Assembly (NCBI RefSeq): GCF_000376805.1
Contig: NZ_AQXT01000002.1
Span: 682,001 to 746,000, forward strand
Direction of reading: 5' to 3'
Origin: Henriciella marina DSM 19595
GTDB lineage: Bacteria; Pseudomonadota; Alphaproteobacteria; Caulobacterales; Hyphomonadaceae
DNA length: 64,000 nucleotides
Positions 1 to 64,000 of the stretch are shown here, one piece after another; position 1 is the first letter of the stretch; the number at the start of each line of letters is the position of its first letter. A model generated the notes under the pieces. It had not been told where the DNA came from, ran no database searches, and was given only the letters and a program-made list of their open reading frames with translations. Both the position numbers and the translations under genes were made by a program.

Positions 1-1084
1 AGGACGCGATCCGCTCGTCGCCTGTCTTCGCCATATGGCCGAGCGCACCGGTCAGCAGCGATCCACCGATACAATAGCCGATCGTATTGGCTTTATCAGC
101 GCCGGTAATGGCCAGCGCTTCATTCAGCGCGTCGAAGACGCCTTCCTCGATGTAATTGTCCCAGGTGTAATCCTTGGTCACCTCGTCTGCAGACCGCCAG
201 GAAACCACAAAGACGCTGAGGCCGTTGTCCGTCAGCCACCTGATCAGCGAGTTCTCCTCGCGCAGATCCATGATGTAGTATTTGTTGATCCAGGGCGGAA
301 AGATGAGCAGCGGGCGCTCATAAACTTTCTCGGTTGTCGGCTCGAACTGGAGCAGCTCGATCAGCTTGTTGCGGAAGACGACCTTGCCGGGCGCCGTCGC
401 GATATTCTTGCCGATCTCGAAAGGCGACTCGTCAGACTGGCTGATCGAGAGTCGGCCATTGCCCTTGGCGATATCCGCGCGTGCATTGCGCAGCCCATCA
501 ACAAGGCTCTGTCCGCCGGTCTTGAGCATGGCACGGAGGGCTGCCGGGTTGGTCGCAAAGAAATTGGTCGGCGACAGGGCGTCTATGGTCTGGCGGGTAT
601 AGAATTGCGCCTTGCGCTTGTCTGACGGGGAGAGGTCTGGCGCCGCATCCAGCAGCGACATCATCCAGCTCGAGTTGAGCTCATAGGCCTTGCGCATGAA
701 CTCGAACGCAGGGTTCGACGACCATTCCGGATCGGAAAAGCGCTTGTCCTTGGCCTCACTTATCTGGCCGAGCGTGAAATCCTTCCAGAGATTGACCCAG
801 CCGGTCCACAGATCGAGATTTGCGCTCAACAGGGCCTGCGGGTTGCTGGCCAGGGATTGGCCAACTTTTCCGTAGACTCCTGTAATGTTGAACGGATCGG
901 TTTTGCCTGCCGTTTCACCGCCCGGATGACTGGTCGCCATGACTTCGCTGAGCAGGGCCTGCGATTCAGCCGCCGCCGCCGCAAGTGCCTGTCCGATCGC
1001 CTGTAATTGCTCAGGAGATTGATCGGCCAGGATCGCGTTCAGTGTGCGGTGTTCGGGATTGCTCATCTCGGTTGTGCTTTTCAT
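1..1084 (-). CDS. phaC: Class I poly(3-hydroxyalkanoate) synthase, 3' end outside window
   Basis: Polymerises (R)-3-hydroxyacyl-CoA into polyhydroxyalkanoate on storage granules. About 361 N-terminal residues are visible. The N-terminal PhaC domain is followed by the start of the alpha/beta-hydrolase core. The lipase-like box G-Y-C-I-G-G carries the nucleophile Cys at residue 338, which fits class I enzymes of about 590-650 residues. The ATG at 1084 is preceded by a purine-rich GAGAGAGG ribosome site. A later in-frame ATG (residue 7) is a less likely start. The gene leaves the window just after the Cys box, so the catalytic Asp and His cannot be checked. It is divergent from the small lipoprotein gene at 1160. 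Confidence 0.93.
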   Translation of the reverse strand, partial: MKSTTEMSNPEHRTLNAILADQSPEQLQAIGQALAAAAAESQALLSEVMATSHPGGETAGKTDPFNITGVYGKVGQSLASNPQALLSANLDLWTGWVNLWKDFTLGQISEAKDKRFSDPEWSSNPAFEFMRKAYELNSSWMMSLLDAAPDLSPSDKRKAQFYTRQTIDALSPTNFFATNPAALRAMLKTGGQSLVDGLRNARADIAKGNGRLSISQSDESPFEIGKNIATAPGKVVFRNKLIELLQFEPTTEKVYERPLLIFPPWINKYYIMDLREENSLIRWLTDNGLSVFVVSWRSADEVTKDYTWDNYIEEGVFDALNEALAITGADKANTIGYCIGGSLLTGALGHMAKTGDERIAS

Positions 1085-1159
1085 CACCCTCTCTCGCCAT
1101 CCTACACAAACCTCGTTAGGGAAGAAATGTTTCTGGAAGAATGAAGAGTACTGATTTTG

Positions 1160-1591
1160 ATGCCCAAGGCCTGCTTGTTCGCTGTTATTGCCATATGCGT
1201 GGCCGGTTGCGCCTCAACAAGTGGCACAGCTGGTAATGAAGCGCCGCCCGAATGGTTCGAGCAGCGTCAGGCCGAGCTTGCGCGCGAAGGGTTCCCGGAG
1301 CTTGGCCGCGTTCCCACTGTTCCCGCAGCGACACCGGAAGAGACACCGGAAAATCTGGCAAACTCAAAGACCGCAAAGGCCGTCGCGATCCGGCGCAAGA
1401 CCGCGCTGCGTCTTGCCATGCTCAAGGACCCGCGCGCCGACCCGGTGACCCTTACCCCGGAAGAGATCCTGGAATGGGGTAACGAGCTGAAAGCCAAGCT
1501 CTCCGGCAAGCCGGCTCCGGCCGATTTCCTGTCCGATCAGGAAGTCGCCTCGCTGCGCGCGAAATTTGACAGGCCGCGCGCCCGGCGTTGA
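1160..1591 (+). CDS. Small putative outer-membrane lipoprotein
   Basis: I do not recognise the family. The 143-residue product starts with a short hydrophobic signal ending in V-A-G-C, a lipobox with the lipidated Cys at residue 17. The mature part is charged, without further membrane segments, and contains a P-x-W-F-E-x-R-Q stretch just after the signal and a conserved-looking R-P-R-A-R-R tail. The ATG at 1160 is chosen over the adjacent TTG at 1157 because it leaves a normal signal peptide. The gene lies between phaC (divergent) and the aminotransferase gene, which follows after 46 bases, so it may share their leader. Lipoprotein status is inferred from the lipobox only. Confidence 0.75.
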   Translation: MPKACLFAVIAICVAGCASTSGTAGNEAPPEWFEQRQAELAREGFPELGRVPTVPAATPEETPENLANSKTAKAVAIRRKTALRLAMLKDPRADPVTLTPEEILEWGNELKAKLSGKPAPADFLSDQEVASLRAKFDRPRARR

Positions 1592-1637
1592 GCCTAATCA
1601 ATACCAAGTTCTCAATTTGTCCTGTGTGGAGTCGGTC

Positions 1638-2867
1638 ATGGCCGGAGAGTTTTACAAGATCAGGCGTTTGCCGCCCTATGTGTTCGAGCAGGTCAATCGC
1701 CGCAAGGCGGCCCTTCGCGCGAACGGCGCAGACATCATCGATCTCGGCATGGGCAACCCGGACCTGCCGACCCCCAAGCATATTGTCGACAAGCTGTGCG
1801 AGACAGCCCGCAAACCGGACGTAAACGGCTATTCGGCCTCACGCGGAATCCCGGGCCTGCGCCGCTCGCTCGTCAACTATTACAAACGCCGTTTCGATGT
1901 GACGCTCGACAAGGACCGCGAGGTCATCGTGACGCTCGGCTCCAAGGAAGGTTTCGCCAATCTGGCGCAGGCGATCTCAGCGCCCGGTGATGTGATTCTC
2001 GCGCCCGACCCATCTTATCCGCTGCACTCGTTCGGGTTCATCATTGCCGGTGCGTCGATCCGCGGCGTGCCGGCGCACACGCCTGAACAGTACCTCTCCA
2101 ATATCGATCACGCGATCCGCTACAGCGTGCCGCCACCAACGGCGATGGTGCTCTGCTATCCGTCCAACCCGACGGCCGCGGTCGCTGATCTCGATTTCTA
2201 CAAGGAAGCGGTAAAAGTCGCGCGCAAGCACGACATGTGGATCCTGTCGGACCTTGCCTACAATGAGATCTATTTCGACGATCCGCCGCCCTCGATCCTT
2301 CAGGTCGATGGCGCGCGCGACCTGGCTGTCGAGACGACGACGTTGTCTAAAACCTATTCCATGGCGGGATGGCGGATTGGCTTTGCCGCTGGCAATGAGC
2401 GCCTCATTGGCGCGCTCGGCCGGGTAAAGTCCTATCTCGACTACGGCGCCTACACGCCGATCCAGGTCGCCGCTTGCGCCGCACTTGATGGCCCGCAGGA
2501 CTGCGTTGCCGAGGCCCGCGAAATCTACCGCGCGCGCCGCGACATCCTCGTCGAAAGCTTCGGGCGCGCTGGCTGGGATGTGCCGAAGCCGACGGCTTCC
2601 ATGTTCTGCTGGGCACCAATCCCTGCGCAGTGCAAGGGAATGAGCAGCCTCGAATTCTCGCTCGCCCTGATCAATGAGGCCGGCGTTGCCGTCTCTCCCG
2701 GCTCCGGCTTCGGAGAGCGCGGCGAAGGCTATGTCCGTATCGCGCTTGTCGAGAACGAGCAGCGGATCCGCCAGGCCGCCCGCAATATCAAGAGGTTTCT
2801 TCAATCTTGCGAAGCTGATAGCAGGGCCGCTGACAATGCGTTGGAAGAACGAGGAGCGGTCTCTTGA
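1638..2867 (+). CDS. Class I/II PLP-dependent aminotransferase (AlaC / LL-DAP aminotransferase-like)
   Basis: A fold-type I aminotransferase of 409 residues, probably acting on alanine/pyruvate or a related amino acid with glutamate/2-oxoglutarate. The PLP lysine is K238 in S-K-T-Y-S-M-A-G-W-R. The Y-P-S-N-P-T motif at 174-179 and D205 match cofactor-binding positions of the family. The ATG at 1638 has GGAG six bases upstream. The frame is open further 5', but that part runs into the lipoprotein gene. The stop TGA overlaps the TTG start of hom (TTGA), so the two are probably translationally coupled. This hints at a role near aspartate-family amino acids. Exact substrate cannot be read from sequence. 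Confidence 0.9.
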   Translation: MAGEFYKIRRLPPYVFEQVNRRKAALRANGADIIDLGMGNPDLPTPKHIVDKLCETARKPDVNGYSASRGIPGLRRSLVNYYKRRFDVTLDKDREVIVTLGSKEGFANLAQAISAPGDVILAPDPSYPLHSFGFIIAGASIRGVPAHTPEQYLSNIDHAIRYSVPPPTAMVLCYPSNPTAAVADLDFYKEAVKVARKHDMWILSDLAYNEIYFDDPPPSILQVDGARDLAVETTTLSKTYSMAGWRIGFAAGNERLIGALGRVKSYLDYGAYTPIQVAACAALDGPQDCVAEAREIYRARRDILVESFGRAGWDVPKPTASMFCWAPIPAQCKGMSSLEFSLALINEAGVAVSPGSGFGERGEGYVRIALVENEQRIRQAARNIKRFLQSCEADSRAADNALEERGAVS

Positions 2868-4150
2868 ACACGGTAAAACTCGGTATAGCAGGCCTCGGCC
2901 ATGTCGGTTGCGGCCTCGTAGATCTGGTCCAGCGCCAGGAGAATCTTCGTCTGCCTGGCAAGGTAGAGATTACCGGCGTCACCGCGCGCAATCGCGGCCG
3001 CAACCGCCCGGTCGACACTGATGCCTATCGCTGGTTCGATGATGCCGCGCGGCTTGCCGCTGACGATTCGGTTGATGTGTTTGTCGAGCTGATCGGCGGA
3101 TCCGACGGCCCAGCCAAGGTCGCCGTCGAAACAGCGATCAAGGCTGGCAAATCGGTCGTCACCGCTAACAAGGCCCTGATCGCGATGCACGGTCAGGAGC
3201 TTGCAAAGCTTGCCCGTGACAATGGCGTCGATCTTCTTTTTGAAGCCGCCGTCGCTGGCGGCGTTCCGATCGTTCGGGTTCTTCGCGATTCGCTGGCCGG
3301 CGTTGAGATCAAGCGCGTCACCGGCATTCTCAACGGGACGTGCAATTTTCTGCTGAGCGAGATGCTCGATACGGGCAAATCGTATGAGACGGTCCTGGCT
3401 GAAGCCCAGAGGCTCGGTTATGCTGAAGCCGATCCGACGCTCGATGTGTCGGGAATGGATGCCGCCCACAAGGCAGCCATCCTCGCAGCGATTGCGTTCT
3501 CGGCCGATCTCGATTTCTCCAAAGTGGCGGTTTCAGGCGTCGAGGGAATAGAACTGCTCGACCTCGATCTGGCTGACCGTCTTGGCCTGCGCATCAAACT
3601 CATCGCCGAAGCCAAGGCGACGACGGATGGTGTTGTTTGCCGGGTTGAGCCATTTGCGCTGCCAAAGGCCCACCCTCTGGCGCGTATCAATGGCAGCCTG
3701 AACACAGTCCGCGTTGAAGGTGAGCCGCTCGGCGCTGTTACGCTGACGGGCCCGGGCGCCGGTCCAGGACCGACGGCAAGCGCCGTGATGGGCGACGTTG
3801 CGAAACTCTTCAATCCAATCGCTCGCCCCGCATTCGGCCATGCCGATCACCATGCCCGCCGCAAATTCGTTGTCGCAGAGCCTGAAGAGACATCTGCCTA
3901 CTTCCTGCGCGTGAAGCTGATGGACAAGGCTGGTACGCTGGCTGAGCTGACCGAAGCGCTCGCTGAAGCAGATGTTTCTATCGACAAGCTGCTTCAGGAT
4001 TCAGCCGGTGACGATGGTGCTGCGCCGATTGCGATCGTCACACATATCTGTTCGCGCCGCGAAATCGGACGTGCGCGAGAGCGCTTGCAGTCGCTTGAGT
4101 CCAATGTAGGAACACCGCAGATTATGGCAATTGAGGCTTCATCGGAGTAG
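2864..4150 (+). CDS. hom: Homoserine dehydrogenase
   Basis: Reduces aspartate semialdehyde to homoserine, the branch point to threonine and methionine. The 428-residue protein has an N-terminal NAD(P)-binding loop G-I-A-G-L-G-H-V-G, a central catalytic domain with the family motifs G-I-L-N-G-T-C-N-F and S-G-M-D-A-A-H-K, and a C-terminal ACT domain from about residue 345 that usually binds threonine for feedback control. The start is a TTG with GAGGAG seven bases upstream, overlapping the aminotransferase stop. Length and domain order are normal for the monofunctional enzyme. Confidence 0.96.
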   Translation: MNTVKLGIAGLGHVGCGLVDLVQRQENLRLPGKVEITGVTARNRGRNRPVDTDAYRWFDDAARLAADDSVDVFVELIGGSDGPAKVAVETAIKAGKSVVTANKALIAMHGQELAKLARDNGVDLLFEAAVAGGVPIVRVLRDSLAGVEIKRVTGILNGTCNFLLSEMLDTGKSYETVLAEAQRLGYAEADPTLDVSGMDAAHKAAILAAIAFSADLDFSKVAVSGVEGIELLDLDLADRLGLRIKLIAEAKATTDGVVCRVEPFALPKAHPLARINGSLNTVRVEGEPLGAVTLTGPGAGPGPTASAVMGDVAKLFNPIARPAFGHADHHARRKFVVAEPEETSAYFLRVKLMDKAGTLAELTEALAEADVSIDKLLQDSAGDDGAAPIAIVTHICSRREIGRARERLQSLESNVGTPQIMAIEASSE

Positions 4151-4181
4151 GGGCAGCCCCTGGGCACCCGCGAGGAATATA

Positions 4182-5138
<957 letters not shown>

Positions 5139-5141
5139 GCG

Positions 5142-6935
5142 ATGCCGGAGAGCGGCTTCCTCTTTAATGTCAGCCAATCGCTTGGCGACCGCTACTGGTC
5201 GCTAGCCGACGCCGACGACACATCCGTAAGGCAGCTCAGCCTGTCCCTTGGAACGCCGGACTTTATCTCTCGGCTCTTGTCCTTGCGCGGCATTGGCGCG
5301 GGCGCCGCTGAGGGTTTCCTGTCGCCAACGCTTCGCGAGACGTTTCCAGACCCGACGACTTTCAAGGACATGGAAAAAGCCGCCGGCCTGATTCTCGATG
5401 CCATCATCGACGGCAAGAACGTGACGGTCTTTGCTGACTATGACGTCGACGGGGGCACATCTTCGGCGCTCCTTGCCCGCTACTTCAGGGCATGGGAGCG
5501 CGAGCTGGGGCTCTACGTCCCTGATCGCCTGACCGAAGGCTATGGTCCGTCACCTGCCGCGTTCCGCTATTTGAAAGAGCAGGGCGCCGATCTCGTTATT
5601 ACCGTGGACTGCGGCGCAGCGGCCACCGAAGCGCTGGAAGAATCGCGCACAATCGGCCTGCCGGTTATCGTCATCGACCACCACCTTATGGGCCATGAAT
5701 GGCCGGAAGTTGCCGCGCTCGTAAATCCCAATCGGCCCGACGACGCCTCTGGCTACGGGCATCTCGCAGCGGCGGGAGTCGTCTATGTGATGCTGGCGGC
5801 CTTGAACGCCGAAGCGAGAAAACGCGGTATCGCACCTCCCACTGGCTTGCCGAATATCCTTGAATGGCTGGACCTTTGCGCGCTCGGCACGCTTTGCGAC
5901 ATGTCACCGCTGCACGATGCCAACCGCGCTTTCGTGCATCAGGGCCTCAAGATCATGGCGCGCGACGGCAATCCGGGGCTGAGAGCGCTCGCCGATGTGG
6001 CTGGCATAGGCAAGATCGAAAGCGTTTATCACGCGACCTTCGTACTTGGACCGCGGCTCAATGCCGGCGGCCGCGTTGGCGACCCATGGCTTGCGGCCAA
6101 ATTGCTGGCGACCGACGACCGGCAGGAAGCGATCGAACTGGCCGAACGGCTGCATGGCCTCAATGATGAGCGCAAGGCCGTCGAAGCGCACATTCTGGAA
6201 ATCGCAACAGCCCAGGCCGAACGCCAGCTGGAGCGGGACCCGGACAGTCATGTGCTGGTTGTCTCCGGCGAAGGCTGGCATCCGGGCGTCATCGGTATCG
6301 TGGCCGGGCGGATCAAGGACAGGTTCCACCGCCCAACCATTGTCATTGGCTGGGGCGATGACCTTGGCCCTGTGGCCAAGGGCTCGGCGCGGTCGGTTCG
6401 CGGGGTGAATATTGGCGATGCGATCGGTCATGCCGCCAAGAGCGGGCATATTCTCTCTGGCGGAGGCCACGCGATGGCGGGCGGTCTCAGCCTCCGCCCC
6501 GAACAGATCGAGCCCTTCTCTGCCTGGCTGAATACACATCTCAGCGAGTTCGCGACCGAGCGCGATGCCGCGCGGGAGCTTCGCGTCGACGCGCTTCTCG
6601 ATGCCGGGGCGATTACGCCGGAGACCTTCGATCAGATTGCGCGTCTCGGCCCCTTCGGCCAGGGCGCGCCAGAGCCATATTTTGCGCTGACCGACATGCA
6701 CGTCACGCATACGAGGCCCATAGGCGCCAATCATCTGCGGCTCACGGCCGAAAGCTCAAGCGGGCGGGTCGAGGCACTTAGCTGGCGTAGCGTTGGCACC
6801 CCGCTCGGCGATGCCTTGCAGGGCAGGGGCCGCTTTCATCTGGTCGGGCGCCTGAAATGCGATGTCTGGAACGGGCGCCGGCGCGCCCAGTTCGAGCTCA
6901 TAGACGCAGCGCCTGTCGATACCGGGCGGACCTGA
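5142..6935 (+). CDS. recJ: Single-stranded-DNA-specific 5'-3' exonuclease RecJ
   Basis: Degrades single-stranded DNA 5' to 3' in recombination and repair. The 597-residue protein carries the DHH phosphoesterase motifs D-Y-D-V-D-G (99-104) and V-I-D-H-H (177-181). The DHHA1 motif S-G-G-G-H-A-M-A-G-G sits at 439-448, and a C-terminal OB-like domain follows. These cover the known metal ligands, so it should be active. The start ATG is three bases after the glpX stop. No terminator is obvious in the 135 bases between its stop and tRNA-Glu. Confidence 0.96.
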   Translation: MPESGFLFNVSQSLGDRYWSLADADDTSVRQLSLSLGTPDFISRLLSLRGIGAGAAEGFLSPTLRETFPDPTTFKDMEKAAGLILDAIIDGKNVTVFADYDVDGGTSSALLARYFRAWERELGLYVPDRLTEGYGPSPAAFRYLKEQGADLVITVDCGAAATEALEESRTIGLPVIVIDHHLMGHEWPEVAALVNPNRPDDASGYGHLAAAGVVYVMLAALNAEARKRGIAPPTGLPNILEWLDLCALGTLCDMSPLHDANRAFVHQGLKIMARDGNPGLRALADVAGIGKIESVYHATFVLGPRLNAGGRVGDPWLAAKLLATDDRQEAIELAERLHGLNDERKAVEAHILEIATAQAERQLERDPDSHVLVVSGEGWHPGVIGIVAGRIKDRFHRPTIVIGWGDDLGPVAKGSARSVRGVNIGDAIGHAAKSGHILSGGGHAMAGGLSLRPEQIEPFSAWLNTHLSEFATERDAARELRVDALLDAGAITPETFDQIARLGPFGQGAPEPYFALTDMHVTHTRPIGANHLRLTAESSSGRVEALSWRSVGTPLGDALQGRGRFHLVGRLKCDVWNGRRRAQFELIDAAPVDTGRT

Positions 6936-7023
6936 GTTGAAATTGGGTCTGCGGCTTTCAGGGCCAAAAAATACGTGTCGGCTCACCGAACTGCAAAAAA
7001 CTGTCTTGTCATCACAGACGCGC

Positions 7024-7052
7024 TTGCATGCGAAGCGGCAGGCAGCTATATC
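7024..7052 (+). promoter_or_regulatory. Predicted sigma70 promoter for tRNA-Glu
   Basis: TTGCAT and TATATC are separated by 17 bases and end 18 bases before the mature tRNA-Glu. This is the expected geometry for a housekeeping promoter. Prediction from spacing and hexamers only. Confidence 0.55.
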
Positions 7053-7070
7053 GCGCGTTCCAAACAGAGC

Positions 7071-7145
7071 GCTCCCTTCGTCTATCGGTTAGGACGCCAG
7101 GTTTTCAACCTGGAAAGAGGGGTTCGATTCCCCTAGGGAGTGCCA
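7071..7145 (+). tRNA. tRNA-Glu (UUC anticodon)
   Basis: A 75-base cloverleaf. The acceptor stem GCTCCCT pairs with AGGGAGT with one G-T at the first position. The anticodon stem CCAGG/CCTGG encloses the loop TTTTCAA, with anticodon TTC. The T arm is GGGG-TTCGATT-CCCC, and the 3' CCA is encoded. It stands alone, with its own probable promoter upstream. Confidence 0.97.
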
Positions 7146-7244
7146 GTTTTTTCACAATTTCCCGTAAAACACGATTTCTTGTCCCTCACGGGGATGACAT
7201 TGTGATTCGGCTTTTCTACTATCTCCTCAGGGACTGGTGGGTAG

Positions 7245-7763
7245 ATGAGCGCATTGAGATCTGGACTTGATAAAGCCGAACCGTCGCCTTCTGTGAGGGT
7301 GATCGGGGCTATCAAGTGGTTCGACCCGGCCAAGGGCTACGGTTTCATCATACCGGACTCCGTCACCTCCACCGAGCTTAGCGGCGACATCATGATCCAC
7401 ATCTCGGCGCTTCGCGCTTATGGCGAAGTGGATGCGGATGAGGGTGCCCGCATCGTCTGTGATGCGGTTGAGTGCGAACGCGGCTGGCAGGTTGAAAACA
7501 TTATCGAGATGGATCGCCCGCGAGAAGTGATCGCAAAGGAAAAGGGCGACGCGCCTGAGCCTGAGGGTGTGGTCGTCAAATGGTTCAGCGCCGAACGCGG
7601 CTTCGGATTTGTAAATCGGCTCAGCAGTGAAGAAGATGTATTCGTTCATATTTCTGTCCTGCGGCGCAGCGGTGTGAGTGTCATTGAACCCGGCCAGATG
7701 CTCACCGCGACGATCTCCAACGGCACGCGCGGCGAATATGTCAGCGCAGTGATCGGCGACTAG
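7245..7763 (+). CDS. Double cold-shock-domain protein
   Basis: A 172-residue nucleic-acid-binding protein with two cold-shock domains. The first has RNP1-like K-G-Y-G-F-I (30-35) and RNP2-like I-M-I-H-I-S (49-54). The second has R-G-F-G-F-V (118-123) and V-F-V-H-I-S (132-137). The domains are joined by an acidic linker. Tandem-CSD proteins of this kind are typical of alphaproteobacteria, for example the Caulobacter CspC/CspD type, where some respond to stationary phase rather than cold. The ATG at 7245 follows a GGTGGG stretch. The first RNP motifs deviate more from consensus, so the second domain may bind better; this is inference. Confidence 0.92.
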   Translation: MSALRSGLDKAEPSPSVRVIGAIKWFDPAKGYGFIIPDSVTSTELSGDIMIHISALRAYGEVDADEGARIVCDAVECERGWQVENIIEMDRPREVIAKEKGDAPEPEGVVVKWFSAERGFGFVNRLSSEEDVFVHISVLRRSGVSVIEPGQMLTATISNGTRGEYVSAVIGD

Positions 7764-7766
7764 GTC

Positions 7767-7783
7767 GGGCCTGATACAGGCCC
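7767..7783 (+). terminator. Short GC-rich hairpin after the cold-shock gene
   Basis: GGGCCTG and CAGGCCC form a perfect 7-bp stem with a 3-base loop four bases after the stop codon. No T run follows, so it may be an RNA-stabilising hairpin rather than a working intrinsic terminator. Confidence 0.3.
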
Positions 7784-7848
7784 CGAAACAGGTCTCGGTA
7801 CAGGCAAGACATGTTGTGTGCGTGAGGGGGCCACGCTAAACCCCTCTC

Positions 7849-8337
7849 ATGAGAACACTTCTTGCCATTGCGGCGCTGAGCATCAGCACATCCCTGCTGC
7901 CCCCGCCCCCTGCCGATGCGCAGATTGAAGCGCCGTCTGACGCGCTTGAGACCTCCAGCCTGTCAATCGAATCGTCGAATGGCATGCACGGTTTCGACAT
8001 AGAGATCGCAGACGAGCCGGATGAGATTTCCTACGGCCTGATGAACCGCGAACAGCTTGGCGATGATGCCGGCATGCTGTTTGATTTCGGCAATCGGCGT
8101 GAGCCCGCAATGTATATGCGAAACACGCTTATCCCTCTGGATATGCTGTTTATTTCCGAAGCAGGCTCCATCATCATGATCGCCCGCAACACCGTGCCGG
8201 GGTCGCTGCGTACAATCTCGCCGGGTATTCCGGTTAAAGGCGTGCTGGAGATCAATGCAGGGCGCGCCGCAGAGCTCGGCATTCAGCCTGGCGATACGGT
8301 CCGTCATCCGATCTTTGGAAATGATGCCGCAGAATAG
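7849..8337 (+). CDS. Exported DUF192 family protein
   Basis: A 162-residue protein with a signal peptide (about residues 1-24, ending P-A-D-A before Q). It is followed by one DUF192 domain with the family features Y-G-L-M-N-R, a G-M-L-F-D-F strand, M-Y-M-R-N-T and the C-terminal V-L-E-I-N-A-G. DUF192 proteins are small exported beta-barrel-like proteins whose biochemical role is unknown. The end overlaps the start of the thioesterase gene, so the two are probably co-expressed. No function is claimed beyond the family. Confidence 0.9.
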   Translation: MRTLLAIAALSISTSLLPPPPADAQIEAPSDALETSSLSIESSNGMHGFDIEIADEPDEISYGLMNREQLGDDAGMLFDFGNRREPAMYMRNTLIPLDMLFISEAGSIIMIARNTVPGSLRTISPGIPVKGVLEINAGRAAELGIQPGDTVRHPIFGNDAAE

Positions 8338-8755
8338 CGAGGTCCAGCGCGCCCCGCCCGAAGGGTTCGACATCTCTTCGTCTCGCGGTCCGTTCACGAC
8401 CCGCAACGGGCCTGTCTGCCGCGCCACTGCGAAGGGTGACCTTCGCAGCGGGATCTGGGTGCTTGAGCGCCACTGCAACAGTATGGGCTTCATGCATGGC
8501 GGCATGGTGAGCTCTTTTGCTGACGGGGCGCTGGCCTGGGCCGTCTGGTACGAGACCCGCAAGATGTCGGTAACGCTGAAACTGACAACGAGCTTCTATG
8601 GCACCATCCGGCCGGGCGACTGGCTGGAGGCCCATCCGCGCGTCATTTCGGCCGATGCTGGCGTCGTTCATGTCAGCGCCGACCTCAAGGTAGACCAGGG
8701 TTTGGCAGCGCGTGCGGACGCGACTTTTCGCGTACTGCGTCGAACAGTGAAATAG
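8324..8755 (+). CDS. PaaI-type hotdog thioesterase family protein
   Basis: A 143-residue single hotdog domain, probably an acyl-CoA thioesterase. The signature H-C-N-S-M-G-F-M-H-G-G (50-60), followed by a helix with S-F-A-D-G, matches the PaaI group, in which the Asn, the HGG and the acidic residue line the active site. The start is uncertain between ATG 8321 and ATG 8324; both overlap the DUF192 gene by about 15 bases, and GGAA just upstream is a weak ribosome site. Substrate is unknown. The gene ends 44 bases before tRNA-Pro. Confidence 0.88.
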   Translation: MPQNSEVQRAPPEGFDISSSRGPFTTRNGPVCRATAKGDLRSGIWVLERHCNSMGFMHGGMVSSFADGALAWAVWYETRKMSVTLKLTTSFYGTIRPGDWLEAHPRVISADAGVVHVSADLKVDQGLAARADATFRVLRRTVK

Positions 8756-8799
8756 GGCTTGCAGGCGCAGGCCTGTCTGCATAAAAGGGCCTCCGATGT

Positions 8800-8876
<77 letters not shown>

Positions 8877-8896
8877 TCGATTTTCTGGAGGCGACC

Positions 8897-9202
8897 ATGG
8901 ACGCGCGGATCTATAAGCCCAGCAAGACTGCCATGCAGTCTGGACGAGGCAAGACGCGCGAATGGGTCCTCGAGTTTCGGTCTGAAAATGCAAGGTTTGC
9001 TGATCCTCTCATGGGCTGGACCAGCATCAATGACACCACTGGTCAGGTCCGTATGCATTTCGAAACGCGCGAACAGGCGATCGATTTTGCCAAGCGCGAG
9101 AAACTCACCTTCACAGTTGATGAGTCGCGTGAGCCTAAGCGTCTGGTGAAATCCTACGCGCAGAATTTCTCACCGGACCGCAAACAGCCCTGGACCCACT
9201 AG
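8897..9202 (+). CDS. NDUFS4-like accessory complex I subunit (ETC complex I subunit family)
   Basis: A 101-residue protein of the family that includes the mitochondrial complex I subunit NDUFS4 (18 kDa, AQDQ). Recognisable features are an N-terminal A-R-I-Y-K-P-S-K-T-A-M-Q-S-G, the W-x-L-E-F core, the G-W-T-S-I-N-D-T stretch, F-E-T-R-E-Q-A-I-D-F-A, and the C-terminal K-S-Y-A-Q-N-F. In alphaproteobacteria this is a supernumerary subunit bound at the NuoE/F/G end of complex I. The ATG at 8897 has GGAG six bases upstream. The gene lies only 2.7 kb before nuoA, although tRNA genes and a PLP enzyme gene stand between. Confidence 0.88.
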   Translation: MDARIYKPSKTAMQSGRGKTREWVLEFRSENARFADPLMGWTSINDTTGQVRMHFETREQAIDFAKREKLTFTVDESREPKRLVKSYAQNFSPDRKQPWTH

Positions 9203-9215
9203 TCCCGCGCTCTCT

Positions 9216-9292
9216 GGCCCCTTAGCTCAACTGGATAGAGCACCGGACTTCTAATCCGACGGTTACAGGTTCAAGTCCTGTAGGGGTCGCCA
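9216..9292 (+). tRNA. tRNA-Arg (UCU anticodon)
   Basis: A 77-base cloverleaf. Acceptor stem GGCCCCT/AGGGGTC has one G-T pair. The anticodon loop CTTCTAA gives TCT. The T arm is ACAGG-TTCAAGT-CCTGT and CCA is encoded. The outer anticodon-stem pair is C-A (CCGGA/TCCGA), a mismatch where a pair is usual. The gene begins 13 bases after the NDUFS4-like gene, so it may be transcribed with it. Confidence 0.96.
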
Positions 9293-9337
9293 TTGCTGCG
9301 CGCGCCAATTATGCTGACCTTTCTTCGGGAGGCAGAC

Positions 9338-10579
9338 ATGCAATTACCAAAAACCGGACGAAACTGGGCTGAGCTGAAGTCTGAGATGACAGAGCGCGGA
9401 GCGGGCGATGCCAAGTGGCGGGACGGCAAGACGGCCGTCTATGTCTTCAATGCGGGCCCCGAAGTCGAGCAGGTCCAGAAGGAAGCGTATACCGCTTTCA
9501 TGTCCGAAAACGGGCTTGGCCCAGCTGCTTTTCCGTCGCTGGCGCAGATGGAGAAGGAAGTTGTCTCCATGGCGCTCGGCCTTCTGCATGGTCCGGAAGG
9601 CGCAACCGGCGCCATGACGTCCGGCGGCACCGATTCGATCACGATGGCGATCAAGACGGCGCGGGACTTTGCGCGCTCGAAAGGGCAGGCGGGGCCGGCC
9701 AATATCGTCCTGCCGCAGTCTGCCCATCTTGCCTTTGACAAGGCTGCGCACCTCATGGACGTGGAGGTCCGGCGCGTACCACTGAAGACCGGTGGCAGCT
9801 TCGAGGCTGATCCATCTGCCATGGCGGCCACGCTGGATGAGAATACGATCATGATGGTCGGCTCCGCTCCGAATTTTCCACATGGTATTATAGATCCGAT
9901 CGAGGCTCTGTCGGATGTTGCGGTCGCCAGAGATGTCTGGCTGCATGTCGACGCCTGCGTTGGCGGCTTTCTGGCGCCGTTTGCGCGCATGAATGGCGTG
10001 CCGGTTCCGGCTTTCGATTTCGAGCTGCCGGGCGTCCGCTCGATGAGCGCTGATCTTCACAAATATGGCTATGCCGCCAAGGGTGCCTCGACGGTGCTTT
10101 TCCGGTCCGAAGAGCTTTACGCCTATATGCCGTTCGATCTGGCCGGATGGTCCGGCGCGCCGATGAAGACGCCGACCCTCGCTGGCACCCGGCCGGGCGG
10201 GGCGATCTCTGCGGCCTGGGCGGTGATGAACCATCTCGGTGTCGAGGGGTATCGCCGGCTTCAGGGCAAAGTCTGCGCGGCGCGCGAGCAGGTCGAGGCA
10301 GGTGTGCGCGAGCGTGGGTTTGAAGTTCTGGGGACGCCGGTCCTCGGGCTTATCGCTTTCCGTCACCCGGACCTTCATCCGTTTGCGATCTATGCCGAGC
10401 TTTACAAGCGCGGCTGGTTTACCTCTGTGACCAAGGAGCCCCGTAGCCTCCATCTCATGCTGTCGCCCAAACATGCCGACATGATCGACGATTATTTGCG
10501 CGATCTCGATGCGGCTTGCGAGGCCGTGCGGGCCGCTAATGGCGCGCAGGCCGAGACTGTGCAGCCGCGCTATAGCTGA
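9338..10579 (+). CDS. PLP-dependent decarboxylase/lyase of the sphingosine-1-phosphate lyase type
   Basis: A 413-residue fold-type I PLP enzyme. It has T-S-G-G-T-D-S-I (94-101) for phosphate binding, H-V-D-A-C-V-G-G (203-210) with the cofactor Asp, and A-D-L-H-K-Y-G-Y-A-x-K-G with the Schiff-base lysine K242. Motif spacing resembles sphinganine-1-phosphate lyases more than glutamate decarboxylases. The ATG at 9338 has CGGGAGG upstream. A role in breaking down phosphorylated sphingoid bases would fit a sphingolipid-making alphaproteobacterium, but no sphingolipid gene is in the window. A different amine or amino-acid substrate is possible. Confidence 0.82.
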   Translation: MQLPKTGRNWAELKSEMTERGAGDAKWRDGKTAVYVFNAGPEVEQVQKEAYTAFMSENGLGPAAFPSLAQMEKEVVSMALGLLHGPEGATGAMTSGGTDSITMAIKTARDFARSKGQAGPANIVLPQSAHLAFDKAAHLMDVEVRRVPLKTGGSFEADPSAMAATLDENTIMMVGSAPNFPHGIIDPIEALSDVAVARDVWLHVDACVGGFLAPFARMNGVPVPAFDFELPGVRSMSADLHKYGYAAKGASTVLFRSEELYAYMPFDLAGWSGAPMKTPTLAGTRPGGAISAAWAVMNHLGVEGYRRLQGKVCAAREQVEAGVRERGFEVLGTPVLGLIAFRHPDLHPFAIYAELYKRGWFTSVTKEPRSLHLMLSPKHADMIDDYLRDLDAACEAVRAANGAQAETVQPRYS

Positions 10580-10618
10580 GGTCGGTCCACGCCTGCTGCA
10601 AAAAGATGAAACAGGGGA

Positions 10619-10647
10619 TTGGACAACGGTCTGAACGGGCGTTATGA
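10619..10647 (+). promoter_or_regulatory. Predicted sigma70 promoter for tRNA-Phe
   Basis: TTGGAC and TTATGA are 17 bases apart, and the -10 ends 20 bases before the mature tRNA. The arrangement matches that before tRNA-Glu. Sequence-based prediction only. Confidence 0.5.
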
Positions 10648-10667
10648 CGCCGTTTCCCCAATGACCC

Positions 10668-10742
10668 GCCCGGGTAGCTCAGGGGTAGAGCAGCGGATTG
10701 AAAATCCGCGTGTCGGTGGTTCAAATCCGCCCCCGGGCACCA
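10668..10742 (+). tRNA. tRNA-Phe (GAA anticodon)
   Basis: A 75-base cloverleaf with acceptor stem GCCCGGG/CCCGGGC. The anticodon stem GCGGA/TCCGC closes the loop TTGAAAA, giving anticodon GAA. The T arm is GGTGG-TTCAAAT-CCGCC and CCA is encoded. The following 1.1 kb is gene-poor, but I found no repeat of its 3' end there, so there is no sign of an integrated element using it as an attachment site. Confidence 0.97.
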
Positions 10743-10788
10743 TTTTATCCTAGCTCCGTATCGTCGCTTCGCGCCTCACATGAGCTGT

Positions 10789-10867
10789 GCTCAGGGCTGT
10801 TGTCTTTTGAGTTTGATCCCCGCTCCACTTCGTTTCGCGATGGATCGGGCTCAGGGCTGTTGTCTTT
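10789..10867 (+). repeat. 19-base direct repeat, 60-base period
   Basis: GCTCAGGGCTGTTGTCTTT occurs at 10789-10807 and again at 10849-10867, without mismatch. Similar TTCGCG blocks stand before each copy, suggesting an old imperfect 60-base tandem duplication. Confidence 0.7.
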
Positions 10868-10890
10868 CCTTCGGGCGTTCGGTTCGGGGC

Positions 10891-11031
10891 TTCATCCTTC
10901 GACAGGCTCAGGATGAGGTTTTGGGTGTGGTGAGGTTGCTTGAGGAGTAGGCGTAGCTCTGTGCTTCTTATTCAGGTCTTTCTTACCGTGGTGTTTTTGC
11001 GGGCCTCATCCTGAGCTTGTCGAAGGATGAA
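10891..11031. repeat. REP-like inverted repeat pair
   Basis: A 28-base element at 10891-10918 reappears as its reverse complement at 11004-11031 with one difference (27 of 28 bases). Each copy is itself a near-palindrome built on CATCCT/AGGATG around a CGACAGGCTC core. The arms are 85 bases apart. Such extragenic palindromes are common and scattered in alphaproteobacterial and other genomes. Confidence 0.8.
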
Positions 11032-11090
11032 GCAGCACGGGCGGCCTCAGGCCCGGTGGGCTGCGGCTGTGGTTTGTCTGAAGCGCCATG

Positions 11091-11112
11091 GATACCTGCT
11101 TTCGCAGGTATC
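11091..11112. repeat. Short perfect palindrome
   Basis: GATACCTGC and GCAGGTATC form a perfect 9-bp inverted repeat around the loop TTTC. It resembles a second kind of extragenic palindrome (CCTGC-TTTC-GCAGG core) rather than a terminator, because no T run follows on either strand. Confidence 0.7.
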
Positions 11113-11135
11113 TGCGGCAGGAGTGGGTGTGGGTT

Positions 11136-11531
11136 TCAGGGTGGTTTTTGGGGTAGGGCGATTTGCTGATAGAGGCCTGGCAGCGTTGAGTTTGCTGATT
11201 GGATGGCAAGTCGGATCAGGTCGGTGAGACCGGATTTATCAGATGCCACTGCGCGCAGCTGCCCAACCACATTGCCGGGAGTAAGCTTTAGCCAAGGTGC
11301 GCGCGGGGCGAATTGGGTCCAGTCGGTCTGGCTTGGTTCATCCCCGAAAGCCTGCAGCGTGATATAGACGCGGCCTTTCTTGCAGACTGCAAAGCCGATG
11401 AGGCCTGAGCTGTACTCGGCGCGGCGGGCGTCTAGTTAGCGGTCGAGCCAGTAAAGCTCCCACAGGAAGATGGGCCAGTACCTGAGGTCCAGCATGCCGA
11501 GGGTTTCGAAGATCCAGTCACGGGCGATCAT
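11136..11531 (-). pseudogene. Hypothetical protein gene interrupted by an in-frame TAA
   Basis: From ATG at 11531 the minus strand reads through 131 sense-length codons to TGA at 11136, interrupted only by TAA at codon 32 (11438-11436). The upstream piece is M-I-A-R-D-W-I-F-E-T-L-G-M-L-D-L-R-Y-W-P and so on, rich in Trp and Leu. The downstream 99 codons (D-A-R-R-A-E-Y-S-S-G-L-I-G-F-A-V and so on) look like real protein and lack an internal Met. The frame stays open at both sides of one stop, which suggests a recent nonsense mutation in a small gene. I do not recognise the family. Alternatively the whole frame is chance, which is less likely in view of its composition. Confidence 0.5.
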
Positions 11532-11626
11532 GGCAGAGAGCCTAGACGGGAGATAACAGGGGGCGGAAACTTTGGGTCAGTGAGCGTGCACTGAGGGTGT
11601 TCCGGCGGTGTCTGGGCGGTGTCAGG

Positions 11627-11660
11627 ATTGGCGCGTTGACGGAATTGGCGCGTTGACGGA
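11627..11660 (+). repeat. Perfect 17-base tandem duplication
   Basis: ATTGGCGCGTTGACGGA is present twice in direct contact (11627-11643 and 11644-11660), about 200 bases before nuoA. Each copy contains a -35-like TTGACG, but I see no matching -10 at the right distance. Confidence 0.8.
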
Positions 11661-11686
11661 CGGATTTCGGCACCTGCAAATCCGTC
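11659..11686. other. 9-bp perfect inverted repeat, possible terminator or operator
   Basis: GACGGATTT and AAATCCGTC enclose a 10-base loop. On the plus strand TTTT follows after three bases, so it could end transcription coming from the repeat region, or act as a protein-binding palindrome upstream of nuoA. The sequence does not decide between these. Confidence 0.4.
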
Positions 11687-11779
11687 GCATTTTCAGCTGG
11701 CAGCCGGTTGCAGCCAGCGCGTCGCCTCGCCGCATGCGAGGGGGCAGAAATTTCCGCCAGCCACGTTAGTTATGATGGG

Positions 11780-11826
11780 GATGGCATGTTGCCATCGCGC
11801 TGAAAGCGTCCTAACCCGACGCTTTC
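11780..11826. promoter_or_regulatory. Two adjacent palindromes in the nuoA leader
   Basis: GATGGCA-TGT-TGCCATC (11780-11796) is followed five bases later by GAAAGCGTC-(7)-GACGCTTTC (11802-11826). Both are perfect and end 30 bases before the nuoA ATG. They could be operator sites or mRNA hairpins in the leader of the nuo operon. GAGGAG at 11842 serves as the nuoA ribosome site. Confidence 0.5.
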
Positions 11827-11856
11827 GACGCACCGTCCTTCGAGGAGCGCTCCTGA

Positions 11857-12231
11857 ATGACCGAGATTGAAAGTTTTGCCCTCGACTATCTGCCAGTGAT
11901 CCTGTTCCTGGGTCTTGGCGTGATCCTGTCGTTGCTCTTTATCATTGGCGCCGCAGTGCTGGCGCCGTCCAATCCGGACCCCGAAAAGAACTCCGCCTAT
12001 GAGAGCGGGTTCAAGGCGTTTGGCGATGCGCGCATGAAATTCGATGTCCGTTTCTATCTCGTCGCCATTCTCTTTATCATCTTCGACCTGGAAGTGGCTT
12101 TCCTCTTCCCCTGGGCTGTCAGCCTTGGCGCTATCGGCGTCTTCGGTTTCTGGTCCATGGTCGTGTTCCTCGGCGTGTTGACGATAGGTTTCATATACGA
12201 ATGGCGCCGTGGGGCGCTGGAGTGGGAATAA
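11857..12231 (+). CDS. nuoA: NADH-quinone oxidoreductase subunit A
   Basis: A small membrane subunit of complex I. The 124-residue protein has three membrane helices. The loop after the first carries [14 protein letters not shown], the conserved quinone-channel loop of subunit A/ND3, and [15 protein letters not shown] starts helix 2. It opens the 14-gene nuo operon, and its stop is immediately followed by the nuoB ATG. Ribosome site GAGGAG lies upstream. Confidence 0.97.
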
Positions 12232-12801
12232 ATGGCAGACGATTACAAGCCATATGCACTCGGAGCTGGCCGCGCCGGTGTCGAAGGCGGGCATGATGTC
12301 CGTCCTGACGATCCGTTTTTTGCCGGTCTCTCCGATCACCTCGCAGACAAAGGCTATTTTACCGCCCGCGCCGATGACCTGATTGCCTGGGCCCGGACCG
12401 GCTCGCTCATGTGGATGACCTTTGGTCTGGCATGCTGCGCGGTCGAGATGATGCAGGCCGGCAATCCGCGCTATGACCTTGAGCGGTTCGGCATGGCACC
12501 GCGCGGCTCGCCGCGTCAGTCCGACGTGATGATCGTTGCCGGTACGCTGACCAACAAGATGGCGCCGGCCCTTCGCAAGGTCTACGACCAGATGCCAGAG
12601 CCGCGTTACGTCGTGTCCATGGGTTCATGTGCCAATGGCGGCGGCTATTATCACTATTCATATTCCGTGGTGCGCGGGTGTGACCGGATCGTTCCTGTCG
12701 ACATCTATGTGCCCGGCTGCCCGCCGACCGCCGAAGCGCTCGTCTATGGTATGCTGCAACTTCAGAAGAAGATCCGCCGCGAAGGCTCGATTGAGCGCTA
12801 G
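12232..12801 (+). CDS. nuoB: NADH-quinone oxidoreductase subunit B
   Basis: The hydrophilic subunit that holds terminal Fe-S cluster N2 next to the quinone site. In the 189-residue sequence, the cluster ligands are the tandem C68-C69 (L-A-C-C-A), C133 (M-G-S-C-A) and C163 (P-G-C-P-P). All are present. The start directly abuts the nuoA stop. The N-terminal 40 residues are a variable extension of a kind usual in alphaproteobacteria. Confidence 0.98.
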
Positions 12802-12821
12802 GCGGGAAGGATTGACCGGTC

Positions 12822-13439
12822 ATGAGTGAAGCCCTGAAAGAGCTTGGCGAACATGTCAGCGACTCGTGCGCCGACATGGTGAAAAGCTTCCATGTTCATC
12901 ATGGAGAGCTGACGCTGATTGCCGAGCGCGATTCCATCGTGCGGCTGTCGAAATTCCTCAAGGATGACAATCAGTGTGTCTTCGAGACGCTGATCGACAT
13001 TTGCGGGGTCGACTATCCAGAGCGCAGCCAGCGCTTCGAGGTGGTCTATCACTATCTGTCGATGCGCCTGAACCAGCGCATCCGCGTCAAGATATCGACC
13101 GATGAGAACGCGGTCGTGCCGAGCCTTACCGGCCTGCACCCGAGCGCCGACTGGTTCGAGCGAGAAGCCTTCGACATGTACGGGATCCGCTTTGCGGGCC
13201 ATCCGGACATGCGCCGCCTGCTGACTGATTATGGCTTTGAGGGCTATCCGCTCCGCAAGGATTTCCCGCTGACAGGCTATACCGAAGTTCGTTATGACGA
13301 CCTTGAAAAGCGCGTTGTCAGCGAGCCGGTGAGCCTCGTTCAGGAATACCGCAACTTTGATTTTCTCTCGCCGTGGGAAGGCATGACGACAGAATTGCCG
13401 GGCGACGAGAAAGCAGAAAAGGAGGCTGACAATGGCTGA
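12822..13439 (+). CDS. nuoC: NADH-quinone oxidoreductase subunit C
   Basis: The 205-residue 30-kDa-type subunit of the peripheral arm. The signature [12 protein letters not shown]-x-G-H-P-D-x-R-R-L-L-T-D is present near the middle, followed by [11 protein letters not shown]. It is a separate protein, not fused with NuoD as in enterobacteria. The 3' end overlaps nuoD by eight bases, and GGAGG in the end of the gene is the nuoD ribosome site. Confidence 0.97.
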
Positions 13440-14631
13440 TGGCACACCTCCTGAGGACGACCGCACGTTCACGCTGAACTTTGGGCCGCAGCACCCGGCC
13501 GCGCACGGCGTGCTGCGCATGATCATGGATCTCGATGGTGAGGTCGTTGACCGTATCGACAGCCATATCGGCCTGCTGCATCGCGGCACCGAGAAGCTGC
13601 TCGAATACAAGACCTACCTTCAGGGCCTGCCTTATTTCGATCGGCTCGACTATGTCGCGCCGATGAACCAGGAACATGCCTGGTGCCTGGCGATCGAGCG
13701 TCTGCTCGGTCTCGAAGTGCCGCGGCGGGCGAAGTTCATTCGCGTTCTCTATTCAGAGATGGGCCGGCTGCTGAGCCACCTCCTGAATATTGGCACCCAG
13801 ATCATGGATGTCGGCGCGCTGACACCGATTACATGGGCCTTTGAAGAGCGGGAAAAGTTGATGGGGTTCTATGAGCGGGCCTCGGGCTCGCGCATGCACT
13901 CTGCCTATTTCCGGCCTGGCGGCGTCCATCAGGATCTGCCTCAGGACCTGATCGATGACATCATGTTCTTCTGTGAGCAGTTCCCGGCGGCGCTCGCTCA
14001 GATCGAAGACCTCGTCACGGAGAACCGCATCTTCAAACAGCGCAATGTCGACATCGGCGTTGTCGATGAAAAGATGATCATGGAGTGGGGCTTTTCCGGC
14101 GTCATGGTGCGCGGCTCCGGCCTCGCCTGGGATCTTCGCCGCTCGCAGCCTTACGAGATCTATGACGAGATTCCGGGCGACGTCTTCAAGGTCGTCGTTG
14201 GCAATAATGGTGATAATTACGACCGCTATGTCTGCCGGATGGAAGAGATGCTGGTGTCAAATGACATCATGAAATGGTGCATCGAGAATATGCCCGAGGG
14301 CGAGGTTCTGCTGGCCGGGTCGAAAGTCTCGCCGCCGCGCCGGGGCGACATGAAGCGCTCAATGGAAGCGCTGATCCATCACTTCAAGCTCTACACCGAG
14401 GGTTTCCACGTGCCCGAAGGCGAAGTCTATGCCTGCGTCGAGGCGCCGAAGGGTGAGTTTGGTGTCTATCTGGTTGCCGACGGATCGAACCGTCCGTACC
14501 GCGCCAAGATCCGCGCGCCCGGCTTTCCGCACCTCGCGGCCATGGACCATCTGTGCAAGGGCCACATGCTGGCAGACGTGTCTGCCATTCTGGGTTCGCT
14601 CGATATCGTGTTTGGGGAGATCGACCGCTAA
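13432..14631 (+). CDS. nuoD: NADH-quinone oxidoreductase subunit D
   Basis: The 49-kDa-type subunit that forms the quinone-binding cavity with NuoB. The 399-residue sequence contains the N-terminal [14 protein letters not shown] loop with the quinone-head His, [11 protein letters not shown], and the C-terminal D-I-V-F-G-E-I-D-R typical of the family. Length is standard. Its TAA overlaps the nuoE ATG by one base. Confidence 0.98.
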
Positions 14632-15722
14632 TGGCTCTACGCCGTTTTGATATTGAGGCTGGAGGCGAAACGTTCGCTTTCAACGCCGAAACGGAGCCGA
14701 CGATTGCGTTCTGGATGGGTAAGTATCCAGAGGACAAGAAGCGCTCGGCTGTCATTCCGCTGCTCTGGCTGGCGCAGAAGGACAATGGCGGCTGGCTGTC
14801 CGAGCCAGCCATGCGGACGGTCGCTGACCGTCTGGAGATGCCGTATATCCGCGTCTATGAGGTCGCGACCTTCTATACGATGTTCCGGCTTCAGCCTGTC
14901 GGCAAGAACCACGTCCAGCTTTGCGGCACGACGCCGTGCATGCTGCGCGGGGCGAATGATCTCAAAAAGGTCTGCGAGAAGCGGATCGGCAAGAAGATGG
15001 CCGTCACCGATGATGGGCGTCTGTCGTGGGAAGAGGTCGAGTGTCTCGGCGCCTGCGTGAATGCGCCGATGGTGCAGATCAATGACTATTATTACGAAGA
15101 CCTGACGCCAGAGTCGCTGGACGAGATCCTCTCGCGGCTGGCAGGCGGAGTCGCGGTGCCACCTGGTAATTTCGTCGACCGGCTGAACAGTGCGCCTGTC
15201 GGCGGGGCGACGACGCTGAAGGAAAAAGACCTTTATGACGGCTCGCGCAATGGTGCGGGCGGTCTGCCGAACCTTCCGGAGGCGACGGATGGCGACGAGC
15301 CTGAGGCCGAAGCCAAGGGGGAACCTCCGCGCTACAAGCCAACGAATACCGACCGCGAAGAGCCATCCAAGAAGGCTGTCGAGGCGGCTGATGATGAGAT
15401 CAAGCCTGAAGGGGCGACGTCTTCGGAACCCAAGCGCGACGCGGCGCCGAAGGCTGATGATGGCGCGGAGCTTGAAGGCCAGCGCCCGGAAGCGGCTGAT
15501 GTCGAGGCCGAGGCGTCCGATGATCTGAAGAAAATCAAGGGCGTAGGGCCGAAAATTGAGAAACAGCTCAATGGGCTCGGCGTGCACACTTTCAGCCAGA
15601 TCGCTGCATGGACGCGCGACAATGTAAAATGGGTCGACGGGTATCTGTCGTTCCGTGGCCGTATCGACAGGGAAGCCTGGATCGAGCAGGCCAAGACACT
15701 TGCATCTGAGGACAAAAGCTAA
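14631..15722 (+). CDS. nuoE: NADH-quinone oxidoreductase subunit E with C-terminal helix-hairpin-helix extension
   Basis: The 24-kDa-type subunit with the [2Fe-2S] cluster N1a. Ligands C98, C103, C138 and C142 are in place within the first 175 residues. The protein is 363 residues, about twice the usual core. Residues 219-295 are an acidic, Ala/Glu/Lys-rich low-complexity linker. Residues 298-357 form a helix-hairpin-helix-like domain ([15 protein letters not shown]). Comparable extended NuoE proteins are known from rhizobia and relatives. What the extra domain does is not known to me. The ATG at 14631 follows GGGGAG in the end of nuoD. Confidence 0.96.
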
Positions 15723-17026
15723 TGCTGCAGGACAAGGATCGCATCTTTACCAATCTCTATGGCGCGCACTCGCCTGGTCTTGAAGAGGCCAGGAAGCGCG
15801 GTGCCTGGCATCTGACGCGTGAGATGCTCCAACAGACACCGGAATGGATCTGCGACCAGATCAAGGCGTCGGGCCTGCGTGGGCGCGGCGGGGCTGGCTT
15901 TCCTACGGGGCTCAAGTGGACCTTCATGCCCAAGGAAGTGCGGGAGCGCCCGCATTATCTGGTCGTCAACGCCGACGAGTCCGAGCCCGGCACGTGCAAG
16001 GACCGCGAGATCATGCGGCATGACCCGCACCTTCTGATCGAAGGCTGCATGATCGCCTCCTATGCGATGCGCGCGCATGCCTGCTACGTCTATCTGCGCG
16101 GCGAATATATTGCCGAGCGCGAGGCGCTGGAGAAAGCCGTCAAGGAAGCCTATGAGGCTGGCCTCATCGGCAAGAACAACAAGAATGGCTGGGATTTCGA
16201 TCTCTATGTCCATCATGGCGCAGGGGCCTATATCTGCGGCGAGGAAACCGCGCTGCTCGAAAGCCTCGAGGGCAAGAAGGGCCAGCCGCGCCTGAAGCCG
16301 CCATTCCCGGCCAATGCCGGTCTCTATGGCTGCCCGACGACCGTGAACAATGTCGAATCGATTGCCGTTGCGCCGACCATTCTGCGCCGCGGTGCCGAAT
16401 GGTTTGCAGGCTTTGGCCGCCCGAATAATACCGGTACCAAGCTATTCTGCATCTCTGGCCATGTGAACAAGCCGTGCAATGTCGAGGAAGAGATGTCGAT
16501 CACCTTCCGTGATCTCATCGAAACCCATTGCGGCGGTATTCGTGGCGGCTGGGAGAACCTCAAGGCCGTGATTCCTGGTGGCTCATCGGTGCCGATGGTG
16601 CCGGCCGAGCAGATCATGGATGCCTATATGGACTTCGACACGCTGCGGGACCTGCGCTCAGGGCTCGGGACGGCGGCTGTCATCGTGATGGACAAGTCGA
16701 CTGACCTCATTCAGGCGATCGCGCGCATCTCATACTTCTACAAGCATGAGAGCTGCGGCCAGTGTACGCCGTGCCGCGAAGGCACTGGCTGGATGTGGCG
16801 TGTGCTGGAACGGATGGCAAAGGGTCAGGCGGAGGTGTCGGATATCGACATGCTGCTGGACGTGGCTGGTCAGGTCGAAGGTCATACGATCTGCGCACTG
16901 GGCGATGCTGCGGCGTGGCCGGTCCAGGGTCTCATCCGTCACTTCCGCCACGAGATCGAAGACCGTATCTCCGAGTACCGGGCGCCGCGCACTGTCGTGC
17001 AGGGCGCAACCGTGGCCGCGGAGTAG
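15722..17026 (+). CDS. nuoF: NADH-quinone oxidoreductase subunit F (NADH- and FMN-binding)
   Basis: The 51-kDa-type subunit that oxidises NADH with FMN and cluster N3. The 434-residue protein has the glycine-rich [10 protein letters not shown] (54-63), the FMN-site N-A-D-E-S-E-P-G-T (83-91), and the [4Fe-4S] ligands C345, C348, C351 (E-S-C-G-Q-C-T-P-C) and C391. The ATG overlaps the last base of the nuoE TAA. After it comes the unrecognised membrane protein gene, not nuoG directly. Confidence 0.98.
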
Positions 17027-17042
17027 GGGGCAGCACCGACAG

Positions 17043-17423
17043 ATGACCATGCTCCGCAACATCCTCACCACCATCTGGTGCGCCGTGATCATCGGGACGA
17101 ATGTGTTCGCCCTGCTCGTGGTCGCGCAGACCTATGGCGGGGATATGCTGATGCTTGGTGCGCTGACTTTCCCGGTCGCGCAGATGATCGCAATGGTCGC
17201 GCTGGGTGTCGTCTCACTGGTCTCCACCAAGTATCTGTGGGCGATCCTTGCGGTTGCGGTCATCTCGCTCCTCATCAGCTTTGGTCACGAGATATTCGTG
17301 CAGCGGGTCTGGCGCCCGTCTGCGATGATGGGAAGCCTGATCGTGATCGTCCCGACCTATTTGCTTGCGCGCTGGAATTCGCTGTCGCGCGAGCCGAAAT
17401 TCAATCCCGTACAAGAGTTCTAA
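17043..17423 (+). CDS. Unrecognised four-helix membrane protein within the nuo operon
   Basis: A 126-residue protein that I cannot assign to a family. Hydrophobic segments lie at about 5-28, 37-60, 63-83 and 93-110, with a short soluble tail ending K-F-N-P-V-Q-E-F. It has no Cys pair or metal motif. The ATG at 17043 follows GGGGGCAGC after the nuoF stop; the next gene, nuoG, begins four bases after its stop. The tight spacing indicates co-expression with complex I. It is not one of the 14 core subunits, all of which are present elsewhere in the operon. It could be an assembly or accessory factor, or a passenger. Confidence 0.82.
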   Translation: MTMLRNILTTIWCAVIIGTNVFALLVVAQTYGGDMLMLGALTFPVAQMIAMVALGVVSLVSTKYLWAILAVAVISLLISFGHEIFVQRVWRPSAMMGSLIVIVPTYLLARWNSLSREPKFNPVQEF

Positions 17424-17427
17424 AGCG

Positions 17428-19527
17428 ATGGCTGACGACCTTTTCAAACTGAACATCGATGGCAAGGATATCGAGGTGCCCAAGCACTACACGCTGATGC
17501 AGGCGTGTGAGGAAGCTGGCGCTGAAATCCCGCGCTTCTGCTATCACGAGCGCCTGTCGGTTGCCGGTAACTGCCGTATGTGCCTGGTCCAGTGGAAAGG
17601 CGCGCCAAAGCCTATTGCGAGCTGCGCCCAGACCGTTGGCGATATGCGGTTGAACCCGGATGGCACGGCGCCGACCATCCTGACCTCTGGCGATTATGTC
17701 GAGAAGGCTCGCAATGGCGTCATGGAATTCCTGCTGATCAACCACCCGCTGGATTGCCCGATCTGCGACCAGGGCGGTGAGTGCGACCTGCAGGACCAGG
17801 CCATGGCCTATGGCCGGTCGGGCTCTCGCTATGCGCTGAACAAGCGCGCGGTCGAAGACAAGTATATGGGGCCGCTGGTCAAGACGCACATGACCCGCTG
17901 CATCCAGTGCACGCGTTGTGTGCGGTTCGCCGCAGAGGTTGCCGGTGTCGAAGAGCTGGGCATGATTTCGCGCGGCGAAGACGCTGAAATCACGACATAC
18001 CTCGAAGAATCGCTCTCGTCGGAGCTCTCCGGCAATGTCATCGATCTTTGCCCGGTCGGCGCGCTGACATCCAAGCCATACGCCTACAATGCGCGGCCAT
18101 GGGAGCTGCGCAAATCGGAATCGATTGACATCATGGACGCCATGGGCGCCGCGATCCGTGTGGATGCGAAGGGCGCAGGCGTGATGCGGATCATGCCAGT
18201 GGTCAATGAAGAGGTGAATGAAGAGTGGCTGTCAGACAAGTCGCGCTTCATCTGGGACGGGCTCGCCCGCCAGCGCCTCGACAAGCCTTATGTGCGCGAG
18301 AACGGCAAGCTGCGTCCCGCGAGCTGGCCGGAAGCGCTGCAGAAGACAGCGGATGCGCTGAAAGCCTCCAAGGAAAAGACAGGTTTTATTGCCGGTGACC
18401 TTGTTGAGGTCGAACAGGCCCGCGCCGCGCTCGATCTGGCACGTAGCCTTGAGGTTTCATCAACTGACTGCCGCCCTGAAGGCGCAAGCTATGGCGCTGA
18501 TGGCGTGCGAGAAAAGTACATCCTGAACCCGACATTCATGGGCGTCGAGGAAGCCGACGTGCTGCTTCTGATCGGGACCAATCCGCGCGTTGAAGCGGCC
18601 GTCTGGAACGCGCGCATCCGCAAGGCCTGGCTCTGGAATAACCTCCAGGTTGGCGTTGTCGGCGAGCCTGTCGATCTGACCTATGACTATGAGCATCTCG
18701 GCACTGGCCCAGGCGACCTCGAGGGGCTGCTGGACGGTGACAGTGACTTTGTGAAGGCCTTCAAGGACGCCAAGCGGCCAATGGTTATCGTCGGCGAGCA
18801 GGCGCTTGTCGGTGAGCATGGCGAGGATGTCCTGAAGGCGGCGCATCAGATTGCGCTCGATGCTGGCGGTATCAGCGAAGACTGGAGCGGCTTCGGCGTT
18901 CTTCACAATGCCGCGGGCCGTGTCGGCGCGCTCGATACGGGATTCTTGCCGGGTGAGAATGGCCTTGATACCAAGGCGATGCTCGAAGGCGGCGTCGATA
19001 CACTTGTCCTGCTCGGTGCAGATGAGCTTGATCTCAGCCGTCTTGGCGACACGACGGTGATCTATGTCGGCTCCCACGGGGATCGCGGCGCAGCGCGCGC
19101 GGACATTATCCTGCCGAGCGCAGCCTATACCGAAATGGAAGCGACCTATGTGAACACTGAGGGCCGCGTGCAGATGACCCGTAAGGCTGTCCAACCGAAG
19201 GGTGAGGCGCGTGAGGCCTGGGCGATCTTCCGGGCGCTTTCGGAAGTGCTGGGCGCGGCGCTGCCATATGATTCGGCCGGTCAGCTCCGCGAGCAGCTGC
19301 GTGAGCATAATCCAATATTCGCAGGTCTTGGCTTCGCGCCGGGCGAGGCGGCGCATGAGGCGCTGTCCAAGGCTCCCGAAAAGCCAAAAAGCCTTGCAGG
19401 CGCGCGTCCTTTTGAAGCGCCTTTCGAGGATTTCTATCTGTCCAACCCGATCGCTCGGGCATCAAAGACGATGGCGGAGTGCTCGCTCATGAAGCGTGGC
19501 CTTGAAACGCCGGTAGCAGCGGAGTAG
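17428..19527 (+). CDS. nuoG: NADH-quinone oxidoreductase subunit G
   Basis: The 75-kDa-type Fe-S subunit at the tip of the peripheral arm, 699 residues. The N-terminal ferredoxin-like domain has C38, C49, C52 and C66 for [2Fe-2S] N1b. Next come H-P-L-D-C-P-I-C-D-Q-G-G-E-C for N5 and R-C-I-Q-C-T-R-C-V-R-F with a later C-P-V-G-A-L for N4. A molybdopterin-oxidoreductase-like domain without cofactor makes up the rest. The ATG at 17428 is preferred, since the in-frame upstream part lies in the membrane-protein gene. Confidence 0.98.
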   Translation: MADDLFKLNIDGKDIEVPKHYTLMQACEEAGAEIPRFCYHERLSVAGNCRMCLVQWKGAPKPIASCAQTVGDMRLNPDGTAPTILTSGDYVEKARNGVMEFLLINHPLDCPICDQGGECDLQDQAMAYGRSGSRYALNKRAVEDKYMGPLVKTHMTRCIQCTRCVRFAAEVAGVEELGMISRGEDAEITTYLEESLSSELSGNVIDLCPVGALTSKPYAYNARPWELRKSESIDIMDAMGAAIRVDAKGAGVMRIMPVVNEEVNEEWLSDKSRFIWDGLARQRLDKPYVRENGKLRPASWPEALQKTADALKASKEKTGFIAGDLVEVEQARAALDLARSLEVSSTDCRPEGASYGADGVREKYILNPTFMGVEEADVLLLIGTNPRVEAAVWNARIRKAWLWNNLQVGVVGEPVDLTYDYEHLGTGPGDLEGLLDGDSDFVKAFKDAKRPMVIVGEQALVGEHGEDVLKAAHQIALDAGGISEDWSGFGVLHNAAGRVGALDTGFLPGENGLDTKAMLEGGVDTLVLLGADELDLSRLGDTTVIYVGSHGDRGAARADIILPSAAYTEMEATYVNTEGRVQMTRKAVQPKGEAREAWAIFRALSEVLGAALPYDSAGQLREQLREHNPIFAGLGFAPGEAAHEALSKAPEKPKSLAGARPFEAPFEDFYLSNPIARASKTMAECSLMKRGLETPVAAE

Positions 19528-19536
19528 GCGAGCGCC

Positions 19537-20613
19537 ATGAGTGCATTCATCCAGGAACATGGACTGCTGTTTGGCTGGCTGACCGTCATCGGTCAGATCC
19601 TGCTGTTTACGGTCGTCCTGTTGCTCTGTCTGGCTTTCCTCCTGCTCATGGATCGCAAGGTCTGGGCCTCCGTGATGATGCGCAAGGGACCCAACGTCGT
19701 TGGTCCGTTTGGCCTGCTTCAGAGTTTTGCCGACTTTGGCAAATTCCTGCTGAAGGAAATCATTATCCCGGCAGGGGCCAACAAGACGGTTTTCCTGCTG
19801 GCGCCGATCATGTCGCTAACGCTGGCTTTTGCCGCCTGGGCGGTGATTCCTGTGGCACCAGGCTGGGTGGTTGCTGACCTAAATGTCGGGATCCTTTACC
19901 TCTTCGCCGTCTCATCGCTTGGTGTCTACGGCATCATCATGGGCGGCTGGGCCTCCAACTCGAAATACCCGTTTCTCGGGTCCCTGCGGTCGGCTGCGCA
20001 GATGGTGTCTTATGAGGTCTCGATCGGCTTCATCATCATCACGGTTATCCTGCTCGTCGGCTCGATGAATCTGAGCGCCATCGCGGACAACCAGTCCGGC
20101 GGTTTCTGGACCTGGCACGTGTTCAGCTTCAACAACATCATACTCTTCCCGGTCATGGTCGTTGTGTTCGTGATGTTCTTTATCTCGGCGCTGGCTGAGA
20201 CGAATCGGCCGCCTTTCGACCTGCCGGAAGCAGAATCAGAGCTCGTTGCCGGGTATCAGGTGGAGTATTCCTCCACGCCGTACCTGCTGTTCATGATCGG
20301 TGAGTACCTCAACATCGTTCTGATGTGCGCGATGATGGTGCTGCTCTTCCTTGGCGGCTGGCATGGGCTGATCCCGTTCGGTGAAGATTTCGTCTCGAGT
20401 TTCCCGGTCTGGATGGTCAATCTTGGCCACCTTGCCTGGTTCATGGCAAAAGTCGTTTTCTGCTTCTTCCTGTTCGCGCTCGTGAAAGCCGTCGTCCCAC
20501 GCTATCGTTATGACCAGCTGATGCGCCTAGGCTGGAAAATCTTTCTTCCGACGTCGCTCGGCGCTGTCTTCGTCGTCGCCGCCTACGTCGTTTACACAGG
20601 AGTACAGACATGA
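19537..20613 (+). CDS. nuoH: NADH-quinone oxidoreductase subunit H
   Basis: The 358-residue ND1-type membrane subunit at the junction with the peripheral arm. It has about eight membrane helices. Conserved loops include [38 protein letters not shown] and [20 protein letters not shown]. These are the acidic quinone-channel loops. The stop overlaps the nuoI start as ATGA. Confidence 0.98.
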
Positions 20614-21095
20614 ACATCGTTCAGTCCCTCCGCGGCGCCATGATGACCGACTTCCTGCATGCCTTCAGAATTGGCATCCGGGAAATGTTCCGGCGCAAGG
20701 CGACCGTGAACTATCCGTTCGAGAAGAACCCGCTGAGCCCGCGTTTCCGCGGGGAGCATGCGCTGCGCCGTTATCCAAATGGCGAAGAGCGCTGCATCGC
20801 GTGCAAACTGTGCGAAGCGATCTGCCCGGCGCAGGCCATTACGATCGATGCCGAACCGCGCGAAGATGGTTCACGCCGCACGACCCGTTATGACATCGAC
20901 ATGGTGAAATGCATCTATTGCGGTTTCTGTCAGGAAGCCTGTCCGGTAGACGCCATTGTCGAAGGTCCAAACTTCGAATTCGCGACCGAAACGCGCGAAG
21001 AACTTTACTATGACAAGGACAGACTGCTTGCGAATGGCGACCGTTGGGAACGCCTGATCGCCCGCAATCTTGAACTCGACGCGCCGTACCGTTAG
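20610..21095 (+). CDS. nuoI: NADH-quinone oxidoreductase subunit I
   Basis: The ferredoxin-like subunit carrying clusters N6a and N6b between NuoG and NuoB. The 161-residue protein holds two C-x2-C-x2-C-x3-C-P motifs: [12 protein letters not shown] and [12 protein letters not shown]. The N-terminal amphipathic part and the length fit alphaproteobacterial and mitochondrial TYKY. GGAG upstream in the nuoH end serves as the ribosome site. Confidence 0.98.
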
Positions 21096-21155
21096 GGCGG
21101 GCGCCTTCACTTTTCTGCAGTGGCATTTGCCGCTGGTAATCTTGGGGCTGAACCG

Positions 21156-21746
21156 GTGGAACTCATCGCCTTCTACATACTGGCAGCGATCGTGACCTTT
21201 TCGGCGGTCGCGGTGATCGCGGCCAAGAACCCGGTTCATTCGGTGCTCTGGCTGATCACGGCGTTCTTTACCTCAGCTGGTCTGCTCGTCCTGATCGGGG
21301 CGGAGTTCCTGGCGATGCTTCTGGTGGTGGTCTATGTCGGTGCCGTCGCTGTGCTCTTCCTCTTCGTGGTGATGATGCTCGACGTGGATTTCGTCGAGAT
21401 GAAGCAGGGCTTTCTCAGCTATCTGCCTTTCGGCGCGCTGGTCGGAATTGCCTTCATCGCAGAGATTGCGCTCGCGACCTTTGCGCGTGGCAGCGACACC
21501 GGCACGCTTAACCCAAGCCCGGGCGCAGACACCAATGCCGAAGCGATCGGGCAGGTGATGTACACCGAGTATCTGCTCCTCTTTCAACTGTCCGGCATCA
21601 TCCTTCTTGTCGCCATGATCGGCGCCATTGTGCTGACGCTGCGCCACAAGCCGCACGTCAAACGCCAGAATATCGCCAAGCAGACTGCGCGGACCCGCAA
21701 GGACGCGATCCGGCGCATCGATGTCGAGTCAGGCAAGGGACTTTAG
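21156..21746 (+). CDS. nuoJ: NADH-quinone oxidoreductase subunit J
   Basis: The ND6-type membrane subunit with five helices. It contains N-P-V-H-S-V-L-W-L and the L-V-V-V-Y-V-G-A-V-A-V-L-F-L-F-V helix-3 motif, which carries the pi-bulge in known structures. The start is uncertain. I choose GTG 21156, which has GGGG eight bases upstream and begins right at the first helix (196 residues). GTG 21120 would add 12 residues but has no near ribosome site. The basic C-terminal tail is soluble. Confidence 0.94.
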   Translation: MELIAFYILAAIVTFSAVAVIAAKNPVHSVLWLITAFFTSAGLLVLIGAEFLAMLLVVVYVGAVAVLFLFVVMMLDVDFVEMKQGFLSYLPFGALVGIAFIAEIALATFARGSDTGTLNPSPGADTNAEAIGQVMYTEYLLLFQLSGIILLVAMIGAIVLTLRHKPHVKRQNIAKQTARTRKDAIRRIDVESGKGL

Positions 21747-21749
21747 GTC

Positions 21750-22058
21750 ATGGATATTACCATCAACCACTTCCTGGCCGTTTCGGCTGTGCTGTTTACC
21801 GTTGGCGTCGTCGGCATCTTCGTGAACCGCAAGAATATCATCGTCATCCTGATGGCGATCGAGCTCATCCTGCTGTCGGTCAACATCAACCTGGTCGCCT
21901 TCTCGGTGTTCTCAGGCACGATTGCCGGGCAGATATTCGCCATGCTTGTCCTCACCGTTGCGGCCGCTGAAGCGGCCGTGGGGCTCGCCATCCTTGTTGT
22001 TTACTTCCGCAATCGGGGCGACATCGCCGTCGAGAGCGTCGACCTGATGAAGGGATAG
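21750..22058 (+). CDS. nuoK: NADH-quinone oxidoreductase subunit K
   Basis: The 102-residue ND4L-type subunit with three membrane helices. Conserved acidic residues used in proton transfer appear in [11 protein letters not shown] (helix 2) and [10 protein letters not shown] (helix 3). Length is standard, and it follows nuoJ after three bases. Confidence 0.97.
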
Positions 22059-22065
22059 GCTGGAT

Positions 22066-24225
22066 ATGCTTCCTGATATCGCACTTCTCTTCATTGTGCT
22101 GGCGCCGGGGCTTGCCGCCCTGATCGCTGGCCTGTTCCAGAAATACGTGACCGATACCGGTGCCATGGTCATCACCACCGGCACAGTCGGTCTTGCAGGC
22201 ATCCTGTCGGTCATCCAGCTTTTCATGTTCGCATTTGGCGGCGGGGTCGCAGAAGCGGTGCATACCGCGGCGCCAGCCGCAGGTGATCATGGCGCGGCCA
22301 TGGTTGCGCCGGTCCAGCACATCATCACAATGCTGACCTGGATGGATGTTGGCCAGTTCCAGGCCGACTGGGCGATCCGCGTCGATGCCATGTCCATCGT
22401 CATGATGGCCGTGATCACGGGCGTGTCGGCCCTCGTTCACGTCTATTCCTGGGGCTATATGAGCGAAGACCCGCACCGGGCGCGCTTCTTTGCCTATCTG
22501 TCGCTCTTTACCTTCATGATGCTCATGCTGGTGACAGCGGACAATTTCATCCAGCTCTTCTTTGGCTGGGAAGGCGTGGGGCTGGCGTCCTATCTGCTGA
22601 TCGGGTTCTGGTACACGAAGGCTGCGCCGAACAGCGCCGCGAGCAAGGCGTTCGTGACCAACCGGGTCGGCGACTTTGGTCTGGCGCTCGGGATCATGGC
22701 GATCTTCGTGGTGTTCGGCTCGGTCGAGTTTGACCCTGTCATGACCGCCATTCGCGAGAATGCGACCGTAGTGCCGCTGGCGCTTGCAGGGGCCGCGCCG
22801 ATCCAGGATCTGGTCGTGCCTTTCCTCTCCTGGAATGTGCCTGCGCTGGAGCTTATCGGCGTGCTGCTTTTCATTGGCGCGATGGGCAAGTCGGCGCAGT
22901 TCTTCCTGCATGTCTGGCTGCCGGACGCGATGGAAGGGCCTACGCCAGTGTCCGCGCTTATCCACGCCGCGACCATGGTGACGGCGGGTGTCTATCTCGT
23001 CTGTCTGGCATCGCCAATCTATGAGTACGCTCCGTTCGCAGCCGGCATGGTGACGCTGATCGGGGCGGTGACCGCGATCTATGCGGCGACGGTTGGCCTT
23101 GCGCAGAATGACATCAAGCGTGTCATCGCCTATTCGACCTGTTCGCAGCTTGGCTACATGTTCTTCGCCGCCGGTATCGGCGCCTATCAGGCCGCGATGT
23201 TCCACCTCTTCACGCACGCTTTCTTCAAGGCGCTTCTCTTCCTCGGGGCAGGCTCTGTGATCCACGGCATGCACCATGAGCAGGACATGCGCCGTATGGG
23301 CGGTGTCGCGAAGTTCATGCCGCTGACCTATGCCGCCATGATGATCGGTACGATTGCCATTATCGGCCTTGGCATACCGCATACCTCGCTCGGCTTTGCT
23401 GGTTTCTTCTCCAAGGATGCGATTATCGAGACGACCTTTGCGGCAGGTCAGAATGGCGTGTCGTTCGGCATGTTCGCCTTCATTCTCGGCATCATCGCCG
23501 CGCTGCTGACGAGCTTCTATTCCTGGCGCCTCATCTACATGACGTTCCATGGGCCGCGTGAGGATTCGATCCCGCCGGAAACGCCTGAATTCGACAGCCA
23601 TGCCGATGAGCATCTGTCGGTCGACGAGCATGGGCATCACACCCATCATGAAGACCCGCATGAGTCGCCGCTGGTAATGCTGATCCCGCTGGGTCTGCTA
23701 TCGCTCGGCGCGATTTTTGCCGGTTTCCTATTCTACGATTCCTTTGTCGGTCACGACCAGGCGTCGTTCTGGGCCGGGGCGCTTTATACGGCGGCTGACA
23801 ATCTGGTGCTCGAAGAGAAGTACAATGTACCGGAATGGGTGTTCTGGGCACCGCTTTTCGTGACGATCACTGGCTTTGTGATCGCGACATTCACCTATTT
23901 CTTCAATCGCGGCTTTGGCGCGCGGATTGCCGCCTCAGGTGGCCCGCTTCACAGCCTGTTCGCCAACAAGTGGTATTTCGACGAGATCTACAATGCGACC
24001 TTTATCAAGGGCACGCACTGGCTCGGCGGCTTCCTCTGGAAAACAGGTGACAAGCGCATCATTGACGGCTTCGGGCCGGACGGTGTGACGTCGCTGGTGC
24101 GGTGGGGTTCGCGCCGCCTGTCTGCGATGCACACAGGCTATCTCTATCATTATGCATTCGTGATCATCGGCGCAGCGCTTGTCTTTGGCGCGGTGATGTT
24201 CTGGCGCGTCGGAGGCGCGGGCTGA
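22066..24225 (+). CDS. nuoL: NADH-quinone oxidoreductase subunit L
   Basis: The ND5-type antiporter-like proton pump subunit, 719 residues. Its core has F-F-G-W-E-G-V-G-L-A-S-Y-L-L-I-G-F-W with the conserved Glu, H-V-W-L-P-D-A-M-E-G-P-T-P-V-S-A-L-I-H-A-A-T-M-V, and a His-rich loop near residues 505-530. The C-terminal part continues into the long lateral helix and the last helix typical of NuoL. The stop overlaps the ATG of nuoM by one base. Confidence 0.98.
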   Translation: MLPDIALLFIVLAPGLAALIAGLFQKYVTDTGAMVITTGTVGLAGILSVIQLFMFAFGGGVAEAVHTAAPAAGDHGAAMVAPVQHIITMLTWMDVGQFQADWAIRVDAMSIVMMAVITGVSALVHVYSWGYMSEDPHRARFFAYLSLFTFMMLMLVTADNFIQLFFGWEGVGLASYLLIGFWYTKAAPNSAASKAFVTNRVGDFGLALGIMAIFVVFGSVEFDPVMTAIRENATVVPLALAGAAPIQDLVVPFLSWNVPALELIGVLLFIGAMGKSAQFFLHVWLPDAMEGPTPVSALIHAATMVTAGVYLVCLASPIYEYAPFAAGMVTLIGAVTAIYAATVGLAQNDIKRVIAYSTCSQLGYMFFAAGIGAYQAAMFHLFTHAFFKALLFLGAGSVIHGMHHEQDMRRMGGVAKFMPLTYAAMMIGTIAIIGLGIPHTSLGFAGFFSKDAIIETTFAAGQNGVSFGMFAFILGIIAALLTSFYSWRLIYMTFHGPREDSIPPETPEFDSHADEHLSVDEHGHHTHHEDPHESPLVMLIPLGLLSLGAIFAGFLFYDSFVGHDQASFWAGALYTAADNLVLEEKYNVPEWVFWAPLFVTITGFVIATFTYFFNRGFGARIAASGGPLHSLFANKWYFDEIYNATFIKGTHWLGGFLWKTGDKRIIDGFGPDGVTSLVRWGSRRLSAMHTGYLYHYAFVIIGAALVFGAVMFWRVGGAG

Positions 24226-25718
24226 TGGGCAATTTCCCGATTCTGACCGCGGTCATCTTCCTGCCGCTGGCTGGCGCTTTGCTGATCATGCTGGTACAGG
24301 CCGCGACCGGCCGCAATGACGCTGACGATCCCGTGCGCGGGCGCCAGTCGCTGCTGGCAGGTCTTATTTTCTCCGGGGCGACGTTTGCTGCCTCGCTGGT
24401 CATGCTGGTGAGCTTCAAGGTCGATGCGCCTGGCTATCAGCTGGTCGAGGAAGTAAGCTGGTTCGCGGGCGTTCAGTACAAGCTTGGCATCGATGGCATG
24501 TCGCTGCTGCTTATCCTGCTGACGACACTGCTGACGCCGATCAGCCTCATCGCGTCCTTCGGCACGGTGAAGCACCGGCTGACCGAATACACGATCGCAT
24601 TCCTGGTGCTCGAAACCTTCATGATCGGCGTCTTCTGCGCGCTGGACATGGTGTTGTTCTACGTCTTCTTCGAGGCGGGCCTCATCCCGATGTTCATCAT
24701 CATCGGCGTCTGGGGCGGGGCAGAGCGCATCTATGCGTCGTTCAAATTCTTCCTCTACACGCTTCTCGGCTCGCTCTTCATGCTGGCGGCCATCGTGTTC
24801 ATGTACATGCAGGCAGGCACGTCCGACATCACGGTGCTTGAGACCTATGCCTTCGCGCCTGAAGTGCAGACCTGGTTGTGGCTGGCCTTCTTTGCTTCCT
24901 TCGCGGTGAAGCTGCCGATGTTCCCGGTGCACACCTGGCTGCCGGATGCGCACGTTCAGGCCCCGACGGCCGGTTCTGTCATCCTTGCCGGTGTTCTGCT
25001 GAAGATGGGCGGCTATGGCTTCCTGCGCTTCTCGCTGCCGATGTTCCCGGATGCGAGCCAGTTCTTCCAGCCGATGATGTTTGCGCTGTCGGTCATCGCC
25101 ATCGTCTATGCGTCGCTGGTCGCCTTCCGCCAGACCGACATGAAGAAGCTGATCGCCTATTCGTCGGTGGCGCATATGGGTTTCGTGACGCTTGGCATCT
25201 TCTCGTTCACCGAAGTTGGCGTTCAGGGCGCAATCTTCCAGATGATTTCGCACGGCCTGATCTCTGGCGCGCTCTTCCTCATTGTTGGCATGGTCTATGA
25301 CCGGGTGCATACGCGTGAGATCGCAGCCTATGGCGGCCTTGTGAACAAGATGCCGGTCTATGCGGCGATCTTCATGCTGTTCACCATGGCGAATGTCGGC
25401 CTGCCGGGGACCAGCGGTTTCGTCGGTGAAATCCTTACCATGACCGGCGCGTTCCAGGCCTCGACCTGGGCGGCGGCGGGTGCCGCGCTTGGCGTGATCT
25501 TCTCGGCTGTCTATATGCTGACGCTTTATCGGCGGACCGTGTTTGGCCCGGTCACCAACCCGGCGCTGGAGAACATTACCGATGTCGGCAAAAAGGATCT
25601 CATCACGATCACGCCGCTGATCATTGGCACCATCCTGCTCGGCATCACACCAAATCTCGTATTCGACATCACGCGCGAAAGCAGCCTGCGCGCGCTTCAG
25701 ATGATCACCGGAGGGTAG
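24225..25718 (+). CDS. nuoM: NADH-quinone oxidoreductase subunit M
   Basis: The ND4-type antiporter-like subunit, 497 residues. Recognised from F-Y-V-F-F-E-A-G-L-I-P-M-F-I-I-I-G-V-W-G (with the helix-5 Glu), V-H-T-W-L-P-D-A-H-V-Q-A-P-T-A-G-S-V-I-L, and the helix-8 region with A-Y-S-S-V-A-H-M-G. The frame is open further upstream, but the ATG at 24225 gives the normal N terminus and directly follows nuoL. Confidence 0.98.
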   Translation: MGNFPILTAVIFLPLAGALLIMLVQAATGRNDADDPVRGRQSLLAGLIFSGATFAASLVMLVSFKVDAPGYQLVEEVSWFAGVQYKLGIDGMSLLLILLTTLLTPISLIASFGTVKHRLTEYTIAFLVLETFMIGVFCALDMVLFYVFFEAGLIPMFIIIGVWGGAERIYASFKFFLYTLLGSLFMLAAIVFMYMQAGTSDITVLETYAFAPEVQTWLWLAFFASFAVKLPMFPVHTWLPDAHVQAPTAGSVILAGVLLKMGGYGFLRFSLPMFPDASQFFQPMMFALSVIAIVYASLVAFRQTDMKKLIAYSSVAHMGFVTLGIFSFTEVGVQGAIFQMISHGLISGALFLIVGMVYDRVHTREIAAYGGLVNKMPVYAAIFMLFTMANVGLPGTSGFVGEILTMTGAFQASTWAAAGAALGVIFSAVYMLTLYRRTVFGPVTNPALENITDVGKKDLITITPLIIGTILLGITPNLVFDITRESSLRALQMITGG

Positions 25719-25724
25719 AGGCAC

Positions 25725-27149
25725 ATGCTCGATTTTCAGGCGATGATCTCTGCCATTGGCCCGGAGCTTCTGCTCGCGCTGGCGGGACTGTGCGGCGTGC
25801 TGGCTGGCGCGATCATGGGCGACAAGTTCAATGGCCTGTCATTCAAGCTCGGCGCAGGTACGCTCGTTCTGGCGGCGCTGGTCGTTCTCATGAACTGGGA
25901 CGGCGGCGATGCGTTTGGCGGTCTCGTCTCGACGGGTCCGTTCGTCAATTTCGCGAAGTTTGTGAGCTTCCTGGCGGGCGCTGTGACGCTGCTGATGGGC
26001 GAGAGCTTCTTCAAGCGTCACGGTACGATCCGCTATGAGTATCCGCTGCTGGTAATCTTTGCGTCGCTGGGCATGGGGATCATCCTGTCGGCCTCCAACC
26101 TCATGACGCTTTATATGGGGATCGAGACGCTCAGCCTTTCCTCCTATGTGCTGGCGTCCTTCCACCGCGACTCGATCCGCTCGTCAGAAGCGGGCCTGAA
26201 GTATTTCGTCCTCGGCGCGCTGGCGTCGGGCATCCTGCTTTACGGTATCTCGCTGGTCTACGGCTTCACCGGTTCGACCTCCTACGCTGATATTGCAGGC
26301 GCCGAGAGCGGCATTGGCCTTCTCTTCGGCATGGTGCTGATGATTTCCGGCATGGCGTTCAAAGTATCGGCTGCGCCGATGCACGTCTGGACGCCGGACG
26401 TCTATGAAGGCGCCCCAAGCCCAGTCGTCGCCTTCTTTGCGACCGCGCCGAAAATGGCCAGCATGGTTGTCTTTGCCAATCTGCTCTTCACCGCGTTCCC
26501 GACCGTATTCGAGGACTGGCAGATGATCATTGCGATTATTGCGACGCTATCGATGCTGATCGGTGCGTTTGGCGCGCTGATCCAGACCAATCTCAAACGC
26601 CTGCTGGGTTATTCATCCATTGCCAATATGGGCTATGCGCTGGTCGCGGTTGCCTCTGGTGCAGAATATGGCGCGGCAGCGCTACTGGTCTTCATGACGA
26701 CCTATGTGCTTGCGTCTATCGGTCTGTTTGGCGGTGTCCTGTCGATGCGCCGTGAGGGCGGCATGGTGGAGAGCATTGATGAGCTTGCGGGCCTTGTGCG
26801 CCGCCGTACCGGCCTCGCCGTTGCGCTGACGATCCTCGTTATTTCGGTTGCGGGCTTCCCGCTGGCTGTCGGCTTCCTTGGCAAGCTGGTGCTCTTTGAG
26901 GCGGGCTGGAATGCTGGCCTGCTGCCGCTCCTGATTGTTCTGGTGCTGAGCTCGGTCCTCGCCTTCGGTTATTACCTTCGTATCATTCTGATCATGTGGG
27001 TGAAGGAGCCAGCAGAGCGCTTCCAGCCAGTTGATGCGACCGTATCCTGGGCGGTCTATGCGTCGGCTGCCGGGTGTGTGGTGTTGTTTGTCTTCATCTC
27101 GCCCTTCATCGACTGGGCGACGCGAGCCTCTGCCGGGTTCATTCAGTGA
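25725..27149 (+). CDS. nuoN: NADH-quinone oxidoreductase subunit N
   Basis: The ND2-type antiporter-like subunit, 474 residues, last core subunit of the operon. It shows [16 protein letters not shown] with the conserved Glu, [17 protein letters not shown], and [11 protein letters not shown]. Its TGA overlaps the GTG start of birA (GTGA), so transcription most likely continues into the following genes. Confidence 0.98.
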
Positions 27150-27907
27150 GACCAGACGCGCCAGTTCTCTGGTTCGACGAGATCGACAGCACGAATGAAG
27201 AGGCCAGACGCCGGGCGCAGGCGGATGATACGGGCCCTGTCTGGATTGCCGCACGTAAGCAGACGGCCGGGCGCGGCCGCCTCGGGCGCCAGTGGGTGTC
27301 ACCGACCGGCAATCTCTTTGTCACGGCGCTGTTTGAGGAAAAGGGCGGCCTGATCAAGGCGACGCGTTATCCCTTTGCCGCCGGCCTGGCCATTATTGAT
27401 GCCTGCGCGGTCTTCAACGCGGCAGACAGGCTGAAGGTCAAATGGCCGAATGATGTGCGGGCCGACCGGCAGAAGATTTCCGGCATTCTGGTCGAAGCTG
27501 GAACACTGCCGTCGAAATCAGCCTGGGTCGCCTGTGGGATGGGGATCAATGTGCGGTTTGCGCCAGAGAGCGCAGGACAGGCGGCAGCAAGCCTCACCGG
27601 TCTCGGGGCGCCGGAACAGCTGACCGCAGAAATGTTTCTGGACACGCTGCGCCCTGCCTTCGCGCGTCGATGCCGCCAGGCGGTGTCCGACTTTGATGGA
27701 TTATTGCGCGACTGGCAGACCCATGCGGAAGGTCTGGGCGAGCTGGTCACAGTTGGCAAAGGGCCTGATGCAAAGACGGGCGTATTCAAGGCTGTCGGGC
27801 CTGATGGGGCGCTGATCCTTGAATTGGCTGATGGAAAGACGCAGACGATCAGGGCCGGGGATGTAGAGCTTGTGAAGGAGATCGGCGACCATGCTGCTCG
27901 CGATTGA
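27146..27907 (+). CDS. birA: Biotin--[acetyl-CoA-carboxylase] ligase
   Basis: Attaches biotin to the biotin-carrier domain of carboxylases through biotinyl-AMP. The 253-residue protein has G-R-G-R-L-G-R-Q-W (42-50), K-W-P-N-D-V (99-104) and K-I-S-G-I-L-V-E (110-117), plus a small C-terminal SH3-like domain. There is no N-terminal helix-turn-helix, so it should be a plain ligase, not a biotin-operon repressor. The GTG at 27146 overlaps the nuoN stop. An upstream in-frame start would lie inside nuoN. Confidence 0.95.
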
Positions 27908-28676
27908 TGTCGGTAATACCAATACGGTTTTCGCCCTGCACGACGGCGAGGACTGGGTCGCTCTCTGGAGGAGCGCGACCGATGCCCGGCGCACCGCAGA
28001 CGACTTCGTCGTGTGGCTGGAACCGCTCATGCATATGCGCAAGGTGTCGATCTATGACATCGATGCGTGCGTTATCTCCTGCGTTGTGCCGCAGGCGATG
28101 TTCAATTTCCGCAATTTGTCCCGGCGCTATTTCGGCGTTGAGCCGATTGTCGTTGGCGAGCCGGGGGTGGAACTCGGCGTACCTATCCGTATTCCTCGTC
28201 CCGAGCAGGTCGGCGCTGACCGTCTCGTCGCTGCCATCGGCGCGCACATCGCCTATCCCGGCCCTCTGATCGTGATCGATAGCGGCACGGCGACGACGCT
28301 GGATATCGTCGGGCCGGATGGCGGCTTTGAAGGCGGCATTATTAGCCCGGGCATTAACCTCTCGATGCGGGCGCTTCACGATGCGGCGGCGCAGCTGCCA
28401 CGCATCGCAATCCAGAGGCCTGAAAAGATTATTGGCGACTCAACCGTTGCTGCGATGCAGACGGGCGTGTTCTGGGGGTATATCGATCTGATCGATGGCC
28501 TTGTAAGACGTGTGAAGGATGAATACGCCCGGCCGATGACTGTAATCGCGACCGGCGGTGTTGCCTCGCTCTTTGAAGGGGCGAGTTCTACGATTGACCA
28601 TTATGACCAGACCCTGATGGAGTCCGGCCTCTTGGAAATATACCGCCGGAACCAGAAAGGACCTGATGCCCAATAA
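27891..28676 (+). CDS. coaX: Type III pantothenate kinase
   Basis: Phosphorylates pantothenate in the first step of coenzyme A synthesis. The 261-residue protein belongs to the ASKHA fold, with D-V-G-N-T-N-T (6-12), G-A-D-R-L-V-A-A (108-115) and D-S-G-T-A-T-T-L-D (130-138). The start overlaps birA by 17 bases. The order nuoN-birA-coaX-rnj is common in alphaproteobacteria. Confidence 0.96.
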
Positions 28677-30345
28677 GGACACGCCCGAACTCGTCTTCCT
28701 CCCGCTTGGGGGCTGCGGCGAAATCGGCATGAACCTGAACGTCTATGGATACGGCCCAGCGCATGACCGGCGCTGGATACTGGTCGATCTGGGCGTGACA
28801 TTTGGCGACGACACGACGCCGGGCATCGACCTGATCAGCGCCGACCCTGAATTCATCGTCGAGCATGCCAATGAGATCGATGCGATCTTCCTGACGCATG
28901 CGCATGAAGACCATATCGGTGCGGTCGGCCTGTTATGGCCAAGACTGCGCGCGCCGCTCTATGCGACGCCGTTTACCGCGCACCTTGTGGCTGGAAAGCT
29001 CGCCGAGCGTGGGCTGAAGCATGTCGACGTGAATGTCGTTCCGCTGGGCGGAGAGGTACAGGCCGGACCTTTCAAGGTTCGCTACATGACGCTGACACAC
29101 TCCATCCCGGAGCCGAATGCGCTGGCGATCGAAACGCCGTGCGGCACCATTCTCCACACCGGCGACTGGAAGATCGATCCCGATCCACTGATCGGTGAGG
29201 CCGTTGATGTCGAGGGGCTGAAAAAGCTCGGCGATGAAGGCGTTCTGGCGATGATCTGCGACAGCACGAATGTGTTCGTCGATGGCGAGAGCGGGTCCGA
29301 AGCGACCGTCCGCACCAATCTGATCAAGCTGATTGCCAGCCTGAAGGGCCGGATTGCCGTGGCGACCTTTGCCTCCAATGTGGCGCGTGTGTCGACCGTT
29401 ATCGAAGCGGCGCGTCAGGCCGGCCGGAGCGTCTGCCTTGCCGGCCGCAGCATGCACAAGATCGTCGATGCCGCCGTCCAGACTGGTGTGCTGAAGAACC
29501 TCCCAGACCTCGTCGATGAGGCGGATGTGGGTAGCTTTCCAGCCGACAAGATCCTGATCCTCTGCACGGGCAGCCAGGGCGAAGAGCGCGCGGCACTTGG
29601 GCGGATATCGAACGGGTCCCACCGCCATATCTCGCTTGGCGAGGGCGATACGGCCATCTTCTCGTCGCGGGTTATTCCGGGAAATGAGAAAGGCATCTTC
29701 GAGATGCAGAATGCGCTGGCCGAAAAGGGCGTGCGCATCATTACCGACAAGATGACCCCGGACCCGATCCATGTGTCCGGCCATCCAGCCCGCAATGAGC
29801 TGGAGCGGATGTATCAGTGGGTGCGCCCGCGTATTTCCGTGCCGGTGCACGGCGAACGCCGCCACATCGTTGAGCATGCTGCTTTTGCGCGAAGCATGCA
29901 GGTGCCTGAAGCGGTCACGCCTCGAAATGGCGACATGATCCGGCTGGCACCGGGCAAGGCGGAAGTTATTGATACGGTGCCGCACGGCCGTCTGCATCTT
30001 GATGGTAACCGGCTTGTCCCGGCAGGCTCTGAGGGTCTTCGCGAACGCGTTGCGATCTCCAAGTTCGGTTATGTCTCGGCAAGCGTCTCCATCGATGAGC
30101 ATGGCAGCGTGGCCGACGGACCTTACCTTGCTGTTCGGGGCCTCTCGGAAGAAGACGGGCGGCTGGCCGACGAGTCCATCGATGCGATCGAGAGCGCCTG
30201 CGACGACGCGCTCGATGGTCTCTCGCGCAAAAAGCGCCTAATTGATGATGCCGTGGAGACGGCCCTTGTTAGGGCGATCCGCAAGGCGTGTGAAAAGACG
30301 TTCGGCCGGAAGCCACTGGTCGATGTCATGGTTATGAGAGTGTGA
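28666..30345 (+). CDS. rnj: Ribonuclease J
   Basis: A beta-lactamase/beta-CASP nuclease with 5'-3' exo- and endonuclease activity on RNA. The 559-residue protein has the zinc motif H-A-H-E-D-H (78-83), G-D-W-K-I-D-P-D-P, and C-terminal H-V-S-G-H-P and P-V-H-G-E of the beta-CASP part. The C-terminal domain is present. It overlaps the 3' end of coaX by 11 bases. In alphaproteobacteria RNase J acts in rRNA maturation and mRNA turnover beside RNase E. Confidence 0.96.
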
Positions 30346-30352
30346 GGCAATA

Positions 30353-30784
30353 ATGGCGGACGATTTCAAACTGGGCCCGTTGAACCATGTCGGTGTTGCT
30401 GTGCCGTCGCTTCCTGATGCGATCGATACCTATCGCACACTTTATGGCGCGACCGACATTACCGAGCCTTTCGACATGCCCGCTCAGGGCGTGAAAGTCT
30501 GCTTTGTGAACCTGCCAAACAGCCAGATCGAACTGATCGAGCCGCTCAGCGAAGAGAGCCCGATCTGGAACTTCATCCAGAAGAACCCCAAGGGCGGCCA
30601 GCATCATGTCTGCTTTGAAGTCGATGACATCAACGAAGCGGTCGACGTGATGAAGTCGCGCGGCGCAACCGTGCTGGGTGAGCCGCGCATCGGTGCGCAC
30701 GGCACGCCCATCGTCTTCGTCCATCCCAAGAACTCCAATGGTGTGCTCGTCGAGCTGATGGAGACGCCAAAGGGCGATCACTGA
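30353..30784 (+). CDS. mce: Methylmalonyl-CoA epimerase
   Basis: Interconverts (R)- and (S)-methylmalonyl-CoA in propionate metabolism. The 143-residue protein is a pair of vicinal-oxygen-chelate modules. Metal-ligand candidates are H12 (N-H-V-G-V-A-V), H84 or H85 (Q-H-H-V-C-F-E-V) and E134 (V-L-V-E-L-M). Length is typical. It starts seven bases after rnj and overlaps the DUF1467 gene by one base. Confidence 0.93.
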   Translation: MADDFKLGPLNHVGVAVPSLPDAIDTYRTLYGATDITEPFDMPAQGVKVCFVNLPNSQIELIEPLSEESPIWNFIQKNPKGGQHHVCFEVDDINEAVDVMKSRGATVLGEPRIGAHGTPIVFVHPKNSNGVLVELMETPKGDH

Positions 30785-31026
30785 TGGGACCGGTAGGCGC
30801 TTTCGTCATCTTTGCGATTTCCTGGTGGATGTGCCTCTTTGTCGTCCTGCCAATTGGCGTGCGCGGCCAGTTTGAGGATGGCGACATCATCGAAGGCACT
30901 GAGGAAGGCGCGCCGGCAAATCCGATGCTGGCGAAGAAGGCACTCTGGGCGACGATCGGAGCGGCAATCTGTACAGCTATTGCGGCGCTCATCGTCGTGC
31001 CGATGCTGCGCTATTACGGCGCCTGA
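30784..31026 (+). CDS. DUF1467 family small membrane protein
   Basis: An 80-residue protein with one helix at about 5-25 and one at 57-75. It contains the family pattern W-W-M-C-L-F-V-V-L-P-I-G-V-R-G-Q-F-E-D-G and G-A-P-A-N-P-M-L-A-K-K. DUF1467 proteins have no known activity and are often found beside mce and proS in alphaproteobacteria, as here. No function is claimed. Confidence 0.88.
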   Translation: MGPVGAFVIFAISWWMCLFVVLPIGVRGQFEDGDIIEGTEEGAPANPMLAKKALWATIGAAICTAIAALIVVPMLRYYGA

Positions 31027-31137
31027 GTTCGACGGCTGGGAAATCGCTGCACGCTTGCAGGCGACGTCTAGCCAATCAGGCCGACTGGCAATAACAGAGG
31101 GGACCGCGACCCGCTTGTTAGGAGTGAGCCAGTCTCT

Positions 31138-32457
31138 ATGCGCCTGTCCAGATATTTCCTGCCCGTTTCCAAGGATGTGCCCGCAGATGCGGCCATCGTT
31201 TCACACCAGCTCATGCTGCGCACCGGGATGGTCCGCCAGAACGGCGCCGGCATTTATACCTGGCTGCCGCTCGGCCTTCGTGTCCTGAACAAGATCGAGC
31301 AGATCGTCCGCGAGGAGATGGACCGGGCAGGGGCCGTCGAAATGCTCATGCCTACAATCCAGCAGGCCGAACTCTGGCAGGAGAGCGGACGCTATGAAGC
31401 CTATGGCAAGGAGATGCTGCGCATCACCGACCGCCATGAGCGCGAAATGCTGTTCGGGCCGACCAATGAAGAGCTGATCACGGATGTCTTCCGGACCTAT
31501 GTGAAGAGTTACAAGGCGCTGCCGCTCAATCTCTATCATACGCAGTGGAAATTCCGCGACGAGATCCGCCCGCGCTTTGGCGTGATGCGGGGGCGCGAAT
31601 TCCTGATGAAGGATGCCTATTCCTTCGACCTGACAGAGGACGCGGCACGGGACAGCTATCGCAAGATGTTCTGCGCCTATCTCAACGCGTTCGACCGTAT
31701 GGGCCTCACCGCCATTCCAATGCAGGCCGATACCGGACCGATTGGCGGCGATCTCAGCCATGAATTCATCATCCTGGCGGACACCGGCGAGAGCGCGGTC
31801 TTCTGTGACCGGGCGCTGCTTGATGTGCCTGCGCCAGGTCTCGACCTCGATTTCGAGAGCGACCTCACCGGTGTAATGGAGCGCCGGACGCAGTATTATG
31901 CCGCGACCGAGGAAAAGCATGACGAGGCCGAGTTTGCCAAAGTGCCGGAAGACCGCCAGGTCTCTGCGCGCGGCATCGAAGTTGGTCACATTTTCTTCTT
32001 TGGCACCAAGTATTCCAAGGCGATGAACGCGACCGTGCAAACCGCAGAAGGCGAGAATGTGCCTGTGCAGATGGGCAGCTATGGCATTGGCGTCTCGCGT
32101 CTGGTCGGCGGCATTATCGAAGCCTGTCATGACGAGAACGGTATTGTCTGGCCAAAGGCCGTATCGCCGTTCGATGTCGGCCTTATCTCGATGAAGCCCA
32201 AGGATGAGACCGTGTCAGGTATCGCAGATGGCGCTTATAACGCCCTGACGGCCGCTGGGCTGGATGTCCTCTATGATGACACCGATGAACGTCCGGGCTC
32301 CAAGTTCAACCGGATGGATCTGATCGGTTTGCCCTGGCAGATCGTGATCGGTCCGCGCGGCGTCGAAGCCGGCGTGGTCGAGGTCAAGAACCGCAAGACC
32401 GGCGAGAAGACTGACATGCCGCTTGAGCAGGCCATCGAGATGGTGAAGGCCGACTGA
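31138..32457 (+). CDS. proS: Prolyl-tRNA synthetase, short form without editing domain
   Basis: Charges tRNA-Pro with proline. The 439-residue class II synthetase has the motif-2 region [19 protein letters not shown] and motif 3 G-S-Y-G-I-G-V-S-R, followed by an anticodon-binding domain. The INS editing domain of the 570-residue E. coli enzyme is absent, as is normal in alphaproteobacteria. GGAG lies 13 bases upstream of ATG 31138, rather far. The 111-base gap before it may hold a promoter, but I see no clear one. Confidence 0.97.
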
Positions 32458-33725
32458 TGGCGAAAGCTGCGCCATTCGGCCAGGTCGAGCGCGCGCTCGC
32501 CTGGCGTTATCTGAGGGCGCGTCGCCAGCATGGTGGTGTGTCGCTCATTTCGATCATTTCCTTTTTTGGTATCATGCTGGCCGTGATGGCGCTGATCGTC
32601 ATCATGTCGGTGATGGCCGGTTTCCGGTCGACACTGCTCAATGCGCTGCTCGGCGGACAGGGGCACGTCTTCGTGCAGGTCCAGGGACTGCCACAGGGTG
32701 ATATCGATGCGCTGACCGGCGACGTGCTGGAGATTGAGGGCGTCGAGCACGCCTTCCCGATCATCGAGCAGCAGGTGCTGGCGACGTCTGAATATGCGCG
32801 GACGGGGGCAATTGTCCGCGGCGTGCGGACCAGTGACATCGGGGAGCTGCCTTTTCTAGAAGGTGGCCAGTCGACCGCTGATGCGGCCGGGTTTGGCGAA
32901 GGTCGCAATGGCGGCGATGTGGTCCTGATCGGGGCTTTCCTTGCGCAGGATCTCGGTATCGGGATCGGCGACAAGATCACGCTGATTGCGCCAGAAGGCG
33001 TCGCGGGCCCGTTTGGGGTGACCCCGCGCTCAAAGGCTTATACGGTGGGCGACACGTTCACGACAGGCAGTGTCGAGCTCGACAAGCTCTATGTGCTGAT
33101 GCCGATGGAACAGTCGCAGCTTTTCTTCAACAAGCGCGGTGAATACCAGGCCATCGATGTGCGCATCGACAATCCGATGCGCACCGAGCCGATCATGGAG
33201 CAGATCCGGTCGATGACCGTCGGCCTGAATGTGCAGGACTGGAAAATGCGCCGGGCCTCATACTTCAATGCGTTGAATGTCGAACGCGGCATGATGCGCG
33301 TGATCATGCTGATCCTGATCACCATCACTGCGCTGAATATCATCACCGGTGTCGTCATGCTGGTGAAGAACAAGACGCGCGATATCGCCATTCTGCGCAC
33401 CATCGGGACGCCGCGCGGCGCGATCATGCGGATTTTCATCATGATCGGCGCGATCCTTGGCCTGACGGGGGCCCTGATCGGTCTTACGCTTGGCGTGCTT
33501 ATCGTTCTGAACATCGGCGTCGTCGAAGGTTTCCTGAGCACGGTTCTGGGCCGCGATATCTTTGACGCCGAGGTCTACGGCCTTGATGGCCTGCCGGCTG
33601 AGCTCGATTGGGGCGAGGCCGTGTTCACGACGCTCTGGGCGATGGGCATGTCGATCATCGTGACGATCTGGCCAGCCTGGAATGCTGCGCGCCTCGATCC
33701 TGTAGATGCGTTGAGGTTCGAGTAA
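32457..33725 (+). CDS. lolC: Lipoprotein-releasing ABC transporter permease (LolC/LolE family)
   Basis: The membrane part of the Lol exporter, which releases outer-membrane lipoproteins from the inner membrane. The 422-residue protein has a first helix at about 25-52, a large periplasmic MacB-type domain and three C-terminal helices with the FtsX-fold pattern T-R-D-I-A-I-L-R-T-I-G-T-P. Only one permease gene is present next to lolD, so it probably works as a homodimer, unlike the LolC/LolE pair of gammaproteobacteria. It overlaps proS and lolD by one base each. Confidence 0.93.
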   Translation: MAKAAPFGQVERALAWRYLRARRQHGGVSLISIISFFGIMLAVMALIVIMSVMAGFRSTLLNALLGGQGHVFVQVQGLPQGDIDALTGDVLEIEGVEHAFPIIEQQVLATSEYARTGAIVRGVRTSDIGELPFLEGGQSTADAAGFGEGRNGGDVVLIGAFLAQDLGIGIGDKITLIAPEGVAGPFGVTPRSKAYTVGDTFTTGSVELDKLYVLMPMEQSQLFFNKRGEYQAIDVRIDNPMRTEPIMEQIRSMTVGLNVQDWKMRRASYFNALNVERGMMRVIMLILITITALNIITGVVMLVKNKTRDIAILRTIGTPRGAIMRIFIMIGAILGLTGALIGLTLGVLIVLNIGVVEGFLSTVLGRDIFDAEVYGLDGLPAELDWGEAVFTTLWAMGMSIIVTIWPAWNAARLDPVDALRFE

Positions 33726-34414
33726 TGGCTGAGATACCGGTTCTTGAGCTTCGCGGCATCGTGCGGGAATACCGCTCTGGGCCCAACCTCCTACAGGTTC
33801 TCGACAAGGCTGACCTGAAGCTCAACAAGGGTGAGCTTGTCGGGCTTGTCGGGCCGTCCGGGTCCGGCAAATCGACGCTGCTGCATACGGCTGGGCTACT
33901 TGAGCGGGCCGAGGACGGCGAAGTGCTGCTCGACGGTGAGAGCGTGCTGCCGCTATCCGATGCCGCGCGCACGCGTCTGCGCCGTGAGAAGCTCGGCTTT
34001 GTTTATCAGTTCCACCATTTGCTGCCGGAGTTCAACGCGCTCGACAATGTTGCCATGCCGCTGATGGTCAATGGCGTGAAACGCAAGGAAGCGCGCGAAA
34101 AAGCGCGAGAGCTGCTGGGCGAAATGGGGCTTGCCGAACGTGTGGAGCACCAGCCAGGCGCGCTTTCGGGCGGTGAGCAGCAGCGTGTCGCGATTGCGCG
34201 GGCGCTGGTGAATGATCCCAAGCTGGTGATCGCCGATGAGCCAACAGGCAATCTTGATCCGACGACGACCGAGCGCGTGTTTGCGAGCCTCATCAAGATC
34301 GCGCGTATGGAAGGGGCTGCCGTTCTGGTGGCGACCCATAACATGTCGCTGAACCGGCATATGGACCGCGTGCTGACGCTCGAGAATGGAAAACTCACAG
34401 CCTTTGCAGGCTAG
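33725..34414 (+). CDS. lolD: Lipoprotein-releasing ABC transporter ATP-binding protein
   Basis: The ATPase of the Lol exporter, 229 residues. Walker A G-P-S-G-S-G-K-S-T (43-51), signature L-S-G-G-E-Q-Q-R (147-154) and Walker B L-V-I-A-D-E-P-T (167-174) are intact. The ATG at 33725 follows the permease stop with a one-base overlap. Frame upstream of it lies in the permease gene and is ignored. Confidence 0.96.
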   Translation: MAEIPVLELRGIVREYRSGPNLLQVLDKADLKLNKGELVGLVGPSGSGKSTLLHTAGLLERAEDGEVLLDGESVLPLSDAARTRLRREKLGFVYQFHHLLPEFNALDNVAMPLMVNGVKRKEAREKARELLGEMGLAERVEHQPGALSGGEQQRVAIARALVNDPKLVIADEPTGNLDPTTTERVFASLIKIARMEGAAVLVATHNMSLNRHMDRVLTLENGKLTAFAG

Positions 34415-34471
34415 GCTCTTCGACTCAGGCGGCTGAACGGGCATACTCGCCAGCCGATAGGAGACGCCCCC

Positions 34472-37400
34472 TTGTCAGACCAGCTCTTCATCCACCTTGC
34501 CGTGCGCACAAGCTTTTCGCTTCTGGAAAGCATGATCACGCCAAAGGCGCTGAAAGCCTGGGCTATTGGCAACAAGGTCCCGGCGGTCTCTGTCACCGAT
34601 CGCAACAACCTTTTCGGCGCGCTCGAAATCTCTGAAACCCTTGCAGGCGCTGGCGTTCAGCCGATCATGGCCTGCTGCTTTGATGTCACTGATAGTGGCC
34701 ATCAGGAATGGCTGACGCAGGTCTCTGTCTATGCGCAGAATGAGGCCGGCTACAGACGCCTGATGGAGCTTTCCTCCTATGCTTATCTGGAGGCGGCAGA
34801 CGGCGTGCCGCGCCTTCGCCGTGAGCACCTGTTCGAGAAAACCGACGGACTGATTCTGTTGACGGGCGGAGCCCGGGGCGAGGCAGCCCAGTATATTCTG
34901 AAGAACAAACAGGTAGAGGCTGAAGCAACGCTGTCTGCCTTTGCCGAGGCTTATCCGGGGCGCTGCTATGTCGAGATCACCCGTCACGGCCTGCCGGAAG
35001 AGGCCGAGGCAGAACCCGGCCTGCTGGACGCCGCCTACAAGCTTGGACTGCCTCTGGTCGCCACGCATGATGCGCGTTTCCTGAAGCCGTCTGACGCCGA
35101 TGCCCATGATGCGATGATGTGTATCGCGAACGGCGAATATCTCGGCCAGGATGATCGCAAGCGCGTCGCGCCGGAGCAGTATCTCAAAACCTCAGAGCAG
35201 ATGATCGAGCTTTTTGCCGACCTGCCTGAAGCGATTGCCTCAACGGTCGAGATTGCGCGGCGGTGTTCGGTGCGAGCGCTGACCCACGATCCGATCCTGC
35301 CGAACTTTGGCGACGGGTCGCGGTCCGAGTTTGATGAGCTGCGGGTTCAGGCCGAGGAAGGGCTTGTGCAGCGTCTGGAAGAAGCGCCGCAACTCTATGC
35401 GCCGCGTGAGACGTATATCGAGCGTCTGAATTACGAGCTTGGTATCATCAAGAAGATGGGGTTTCCCGGCTACTTCCTGATCGTGGCCGACTTTATCAAG
35501 TGGGCGAAAGAGCAGGGCATTCCCGTCGGCCCGGGCCGTGGCTCTGGCGCGGGTTCCGTGGTCGCCTGGGTTCTGACGATCACCGACCTCGATCCGCTGC
35601 GCTTTGATCTGCTGTTCGAGCGGTTCCTCAACCCCGAACGTGTGTCCATGCCGGACTTCGACGTCGACTTCTGCCAGGAGCGGCGCGGGGAGGTCATCCG
35701 CTATGTGCGCGACAAGTATGGTGCGGAAAGCGTCGCGGCCATCATCACCTTCGGCACGCTTCAGGCAAAGGCCGTCGTGCGCGATGTCGGCCGCGTGATG
35801 CAGATGCCGTATGGCCAGGTCGACCGGCTGGCCAAGCTGATCCCGTTCAATCCTGCGAACCCGCCGAGCTTGCAGGAAGCCATCGATGATGAGCCGAAGT
35901 TCGACGATGAGGTCGCGCAGGATCCGCGCGTTGGCGAACTGCTCGATAAGGCGCTGGCGCTGGAAGGCCTCTACCGGAACGCAGGCACGCATGCCGCCGG
36001 TGTGGTAATCGGTGATCGTCCGCTTACAGAGCTTGTCCCGCTTTATAATGATCCGCGCTCTGATCTTCCGGCGACGCAGTTTAATATGAAATGGGCCGAG
36101 GCTGGCGGACTCGTCAAATTCGACTTCCTCGGTCTGAAGACGCTGACGGTCATCGACCGGGCGCTGAAATTCATTCGCCGTGATGGCCGCGATGTCGGAC
36201 CTGAATGGGAGTCGCTGGACGACGCGGCAACCTATGAGCTGATGGCGAGCGGCCAGACGCTGGGTGTCTTCCAGCTGGAAGGCCAGGGCATGCGCGACAC
36301 GCTGCGCAAGGTGCGCCCGAACGATCTTGAAGATGTGATCGCCATCATCTCGCTCTATCGCCCCGGGCCGATGGACAACATTCCCGTCTATGTCGCGGGC
36401 AAGGAGGATCCGAAGAAGGTGCACTATCAGCACCCGGATCTGGAGCCGATCCTGGAGGCGACTTATGGCGTGCCGGTCTATCAGGAACAGGTCATGCGGA
36501 TGGCGCAGGAAATCGCCGGCTATTCGCTCGGTGAGGCTGACCTTCTGCGCCGCGCCATGGGTAAGAAGAAAATCGATGAAATGGTGGCGCAGCGCCAGCG
36601 CTTCCTGAAGGGCGCCAAGGAGCTGAAGGGCATCGAGGCCCCGCTCGCGAACGAGATCTTCGATACGATGGAGAAGTTCGCAGGTTACGGCTTCAACAAG
36701 TCGCACGCGGCGGCCTATGCCCTGATCGGCTATCAGACGGCCTATCTGAAACGCCATTTCCCGGTTGAGTTTCTGGCCGCCTCGATGAGCCTTGATCTCC
36801 ACAATACAGACAAGCTAGCGGCCTTTGTTCAGGAGGCCCGCCGGCTGGAAATTCCGATTGTCCTACCAGATGTGAACCGGTCGACCGCCGACTTTGATGT
36901 GGAGGATGGCGCGCTGATCTATGCGCTGGGCGCGCTCAAGGGCGTCGGCCTTGAGGCGATGCGCAATCTGGAGGCCGAGCGGTCCGTTCGCGGGCGGTTC
37001 AAGTCGCTTCATGATTTTGCCGAGCGCGTTGACCCGAAATCGGTCAACAAGAAGTGCTTCGAGCAGCTCTCGCGCGCCGGCGGGTTTGATTCGATTGAGG
37101 CAAACCGCGCCAAATGCCTTGCCTCCTCCCATCTGCTGGCGGCGATGGCTGTGTCTGCGGCCGAGGACAGGGCAGGCGGGCAGGGCGGTCTTTTTGGCGA
37201 TGCCGAGCCTGCGGTGCGCGCCACGCTGCAGGAAGTTGCGTCCTGGAACGGTCATCAGATCCTCGATGAAGAATTTGCGGCGGTTGGCTTCTATCTCAGC
37301 GGTCACCCGCTCGATGATGTGCTCGACAGCCTAGAAGACGGCCGGATCACGCTTTCGAACGAGATTGCAGATGTGGCCATGGATGGCCGTCCGCTGGAGC

Positions 37401-37891
37401 TGATCGGTGTTGTCAGGCGCCGGGTCGAGAAACCGGCCCGCAATGGCGGCAAGTTTGCCTTCCTCACGCTGTCTGATCCGACCGGCGAGGTCGAGCTGAT
37501 GGTGATGCCGGAAGTGCTCGACAATTTCAGGGACCTGATGTCGCCCGCCAACAGCATCTGCGTCATGGTGAATGTGCGCCGCCAGGATGAGGAAATCCGT
37601 CTGTCGGTGAAGCATGTGAAGCCGATCGACAAGGCGCGGATCGGCAAGAAGGCGAAGGCGTTGGTCGTGCGCCTGTCGCGTGGGGCCAACTTCGGGGAGC
37701 TCGCGGCTGTGGCGACGCGCCTTGTGAATGCGCCGGGCGCCGACCGCGGCGAAATCTATCTTGAACTGCCGCTTGCCGACGGCCGGATCGTGTCGATGAA
37801 GCTGCCGGCGGTCTATGCAACGGGACTGGAAGCCCTTCGCGCCCTTAAAATGGCGTCCGGCGTTTCGCGTGTCGACACGATGGCGGCCTGA
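34472..37891 (+). CDS. dnaE: DNA polymerase III subunit alpha
   Basis: The replicative polymerase, 1139 residues. The N-terminal PHP domain begins at once (F-I-H-L-A-V-R-T-S-F-S-L-L-E-S). The catalytic motif P-D-F-D-V-D-F places the acidic residues at D395, D397 and D399, preceded by G-P-G-R-G-S-G-A-G-S-V-V-A-W. C-terminal HhH, OB-fold and tail follow. The start is TTG with AGGAGA seven bases upstream. No closer ATG gives the PHP N terminus. It is the last gene of the stretch before the rpsB promoter. Confidence 0.97.
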   Translation: MSDQLFIHLAVRTSFSLLESMITPKALKAWAIGNKVPAVSVTDRNNLFGALEISETLAGAGVQPIMACCFDVTDSGHQEWLTQVSVYAQNEAGYRRLMELSSYAYLEAADGVPRLRREHLFEKTDGLILLTGGARGEAAQYILKNKQVEAEATLSAFAEAYPGRCYVEITRHGLPEEAEAEPGLLDAAYKLGLPLVATHDARFLKPSDADAHDAMMCIANGEYLGQDDRKRVAPEQYLKTSEQMIELFADLPEAIASTVEIARRCSVRALTHDPILPNFGDGSRSEFDELRVQAEEGLVQRLEEAPQLYAPRETYIERLNYELGIIKKMGFPGYFLIVADFIKWAKEQGIPVGPGRGSGAGSVVAWVLTITDLDPLRFDLLFERFLNPERVSMPDFDVDFCQERRGEVIRYVRDKYGAESVAAIITFGTLQAKAVVRDVGRVMQMPYGQVDRLAKLIPFNPANPPSLQEAIDDEPKFDDEVAQDPRVGELLDKALALEGLYRNAGTHAAGVVIGDRPLTELVPLYNDPRSDLPATQFNMKWAEAGGLVKFDFLGLKTLTVIDRALKFIRRDGRDVGPEWESLDDAATYELMASGQTLGVFQLEGQGMRDTLRKVRPNDLEDVIAIISLYRPGPMDNIPVYVAGKEDPKKVHYQHPDLEPILEATYGVPVYQEQVMRMAQEIAGYSLGEADLLRRAMGKKKIDEMVAQRQRFLKGAKELKGIEAPLANEIFDTMEKFAGYGFNKSHAAAYALIGYQTAYLKRHFPVEFLAASMSLDLHNTDKLAAFVQEARRLEIPIVLPDVNRSTADFDVEDGALIYALGALKGVGLEAMRNLEAERSVRGRFKSLHDFAERVDPKSVNKKCFEQLSRAGGFDSIEANRAKCLASSHLLAAMAVSAAEDRAGGQGGLFGDAEPAVRATLQEVASWNGHQILDEEFAAVGFYLSGHPLDDVLDSLEDGRITLSNEIADVAMDGRPLELIGVVRRRVEKPARNGGKFAFLTLSDPTGEVELMVMPEVLDNFRDLMSPANSICVMVNVRRQDEEIRLSVKHVKPIDKARIGKKAKALVVRLSRGANFGELAAVATRLVNAPGADRGEIYLELPLADGRIVSMKLPAVYATGLEALRALKMASGVSRVDTMAA

Positions 37892-37901
37892 CAAAGCCCG
37901 G

Positions 37902-37929
37902 TTGCATTCAGGGCCAAAATTTGTATATG
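37902..37929 (+). promoter_or_regulatory. Predicted promoter for rpsB-tsf
   Basis: TTGCAT (37902-37907) and TATATG (37924-37929) are 16 bases apart, ten bases after the dnaE stop and about 100 bases before rpsB. The -35 hexamer is identical to the one proposed before tRNA-Glu. Sequence-based prediction only. Confidence 0.5.
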
Positions 37930-37967
37930 CCAGCCCTCTAAACCCCCGATGCGCGGACTATCCGGTG

Positions 37968-37991
37968 TCGGTCTCAGTCGTTTGAGCCCGA
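37968..37991 (+). other. Hairpin in the rpsB leader
   Basis: TCGGTCTCA and TGAGCCCGA can pair in eight of nine positions around a 6-base loop, about 40 bases before the rpsB start. In other bacteria rpsB leaders mediate autoregulation by S2. Whether this hairpin does so is unknown. Confidence 0.3.
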
Positions 37992-38029
37992 TGACGTCCG
38001 TGCCGGTCAACCGGAAAAGGAAAATTGAC

Positions 38030-38902
38030 ATGGCTTTGCCTGAATTCACGATGCGTCAGCTGCTCGAAGCTGGCGTCCACTTCGGTCACCAAACCCACCG
38101 CTGGAACCCAAAGATGAAGCCGTATATCTACGGCGATCGCTCGGGTATCCACATCATGGACCTGTCGAAGACAGTCCCGCTCCTTCACCAGGCTCTGGTG
38201 CAGGTTCGCGACACGGTTGCAAAGGGTGGCCGCGTCCTCTTCGTCGGCACCAAGCGCCAGGCAGCCCAGCCGGTTGCCGAGGCCGCTGAACGGTCGGCCC
38301 AATATTTCATGAACCATCGCTGGCTGGGCGGCACGCTCACCAACTGGACGACGGTTTCCAAATCGATCAAACGTCTGCGCGAACTCGATGTGGTTCTTTC
38401 GGACCGCGACGAATCCGGTCTCACCAAGAAAGAGCTGCTGGTTGTCGAGCGCGAGCGTGACAAGCTTCAGCGCGCGCTGGGCGGCATTGCAACCATGGGT
38501 GGCCTGCCAAGCCTGATGTTCGTCATCGACACGAACAAGGAACAGATCGCCATCAAGGAAGCCAAGAAGCTTGGCATTCCAGTGATCGCGGTGATCGATA
38601 CCAATTGCGACCCCGACGATGTCGACTTCCCGTTCCCGGGCAATGACGACGCTGCGCGTTCGATCTCGCTTTACTGTAACCTCATTGCTGACGCGGTCAT
38701 CGATGGCTTGGCTGAATCTTCGGCCGGTCTCGATCTCGACATCGGCGAGTCTGAAGATGTTGATGCGATGGCTGAGGCCGACGTTGCAGCAGCTGATGCT
38801 GCCGCAGCCGCCGAAGCCGAAACAACTGCTGCACCAGCCGAGGCTGAGCCCGCCGCCGCCGAAGAAGGCAAGGGCGACGAAGAAGCCAAAGCCGAAAGCT
38901 GA
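38030..38902 (+). CDS. rpsB: 30S ribosomal protein S2
   Basis: The 290-residue S2 protein, longer than the about 240 of E. coli because of an acidic Ala/Glu-rich tail of about 50 residues (roughly 238-290). The core shows the N-terminal [16 protein letters not shown] and the [12 protein letters not shown] motif. The ATG at 38030 follows GGAAAAGGA. A frame extension upstream covers the leader hairpin and is unlikely to be translated. Such tails are common in alphaproteobacterial S2. Confidence 0.98.
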
Positions 38903-38933
38903 TTTGAAAACTTAATCTGGAAGGATCTAAGAG

Positions 38934-39848
38934 ATGGCACAGATCACAGCCGCTCTGGTCAAGGACCTGCGCGACCGCACCGGCGCAGGCATGATGGACG
39001 CGAAAAAGGCCCTCGTTGAAAACGATGGCGATACTGAAGCTGCCGTTGACTGGCTGCGTGCAAAAGGCCTGTCCAAGGCTGCCAAGAAAGCTGGCCGCGC
39101 TGCGGCTGACGGCCTGGTCGCTGCGCTTCTGTCTTCGGACGGAACCGCTGGCACGCTGGTCGAGCTCAACGCTGAAACCGACTTCGTTGCCCGTAACGAG
39201 AAGTTCCAGTCGGCGCTTTCCGGCATTGCCAAGACCGCGCTTGAGACCGATGGCTCCCTGGAAGCTGTCCAGAACGCTCCGGCCCCACAGGGCGATGGTA
39301 CGGTCAACGACATGATCACCGGCCTCGTTGCCACGATCGGTGAGAATATGACCCTTCGCCGCGTCGCAAAAGTGACGGCCGAAGGCGGCCAGGTTGCCGC
39401 TTATGTTCACAGCCCAGAAGCTGAGAATATGGGCAAGATCGGTGTCCTGGTTGCAGTCGAAGGCAGTGACAAGGGCAAGCTGGCCGATGCAGGCCGCAAG
39501 GTTGCGATGCACGTCGCGGCGACCAACCCGGCTTCCGCCACGACCGAAGATCTTGACCCGGAGCTCATCGATCGTGAGCGTCAGGTTCTGACGGATCAGG
39601 CTCGCGAAAGCGGCAAGCCTGACAATGTCATCGAGAAGATGATCGAAGGCCGCCTGAAGAAGTTCTACAAGGAAGTCGTGCTTGTCGAGCAGCCTTTCGT
39701 GATGAACCCGGACCAGACGGTTGGCGAATTCCTCGAAGAGCAAGGCGCCACGCTGAAAGGCTTTGTGCGCTTTGGTCTTGGCGAGGGCGTCGAGAAGGAA
39801 GAGGACGACTTCGCTGCAGAAGTTGCGTCCATGACGTCCGGCTCCTAA
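38934..39848 (+). CDS. tsf: Elongation factor Ts
   Basis: The nucleotide exchange factor for EF-Tu, 304 residues. It has the N-terminal UBA-like domain with [15 protein letters not shown] and the catalytic T-D-F-V-A-R-N (82-88). The C-terminal motif V-L-V-E-Q-P-F-V and the usual length are present. It is 31 bases after rpsB with AAGGATCTAAGAG as leader. A hairpin terminator candidate follows. Confidence 0.98.
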
Positions 39849-39874
39849 CGCCACAAAATCTGCTTTTAAAAGTC

Positions 39875-39903
39875 TCCCGGCTGCCCATGACAGGCAGCCG
39901 GGA
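39875..39903 (+). terminator. Intrinsic terminator candidate after tsf
   Basis: TCCCGGCTGCC and GGCAGCCGGGA form a perfect 11-bp stem with a 7-base loop, 27 bases after the tsf stop. ATCCTTT follows, a weak T run, so termination may be partial before pyrH. Confidence 0.65.
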
Positions 39904-39938
39904 ATCCTTTACGAGCTAACCGGCCCCGGGAGACGTTG

Positions 39939-40676
39939 ATGACGGCAGAAAAAGACCATAGCGACGAGCTCGTCTATAAACGTGTTCTCCTGAAGCTTTC
40001 CGGAGAGGCCCTGATGGGGCCATCCGAATTTGGCATTGATATGCCAACCTGCATTATATTTGCCGAAGAAATCGCCGCCGCTATCCGCCAGACGCAAGTC
40101 GAGCTTTGTCTCGTTATCGGCGGAGGGAATATCTTTCGCGGTCTTGCTGGCGCCGCCAACGGAATGGACCGGTCGCAGGCCGACTCCATGGGCATGCTGG
40201 CAACGGTGATGAATGCGCTGGCCATGCAGAGTGCCCTGGAGCGGATCGGCGTGCCGACACGCGTCCAGTCGGCGATCCCGATGGACACAGTCTGTGAGCC
40301 GTACATTCGCCGTCGCGCCATCCGGCACATGGAAAAGGGCCGCGTTGTCGTCTTCGCTGCAGGAACCGGTAACCCCTATTTTACGACCGACACCGGCGCT
40401 GCGCTCCGCGCGGCTGAAATGAGCTGCGATGCCATGTTCAAGGGCACGCAGGTCGATGGTGTCTATTCCGCAGATCCGAAGACCAATGCAGACGCTGAGC
40501 GCTATGAACAGCTTGGCTATCAGGAAGTACTGGCCAAGGACCTTCGGGTCATGGACGCCTCTGCGGTCAGCCTGATGCGCGATACAAGCATTCCTATCGT
40601 CGTATTTTCGCTCCACAAGAAAGGCGCGTTGCTTGACGTGCTGCGTGGGGTCGGAACATCGACGCTCATCTCTTAA
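39939..40676 (+). CDS. pyrH: UMP kinase
   Basis: Phosphorylates UMP to UDP. The 245-residue hexameric amino-acid-kinase-fold protein has [11 protein letters not shown] at the N terminus, [10 protein letters not shown] for phosphate binding and the G-V-Y-S-A-D-P-K region. The ATG at 39939 is taken rather than the adjoining TTG at 39936; GGGAGA lies just upstream. It precedes frr, as in most proteobacteria. Confidence 0.97.
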
Positions 40677-40694
40677 TGTGCGAGAACCAGTCTC

Positions 40695-41249
40695 ATGAGT
40701 ATTGACAAGAAAGACCTTGAGCGCCGCATGGAAGGCGCAATTTCTTCTCTCCAGTCCGACCTTGCGGGGCTTCGGACCGGGCGCGCCTCTCCCAATCTGC
40801 TCGATACGGTCAATGTGCCCGCTTATGGCTCGACGATGCCGCTTAATCAGGTTGGATCGGTTTCGGTGCTCGATGCGCGCACGGTCGCTGTGAATGTCTG
40901 GGACAAGTCACTCGTTGGAGCCGCCGACAAGGCCATCCGCGATTCGGGCCTTGGCCTGAACCCGGTCACCGATGGCACGACGCTTCGCATTCCGATCCCG
41001 GTCCTGAACGAAGAGCGCCGCGCTGAGCTTTCAAAGATCGCTGGCAAATATGCTGAACAGGCGCGTGTCGCCGTCCGCAACGTCCGCCGTGATGGCATGG
41101 ATCAGCTGAAGAAAGCCGAGAAGGACAATGAGGTTAGCGAGGATAAGGCGCGGAGCCTGTCTGACGATGTCCAGAAGCTGACTGACACACACATTGCCCG
41201 CATCGAAGAGATCGTCAAAGCCAAAGAAGCGGAGATCATGCAGGTTTGA
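40695..41249 (+). CDS. frr: Ribosome recycling factor
   Basis: Splits post-termination ribosomes together with EF-G. The 184-residue protein shows the family patterns [12 protein letters not shown], the inter-domain P-I-P[10 protein letters not shown] and the long C-terminal helix with D[18 protein letters not shown]. Length is standard. Its TGA overlaps the TTG start of uppS. Confidence 0.98.
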
Positions 41250-42007
41250 CCGCACAGCCAGTTTCAAACGGCACCCCTGAATTTGCTGCGCCCTCTAACC
41301 TGCCGGGCCACATCGGCATCATCATGGACGGTAATGGCCGCTGGGCGACCCGCAGCGGGTTGCCCCGGTCTGTCGGGCATGAGCGCGGCGTCGATGCGTT
41401 GCGTGAAACGGTCAAGGCGGCCCAGAAGCTCGGCCTTTCCTATCTGACCGTCTACTCCTTTTCGACGGAGAACTGGCGACGGCCGATGGCTGAAGTGACA
41501 GCGCTCTTTTCGCTGCTTCGCCTCTTCATCAAAAAAGATCTGAAGCGTCTGAAGTCAGAGAACGTCAAGATCAGTGTCTTCGGGACGCGTGAAGGGCTTC
41601 CGGAAGACATCTGCGACCTGCTGGACCTTGCAGAGCGCGAAACGGCGGAGAACTCGAGGTTCAATCTGGGTATCGCCTTCAACTATGGCGGCCGCGAAGA
41701 GATTGCCCGCGCGGCGCGTGACGTGGCGCGCAAAGTCGCAGATGGTGAAATGACGCTGGACGAGATCGACCAGCACGCGATTGCCCGTCATCTGGACACA
41801 CGCGCTTTTCCAGACCCGGATGTCATTATTCGCACCGGGCAGGAGCATCGTCTGAGTAATTTTCTCGTCTGGCAGGCAGCCTATTCGGAGCTCATCTTCA
41901 TGGATGTTCTCTGGCCAGAATTCGGCGAGGTGCATCTTCGGGCGGCGCTTGAGACCTTCGCTGCGCGTGAGCGCCGGTTTGGTGGTCTGAGCTCGGAGGC
42001 GGGCTGA
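41246..42007 (+). CDS. uppS: Isoprenyl (di-trans,poly-cis) diphosphate synthase
   Basis: Makes the undecaprenyl or decaprenyl diphosphate carrier lipid for cell-wall synthesis. The 253-residue cis-prenyltransferase has the catalytic I-M-D-G-N-G-R-W-A (26-34, Asp at 28), [10 protein letters not shown], and the C-terminal [15 protein letters not shown]. In the last motif Gly is usual where Gln stands. The start is TTG, overlapping the frr TGA; no other start is closer. Confidence 0.95.
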
Positions 42008-42008
42008 C

Positions 42009-42839
42009 ATGGTTGCGTCGAGACCTGGAAGCCACAAATCACGTGAACTGGCACTCCGGCTTGGTTCGGCCCTAGTCCTTATTCCATTTGCGCTTTTCGT
42101 TGTGGCCACCGGTGGATTGATCCTCGCAATCGCCTGCGCCGTCTTTGCTGCCACGATGGGCTATGAGTGGGCGCGCATGACTGCGTCCCCGATCATGCCG
42201 ACAACGGCGGTACTGGCCGCGGTCGCCGTCTTTGCAGCTCACTTCGGCGATTGGAGTGTCGCGGCCATAACGCTGTTGATCTCGGCCGCGATTATTGCGG
42301 CGGTGCATCCGGCCAGAATAAATGAGCGCGCAGTTGCCGCCTTTGGCGTCTTCTATAGCGCTGGCCTGCCGCTTGGACTGTTCTTTCTGCGTGAAGGCGA
42401 ATGGTATGGACAGGCAGCAGCGCTCATCCTGATGGGCACTGTCTGGGCGTCGGATACCGGGGCGTATTTCGCTGGGCGCGGCTTTGGCGGCCCGCCGCTC
42501 TCGCCGCGCGATTCGCCCTCCAAGACATGGAGCGGCGCGATTGGCGCGGTTGTCTGCAGCGGGCTTTGCGGGTTGATCGCGGCTGGGTTGCTGGACGCTT
42601 CGCGCGTGGCCTGGCTTCTTGCGGGGGTCTCGATCTCGATCGTCGCTCAGTGGGGTGACCTCTTTGAATCGTCCCTTAAGCGCCGCTATGGCGTGAAGGA
42701 TACAAGCGGTTTCCTGCCCGGACATGGCGGGGTCATGGACCGGGTCGACGGCCTTGGCATGGCCGCTGTGTTCTGCGCAGTGCTGATGGCGCTCGCGACG
42801 GGTGTTCATTCGACGCTTGGACTAACGGACGGCGGATGA
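42009..42839 (+). CDS. cdsA: Phosphatidate cytidylyltransferase
   Basis: Forms CDP-diacylglycerol from phosphatidate and CTP in the inner membrane. The 276-residue protein has about seven membrane helices and the C-terminal signature S-S-L-K-R-R-Y-G-V-K-D-T-S-G-F-L-P-G-H-G (continuing G-V-M-D-R-V-D-G). It starts one base after the uppS stop. The end overlaps dxr as ATGA. Confidence 0.96.
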   Translation: MVASRPGSHKSRELALRLGSALVLIPFALFVVATGGLILAIACAVFAATMGYEWARMTASPIMPTTAVLAAVAVFAAHFGDWSVAAITLLISAAIIAAVHPARINERAVAAFGVFYSAGLPLGLFFLREGEWYGQAAALILMGTVWASDTGAYFAGRGFGGPPLSPRDSPSKTWSGAIGAVVCSGLCGLIAAGLLDASRVAWLLAGVSISIVAQWGDLFESSLKRRYGVKDTSGFLPGHGGVMDRVDGLGMAAVFCAVLMALATGVHSTLGLTDGG

Positions 42840-44041
42840 CCAAACGTGTCAGTATCATCGGATCGACCGGATCGGTTGGCCAGTCTGCGCTCTCTGTCGT
42901 CGCCCACGCAAATGAAGGGCTGAAAGAGCCACGCTTCGAAATAGAAGCGATGACGGCGCAGACGAGCGTCGACGAGTTGGCCAAGCAGGCGCGGCTCTTC
43001 AAGGCGAAGCGCGCGGTGATCGGTGACGAGACGCTTTATTCCACCCTCAAGTCTCATCTGGCCGGGACGGGGATCGAAGTCGCCGCGGGAGCGAAAGCTA
43101 TCGAAGAGGCCTCGACTATTCCAGTGGACCGTGTGCTTGCGGCAATTGTCGGGATCGCGGGACTTCGGTCAACGCATGCGGCACTGGCGGCCGGAAACCC
43201 TGTGGCGCTGGCAAACAAGGAAAGCATGGTCTGTGCGGGGCCGTTGCTCAAGCAGGTTGCCGCCAAGTCGGGCGCGTTCATCGTGCCGACGGATTCAGAA
43301 CACAATGCGATGTTTCAGGTGCTCGAAGCGCCAGAAGATGTCGATCGGCTGATCCTGACAGCGTCGGGCGGCCCTTTTCTGAGAACGCCGATGCACAAGC
43401 TTGCGGCTGTCACGCCGGACGAGGCGTGCGCCCATCCGCGCTGGTCGATGGGGAGGAAGATTTCCGTCGATAGCGCCACTTTCATGAACAAGGCGCTGGA
43501 ACTGGTCGAAGCCTCATTTCTGTTCGATGTGCCGGAATCGCGGATCGATGTTCTGGTGCATCCGCAATCGGTTATTCATTCGCTGGTCAGCTATATCGAT
43601 GGCTCGTTCCTTGCACAGCTCGGCTCACCCGATATGCAGACACCGATCGCACATGCTCTGACCTGGCCCGACCGCCGCGTGACCACTGCCGTAGAGCGGC
43701 TGGACCTTGCAGCTGTTGCGCGTCTCGATTTTGAGAATGTCGATGATGCGCGCTTCCCTGCGATCAACCTCGCGCGTGCTGCCATTCGCGAATCTAACGC
43801 GGCCCTTATCGTCCTCAATGCGGCCAATGAAATCGCAGTCGACGCGTTCCTCAGCGGTAAATGCCGCTTTACCGACATCATCAACATCGCAGAGAGTTCT
43901 GTCGAAGCCATGAGCAAGCGGTTTCCGGCCGGAGCAGATTATCTCGGCCTTGAAGAGATTGCCGAGATCGATGCTCGGGCGCGCTCGGCCGCGAACGAGA
44001 TGGTTGGAAGCCGGATGATAAGGACAAGGGACGCAATATGA
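42836..44041 (+). CDS. dxr: 1-deoxy-D-xylulose-5-phosphate reductoisomerase
   Basis: Second enzyme of the MEP isoprenoid pathway, NADPH-dependent. The 401-residue protein has the nucleotide loop G-S-T-G-S-V-G-Q-S-A-L, V-G-I-A-G-L, A-L-A-N-K-E-S-M-V-C-A-G, and the metal/substrate region P-T-D-S-E-H-N-A-M-F-Q. The active-site flap M-G-R-K-I-S-V-D-S-A-T-F-M-N-K is present. The TGA overlaps the rseP ATG. Confidence 0.97.
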   Translation: MTKRVSIIGSTGSVGQSALSVVAHANEGLKEPRFEIEAMTAQTSVDELAKQARLFKAKRAVIGDETLYSTLKSHLAGTGIEVAAGAKAIEEASTIPVDRVLAAIVGIAGLRSTHAALAAGNPVALANKESMVCAGPLLKQVAAKSGAFIVPTDSEHNAMFQVLEAPEDVDRLILTASGGPFLRTPMHKLAAVTPDEACAHPRWSMGRKISVDSATFMNKALELVEASFLFDVPESRIDVLVHPQSVIHSLVSYIDGSFLAQLGSPDMQTPIAHALTWPDRRVTTAVERLDLAAVARLDFENVDDARFPAINLARAAIRESNAALIVLNAANEIAVDAFLSGKCRFTDIINIAESSVEAMSKRFPAGADYLGLEEIAEIDARARSAANEMVGSRMIRTRDAI

Positions 44042-45213
44042 TGGGTGGAGCGATTAGCCAGGGCCCGATTTTCATCGTCTGCCTCGTCTTCATGCTGGGC
44101 GTTGTCGTCGTTATCCATGAGCTTGGACACTATTTCGCAGGCCGGTCCTTTGGTGCGGCGGTGGAGTCATTCTCGGTCGGGTTCGGGAAGCCGATCATGG
44201 AGCGGACCGACCGGCGCGGCACGCGCTGGCGTGTCAACTGGATCCCGCTTGGCGGTTTTGTAAAATTTGTCGGTGAAGGCCAGCTTCCGGGCGATGTCGG
44301 GAAGGTAGAGAGCGGACCTGTCGGCAAGCCGTTTCATGAGATCGGTGTCTGGCCTCGGACATTGGTCGCTGCGGCCGGACCTGCTGCGAACTTTGTTCTC
44401 GCGGCGCTGATCTTCGGGCTCTTCTTCTATTTCAACGGGTCCTACCAGGCCCGCGTTGGTGTCACGAGCGTGCTCGACGATGGCGCCGCAGCCGAGGCCG
44501 GCATCGAGCCCGGCGATATCTTTGTCTCGATCGATGGCACTGACATCGCGAATGCGGGTGACCTGCAGACAATCGTCTCGATGTCTAGCAATTCGGCGCT
44601 TCGGACGGTTGTCGAACGCGGCGGCCAGGAGGTTGAGCTGACCATGACACCACAGCGCCAGATGCGCGAGAATGCGGTGGGTCAGGTTCAGGCGCTCGGG
44701 ACGATCGGGATCACGCTTCAGGAATTGCGCGATACGGCGACCCGAATTGAGTACAATCCAGTCGAGGCGCTCGCCAAGGGCAGCTATCAGACCTGGGATA
44801 CGGTGGCCAAAACCACGGACATGATCGGCCGCATGATCACCGGCAAGGAGGCGCTGAGCACGCTTAGCGGTCCGGTCGCGATCGGTGATATCAGCCGCCG
44901 TGTCGTAAACCGGACGATGGGCAATGACACAGTGCCGCTTTCGGACCGGCTTCAGGCGCTTTTCTGGAGCATGATGACGATCTGCGCGGCGGTCTCTGTA
45001 GGAATTGGATTCTTTAATTTACTTCCATTTCCTGTGCTTGATGGTGGCCACATCGTTTTCAATTGCTATGAAGCTATTGCTGGCAAACCGATGCCAGCCC
45101 GGGTGCAAGAGGGCGCCCTGATGGCCGGTATGGTCCTTCTCCTCGGGATGTTTGTTTTCATCACTTGGGGTGACGTACTGGAAACAGGGCTGTTCAACAG
45201 TGTTCGGGGCTGA
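44038..45213 (+). CDS. rseP: Site-2 intramembrane metalloprotease RseP
   Basis: Cleaves membrane-bound anti-sigma factors and leftover signal peptides. The 391-residue protein has the zinc motif H-E-L-G-H at 27-31 in the first helix, one PDZ domain (about 130-220), and a C-terminal helix with N-L-L-P-F-P-V-L-D-G-G-H. Two ATGs are adjacent (44038 and 44041); I use the first, which overlaps dxr. A short stretch near 45005-45080, encoding the L-D-G motif, is noticeably more AT-rich than the rest. Confidence 0.95.
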   Translation: MMGGAISQGPIFIVCLVFMLGVVVVIHELGHYFAGRSFGAAVESFSVGFGKPIMERTDRRGTRWRVNWIPLGGFVKFVGEGQLPGDVGKVESGPVGKPFHEIGVWPRTLVAAAGPAANFVLAALIFGLFFYFNGSYQARVGVTSVLDDGAAAEAGIEPGDIFVSIDGTDIANAGDLQTIVSMSSNSALRTVVERGGQEVELTMTPQRQMRENAVGQVQALGTIGITLQELRDTATRIEYNPVEALAKGSYQTWDTVAKTTDMIGRMITGKEALSTLSGPVAIGDISRRVVNRTMGNDTVPLSDRLQALFWSMMTICAAVSVGIGFFNLLPFPVLDGGHIVFNCYEAIAGKPMPARVQEGALMAGMVLLLGMFVFITWGDVLETGLFNSVRG

Positions 45214-45247
45214 TAGCCGATCTTCGAAGTAAATTGAGAGTAATGCC

Positions 45248-47815
45248 ATGCGATCAGTCTTCGCCGCTTCCCTTATAAGTCTTGCCACGGCGCTGAGTGC
45301 GTCGATGGTTTCGGGATCACTGCTCGCGGCGAAAGCGCAGGCGCCAGCCACAAGCGAACGGATTCGAACGATCCAGGTCGAAGGCAATGAGCGGATCGAG
45401 GACCGGACAATCCAGTCCTACCTGCTCGTCGAGCCAGGCGACCCGTTCGATGCCGAGCGAATCGATCTCTCTTTGAAGACGCTGTTTGCCACGGGTCTGT
45501 TTGCCGATGCCTCGTTCGAGAAGTCCGGCCAGGACCTCATCGTCCGTGTGGTGGAGAACCCGATCATCAACCGCGTGATCTTCGAGGGCAATAGTGCCAT
45601 CGATGACGACAAGATGCGCGAAGAGATCCAGGTCGCCCCGCGGGGCATCTTTACCGCTGCGCGCGTGCAGGCAGACGTTCAGCGCATTCTCGAGCTTTAC
45701 CGTCAGTCCGGCCGTTTCGCCGCGACCGTTGAGCCGCAATACAAACCGCTCGAGCAGAACCGTGTCGACCTCGTTTTCGTTATGAATGAAGGCCCGGTGA
45801 CCGGCGTTCGTGCGATCAACTTCATTGGCAATGAGGAATATGCAGACCGGCGCCTCAGAAGCGAGATTGCTACGCGCCAATCGCGCTGGTGGCGGTTCTT
45901 CAGCTCGAACGACAATTACGACCCGGGCCGTCTTGAATATGACCGCGAGCTGCTCCGCCAGTTCTACCAGAATAACGGGTATTATGATTTCCGCGTTGTC
46001 TCTGCGGTCGCCGATCTTACGCCAGATCAGGAAGACTTCTACATCACCTACACGATCGATGAGGGTGACCAGTACAATTTCGGGTCCGTGGCTGTCGAGA
46101 CACAGCTGGACAAGCTGAACGGTCCTGCGCTTCGTACCGCGCTGTCCATCCAGGAAGGCGATCTCTTTCGCGGCAACCGGATCGAGAGCGCCATTGATAC
46201 ACTGACCTATGCGGCCGGTATCGCCGGTTACGCCTTTGTCGATATCACGCCGGACCTTCGGCCCGACCCCGAGACAAACACGGTCGATGTCACATTTTCA
46301 ATCGATGAGGGCCCGCGCGTCTATATTGAGCGTATCAATATCGTCGGGAATACGAGAACGCTGGACAAGGTGATCCGCCGCGAACTTCGTGTATCGGAAG
46401 GCGATGCGTTTAACCGCGTCCTTCTGGACCGGTCACGTAACCGGGTTCGCGCCCTTGGCTACTTCAAGGAAGTCGAGATCACGGAAAATCCGGGGTCGGA
46501 AGCTGACCGGACGGTTGTCGACATCACCGTGGAAGAGCAGCCAACCGGCGAGCTTTCCTTCGCCGCCGGCTATTCGTCCGTCGACGCCTTCCTGTTCGAC
46601 GTCAGCGTCTCTGAGCGAAACCTGCGCGGGCGTGGCCAGACCGCGATTGCGCGCATTTCGGCTTCGCAGCGTCAGCAATATGTCGATCTTCGTTTCCGCG
46701 AGCCGCGCTTCCTTGATCGGAACCTTGCGGCTGGTATCGATCTTTTCTCGTCGCGGTCCGACTTTTCGAACATTGGCCTGGGTGGTTTTACGTCGGACAC
46801 CATCGGTGCCGGCCTGAACCTTGGCTTCCCGCTGACGGAGAATACCAATCTTGGTCTGCGCTATCGTCTCCAGCAGGACAAACTTGATATCGAGCTTGGC
46901 AATGTCGTGATCGATCCGAACGGTGATACGCTCATTATTACCGATACGTTCGATAACGGCACGCCGAACGACCCGAGCGACGACATTACTTTCGACCGGG
47001 CAGCACAGCCAGGTGATGTCAACCTGCCAGCCAACGCCCTCGTCGTTGATGCATGCTCGCCGCTCTACAATGATCGCCGCTTTTCTGATTGCCGCAACGA
47101 ACGCGCCGAACTGTCATCGATCGTCGGCTACACGTTCAACTGGGACCGTCGGAATGATCCGATCCAGCCAACGGGCGGTTTCGACATGTCGTTCAGCCAG
47201 GACCTGGCCGGTGTCGGCGGTGATGTTCAGTACGTTCGCACCGAAGCGTCGGCCGCAACCTATCGCGGTATCTTTAAAGGCGTCCGCGCAAGTGTGCGTG
47301 TCTCCGGCGGTTACATCGGATCCTGGGGCGATGATGACGGTATCCGGATCAATAACCGCTTCTTCCGCGGTGGCAGTACCTTCCGCGGCTTTGACGTGGC
47401 GGGTCTTGGGCCGCGCCGCATCGTTCGCGAAGTCGATGATATGGGCAATGTGGTCCGGACCCGAAAGGGCCGTGCGCTCGGCGGCAAGGCCTACTATCAG
47501 GCGACTGCTGAGATGACTTTCCCGAACTTCCTTCCGGAAGAGTATGGAATCGACACAGCCCTTTTCCTTGAGGCGGGGTCTGTTGGCATGCTGGACGATA
47601 TCGACACGGAGCCAGCGTCCTTGACGCAGATCGGGGCGGACCTGTTCGCGATCGAGCAATCCAAGACAAGCATGGCGCTGCGAGCGTCCGCTGGCCTTTC
47701 GGTGGGCTGGGACTCGCCGTTCGGACCTATCAGGTTCGATTTCTCGCAAATCCTCAGAAAGGAAGAGTACGACCGGACCGAAACGTTCAGGTTCAGTACC
47801 TCAACACGCTTCTAG
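45248..47815 (+). CDS. bamA: Outer membrane protein assembly factor BamA
   Basis: The central beta-barrel insertase of the outer membrane. The 855-residue protein has a signal peptide (about 1-29), five POTRA domains (about 30-430) and a C-terminal 16-strand barrel ending in Phe after a T-F-R-F-S-T-S-T-R-F strand, as expected for BAM substrates. The barrel contains a loop V-R-G-F like motif as F-R-G-F-D. Position between rseP and ompH is the classic one. Confidence 0.97.
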   Translation: MRSVFAASLISLATALSASMVSGSLLAAKAQAPATSERIRTIQVEGNERIEDRTIQSYLLVEPGDPFDAERIDLSLKTLFATGLFADASFEKSGQDLIVRVVENPIINRVIFEGNSAIDDDKMREEIQVAPRGIFTAARVQADVQRILELYRQSGRFAATVEPQYKPLEQNRVDLVFVMNEGPVTGVRAINFIGNEEYADRRLRSEIATRQSRWWRFFSSNDNYDPGRLEYDRELLRQFYQNNGYYDFRVVSAVADLTPDQEDFYITYTIDEGDQYNFGSVAVETQLDKLNGPALRTALSIQEGDLFRGNRIESAIDTLTYAAGIAGYAFVDITPDLRPDPETNTVDVTFSIDEGPRVYIERINIVGNTRTLDKVIRRELRVSEGDAFNRVLLDRSRNRVRALGYFKEVEITENPGSEADRTVVDITVEEQPTGELSFAAGYSSVDAFLFDVSVSERNLRGRGQTAIARISASQRQQYVDLRFREPRFLDRNLAAGIDLFSSRSDFSNIGLGGFTSDTIGAGLNLGFPLTENTNLGLRYRLQQDKLDIELGNVVIDPNGDTLIITDTFDNGTPNDPSDDITFDRAAQPGDVNLPANALVVDACSPLYNDRRFSDCRNERAELSSIVGYTFNWDRRNDPIQPTGGFDMSFSQDLAGVGGDVQYVRTEASAATYRGIFKGVRASVRVSGGYIGSWGDDDGIRINNRFFRGGSTFRGFDVAGLGPRRIVREVDDMGNVVRTRKGRALGGKAYYQATAEMTFPNFLPEEYGIDTALFLEAGSVGMLDDIDTEPASLTQIGADLFAIEQSKTSMALRASAGLSVGWDSPFGPIRFDFSQILRKEEYDRTETFRFSTSTRF

Positions 47816-47834
47816 AAGTTCTCAGGAGGAACTC

Positions 47835-48464
47835 ATGAAATTGTTTAACACCGCACTGGCGTCCGTTGCCGTGCTTTTCTCTACTGCTATTGTCGCTGCC
47901 CCCGTGGCGGCCGCCCAGAATTCAGAAGTAGTGGTCATAGACCAACAACGCATCATGACCGAAACGTCTGGCGGTCAGGACATCGTCCGGAAAGTCGGCG
48001 AGATCGGTACAACGATCCAGTCCGAACTGACGCCTGAAGCCAACGCCTTGCAACAGCAAGGCGAGGCGCTTGAGGCCCGCACGGCAAATATGTCGATGGA
48101 GGCAATCGGGGCCGACGAAGCGCTTAGAGCCGAGGTCGAGGCTTATGCCCAGCGGGCACAGCAATTCAGCCGTAATCGCCAGATCGCCGCAGCCGAGCTT
48201 CAGGCCACCGAACGAGCCGCTTGGGCTCGTTTTTATCAGGGCCTGCAGCCTGTCCTGGAGGAGGTCATTACCGAGACTGGCGCCAATGTCATGCTTGATG
48301 CTTCTCAGGCGGTATGGTCGTCAGAGTCGGTTGATGTGACCCAGTCGGTCATCATGAAGATGAATGCTGCCATGCCAACCGTAGAGGTTACGCGCCAGAC
48401 GTTGACTGCAGAGCAACGCCAACGGCTGATCCAGCAGCAGCAACAACAACAGCAGCAGCGGTAA
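47835..48464 (+). CDS. OmpH/Skp family periplasmic chaperone with poly-Gln tail
   Basis: A trimeric-type periplasmic holdase for unfolded outer-membrane proteins. The 209-residue protein has a signal peptide ending A-A-A-Q near residue 27, then a long coiled-coil rich in Gln, Ala and Glu. The C terminus is nine consecutive Gln followed by Arg and the stop (CAG/CAA codons, 48432-48461). The gene lies between bamA and lpxD, as in most proteobacteria. The poly-Gln end is unusual; it may vary in length between strains through repeat slippage. Confidence 0.92.
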
Positions 48465-48474
48465 GCCGTCCAGC

Positions 48475-49491
48475 ATGGCCGTTGATCCGCGGTTCTTCCG
48501 TTTTCTCGGACCTGTGGCACTCGGCGATCTAGCCGCCGTATCCGATGCGGAGTGCCGCGGGGACGGGACCCGTGAAGCCACCAGTGTGGGTCCAGCGGGC
48601 AATGCGCGAGCTGGCGAAGTCTGCTATTATGATGGCAAGAAACCGCCCGCCGAAGACGATGTCAGCAAAGCGGCCATTGCGTGCTTTATCAGCGCTGCTT
48701 TTGCGAATGCGCTGCCTGAAGGTGTCGCCGCACTCGTATCAGAGCTACCCCGTCATGCGCATGCCATGGCGGCACGCAAGCTGGTCCAGTTCCGCGACTG
48801 GGGCGATACTGAGAGGCCGCACACGCCGACAAATATCCATGCAAGCGCCAGGATCGCGGCCACTGCGCATGTCGGTGAGGGTGCCGCGATCGGTGAGCGC
48901 ACGGTCATCGCGCCAAATGCCGTGATCGGGCCAGGTGTCCAGATCGGCAAAGACTGCGTCATCGGCGCAAATGTCAGCATTCAGTGCGCACTCATCGGCA
49001 ATGGCGTGAAGGTCTATTCGGGCGCGCGCATCGGAGAAGCCGGGTTCGGCGTCATGCCGGGGCCGAGCGGCGCGCAGGATGCTCCGCAGTATGGCCGGGT
49101 GATCCTGCAGGACGGCGTCACCATCGGCGCGAATTCCTGCGTCGATCGGGGTGCTTTTGACGATACAATTCTTGGTGAGAATACCAAGATCGATAATCTC
49201 TGCCAGATTGCGCATAATGTCGTCGCGGGCCGCAATGTCCTGATGGCGTCGTTTGCAGGCATATCCGGCTCGGTGACGATCGGGGATGGCGTACAGCTTG
49301 GCGGCCGCGTCGGGATCGCTGATCATGTTACGATCGGAGATGGGGCATCGATCGCGGCGTCGGCCGGCGTCTTCCGCGAGATTCCAGCTGGCCAGACATG
49401 GGGCGGTGTCCCAGCGCGCCCCATCAAGGAATGGATGCGCGAGATTGCCTGGCTACACAAGCAGACGTCCAGCAAAAGGCGCAAAGATTGA
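48475..49491 (+). CDS. lpxD: UDP-3-O-(3-hydroxyacyl)glucosamine N-acyltransferase
   Basis: Third enzyme of lipid A synthesis; adds the N-linked hydroxyacyl chain. The 338-residue protein has an N-terminal uridine-binding domain (about 1-105). A left-handed beta-helix of hexapeptide repeats follows, with the catalytic His at H247 (Q-I-A-H-N-V). A C-terminal helix ends it. The stop TGA overlaps the TTG start of lpxA, so fabZ, normally between them, is missing here. Confidence 0.97.
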
Positions 49492-50279
49492 GCCCTACCA
49501 TCCATCCCACGGCCATCGTTGAAGATGGCGCGACGCTTGGAGACGGTGTCACCGTCGGTCCGTTTGCATTTGTTGGTGCCAGCGTCACGCTGGGGGACCG
49601 CTGCGTGGTCCACCAACGCGGCGTTGTGCTCGGCAATACAGTCCTTGGTGACGATGTTGAAGTCTTTCCGGGAGCAGTTATCGGCGGTCCGCCGCAGATC
49701 CTTGGCTTTGAGGATGACGGGACATCGCGAGTAAACATCGGCAAGGGAACGATCCTGAGGGAGAATGTGACGGTTCACGCCGGATCACCCGCACATGGCG
49801 GGCTCACCAGTATTGGTGAGAACTGCCTGTTCATGGTCAATTCCCACCTCGCGCATGACTGCGCAGTTGGCGATAAATGCGTCTTCGCAAACGGGGTTCA
49901 GATTGGCGGTCATGTCGTGATCGCAGATCAGGTCTGGATGGGTGGGCTGGTCGCTATCCATCAGTTTTGCCGGATTGGCCCGCACGCCTTTGTTGGCGGT
50001 GGCGCGATCGTTGTGGCGGACGTCATTCCCTATGGTTCGGTCATCGGCAACCATGCCTATCTGGCGGGCCTGAACATTATCGGGATGAAACGCCGGGGCT
50101 TCAGCCGGCAGTCGATACATGATCTTCGGGCAGCGTATCGCATGCTGTTTGCGAAAGAAGGCACATTCAGCGAACGGGTAAAGGACGCTGAGGAGACGTA
50201 TGGCGACTGCAAGGAGCTGATGGAGATCATCGATTTCATCAAGTCCAGCAAAAGCCGGTCGCTCTGCCTTCCCGAATAG
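49488..50279 (+). CDS. lpxA: UDP-N-acetylglucosamine O-acyltransferase
   Basis: First enzyme of lipid A synthesis; transfers a 3-hydroxyacyl chain from ACP to UDP-GlcNAc. The 263-residue left-handed beta-helix protein has H123 in N-S-H-L-A-H-D-C, the position of the catalytic base in known LpxA, and the C-terminal helical domain. I take TTG 49488 as start: it overlaps the lpxD stop and gives the normal N terminus [10 protein letters not shown]. Open frame further upstream is inside lpxD. Confidence 0.96.
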
Positions 50280-50291
50280 GGGATTTGGCCA

Positions 50292-51131
50292 ATGGAAAAG
50301 CTTGCAATAATTGCTGGTCTTGGCGACCTGCCCGTCAGCATTGCATCTGCCGCCCGGTCGAGGGGGCAGGCGGTTCATGTGTTTCGTCTGGCCGGCTTTG
50401 AAGAAAGGCGGCTCGAGGCTTTTGAGCATGAGATCGTAGGTCTTGGTCAGATCGGCCACCTTATCAAACGCCTCCACAACCTTGACTGCCGGGAGGTTGT
50501 CCTAGCCGGCATCGTCAAGCGTCCAAACTTCTCTGACGTGAAACTTGATATGAGGGGCGCGAAGCTTCTGCCGCGTGTCATCAAGGCTGCCCGCAAAGGC
50601 GATGATGCGCTGCTGCGGGTCATCATCTCCGAACTAGAAAGCGAAGGCTTCAAGATTATTGCCGCCGAGACGGCTGCAAGTGACCTTACCGTTGGTGAGG
50701 GCGCTATCTTTGGCCGTAAGCCGGATGAGAATGAGCTGGCCGATCTCATGAAAGCGGCCCGGATTGCGGGGGAGCTTGGCCGGCTCGATATTGGGCAGGG
50801 CTGTGTTGTCTGCGACGGACTTGTGCTGGCCGTCGAGGCGCAGGAAGGCACCGACCGGATGCTCGTCCGGGTGAGCGAGCTGGAAGAAGATATTCGCGGC
50901 ACCGATGCGGCGCGACGGGGCGTGCTGGTCAAACGGCCAAAGCCGATACAGGAAAGGCGGATCGATCTGCCAACGATTGGGCCGGAGACAATCGACAGGG
51001 CGGCGCGGGCCGGACTTGTCGGCATCGGCGTTGAAGCGGGCGGTGCGCTTCTCTTGAACCGCGAAACGATTGGCGCGCGTTGTGAGGCATTGGGGGTATT
51101 CCTCTACGCGTTTCCGAGCGACTGGAGCTGA
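50292..51131 (+). CDS. lpxI: UDP-2,3-diacylglucosamine pyrophosphatase LpxI
   Basis: Produces lipid X from UDP-2,3-diacylglucosamine, replacing LpxH in alphaproteobacteria. The 279-residue protein shows the N-terminal L-A-I-I-A-G-L-G-D-L-P-V-S-I-A and the C-terminal catalytic domain with K-R-P-K-P-I-Q-E-R-R-I-D-L-P-T-I-G and A-G-L-V-G-I-G-V-E-A-G. It sits 12 bases after lpxA and 5 before lpxB, as in Caulobacter. No lpxH is visible. Confidence 0.94.
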   Translation: MEKLAIIAGLGDLPVSIASAARSRGQAVHVFRLAGFEERRLEAFEHEIVGLGQIGHLIKRLHNLDCREVVLAGIVKRPNFSDVKLDMRGAKLLPRVIKAARKGDDALLRVIISELESEGFKIIAAETAASDLTVGEGAIFGRKPDENELADLMKAARIAGELGRLDIGQGCVVCDGLVLAVEAQEGTDRMLVRVSELEEDIRGTDAARRGVLVKRPKPIQERRIDLPTIGPETIDRAARAGLVGIGVEAGGALLLNRETIGARCEALGVFLYAFPSDWS

Positions 51132-51136
51132 AGGTC

Positions 51137-52282
51137 ATGGCGTCTGATATCTTCCTGGTCGCAGCTGAAGCCTCTGGTGACCTATTGGCGGCAGAGATTG
51201 TCGATGAGCTTCACCGCAAACAGCCCGGGCTGAGATTGAATGCCATCGGCGGAGAACACCTTGCAGCGCGGGGGCTCGTATCTCCGATCGACGTGGCCCC
51301 GCTATCGGTTGTCGGGCTGCTTGAAGGTCTCAGGATTTATCGTGAAGTTGTTGCGCTTGCCGATGCGGCTGCAGACGCGATCATCGAAGCCGCGCCGCAT
51401 ACTGTCGCATTGGTCGATTCGTGGGGGTTCACGCTTCGCGTTGCCCAGCGGGTCCGTCGGCGGGCGCCGGCTATCCGGCTGGTGAAGATCGTCGGGCCGC
51501 AAGTCTGGGCGACCCGTCCTGGACGGGCAAAGACGCTGGCTGAAGCGGTCGACCATCTGGTCTGCATCCATGAGATGGAAGTGCCGTTTTATGAGCCTTT
51601 CGGCCTTCCGGTCACCGTGATGGGCAATCCTGCCTTATCGCGAGGGCAGAAGGGTGATGCTCTGGCGGGTCGGGAGGCTCTTGGTGTTGACAGCGGACCT
51701 ATCCTGCTCGTGCTGCCTGGCAGTCGGCAAAGCGAGATAGACAACGTCGCTCCGACATTATTGGAGGCGGCCCGTTCGGTGAAGGATGAGCGTCCAGATG
51801 TGAACATTATTATTCAGCCCGCGTCGAATATTCGTACATACTTCGTTGAAAAATATGGAGATGTTGGCGATTGGGCAATGCTCGCGCCAGCGTATGCCGA
51901 GCGATCCAACGTCATGTCAGCAGCCACTTACGCGCTCGCCTGTTCAGGAACCGTGACGAGTGAGCTTGCCGTACAGAAAACGCCGTTCCTCGCCGGTTAC
52001 CATACAGGCTGGATCACTTGGGCTCTGGCGCGGTTTTTGCTGTTTAAGCCGACACATATTACGCTGCTGAACATCGCCGCGGACGACACAGAAGTCATTC
52101 CTGAATTCGTTCAGACGAAGTTTCAGCCAGCCGCTATTGCAGCCGAGGCGCTTCGGATGCTGGGTGATGAGGACGCGCGCCTGAACCAGGTCGAGGCGCA
52201 GAAAAAAGCCCTCGCCAGAATGGGCGAGGGCGATCTTCAATCCGCGCAAATCGCTGCGCAGGTACTCTTGTCAAAAGACTAG
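51137..52282 (+). CDS. lpxB: Lipid-A-disaccharide synthase
   Basis: A GT-B glycosyltransferase that joins lipid X to UDP-diacylglucosamine. The 381-residue protein has the N-terminal [16 protein letters not shown] and V-D-S-W-G-F-T-L-R, and the middle [12 protein letters not shown]. Length is normal. Its stop shares a CTAG with the stop of the convergent gltA, and its last 75 bases contain a hairpin that works as an antisense terminator candidate for gltA. Confidence 0.96.
52202..52231 (-). terminator. Intrinsic terminator for gltA, lying inside lpxB
   Basis: On the minus strand GCCCTCGCC-(6)-GGCGAGGGC forms a perfect 9-bp stem (52208-52231), followed directly by six T (52202-52207). It lies 47 bases past the gltA stop, inside the coding 3' end of lpxB. 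Confidence 0.8.
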
Positions 52283-53586
52283 CCGCGCTGTGAGACCGGC
52301 TTGAAGTCACGCAATGGTGCGCCGGTATAGAGTTGGCGCGGGCGGCCGATGCGCTGGGTTGGATCCTCAATCATCTCGTTGAGCTGCGACACCCAGCCGA
52401 CAGTCCGGGCCAGCGCGAACAGGACGGTGAACATCTCTGTGGGGAAGCCCATAGCGTCCAGGATGATGCCGGAATAGAAGTCGACATTTGGATAGAGTTT
52501 CTTCTCGACGAAGTACTCGTCTTCCAGTGCAATTTTCTCAAGCTCCATCGCGACTTTCAGGACAGGGGTGTCCTTGATGCCGAGCTCGTTCAGAACTTCG
52601 TGCGCGGTTTCCTGCATGACCGTCGCGCGCGGGTCGTAATTCTTGTAGACGCGGTGGCCAAAGCCCATCAGGCGGAATGGATCGTCGCGATCCTTTGCGC
52701 GCGCGATGAATTCCGGAATACGGTCAACCGTCCCGATCTCATGCAGCATGTTGAGGCAGGCTTCGTTGGCGCCGCCGTGGGCCGGGCCCCAGAGACACGC
52801 AACACCGGCTGCGACGGCCGCATAAGGGTGCGCACCCGAAGAGCCGGCAAGCCTGACAGTCGAAGTCGACGCGTTCTGCTCATGGTCAGCATGGAGGATG
52901 AAGAAGCGGTCCATCGCCTTGGCGAGCGTTGGGCTGATCTTGTAGTCTTCCGCAGGGACCGAGAAGCACATGCGCAGGAAATTCTCCGCATAGGAAAGAT
53001 CGTTGCGCGGGTTCACGAAAGGCTGGCCGATCGAGTATTTATAGACGCGGGCGGCGAGCGTCGGCATTTTCGCGATGAGGCGAATGGATGCGAGGCGGCG
53101 CTCTTCAGGGTCAGCGCTATCCATCGAGCTGGGATAAAAAGCCGACAAGGCGCCGACAGTGCCGGTCAGCATCGCCATAGGATGGCTGTCACGGCGGAAG
53201 CCATCGAAGAAGCGGTCCATCTGCGTGTGAAGCAGGGTGTGCTGGTTAATCTCGCGGGCGAATGTCTTGAACTGAGAACCTGTTGGCAGTTCCCCATTGA
53301 GGAGGAGATAGCAAACCTCCAGATAGCCCGATTGTTCGGCAAGCTGGTCAATCGGGTAGCCGCGGTGAAGAAGAACGCCTTCCTCGCCATCAATGAATGT
53401 GATCTGCGACTCGCAGCTGGCGGTCGACGTAAAGCCGGGATCGAGCGTGAAAACGCCAGCCTCGCCATAAAGCTTTTTGACGTCCACGACGTTCGGACCG
53501 AGCGTGCCGCTCAGGACTGGAAGTTCATGCGAAGTTCCATCGATTTCAATCTTGGCCGTCCCGGCAGGTTTGGTCTTGTTGATCAT
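52279..53586 (-). CDS. gltA: Citrate synthase (type I)
   Basis: Condenses acetyl-CoA and oxaloacetate at the entry of the TCA cycle. The 435-residue type II-like hexameric enzyme of Gram-negative bacteria has active-site H270 (P-A-H-G-G-A-N-E-A), H311 ([13 protein letters not shown]) and D369 (N-V-D-F-Y-S-G). It lies 24 bases downstream of gltX on the same strand. It ends at a TAG that overlaps the TAG of lpxB on the other strand, with a terminator just beyond. Confidence 0.97.
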
Positions 53587-53610
53587 GTCAGCTCTCTCAT
53601 ACGTGTCGGA

Positions 53611-55095
53611 CTATTCACTCTGCATGTCAGTGCGAGCGAGGTGAAAATCAATGCGTGACAGGGTCTCATCACGGCCGAGCCATTCCATCACCGGCGCGAG
53701 GTCCGGAGCTGGAAGCCCTCCGGTCAGGGCCGCGCGTATTGGCGGACCAACCTGGCCAAAGGACAGTTCGTTTTCAGCGCAATAAGTCTGTAACGTCTGT
53801 TGCAGTGCGGTATCGCTCCATTCCTCAACATTGGCAATGGCCTGGCGCAAATCTGCGAGCCGCTCTAGCTTGTCGCCGGTGAGGTTCTTGCGGGTCTTCT
53901 TGTTGAGGTCATCGGTGTTCGCCGTCCAGAGAAAGCGGAAGGCTTCTGCGAGCTCTGGCAGGGTCGCCCCGCGGTCTTTCATCGTCGGCAGCGCAGCTGC
54001 AACCCGCGTGCGCGTAACCTTATCCAGCGGTCCACCAACGGCCTCTTCTAGCCACGGCTCCAGCAAAGCCATGAGACGGACATTATCGCAGGCGCGAATG
54101 AAATGCGCGTTGACGTCGTTCAGCTTCGCGAGGTCAAGGCGGGCCGGTGAGCGGTTGATCGCGTCGATTGAGAAGATACGCGCCGCATCGTCCAGCGTGA
54201 ACATCTCCTCGTCGCCATGGCTCCAGCCGAGACGCAAGAGATATGAGTTCAGTGCCTCCGGCAGGTAGCCCATATCGCGATAGGCTGTCGTGCTGAGCGC
54301 GCCATGTCGCTTGGAGAGCTTGGCGCCATCGTCGCCGTGGATCATTGGCACGTGCGAGAAGGCAGGCACATCCCAGTCCATCGCCTGATAGATCGGAATC
54401 TGGCGGAACGTGTTGCGCAGATGATCGTCGCCGCGGATGACATGGGTTACACCCATATCGTGATCGTCAACGACAACGGCGAGCATATAGGTCGGGGACC
54501 CGTCGGCGCGGAGCAGGATGAGATCATCGATCTCTCGCGCGGAAACCTTGACCTCGCCCTGGACGCCATCCTGAACAATGATCTGGCCAGCATCCGGAGC
54601 GCGCAGGCGAATAGTGTACGGTGCATCTGCCGCAGGCGGGTCACCGCCATCGCGCCAGGGGGAACGGAACGGGGCAAGCAGCTTTTCTGCCGTCTGCAGA
54701 AGTTTCTGCTTGTCGGCCTCTTCTATGCCTTCCTGTTTCGCAGCGGCACGAGCTGCCTCTCCTTCTTCGCGGCGGGTCTGAAGTTCCTCAGGGGTGGCAT
54801 AGCAGCGAAAGGCCTGGCCGCGCTGGACCATTTCTTCGGCGCATTCTACATGGCGGCCGGCCTGCGCGCTCTGGAAGACCGGCGGCTCATCCGCATCGAG
54901 GCCGAGCCAGGTCATCCCATCGAGAATCGCATCGACAGCTTCCTGCGTTGAGCGGGCTTTGTCGGTATCCTCGATACGTAGCAGGAATTTTCCCTGGTTG
55001 CGACGGGCAAACAGGTAGTTGAAAAGAGCTGTGCGTGCACCGCCAATGTGGAGCATGCCAGTGGGGGAGGGGGCAAATCGCGTAATCATCGTCAT
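53611..55095 (-). CDS. gltX: Glutamyl-tRNA synthetase
   Basis: Charges tRNA-Glu, and perhaps tRNA-Gln if the GatCAB route is used. The 494-residue class I synthetase has the HIGH variant in A-P-S-P-T-G-M-L-H-I-G-G-A-R and the K-L-S-K-R motif in D-D-G-A-K-L-S-K-R-H-G. I use ATG 55095 (M-T-M-I-T-R-F-A-P-S-P-T-G); ATG 55089 is also possible. A longer reading to 55152 would overlap comEC. The divergent comEC begins nearby. Confidence 0.95.
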   Translation of the reverse strand: MTMITRFAPSPTGMLHIGGARTALFNYLFARRNQGKFLLRIEDTDKARSTQEAVDAILDGMTWLGLDADEPPVFQSAQAGRHVECAEEMVQRGQAFRCYATPEELQTRREEGEAARAAAKQEGIEEADKQKLLQTAEKLLAPFRSPWRDGGDPPAADAPYTIRLRAPDAGQIIVQDGVQGEVKVSAREIDDLILLRADGSPTYMLAVVVDDHDMGVTHVIRGDDHLRNTFRQIPIYQAMDWDVPAFSHVPMIHGDDGAKLSKRHGALSTTAYRDMGYLPEALNSYLLRLGWSHGDEEMFTLDDAARIFSIDAINRSPARLDLAKLNDVNAHFIRACDNVRLMALLEPWLEEAVGGPLDKVTRTRVAAALPTMKDRGATLPELAEAFRFLWTANTDDLNKKTRKNLTGDKLERLADLRQAIANVEEWSDTALQQTLQTYCAENELSFGQVGPPIRAALTGGLPAPDLAPVMEWLGRDETLSRIDFHLARTDMQSE

Positions 55096-55131
55096 CAGTC
55101 TGACAAACCGTCCGGCTCTGCTTCTGATCAG

Positions 55132-57252
55132 GTGTCTCGGCGCCATCAACACCCTGACGAAGCTTCAGGCAAGAGGCAGGCTGATTTCCCTCGCGGCGAG
55201 GCGGCGGAGAGCCGGGTTGTCCACCTTGTCCTGAACGGTCCGCTCTATTTCGCCCTCGGTCTCTGCCTTGGTGCGGCAGGTTATTTCTCACTTTCATTTG
55301 AGCCGCCGATTGCAATTTTCGTTATCGCTTTATTGCTTACTGGTGTTGGCGCGGCTGCCGCCGTGCGACGCTCCGGTATCTTTACGTTACGTCTGGCAGC
55401 GATCCTGCTGTTTGGGGCTGTTTGCGGGGCAGGCGTGTCCAAAACGCATACTGAGCTGCGCGCTGAGCCGGCCGTTCAGGCGATGATCGGCCCTGCGATG
55501 GTCGAGGGCTGGGTCACATCGGTTCAGCCAGGCACAAATGGCCTGAGGCTTCGCATTGATGTTCATGCGATTGGCGGTGTGGACAGTGCTGACTTGCCAA
55601 AGAAAATCCGCCTGACCCACAGCCTGTCGCTGAATGTTGCGCCGGGCCGGTTTGTACGCTGCTGGTCTGTTCTTCGCCCGCCGCCACAGCCCAGCATGCC
55701 TGGCGACTATGCGTTCAACCGGCAGGCCTTCTTTGAAGGGCTGGACGCGGTTGGCTATGTACAGGGACGTTGCCGGGGCGGGGCGCTCGGGCCTGAGAAG
55801 GGCGCAGGCAACAGGATAAGAAGTACGATCAATACGATGCGCAGGGCTCTCGCGCTTCATGTTCACGATGCGGCTGGAGAGCGGGCTGGCGGTTTTGCAG
55901 CTGCGCTAGCCTCTGGTGATCGCAGTTTCATGAGGCAGGACGACATCGAGGCGCTGCGCAGGGCAGGCCTCGCCCATCTTCTTGCTATATCCGGGCTTCA
56001 CCTTGGTATCGTTGGCGGACTGGTCTTCGTGACAATTCGTAAGCTCCTGACGCTATGGGAGTGGCTGGCGCTGCGGATCGCCGTTCAGAAACCGGCCGCC
56101 GCCATCGCACTTGCGATGACGGCGGTGTATCTCGTGCTCTCAGGCGCCAGCATCTCGACCCAGCGCGCCTTCATCATGGCGGCTGTCTTTTTCGGTGCGA
56201 TTTTGCTCGACCGGTCGCCATTAAGTTTCCGATCCTTCGCGGTCGCCATGATTGCGGTCATCCTGATCCAGCCGCACAGCGTGATGACGCCGGGCTTTCA
56301 GATGTCGTTTGCGGCGACGGGCGCCTTGATCGCGACATACCTGGTCTGGAGAGAGCGTCGACAGGACAATCTGGATGGTCGAGGCCGCAGCGGCTTTGTC
56401 TTCACGCTGCAGTCGCTGGTGGTGACGTCCATTATCGGGGCGGCCGCTACGGCGCCATTCGCGCTCTATCACTTCGACCGTGTGGCACCGGGCGGCCTCT
56501 GGGCAAATCTCATGGCCATGCCGGTCATCAGCTTCGTTAGCGCGCCTCTGGCTGGACTGGCGCTTGCGACCGCACCGATCGGTCTCGATGAGCCGTTCCT
56601 GCGCCTGTTTGGGTGGTCACTTGAGCAGGTGCTGACGATTGCGCACTGGGTGTCCGGCCAGGCTGCCAGTGATTTCATGATCCGAGAGCCTATGCCTGCC
56701 GGCGTGCTCCTGACACTGAGTGCCGGTCTTGCCGCGGTTTGCCTCGCCCGGGGTCTTCGCTACCGGATCGGCCTGATAATAGCGACTATGGGGGTGGCGA
56801 CTTTGGTCTGGTGGTCGCTTCCTCAGACAATCCTGCACTGGTCGCCATCTGGTGAGATTCTCATCCGAGACACGACCACCGGCTGGCAGAAGCTCGCCAT
56901 AATCAATGGAGACGGGCTTTCGCCTCTTACCCTGACGGACCTTCCTTCAAGCGGTGACTGCAGGGGACGTGACTGCATCTTCGAAACCGCTTCAGGCCGT
57001 ATCGCCATACTCGATGGGGCCAGGGGCGAGACTTGCGGCGCTACTGCGGACTTTGCACTGATGGTCCAACCCAATTCGGCAGGCTGCCCGCCCGGTACAC
57101 AGATAATCTTGTGGAGGATTGTCGAGGACGCTCGCGGCGTCAGCCTTGTTCACGACCGCACGGGCCGCACGAAACTCGTGACAGCACCGTGCGGGACCCG
57201 AAAATGGCAGCCCTGCCTCGATGGCCGCAAGGCAAGCCCGAATGAAGACTAG
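55132..57252 (+). CDS. comEC: ComEC/Rec2 family DNA-uptake channel protein
   Basis: A polytopic membrane protein of the ComEC family, thought to carry single-stranded DNA across the inner membrane during transformation. The 706-residue product has N-terminal helices, a DUF4131-like domain (about 60-230), and the Competence domain with [18 protein letters not shown]. The C-terminal part has no HxHxDH metallo-beta-lactamase motif and is a short variable domain. The start is uncertain: GTG 55132 keeps 36 bases free before gltX, ATG 55048 would overlap it. The stop shares CTAG with lexA. Confidence 0.88.
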
Positions 57253-57932
57253 TCGTACCGGCGTACAAGGGCGACGAGGCGCCCCTGAATGCGCACGCGA
57301 TCAGGCCCAAAGATCCGCGTCTCATAGGCTGGATTGGCCGCCTCAAGCGCGATGGATGCACCCTTCTTGCGGAGCCGCTTCAGCGTTGCTTCCTCTTCAT
57401 CGATCAGCGCAACGACGATATCGCCGCTATGAGCTTCCTCTGTCCGCTTCAGGATGACGAGGTCGCCATCATGGATCCCTGCGTCGATCATCGAATCGCC
57501 TTTGACCTCAAGCGCGAAGTGCTCGTCGCCCTCCGGCAGGTCTGCAGGCGACTGGATGCGGCTGGTTTCGTGCTGGATTGCTTCGATCGGCACACCCGCA
57601 GCAATCCGCCCCAGCACCGGAATGGTCTTATTGGAGAGGTAGGCAGCCGGCATCGGCTTGCCCACAACGCTCGGTCTGAAGACCTGCCGGCCGCGAGGCG
57701 GCGCTGCAGGTGCAGCAGAATCAGGAAGTTTCAGGACTTCGAGGGCGCGTGCGCGATTGGCCAGGCGCTTGATGAAGCCGCGTTCTTCGAGCGCCGTAAT
57801 CAGACGATGAATGCCCGACTTGGATGCCAGGTTAAGCGCTTCCTTCATTTCGTCGAAGGACGGGGAGACCCCATCGCTTTTGATGCGCTCATGAATGAAG
57901 AGCAGCAGCTCTTTCTGTTTATTGGTTAGCAC
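57249..57932 (-). CDS. lexA: LexA SOS repressor
   Basis: Represses the DNA-damage response and cleaves itself when RecA is active. The 227-residue protein has an N-terminal winged helix (about 1-65). The cleavage site is A112-G113 in R-I-A-A-G-V-P, the nucleophile is S147 in K-G-D-S-M-I-D and the general base is K185 in A-T-L-K-R-L. All are intact. A GTTC-N7-GTTC box lies 39 bases upstream, so it should be autoregulated. It lies directly downstream of trpC on the same strand. Confidence 0.97.
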
Positions 57933-57970
57933 AGTCTGGCCTCCGGATAAAACCCTGTTCGTTCACATGT

Positions 57971-57985
57971 GTTCTACATGCGTTC
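57971..57985 (-). promoter_or_regulatory. Alphaproteobacterial SOS box upstream of lexA
   Basis: GTTC-TACATGC-GTTC (read on the plus strand) matches the direct-repeat LexA site GTTC-N7-GTTC known from alphaproteobacteria. It is 39 bases before the lexA start, in the 63-base gap behind trpC. Two more GTTC words stand just before it at 57957 and 57961. Confidence 0.85.
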
Positions 57986-57995
57986 CCGTTTCGGG

Positions 57996-58796
57996 TCAAT
58001 CGTCAAGCGCCTTTCTGAGATTTTCGCAGGTCGTTTTGCGGTCAGTTGCCTTCATGAGGCTCTCGCCGATGAGGAATCGACGTGCGCCAGCCCCGGCCAG
58101 CCGCTTGATGTGAGCTGGCTTGGAGATGCCGCTCTCGGAAATCAACGTCTTCGATGGATCGAGCATGGGAGCAAGCCGCTCCGTCGTCGACAGGTCAGTG
58201 ACCATGCGTTTGAGATCACGGTTGTTTACCCCGACCAGCAGGCCTGGAAGCGCGTTGGCGCGGTCCAGCTCAGCCTCATCGTGCACTTCTACGATCGCGT
58301 CCATTCCAAGATCAGTCGCGGCGGACAGAAGCTCATTCGCGACGGCATCATCGACCGCAGAGAGGATGACAAGAATCGCGTCTGCGCCGCCTGCGCGCGC
58401 TTCGGCGACCTGAATCGGATCGATCATGAATTCCTTGCGCAGGAGTGGAAGCTGAACGGCTTGCCTAATCGCCCTTAAATCATCCAGCGATCCGCCAAAG
58501 CTTGGATAATCAGTGAGGATAGAAAGACAGGCCGCGCCGGCCGATTCGTACTCTTGTGCGATAGCGACGGGGTTGGCCCCCGGTAGAATGTCTCCGGCGG
58601 ATGGCGATTTGCGCTTTAGCTCGCAGATCAGTGCGGCTTGGCCAGCCCCGGCAATCTCTGAAAGCTGCCTGGAAAATCCACGCGGTTTGGGCACTGACTT
58701 GCAGGCTTCCAGAAGCGCGGAGACAGTGGTCTGCTGCTTTAGTGCGGCGACTTCATCCTGCTTGTATTCGATGATCCGGTCGAGAGCGGTCGCCAC
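57996..58796 (-). CDS. trpC: Indole-3-glycerol phosphate synthase
   Basis: Forms indole-3-glycerol phosphate in tryptophan synthesis. The 266-residue TIM-barrel has L-I-C-E-L-K-R-K-S-P-S-A-G (catalytic Lys), L-R-K-E-F-M-I-D, L-V-G-V-N-N-R-D-L-K and I-S-E-S-G-I. It is a single-domain enzyme without fused TrpF. The start is GTG at 58796, overlapping the trpD TAG by one base, with AGGAAAG upstream. Confidence 0.97.
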   Translation of the reverse strand: MATALDRIIEYKQDEVAALKQQTTVSALLEACKSVPKPRGFSRQLSEIAGAGQAALICELKRKSPSAGDILPGANPVAIAQEYESAGAACLSILTDYPSFGGSLDDLRAIRQAVQLPLLRKEFMIDPIQVAEARAGGADAILVILSAVDDAVANELLSAATDLGMDAIVEVHDEAELDRANALPGLLVGVNNRDLKRMVTDLSTTERLAPMLDPSKTLISESGISKPAHIKRLAGAGARRFLIGESLMKATDRKTTCENLRKALDD

Positions 58797-59824
58797 TATG
58801 AGGTCTTTCCTGAACTGATGCTGGCGAGTGTCGTCAGCGTATGGAGTGCCCGCCCGCTATCTATGGCCTCAGCCGCGCGCTGTGCGCCCTCGAACAGATT
58901 GGCGGACAGGCCCAGAAGGCAGAGGCCTGCGGCCGCGTTGAGGAGGACTACGTCTCTGAATGGGCCACTTCGCCCCTCTAGGAGGTCGCGGATGGCGCCT
59001 GCATTGTCTTCGGGCGATCCGCCTTCGAGGGCCGCGAGCGGACTTGTATCAAGCCCCGCATCTTTTGGCTCGATCCGGAAGGCGTTTATCCTGCCCCCCT
59101 CGACTTCCCGGACTTCTGTCGACCCGGAGATGGAAATCTCATCGATGCCGTCGACGCCGTGCACCACCCACGCCTTTTCGATACCAAGCTTCAGCAATGT
59201 TTCAGCCATTGGATCAAGCCAGCGCGGATCATAGACGCCAAGGATCTGGTGCGTCGCACTGGCCGGATTGGAGAGCGGGCCGAGGAGGTTGAAAATGGTC
59301 CGGATACCAAGGCTTGAACGCACCGGTGCAACGTGGCGCATCGCTGAGTGATGGCTGCGCGCAAACAGAAAGCCTACCCCGGCCTTTTCGACACAGGCGG
59401 TGAATGTTTCAGCCGTTATATCCAGTTCGACCCCGAGCGCTTCGAGAACATCGGCCGATCCGGTCTTCGGCGGAACAGAGCGATTGCCATGCTTGGCGAC
59501 GCGGCCACCTGCTGCAGCGATTACGATGGCGCTTGCCGTGGAAGTATTGAGGGATTTCCACGACAGACCACCCGTGCCGCATGTATCGAGAAGCGGTCCG
59601 TCCAGCTGAACGCGCCGGGCATGCTGGCGCATGGTCATGGCGCCCGCATAAAGCTCCTTCGACGTCTCGCCCCGGACGGCGAGACCCATGAGGAAAGCGC
59701 CGATCTGTTCGGGCGGTGCCTCACCAGACAGAAGCGTATCAAAAGCCGGCGTCAGCACGTCCTGCTCCAGCTCCTCGGAGCGGGCGAGTGCCTTTATGGC
59801 GTTCAGTAGGGCAGGGTCGGTCAT
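58796..59824 (-). CDS. trpD: Anthranilate phosphoribosyltransferase
   Basis: Transfers phosphoribose from PRPP to anthranilate. The 342-residue protein contains D-T-C-G-T-G-G, the N-x-S-T-A loop (N-T-S-T-A-S-A), K-H-G-N-R-S-V and R-T-I-F-N-L-L-G-P-L-x-N-P. One residue in the glycine/Ser region differs from the usual G-D-G, here replaced by S-W-K, a point to check. The ATG at 59824 gives the standard N terminus. It is 73 bases downstream of the hydrolase gene. Confidence 0.95.
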   Translation of the reverse strand: MTDPALLNAIKALARSEELEQDVLTPAFDTLLSGEAPPEQIGAFLMGLAVRGETSKELYAGAMTMRQHARRVQLDGPLLDTCGTGGLSWKSLNTSTASAIVIAAAGGRVAKHGNRSVPPKTGSADVLEALGVELDITAETFTACVEKAGVGFLFARSHHSAMRHVAPVRSSLGIRTIFNLLGPLSNPASATHQILGVYDPRWLDPMAETLLKLGIEKAWVVHGVDGIDEISISGSTEVREVEGGRINAFRIEPKDAGLDTSPLAALEGGSPEDNAGAIRDLLEGRSGPFRDVVLLNAAAGLCLLGLSANLFEGAQRAAEAIDSGRALHTLTTLASISSGKTS

Positions 59825-59897
59825 GGGCGCTCTTGGCGTTGTCTCTGCCGCAGTGCGATAGACATGAAGCCCCGCCGGATCAACAGGGCACGGCGTC

Positions 59898-60674
59898 TCA
59901 ATAGTCGAGCGACGTAAGAACGGACGTGAGAACGTCCGGCGACAGGGCGAGGTCGCGGTGCCCGAAGCCTTCGAATTCAACGAGGTGGGCGTTTTCCAGT
60001 GCATCGACCAGAGCGCGCATTGGCTCGATGGGGCATTGCTCATCTGCGTGGGAGCCAATCACGACGATCTTGCCGTCAAACCGAGAGAGCGCAGCAGCCA
60101 TGTCAGGACCGTCGATTTCATAGCCCAGTTCTTCGCGGTAGAGGCGTTCTGCCTCTTCGATGACAGCCTCGCTAACGCCTTTCTTGCGCTGGCGATCGGC
60201 AAAGCCGCTTCCGGTCAGGGAGAGGGGCGGGGCGATCATGATCAGGTAATCGGCCTCTGCGCCAAGTTCGATGGCTCTGGCGGCGGCTCGACCTCCGAAT
60301 GAATGCGTGATGATCGCATCGACCGGCCCATGCTGGACAGTAACATCGTGTACGCACTGGCCGGCCGTCTTCCAGTTACAGGCTTCAAGCTGTGACGCGC
60401 CATGACCTGGCAGATCCATGAGAAGGACGGGGCGGCCATTCTGGATGAAGTCCATCGCGAAGTGCCGCCAGACACGGTGCGTATCATCCCAGCCATGGAT
60501 GAAGAGTGTCGTGGCACCTTGCGGTCCAGCGCGCCAGAGCGGTGTCGTCCCGAACTCGCCCTCGGCCTGGAACCGGGTATCGGGTGGGAGAAGATTTTGA
60601 CCGGGCGCCGCACTTGGCGAGCGGGGCCGCAAATCTTCGAGAAGCTCTTTTGCTGCGCGGGTGGTTTCGTCCAT
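59898..60674 (-). CDS. Alpha/beta-hydrolase of unknown substrate within the trp operon
   Basis: A 258-residue soluble alpha/beta-hydrolase. The oxyanion region H-G-W-D-D (60-64), the nucleophile S125 in T-H-S-F-G-G-R, and the likely D211 and H239 (G-F-G-H-R-D-L) form a complete triad. The nucleophile elbow begins with His instead of the usual Gly. It starts 12 bases after trpG and ends 73 bases before trpD, so it is transcribed with them. There is no signal peptide. I cannot name its substrate. Related genes may be found at other places in the genome family; its presence here is unusual for a trp operon. Confidence 0.88.
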   Translation of the reverse strand: MDETTRAAKELLEDLRPRSPSAAPGQNLLPPDTRFQAEGEFGTTPLWRAGPQGATTLFIHGWDDTHRVWRHFAMDFIQNGRPVLLMDLPGHGASQLEACNWKTAGQCVHDVTVQHGPVDAIITHSFGGRAAARAIELGAEADYLIMIAPPLSLTGSGFADRQRKKGVSEAVIEEAERLYREELGYEIDGPDMAAALSRFDGKIVVIGSHADEQCPIEPMRALVDALENAHLVEFEGFGHRDLALSPDVLTSVLTSLDY

Positions 60675-60686
60675 CTGTGGGGCTCC

Positions 60687-61262
60687 CTAGGCCTGACGCG
60701 TCAACCTGACGAAGTTCTCCACCATCTCATGACCGTATTCGGTACGGATCGATTCGGGGTGAAACTGGACCCCATAGAGCGGACGGCTGCGGTGATGCAC
60801 GGCCATGACCTCTCCGTCATCTGTCCAGGCGTTGGCAATCAGCGTGTCTGGCAGCTTGTCTTTGGGAATGGCGAGCGAGTGGTAGCGAACGACTTCGAAG
60901 CGCTCCGGCAGGCCATCGAAAATTCCGGTCTGCATCGTTCGGATCGTCGAGACCTTTCCGTGCAGGATGGCGCCGGCTTTGACGACGGGCTCGCCCATGG
61001 CGTCGCCGATAGCTTGATGGCCAAGACAAACGCCGAGTATCGGTAGCGTGTTTTCCGCATGCTTGATGAAATCGACGCAGATCCCGGCTTCACGCGGCGT
61101 GCAAGGGCCGGGCGAGAGGACAACACCATCAGGATTGAGCGCCAGCGCGTCCTCAACGCTCAGCTCGTCATTGCGGATGACCCGTGTGGGCGCGCCCGCC
61201 TGTTCGACATAGTGGACCAGATTCCAGGTGAAGCTGTCATAATTGTCGATGACGAGGATCAT
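60687..61262 (-). CDS. trpG: Anthranilate synthase component II (glutamine amidotransferase)
   Basis: Supplies ammonia from glutamine to TrpE, and possibly to PabB. The 191-residue class I amidotransferase has the nucleophile C79 in G-V-C-L-G-H-Q and the His/Glu pair in F-H-P-E-S-I. The start ATG overlaps the trpE TGA by four bases. Length is standard. Confidence 0.96.
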   Translation of the reverse strand: MILVIDNYDSFTWNLVHYVEQAGAPTRVIRNDELSVEDALALNPDGVVLSPGPCTPREAGICVDFIKHAENTLPILGVCLGHQAIGDAMGEPVVKAGAILHGKVSTIRTMQTGIFDGLPERFEVVRYHSLAIPKDKLPDTLIANAWTDDGEVMAVHHRSRPLYGVQFHPESIRTEYGHEMVENFVRLTRQA

Positions 61263-62689
61263 TGGTCGAACTCATAGATGGCCGCGAGGTCGGCGGCGCG
61301 TTTCAGGGCCCCGGCCTTGTGGACGGTTTCGGCGAACTCATACTCTGGGTCGCTGTCGAGTACGACGCCGCCGCCGGCCTGCACATGGACCTGGCCGTCC
61401 TTCAGAACGGCTGTGCGCAGGGCAATGCAGGTGTCCATGTCGCCATTCCAGCCGAAATAGCCGACCGCGCCGCCGTAAATGCCGCGCCGCGATGTTTCGA
61501 GCTTGTCGATGATCTGCATGGCGCGAATTTTGGGGGCGCCGGAGACTGTCCCTGCCGGAAGGCCAGCTAGAAGCGCGTCCACCGCGTCGAGGCCTTCGCG
61601 CAGATTGCCTTCGACATGGCTGACTATGTGCATGACGTGGCTATAACGCTCGACGATGAATTGTTCGCTGACTTCTACGCTGCCATAGGCGGCGACGCGG
61701 CCAACATCATTACGCCCAAGGTCGAGGAGCATGAGGTGCTCTGAACATTCTTTCTCGTCGGCGAGCAGGTCTGCTGCGCGGCGGGCATCTTCGACCGGGT
61801 CGCCGGACCGGGGTCTTGTGCCTGCGATCGGGCGGATCGCGACCCGGCCATCGCGCAGGCGCACCAGGATTTCCGGGCTGGAGCCAACCAGACGCACATC
61901 GCCCATATTCATATGAAACATGAAGGCCGACGGGTTGAGGCGTCTAAGGGCGCGATAAAGACTGATCGACTGGCGCTTGAACGGCGCTGAGAAGCGCTGG
62001 CTCGGTACGATCTGGAAGGTATCCCCGGCGCGAGCGTATTCCACCGCCTCTCGGACCATCTCGAAATAACGCGACTTGCTGGTGTTCGACTGGAAATCGA
62101 GCGCATCGCTGGACTGGTCGCGGGGCGACATGGGGGAGGGGTTCTGCAAAAGCGCCTCAATCCGGTCGAGACGGCTATTGGCGTCGGCTTCGGCGCCGGT
62201 TGCATGACGCCCGATCAGGACAAGCTCCTGATAGAGGTGATCGAAGACGATCACGACACCCGGAATGACCAGAACGCATTCAGCGACATTGAGATCGTCG
62301 CGTGCTTTGATCTCCACCGGTTCGACATACTGGATCATGTCGTAGCCGATATAGCCAAATGCGCCCGATGCCATTGGCGGCAGATCAGGCTCAGCGGTTT
62401 CGGCTTTGGCCATCTCGACGAACTGGCGAAGGGCGCTGATAGGGTCAGCGTCAATGGCGCGTGCGTCGCTGAAATCGGATTGCGCCGAGAGCTCGGCTTG
62501 GCCGTTCAGGATGCGAAACCATTGCAGAGGCTCGACACCGACAAAGGAATACCGGCCGAGTCGTTCGCCGCCATGGATCGACTCAAACAGAAATGAGCCT
62601 GGCTGGTCCGGGCCGAGCTTCAGCATGGCCGACACCGGCGTTTCGATATCGCCAATCCGCCGCCTTACAATCAGCCGGTCGCGGCTCAT
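61259..62689 (-). CDS. trpE: Anthranilate synthase component I
   Basis: Forms anthranilate from chorismate with TrpG. The 476-residue chorismate-binding enzyme has the C-terminal I-A-G-T-R-P-R-S-G-D-P, L-D-L-G-R-N-D-V-G-R-V and A-G-L-P-A-G-T-V-S-G-A-P-K motifs. Its N terminus holds the region L-F-E-S-I-H-G-G-E-R-L-G-R-Y-S-F. In relatives, this contains the tryptophan feedback site (L-L-E-S). It overlaps the ppiD-like gene by four bases. No leader peptide or attenuator is visible, since the gene is inside an operon. Confidence 0.96.
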   Translation of the reverse strand: MSRDRLIVRRRIGDIETPVSAMLKLGPDQPGSFLFESIHGGERLGRYSFVGVEPLQWFRILNGQAELSAQSDFSDARAIDADPISALRQFVEMAKAETAEPDLPPMASGAFGYIGYDMIQYVEPVEIKARDDLNVAECVLVIPGVVIVFDHLYQELVLIGRHATGAEADANSRLDRIEALLQNPSPMSPRDQSSDALDFQSNTSKSRYFEMVREAVEYARAGDTFQIVPSQRFSAPFKRQSISLYRALRRLNPSAFMFHMNMGDVRLVGSSPEILVRLRDGRVAIRPIAGTRPRSGDPVEDARRAADLLADEKECSEHLMLLDLGRNDVGRVAAYGSVEVSEQFIVERYSHVMHIVSHVEGNLREGLDAVDALLAGLPAGTVSGAPKIRAMQIIDKLETSRRGIYGGAVGYFGWNGDMDTCIALRTAVLKDGQVHVQAGGGVVLDSDPEYEFAETVHKAGALKRAADLAAIYEFDQ

Positions 62690-64000
62690 GTGTCGGGGTT
62701 TACCCGGGCCTTGTAGGAGGCGAGGGCACCCTCATTCACCTTGAGTTCGACGTCGCTCTGAATGTCGGTCACAAAGGCGTTGAAGAGATCATTCCCGATC
62801 GATTCCTGCAGCTCTGGGGTATCTGGCGTCGCCGTGCCGTCGGTAGTCAGGGCGGACCGGTCGATCCCAACAAGTTGAACAAGCGCGACAGCATCACCGG
62901 TCCGAAGGGGCGCGGTAAAGACGTTACCTTCCTCACGAAGCGAGAAGACGCCGCTTGCGAGTGCCGGCGGAATACCGCTTTCGGGCGATGGCTGACGGGT
63001 AAAGAAGACGTCGGGTGAGGTCAGTTCGACACCATACTCAGCCGCGCCTTCAGCAAAGCTCATCTCCCCGCTTTCGACCTGCCTCTTGATGGCGTCAGCA
63101 GCCTCCGAAAGAGCAGTGGAGCGACGCTGCATTTCAAGACCCGCGCGGAGATCTTCCCGAATATCTTCAAGGTCGGGCGTAAAGGGCTCAATCACTTCGT
63201 CGACACGCAGGATGTAGGCGTTTTCGTCCTCGCCAAAGCGCGATGTCTTGCTGTCGGCCGTCAGCTCGAATGCGCGCTGCAGGATCGCCGGATCCTGCTG
63301 CAGCACAGTGAGCTGCCTGCCGGTCTGCGTCGTGGCGGACCGGTCCACGGGCGCAAAACTCAAGACAGGGGTGCCCATTTCGAGGCCGATCTCTTCTAGG
63401 CTCGCGCCTGTGCCGATGAGATTATCGAGGCGCGAAATCGAGTCGTAATAGAGCCCAATCGCCTGCTCGCGCGACAGCACGTCCACGATCTCTTCACGGA
63501 CAGCTTCGAATGGCTCGCTGGCGCCCGGCGTAATCGATTCCAGACGGGCGACGGTATAGAAGCGACCAGATTCGAACGGACCAAAAATGCTTCCGGGGGA
63601 CGCCGCCTGTCCAAACAGGCGTTCTGCAAGGGATTGATTGGAAAGCGATGTCTGAAGGCCTGAGCGTTCAGATGAACTGACGAGACCTTGAATGGTCGAG
63701 GGTGCGGCGCCGCCAGCAATGCGGCCCAGCTGGGCGCGGGCGGCCTCTTCTGTCTCAAACACAAATTCCGTCCACGTCCGCGTGTCAGGCGCGGAATATT
63801 CTCGTGACTTCACGGACTCATAATAGGCGCGAAGCTCTTCGTGGGTGAATTCCGACTGGTTGACGAAATCATCGACCGTCAGATGAAGCAGGCTGACACG
63901 GCGGCGTTGCGGGTTCTCGAGCGCCGCCTTCTGTTCGTTGTAGTAGGTCGTCAGCTCCTCGTCCGTGACGGGATCAGGCTCAGGCAGATCCTCATTCGAT
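62686..64000 (-). CDS. PpiD-like SurA-N/parvulin peptidyl-prolyl isomerase, 5' end outside window
   Basis: The visible 437 residues are the middle and C-terminal part of a PpiD-type periplasmic folding factor anchored to the inner membrane. The part from about residue 30 has the recurring alpha-helical F-T-x-E-E-L-R-A-Y-Y-E-S-V pattern and the later parvulin-like and SurA-like repeats. The signal anchor is outside the window. The frame is open to the window edge. Adjacent position to trpE is typical in alphaproteobacteria. The assignment rests on composition and position; no catalytic residues can be checked. Confidence 0.85.
   Translation of the reverse strand, partial: SNEDLPEPDPVTDEELTTYYNEQKAALENPQRRRVSLLHLTVDDFVNQSEFTHEELRAYYESVKSREYSAPDTRTWTEFVFETEEAARAQLGRIAGGAAPSTIQGLVSSSERSGLQTSLSNQSLAERLFGQAASPGSIFGPFESGRFYTVARLESITPGASEPFEAVREEIVDVLSREQAIGLYYDSISRLDNLIGTGASLEEIGLEMGTPVLSFAPVDRSATTQTGRQLTVLQQDPAILQRAFELTADSKTSRFGEDENAYILRVDEVIEPFTPDLEDIREDLRAGLEMQRRSTALSEAADAIKRQVESGEMSFAEGAAEYGVELTSPDVFFTRQPSPESGIPPALASGVFSLREEGNVFTAPLRTGDAVALVQLVGIDRSALTTDGTATPDTPELQESIGNDLFNAFVTDIQSDVELKVNEGALASYKARVNPDT

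Follow-up and report, generated by a model that had tools for sequence, protein, structure and literature searches.

A predicted membrane-protein gene bound to the nuoF-nuoG slot of an alphaproteobacterial complex I operon, with a tentative role in biogenesis of the complex

Accessory genes in the operons of bacterial complex I have long been listed as unidentified frames, and papers of the 1990s describe such reading frames in the nuo and nqo operons of Paracoccus and Rhodobacter. A gene of this kind lies in Henriciella marina DSM 19595, within a stretch of 64,000 nucleotides that is referred to here as the window. ORF X (positions 17043..17423, forward strand) consists of 126 codons followed by TAA and encodes a hydrophobic protein of 126 residues with four predicted helices. 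It is separated by 16 nt from the end of nuoF at 17026 (15722..17026, forward strand, Pfam Complex1_51K) and by 4 nt from the start of nuoG at 17428 (17428..19527, forward strand, Pfam Fer4_Nqo3, Molybdopterin and NADH_dhqG_C). These frame coordinates bear out the first-pass annotation, which had placed a hydrophobic frame of 126 codons between the two genes with gaps of 16 and 4 nt, and its statement that the window holds all 14 core subunits agrees with the Pfam matches, which name NuoA to NuoJ and NuoK to NuoN in canonical order. X matches no core Nuo model in Pfam (at E values up to 10 for X itself and up to 0.01 for 19 members of the alignment A2 described below), and whereas a core subunit is expected wherever the operon is, X occurs at 28 of 97 junctions of the bacterial family. 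The gene is thus an accessory reading frame of an alphaproteobacterial nuo operon: non-core, on the same strand, flanked by short gaps and lying between nuo genes. Like the frames of Paracoccus and Rhodobacter, it is a small extra gene between core genes; in contrast to them, it is confined to a single family among the genomes searched. Upstream of nuoF, NuoE (14628-15722) has a long acidic linker and a C-terminal stretch (10 protein letters not shown) that are common to relatives; its Pfam match is confined to residues 30-171, and the C-terminal stretch presumably resembles a helix-hairpin-helix.

The complex I of Paracoccus denitrificans, resolved at 2.3 Å, contains beyond its core only NDUFS4, NDUFS6, NDUFA12 and a methyltransferase, according to the accessible part of the article (PMC11522691). 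X would be like these subunits (NDUFS4, NDUFS6, NDUFA12 and the PIMT subunit) in being accessory to an alphaproteobacterial complex I, but their places in the structure are the hydrophilic domain and the heel, and none of them is described in that part of the text as a multi-helix membrane protein (PMC11522691). In a purification study, mass spectrometry failed to detect Nqo7 and Nqo11, which are small and hydrophobic, as stated in the accessible portion of that paper (PMC8115037), so that proteomics alone could miss X as well.

Conservation and selection established X as a gene. Searching 61 genomes with the single sequence returned 15 matches, which correspond to 14 of the 29 genomes of the genus (its own included) and one stray match (locus L015 in genome G058, E 5e-4) that was not counted, being another membrane protein located away from nuo. 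The orthologues in the 13 other genus genomes share 49-74% identity with X and occupy the same nuoF-nuoG slot. All 14 copies align over their full length, and their invariant residues include R5, W12, K63, L65, W66, PTYLLARWN and F120-N121-P122-V123; in the broader alignment A2, L65 is still invariant and W12 and W66 are nearly so. Synonymous changes per site exceeded non-synonymous changes in 10/10 pairs of relatives, taken from four groups (Fisher p from 6.2e-4 to 2.1e-20 over all ten), with a dN/dS of 0.06-0.42 in nine pairs and saturation in the tenth. In five of the ten pairs the values for nuoF and nuoG, computed on 1200-nt parts, were 0.005-0.035 and 0.010-0.051, which places X at about 7 to 38 times the nuoF value. 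Over the genus pairs listed, dN/dS of X ranged from 0.10 to 0.57. A chance ORF is ruled out by this conservation and purifying selection. X is a real gene, selected as a protein but loosely, and it evolves far faster than nuoF and nuoG.

How far the protein reaches was addressed with profiles. Profile A2 identified X in 28 of 105 family genomes, with one match per genome, always behind nuoF in the nuoF-nuoG gap. Because 10 of its rows were picked by position, the tally of 28 is partly built in, and genomes G114 and G064 serve as independent checks. In G064, a member of another genus, the ORF in the slot was the sole match to A1, the profile of the 14 genus sequences alone (E 2.4e-4, residues 2-126), and in G114 profile A2 located X 3 nt behind nuoF (E 9.3e-5). 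A further independent check came from a tblastn match in L090/L208, which belong to the same genome as the A1 match. Of the 14 diverged members searched with A1 by itself, 13 went undetected at E values up to 10, and one stray match lay away from the slot, in G087 (E 0.52). Comparison of the sequence groups by hhalign yielded 97% for A-G, 89% for A-D and 98.6% for D-E over 119-126 columns, while weak pairs taken singly reached 8% (A-B), 23% (A-C), 13% (A-E) and 1.4% (A-F). When columns were shuffled so that the hydrophobic pattern was preserved, groups B, C, D, E, F, G and J exceeded 60/60 shuffles against A, some by small margins, and B, C, E, F, G and J exceeded 60/60 against D. In the hhalign runs, controls with reversed sequences scored no higher than 10.3 when the groups differed, and as high as 19.5 when a group was set against its own reverse. 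At the N-terminus, 23 columns of E and 15 of J match A; with D, E has a firm match and J one over 66 columns. Group F (L081, G068) is the least secure member, since its match to A and D is confined to 14 columns at the C-terminal end (INPAEEF), where the candidate nuoG site discussed below also lies. Profile comparison joins eight sequence groups, four of them most securely. Three further candidates, H1 (L071), H2 (L073) and the order-level group I (L114, L121), failed to beat all shuffles and were not accepted as members; their raw hhalign scores included 24 for H1 against E and 23 for H2 against I. The 119 genomes of the order that lie outside the family gave no match, nor did the other 189 genomes of a class sample of 190, where the window's own genome was the sole match; in some genomes of both scans a share of the first-look candidates (for example 28 or 22 of them) was scored, so that the absence is not exhaustive. 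X belongs to a fast-diverging protein family of roughly 125-150 residues that is found in one bacterial family and in the nuoF-nuoG gap only, in the genomes searched.

Searches for known families and folds left this protein family on its own. No Pfam or NCBIfam model matched X at its cut-off. The model of the MAG0110 family membrane protein (MAG0110_fam, NF045951) gave a weak profile match of 29.6 bits (E 4e-7), and 4 of the 19 A2 members matched it too; membership was rejected because the score is far below the curated cut-off of 98 bits. This match, together with those of single A2 members (of 19) to PRA1, Archaeal_AmoA and SMP_LBD in Pfam (E 0.0016-0.0066) and to SecE and Ycf4 in NCBIfam (E 0.0021-0.0063), is taken as membrane composition. 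The PDB sequence search produced three matches with E values of 0.18-0.67, Foldseek with the X model gave a best E of 1.8 and none at 0.001 or below, and the best VIA-align hit (Z 9.9, 3.3 Å over 102 residues) falls in the range given for generic helix bundles. The protein had been called unrecognised on first inspection, and it stays so, as the family search gave no convincing match to an unrelated family. No description of X was found in the open PMC literature. The family of X is coherent, selected, slot-bound and without a recognised homologue.

AlphaFold predicted helices at residues 2-36, 39-60, 64-87 and 92-114 for X of the window (mean pLDDT 82.2, pTM 0.69) and likewise four helices for the distant member at L059 (85.3 and 0.76). 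From hydrophobicity, they are predicted to be membrane helices. The earlier description as a four-helix membrane protein therefore stands for the helices as predicted by AlphaFold, and its membrane part remains a reading of hydrophobicity. The codons for K63-Y-L-W66 (17229..17240, forward strand) specify the short loop between helices 2 and 3. A weakly supported orientation would place three features on the cytoplasmic side: the arginine near the N-terminus, the [KR]-x-LW loop and the C-terminal tail, which is basic. About 1.9 K+R in the loop that connects helices 3 and 4 count against a clear orientation.

The distribution of X is patchy. The 97 family junctions divide into 28 with X, 61 with no insert over 100 nt and 8 with something else; missing from 69 of them, X is dispensable. 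Of the 29 genus genomes, 27 yielded a nuoG, and the 13 of these without a close X comprise ten with gaps of 8-19 nt, two with a diverged hydrophobic ORF (L034, L044) and one with another ORF (L037). Absence from close relatives, which the first-pass annotation had set against a link with complex I, holds in part: X is present in relatives, but in 14/29 of the genus by single-sequence search and 28/105 of the family by profile. On a quick tree of nuoF and nuoG (101 rows, many weak forks), its presence needs at least nine changes, five on the starred branches alone, and the tree does not separate gains from losses. We read the history as old presence followed by repeated loss, because no source copy was found elsewhere.

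The gap that houses X also houses other genes. Among 46 loci of the order, 19 nuoF-nuoG intervals are longer than 150 nt, 14 are shorter and 13 have no nuoF within reach, and 33 of 40 class loci have gaps of at most 84 nt. The occupants scanned include TM2-domain and YCII proteins in the order and DUF3291 and DUF5333 proteins in the class; two of the eight family loci with a non-X insert (L100, L200) showed no ORF that exceeds the listing limit. DUF5333 (PF17267) is like X in that one member, at class locus L176, sits in the nuoF-nuoG gap, but it is soluble-looking by eye, and it was absent from the matches of X (E up to 10) and of the 19 members (E up to 0.01). Side findings in the same region were a lysine-rich protein in the gap of two order genomes (L130, L134), whose C-terminal half we take to resemble HU/IHF, and a set of same-order ORFs directly behind nuoF (L114, L121, L206) that start VR(T/S)(F/L)LTYVLA, with a similar one at L127; a relation of those at L114 and L121 to X was not supported in the shuffle test. 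In G114 (L207) the gap contains X, then a DUF3291-like gene (by likeness to L150), a short 5' fragment of nuoG, more sequence and the intact nuoG, an arrangement that resembles an insertion in which the start of nuoG was duplicated. Since unrelated genes occupy the gap in family, order and class, position alone is weak evidence of function, and this observation nourishes the strongest rival explanation, namely that X is a passenger with a membrane function unrelated to complex I that uses a strong constitutive operon and a gap tolerant of small inserts. Inserts other than X at 8/97 family loci, the unrelated occupants elsewhere, and the fast evolution and frequent absence of X all speak for it. 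Against this, X was not found outside the nuoF-nuoG gap in the genomes searched, whereas TM2, YCII and DUF3291 are families of wide distribution, and eight diverged groups of X keep the same slot. The passenger explanation is a close rival of the reading preferred below.

The junction with nuoG provides a second line of evidence. nuoG starts 3-4 nt past the stop of X in the 14 genus copies, stop and start overlap as TGATG in 3 of the 28 X genomes (L049, L050, L090), and the X stop adjoins or overlaps the nuoG start in 27/28, G114 being the exception. The best Shine-Dalgarno pairing upstream of nuoG had a median energy of -2.4 in the 28 X genomes (among them G114, where nuoG is not adjacent to X) against -6.1 at 65 junctions without X (61 of the family and 4 order outgroups). 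Two X genomes, L049 and L050, depart from this pattern in having a strong site for nuoG (-11.6); shifting the nuoG start by one codon left the energies of L049, L050 and L090 unchanged. At 11 of the 14 X-less junctions listed (of 65), a GCGGAG belonging to the nuoF tail precedes the nuoG start; the same GCGGAG is still found in front of X in 6 of the 14 genus copies, including the window, where the last codons of nuoF carry it. In the window, the last codons of X contain AAGAG (17413..17417, forward strand), which may serve nuoG as a weak ribosome-binding site. The last six invariant degenerate codons of X diverge less than the other 29 (mean 0.11 versus 0.36), and random codon sets were as low in 1424 of 100000 draws (p about 0.014, for related sequences and uncorrected), so that the conserved C-terminal motif may be partly explained by RNA and not by protein only. 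Translational coupling of X and nuoG is likely in view of the weak candidate site in the last X codons and the stop/start overlap in 3/28; because related genomes are not independent, the junction statistics are support for coupling, not proof.

The same data could be read as a cis-acting element, in which NuoG output depends chiefly on an open frame that terminates at the nuoG start and the protein is secondary; X would then be kept open because a strong nuoG site was replaced by a weak one inside it. The weak candidate site, the overlaps in 3/28 and the low divergence of the terminal codons fit such an element, but the codon test is the uncorrected one on related sequences just given, and a dN/dS well below 1 together with invariant residues far from the C-terminus (W12, K63 and W66 in the genus; W12, L65 and W66, invariant or nearly so, in A2) shows selection on the protein, which makes the cis-acting element improbable. 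Slightly more improbable is that X is a supernumerary subunit present in stoichiometric amount within the membrane arm of complex I or next to it, in favour of which stand the fixed place in the operon and the four predicted helices, and against which stand the absence of X at 69/97 relative junctions with recognisable nuoF and nuoG and of any such subunit from the Paracoccus structure in the accessible text (PMC11522691).

That X is locked to its slot and under purifying selection speaks for a functional gene linked to the operon, and repeated absence with fast evolution argues against an essential or structural subunit. The first-pass annotation had left the choice between assembly factor, supernumerary subunit and passenger; the functional, operon-tied gene has gained ground, the structural subunit is disfavoured and the passenger stays strong. 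The preferred reading, to which we assign a probability of about 0.42, is that X may be an accessory membrane protein that serves complex I biogenesis in this lineage, a role suggested by sequence evidence and slightly favoured over the passenger. Ribosomes finishing X would start nuoG, X and NuoG would be made together, and X would act at the membrane while the peripheral arm (NuoE, NuoF and NuoG) is assembled or stabilised. It would be helpful but dispensable, which would account for its rapid divergence and for the many genomes that lack it. Of the steps in this reading, the biogenesis role is the least secure; those concerning gene, family and coupling are much safer.

A separate gene, Y, encodes a conserved protein between nuoE and nuoF at ten loci (L075, L085, L086, L087, L091, L095, L099, L207, L208, L210), the window not being one of them. 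These ten were read out of 17 loci with a nuoE-nuoF gap over 100 nt, among 70 measured, and in 10/10 Y ends next to nuoF. It is mostly 64-77 residues long, with listed frames of 87 (L091) and 133 (L099). By eye it has two hydrophobic segments, and the residues C, G, T, W, G, G, P and I are invariant. A Y profile matched in 30/105 family genomes, at positions partly checked, and gave no match in the window genome; two members scanned had no Pfam match, and comparison of Y with X found no relation between them on this evidence.

In conclusion, X emerges as a coherent, selected and slot-bound family that is probably coupled to nuoG, and since relatives with and without X exist within one genus, its effect on complex I is directly testable by deletion. 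A bolder and unlikely proposal is that X and the unrelated small hydrophobic protein between nuoE and nuoF of sister lineages might both belong to a set of dedicated membrane chaperones or anchors for the NADH-oxidising module, a set whose members are replaced quickly in evolution and are produced in step with NuoG through translational coupling. If true, bacterial complex I would have, in particular lineages, an assembly system of its own that is embedded in the membrane.
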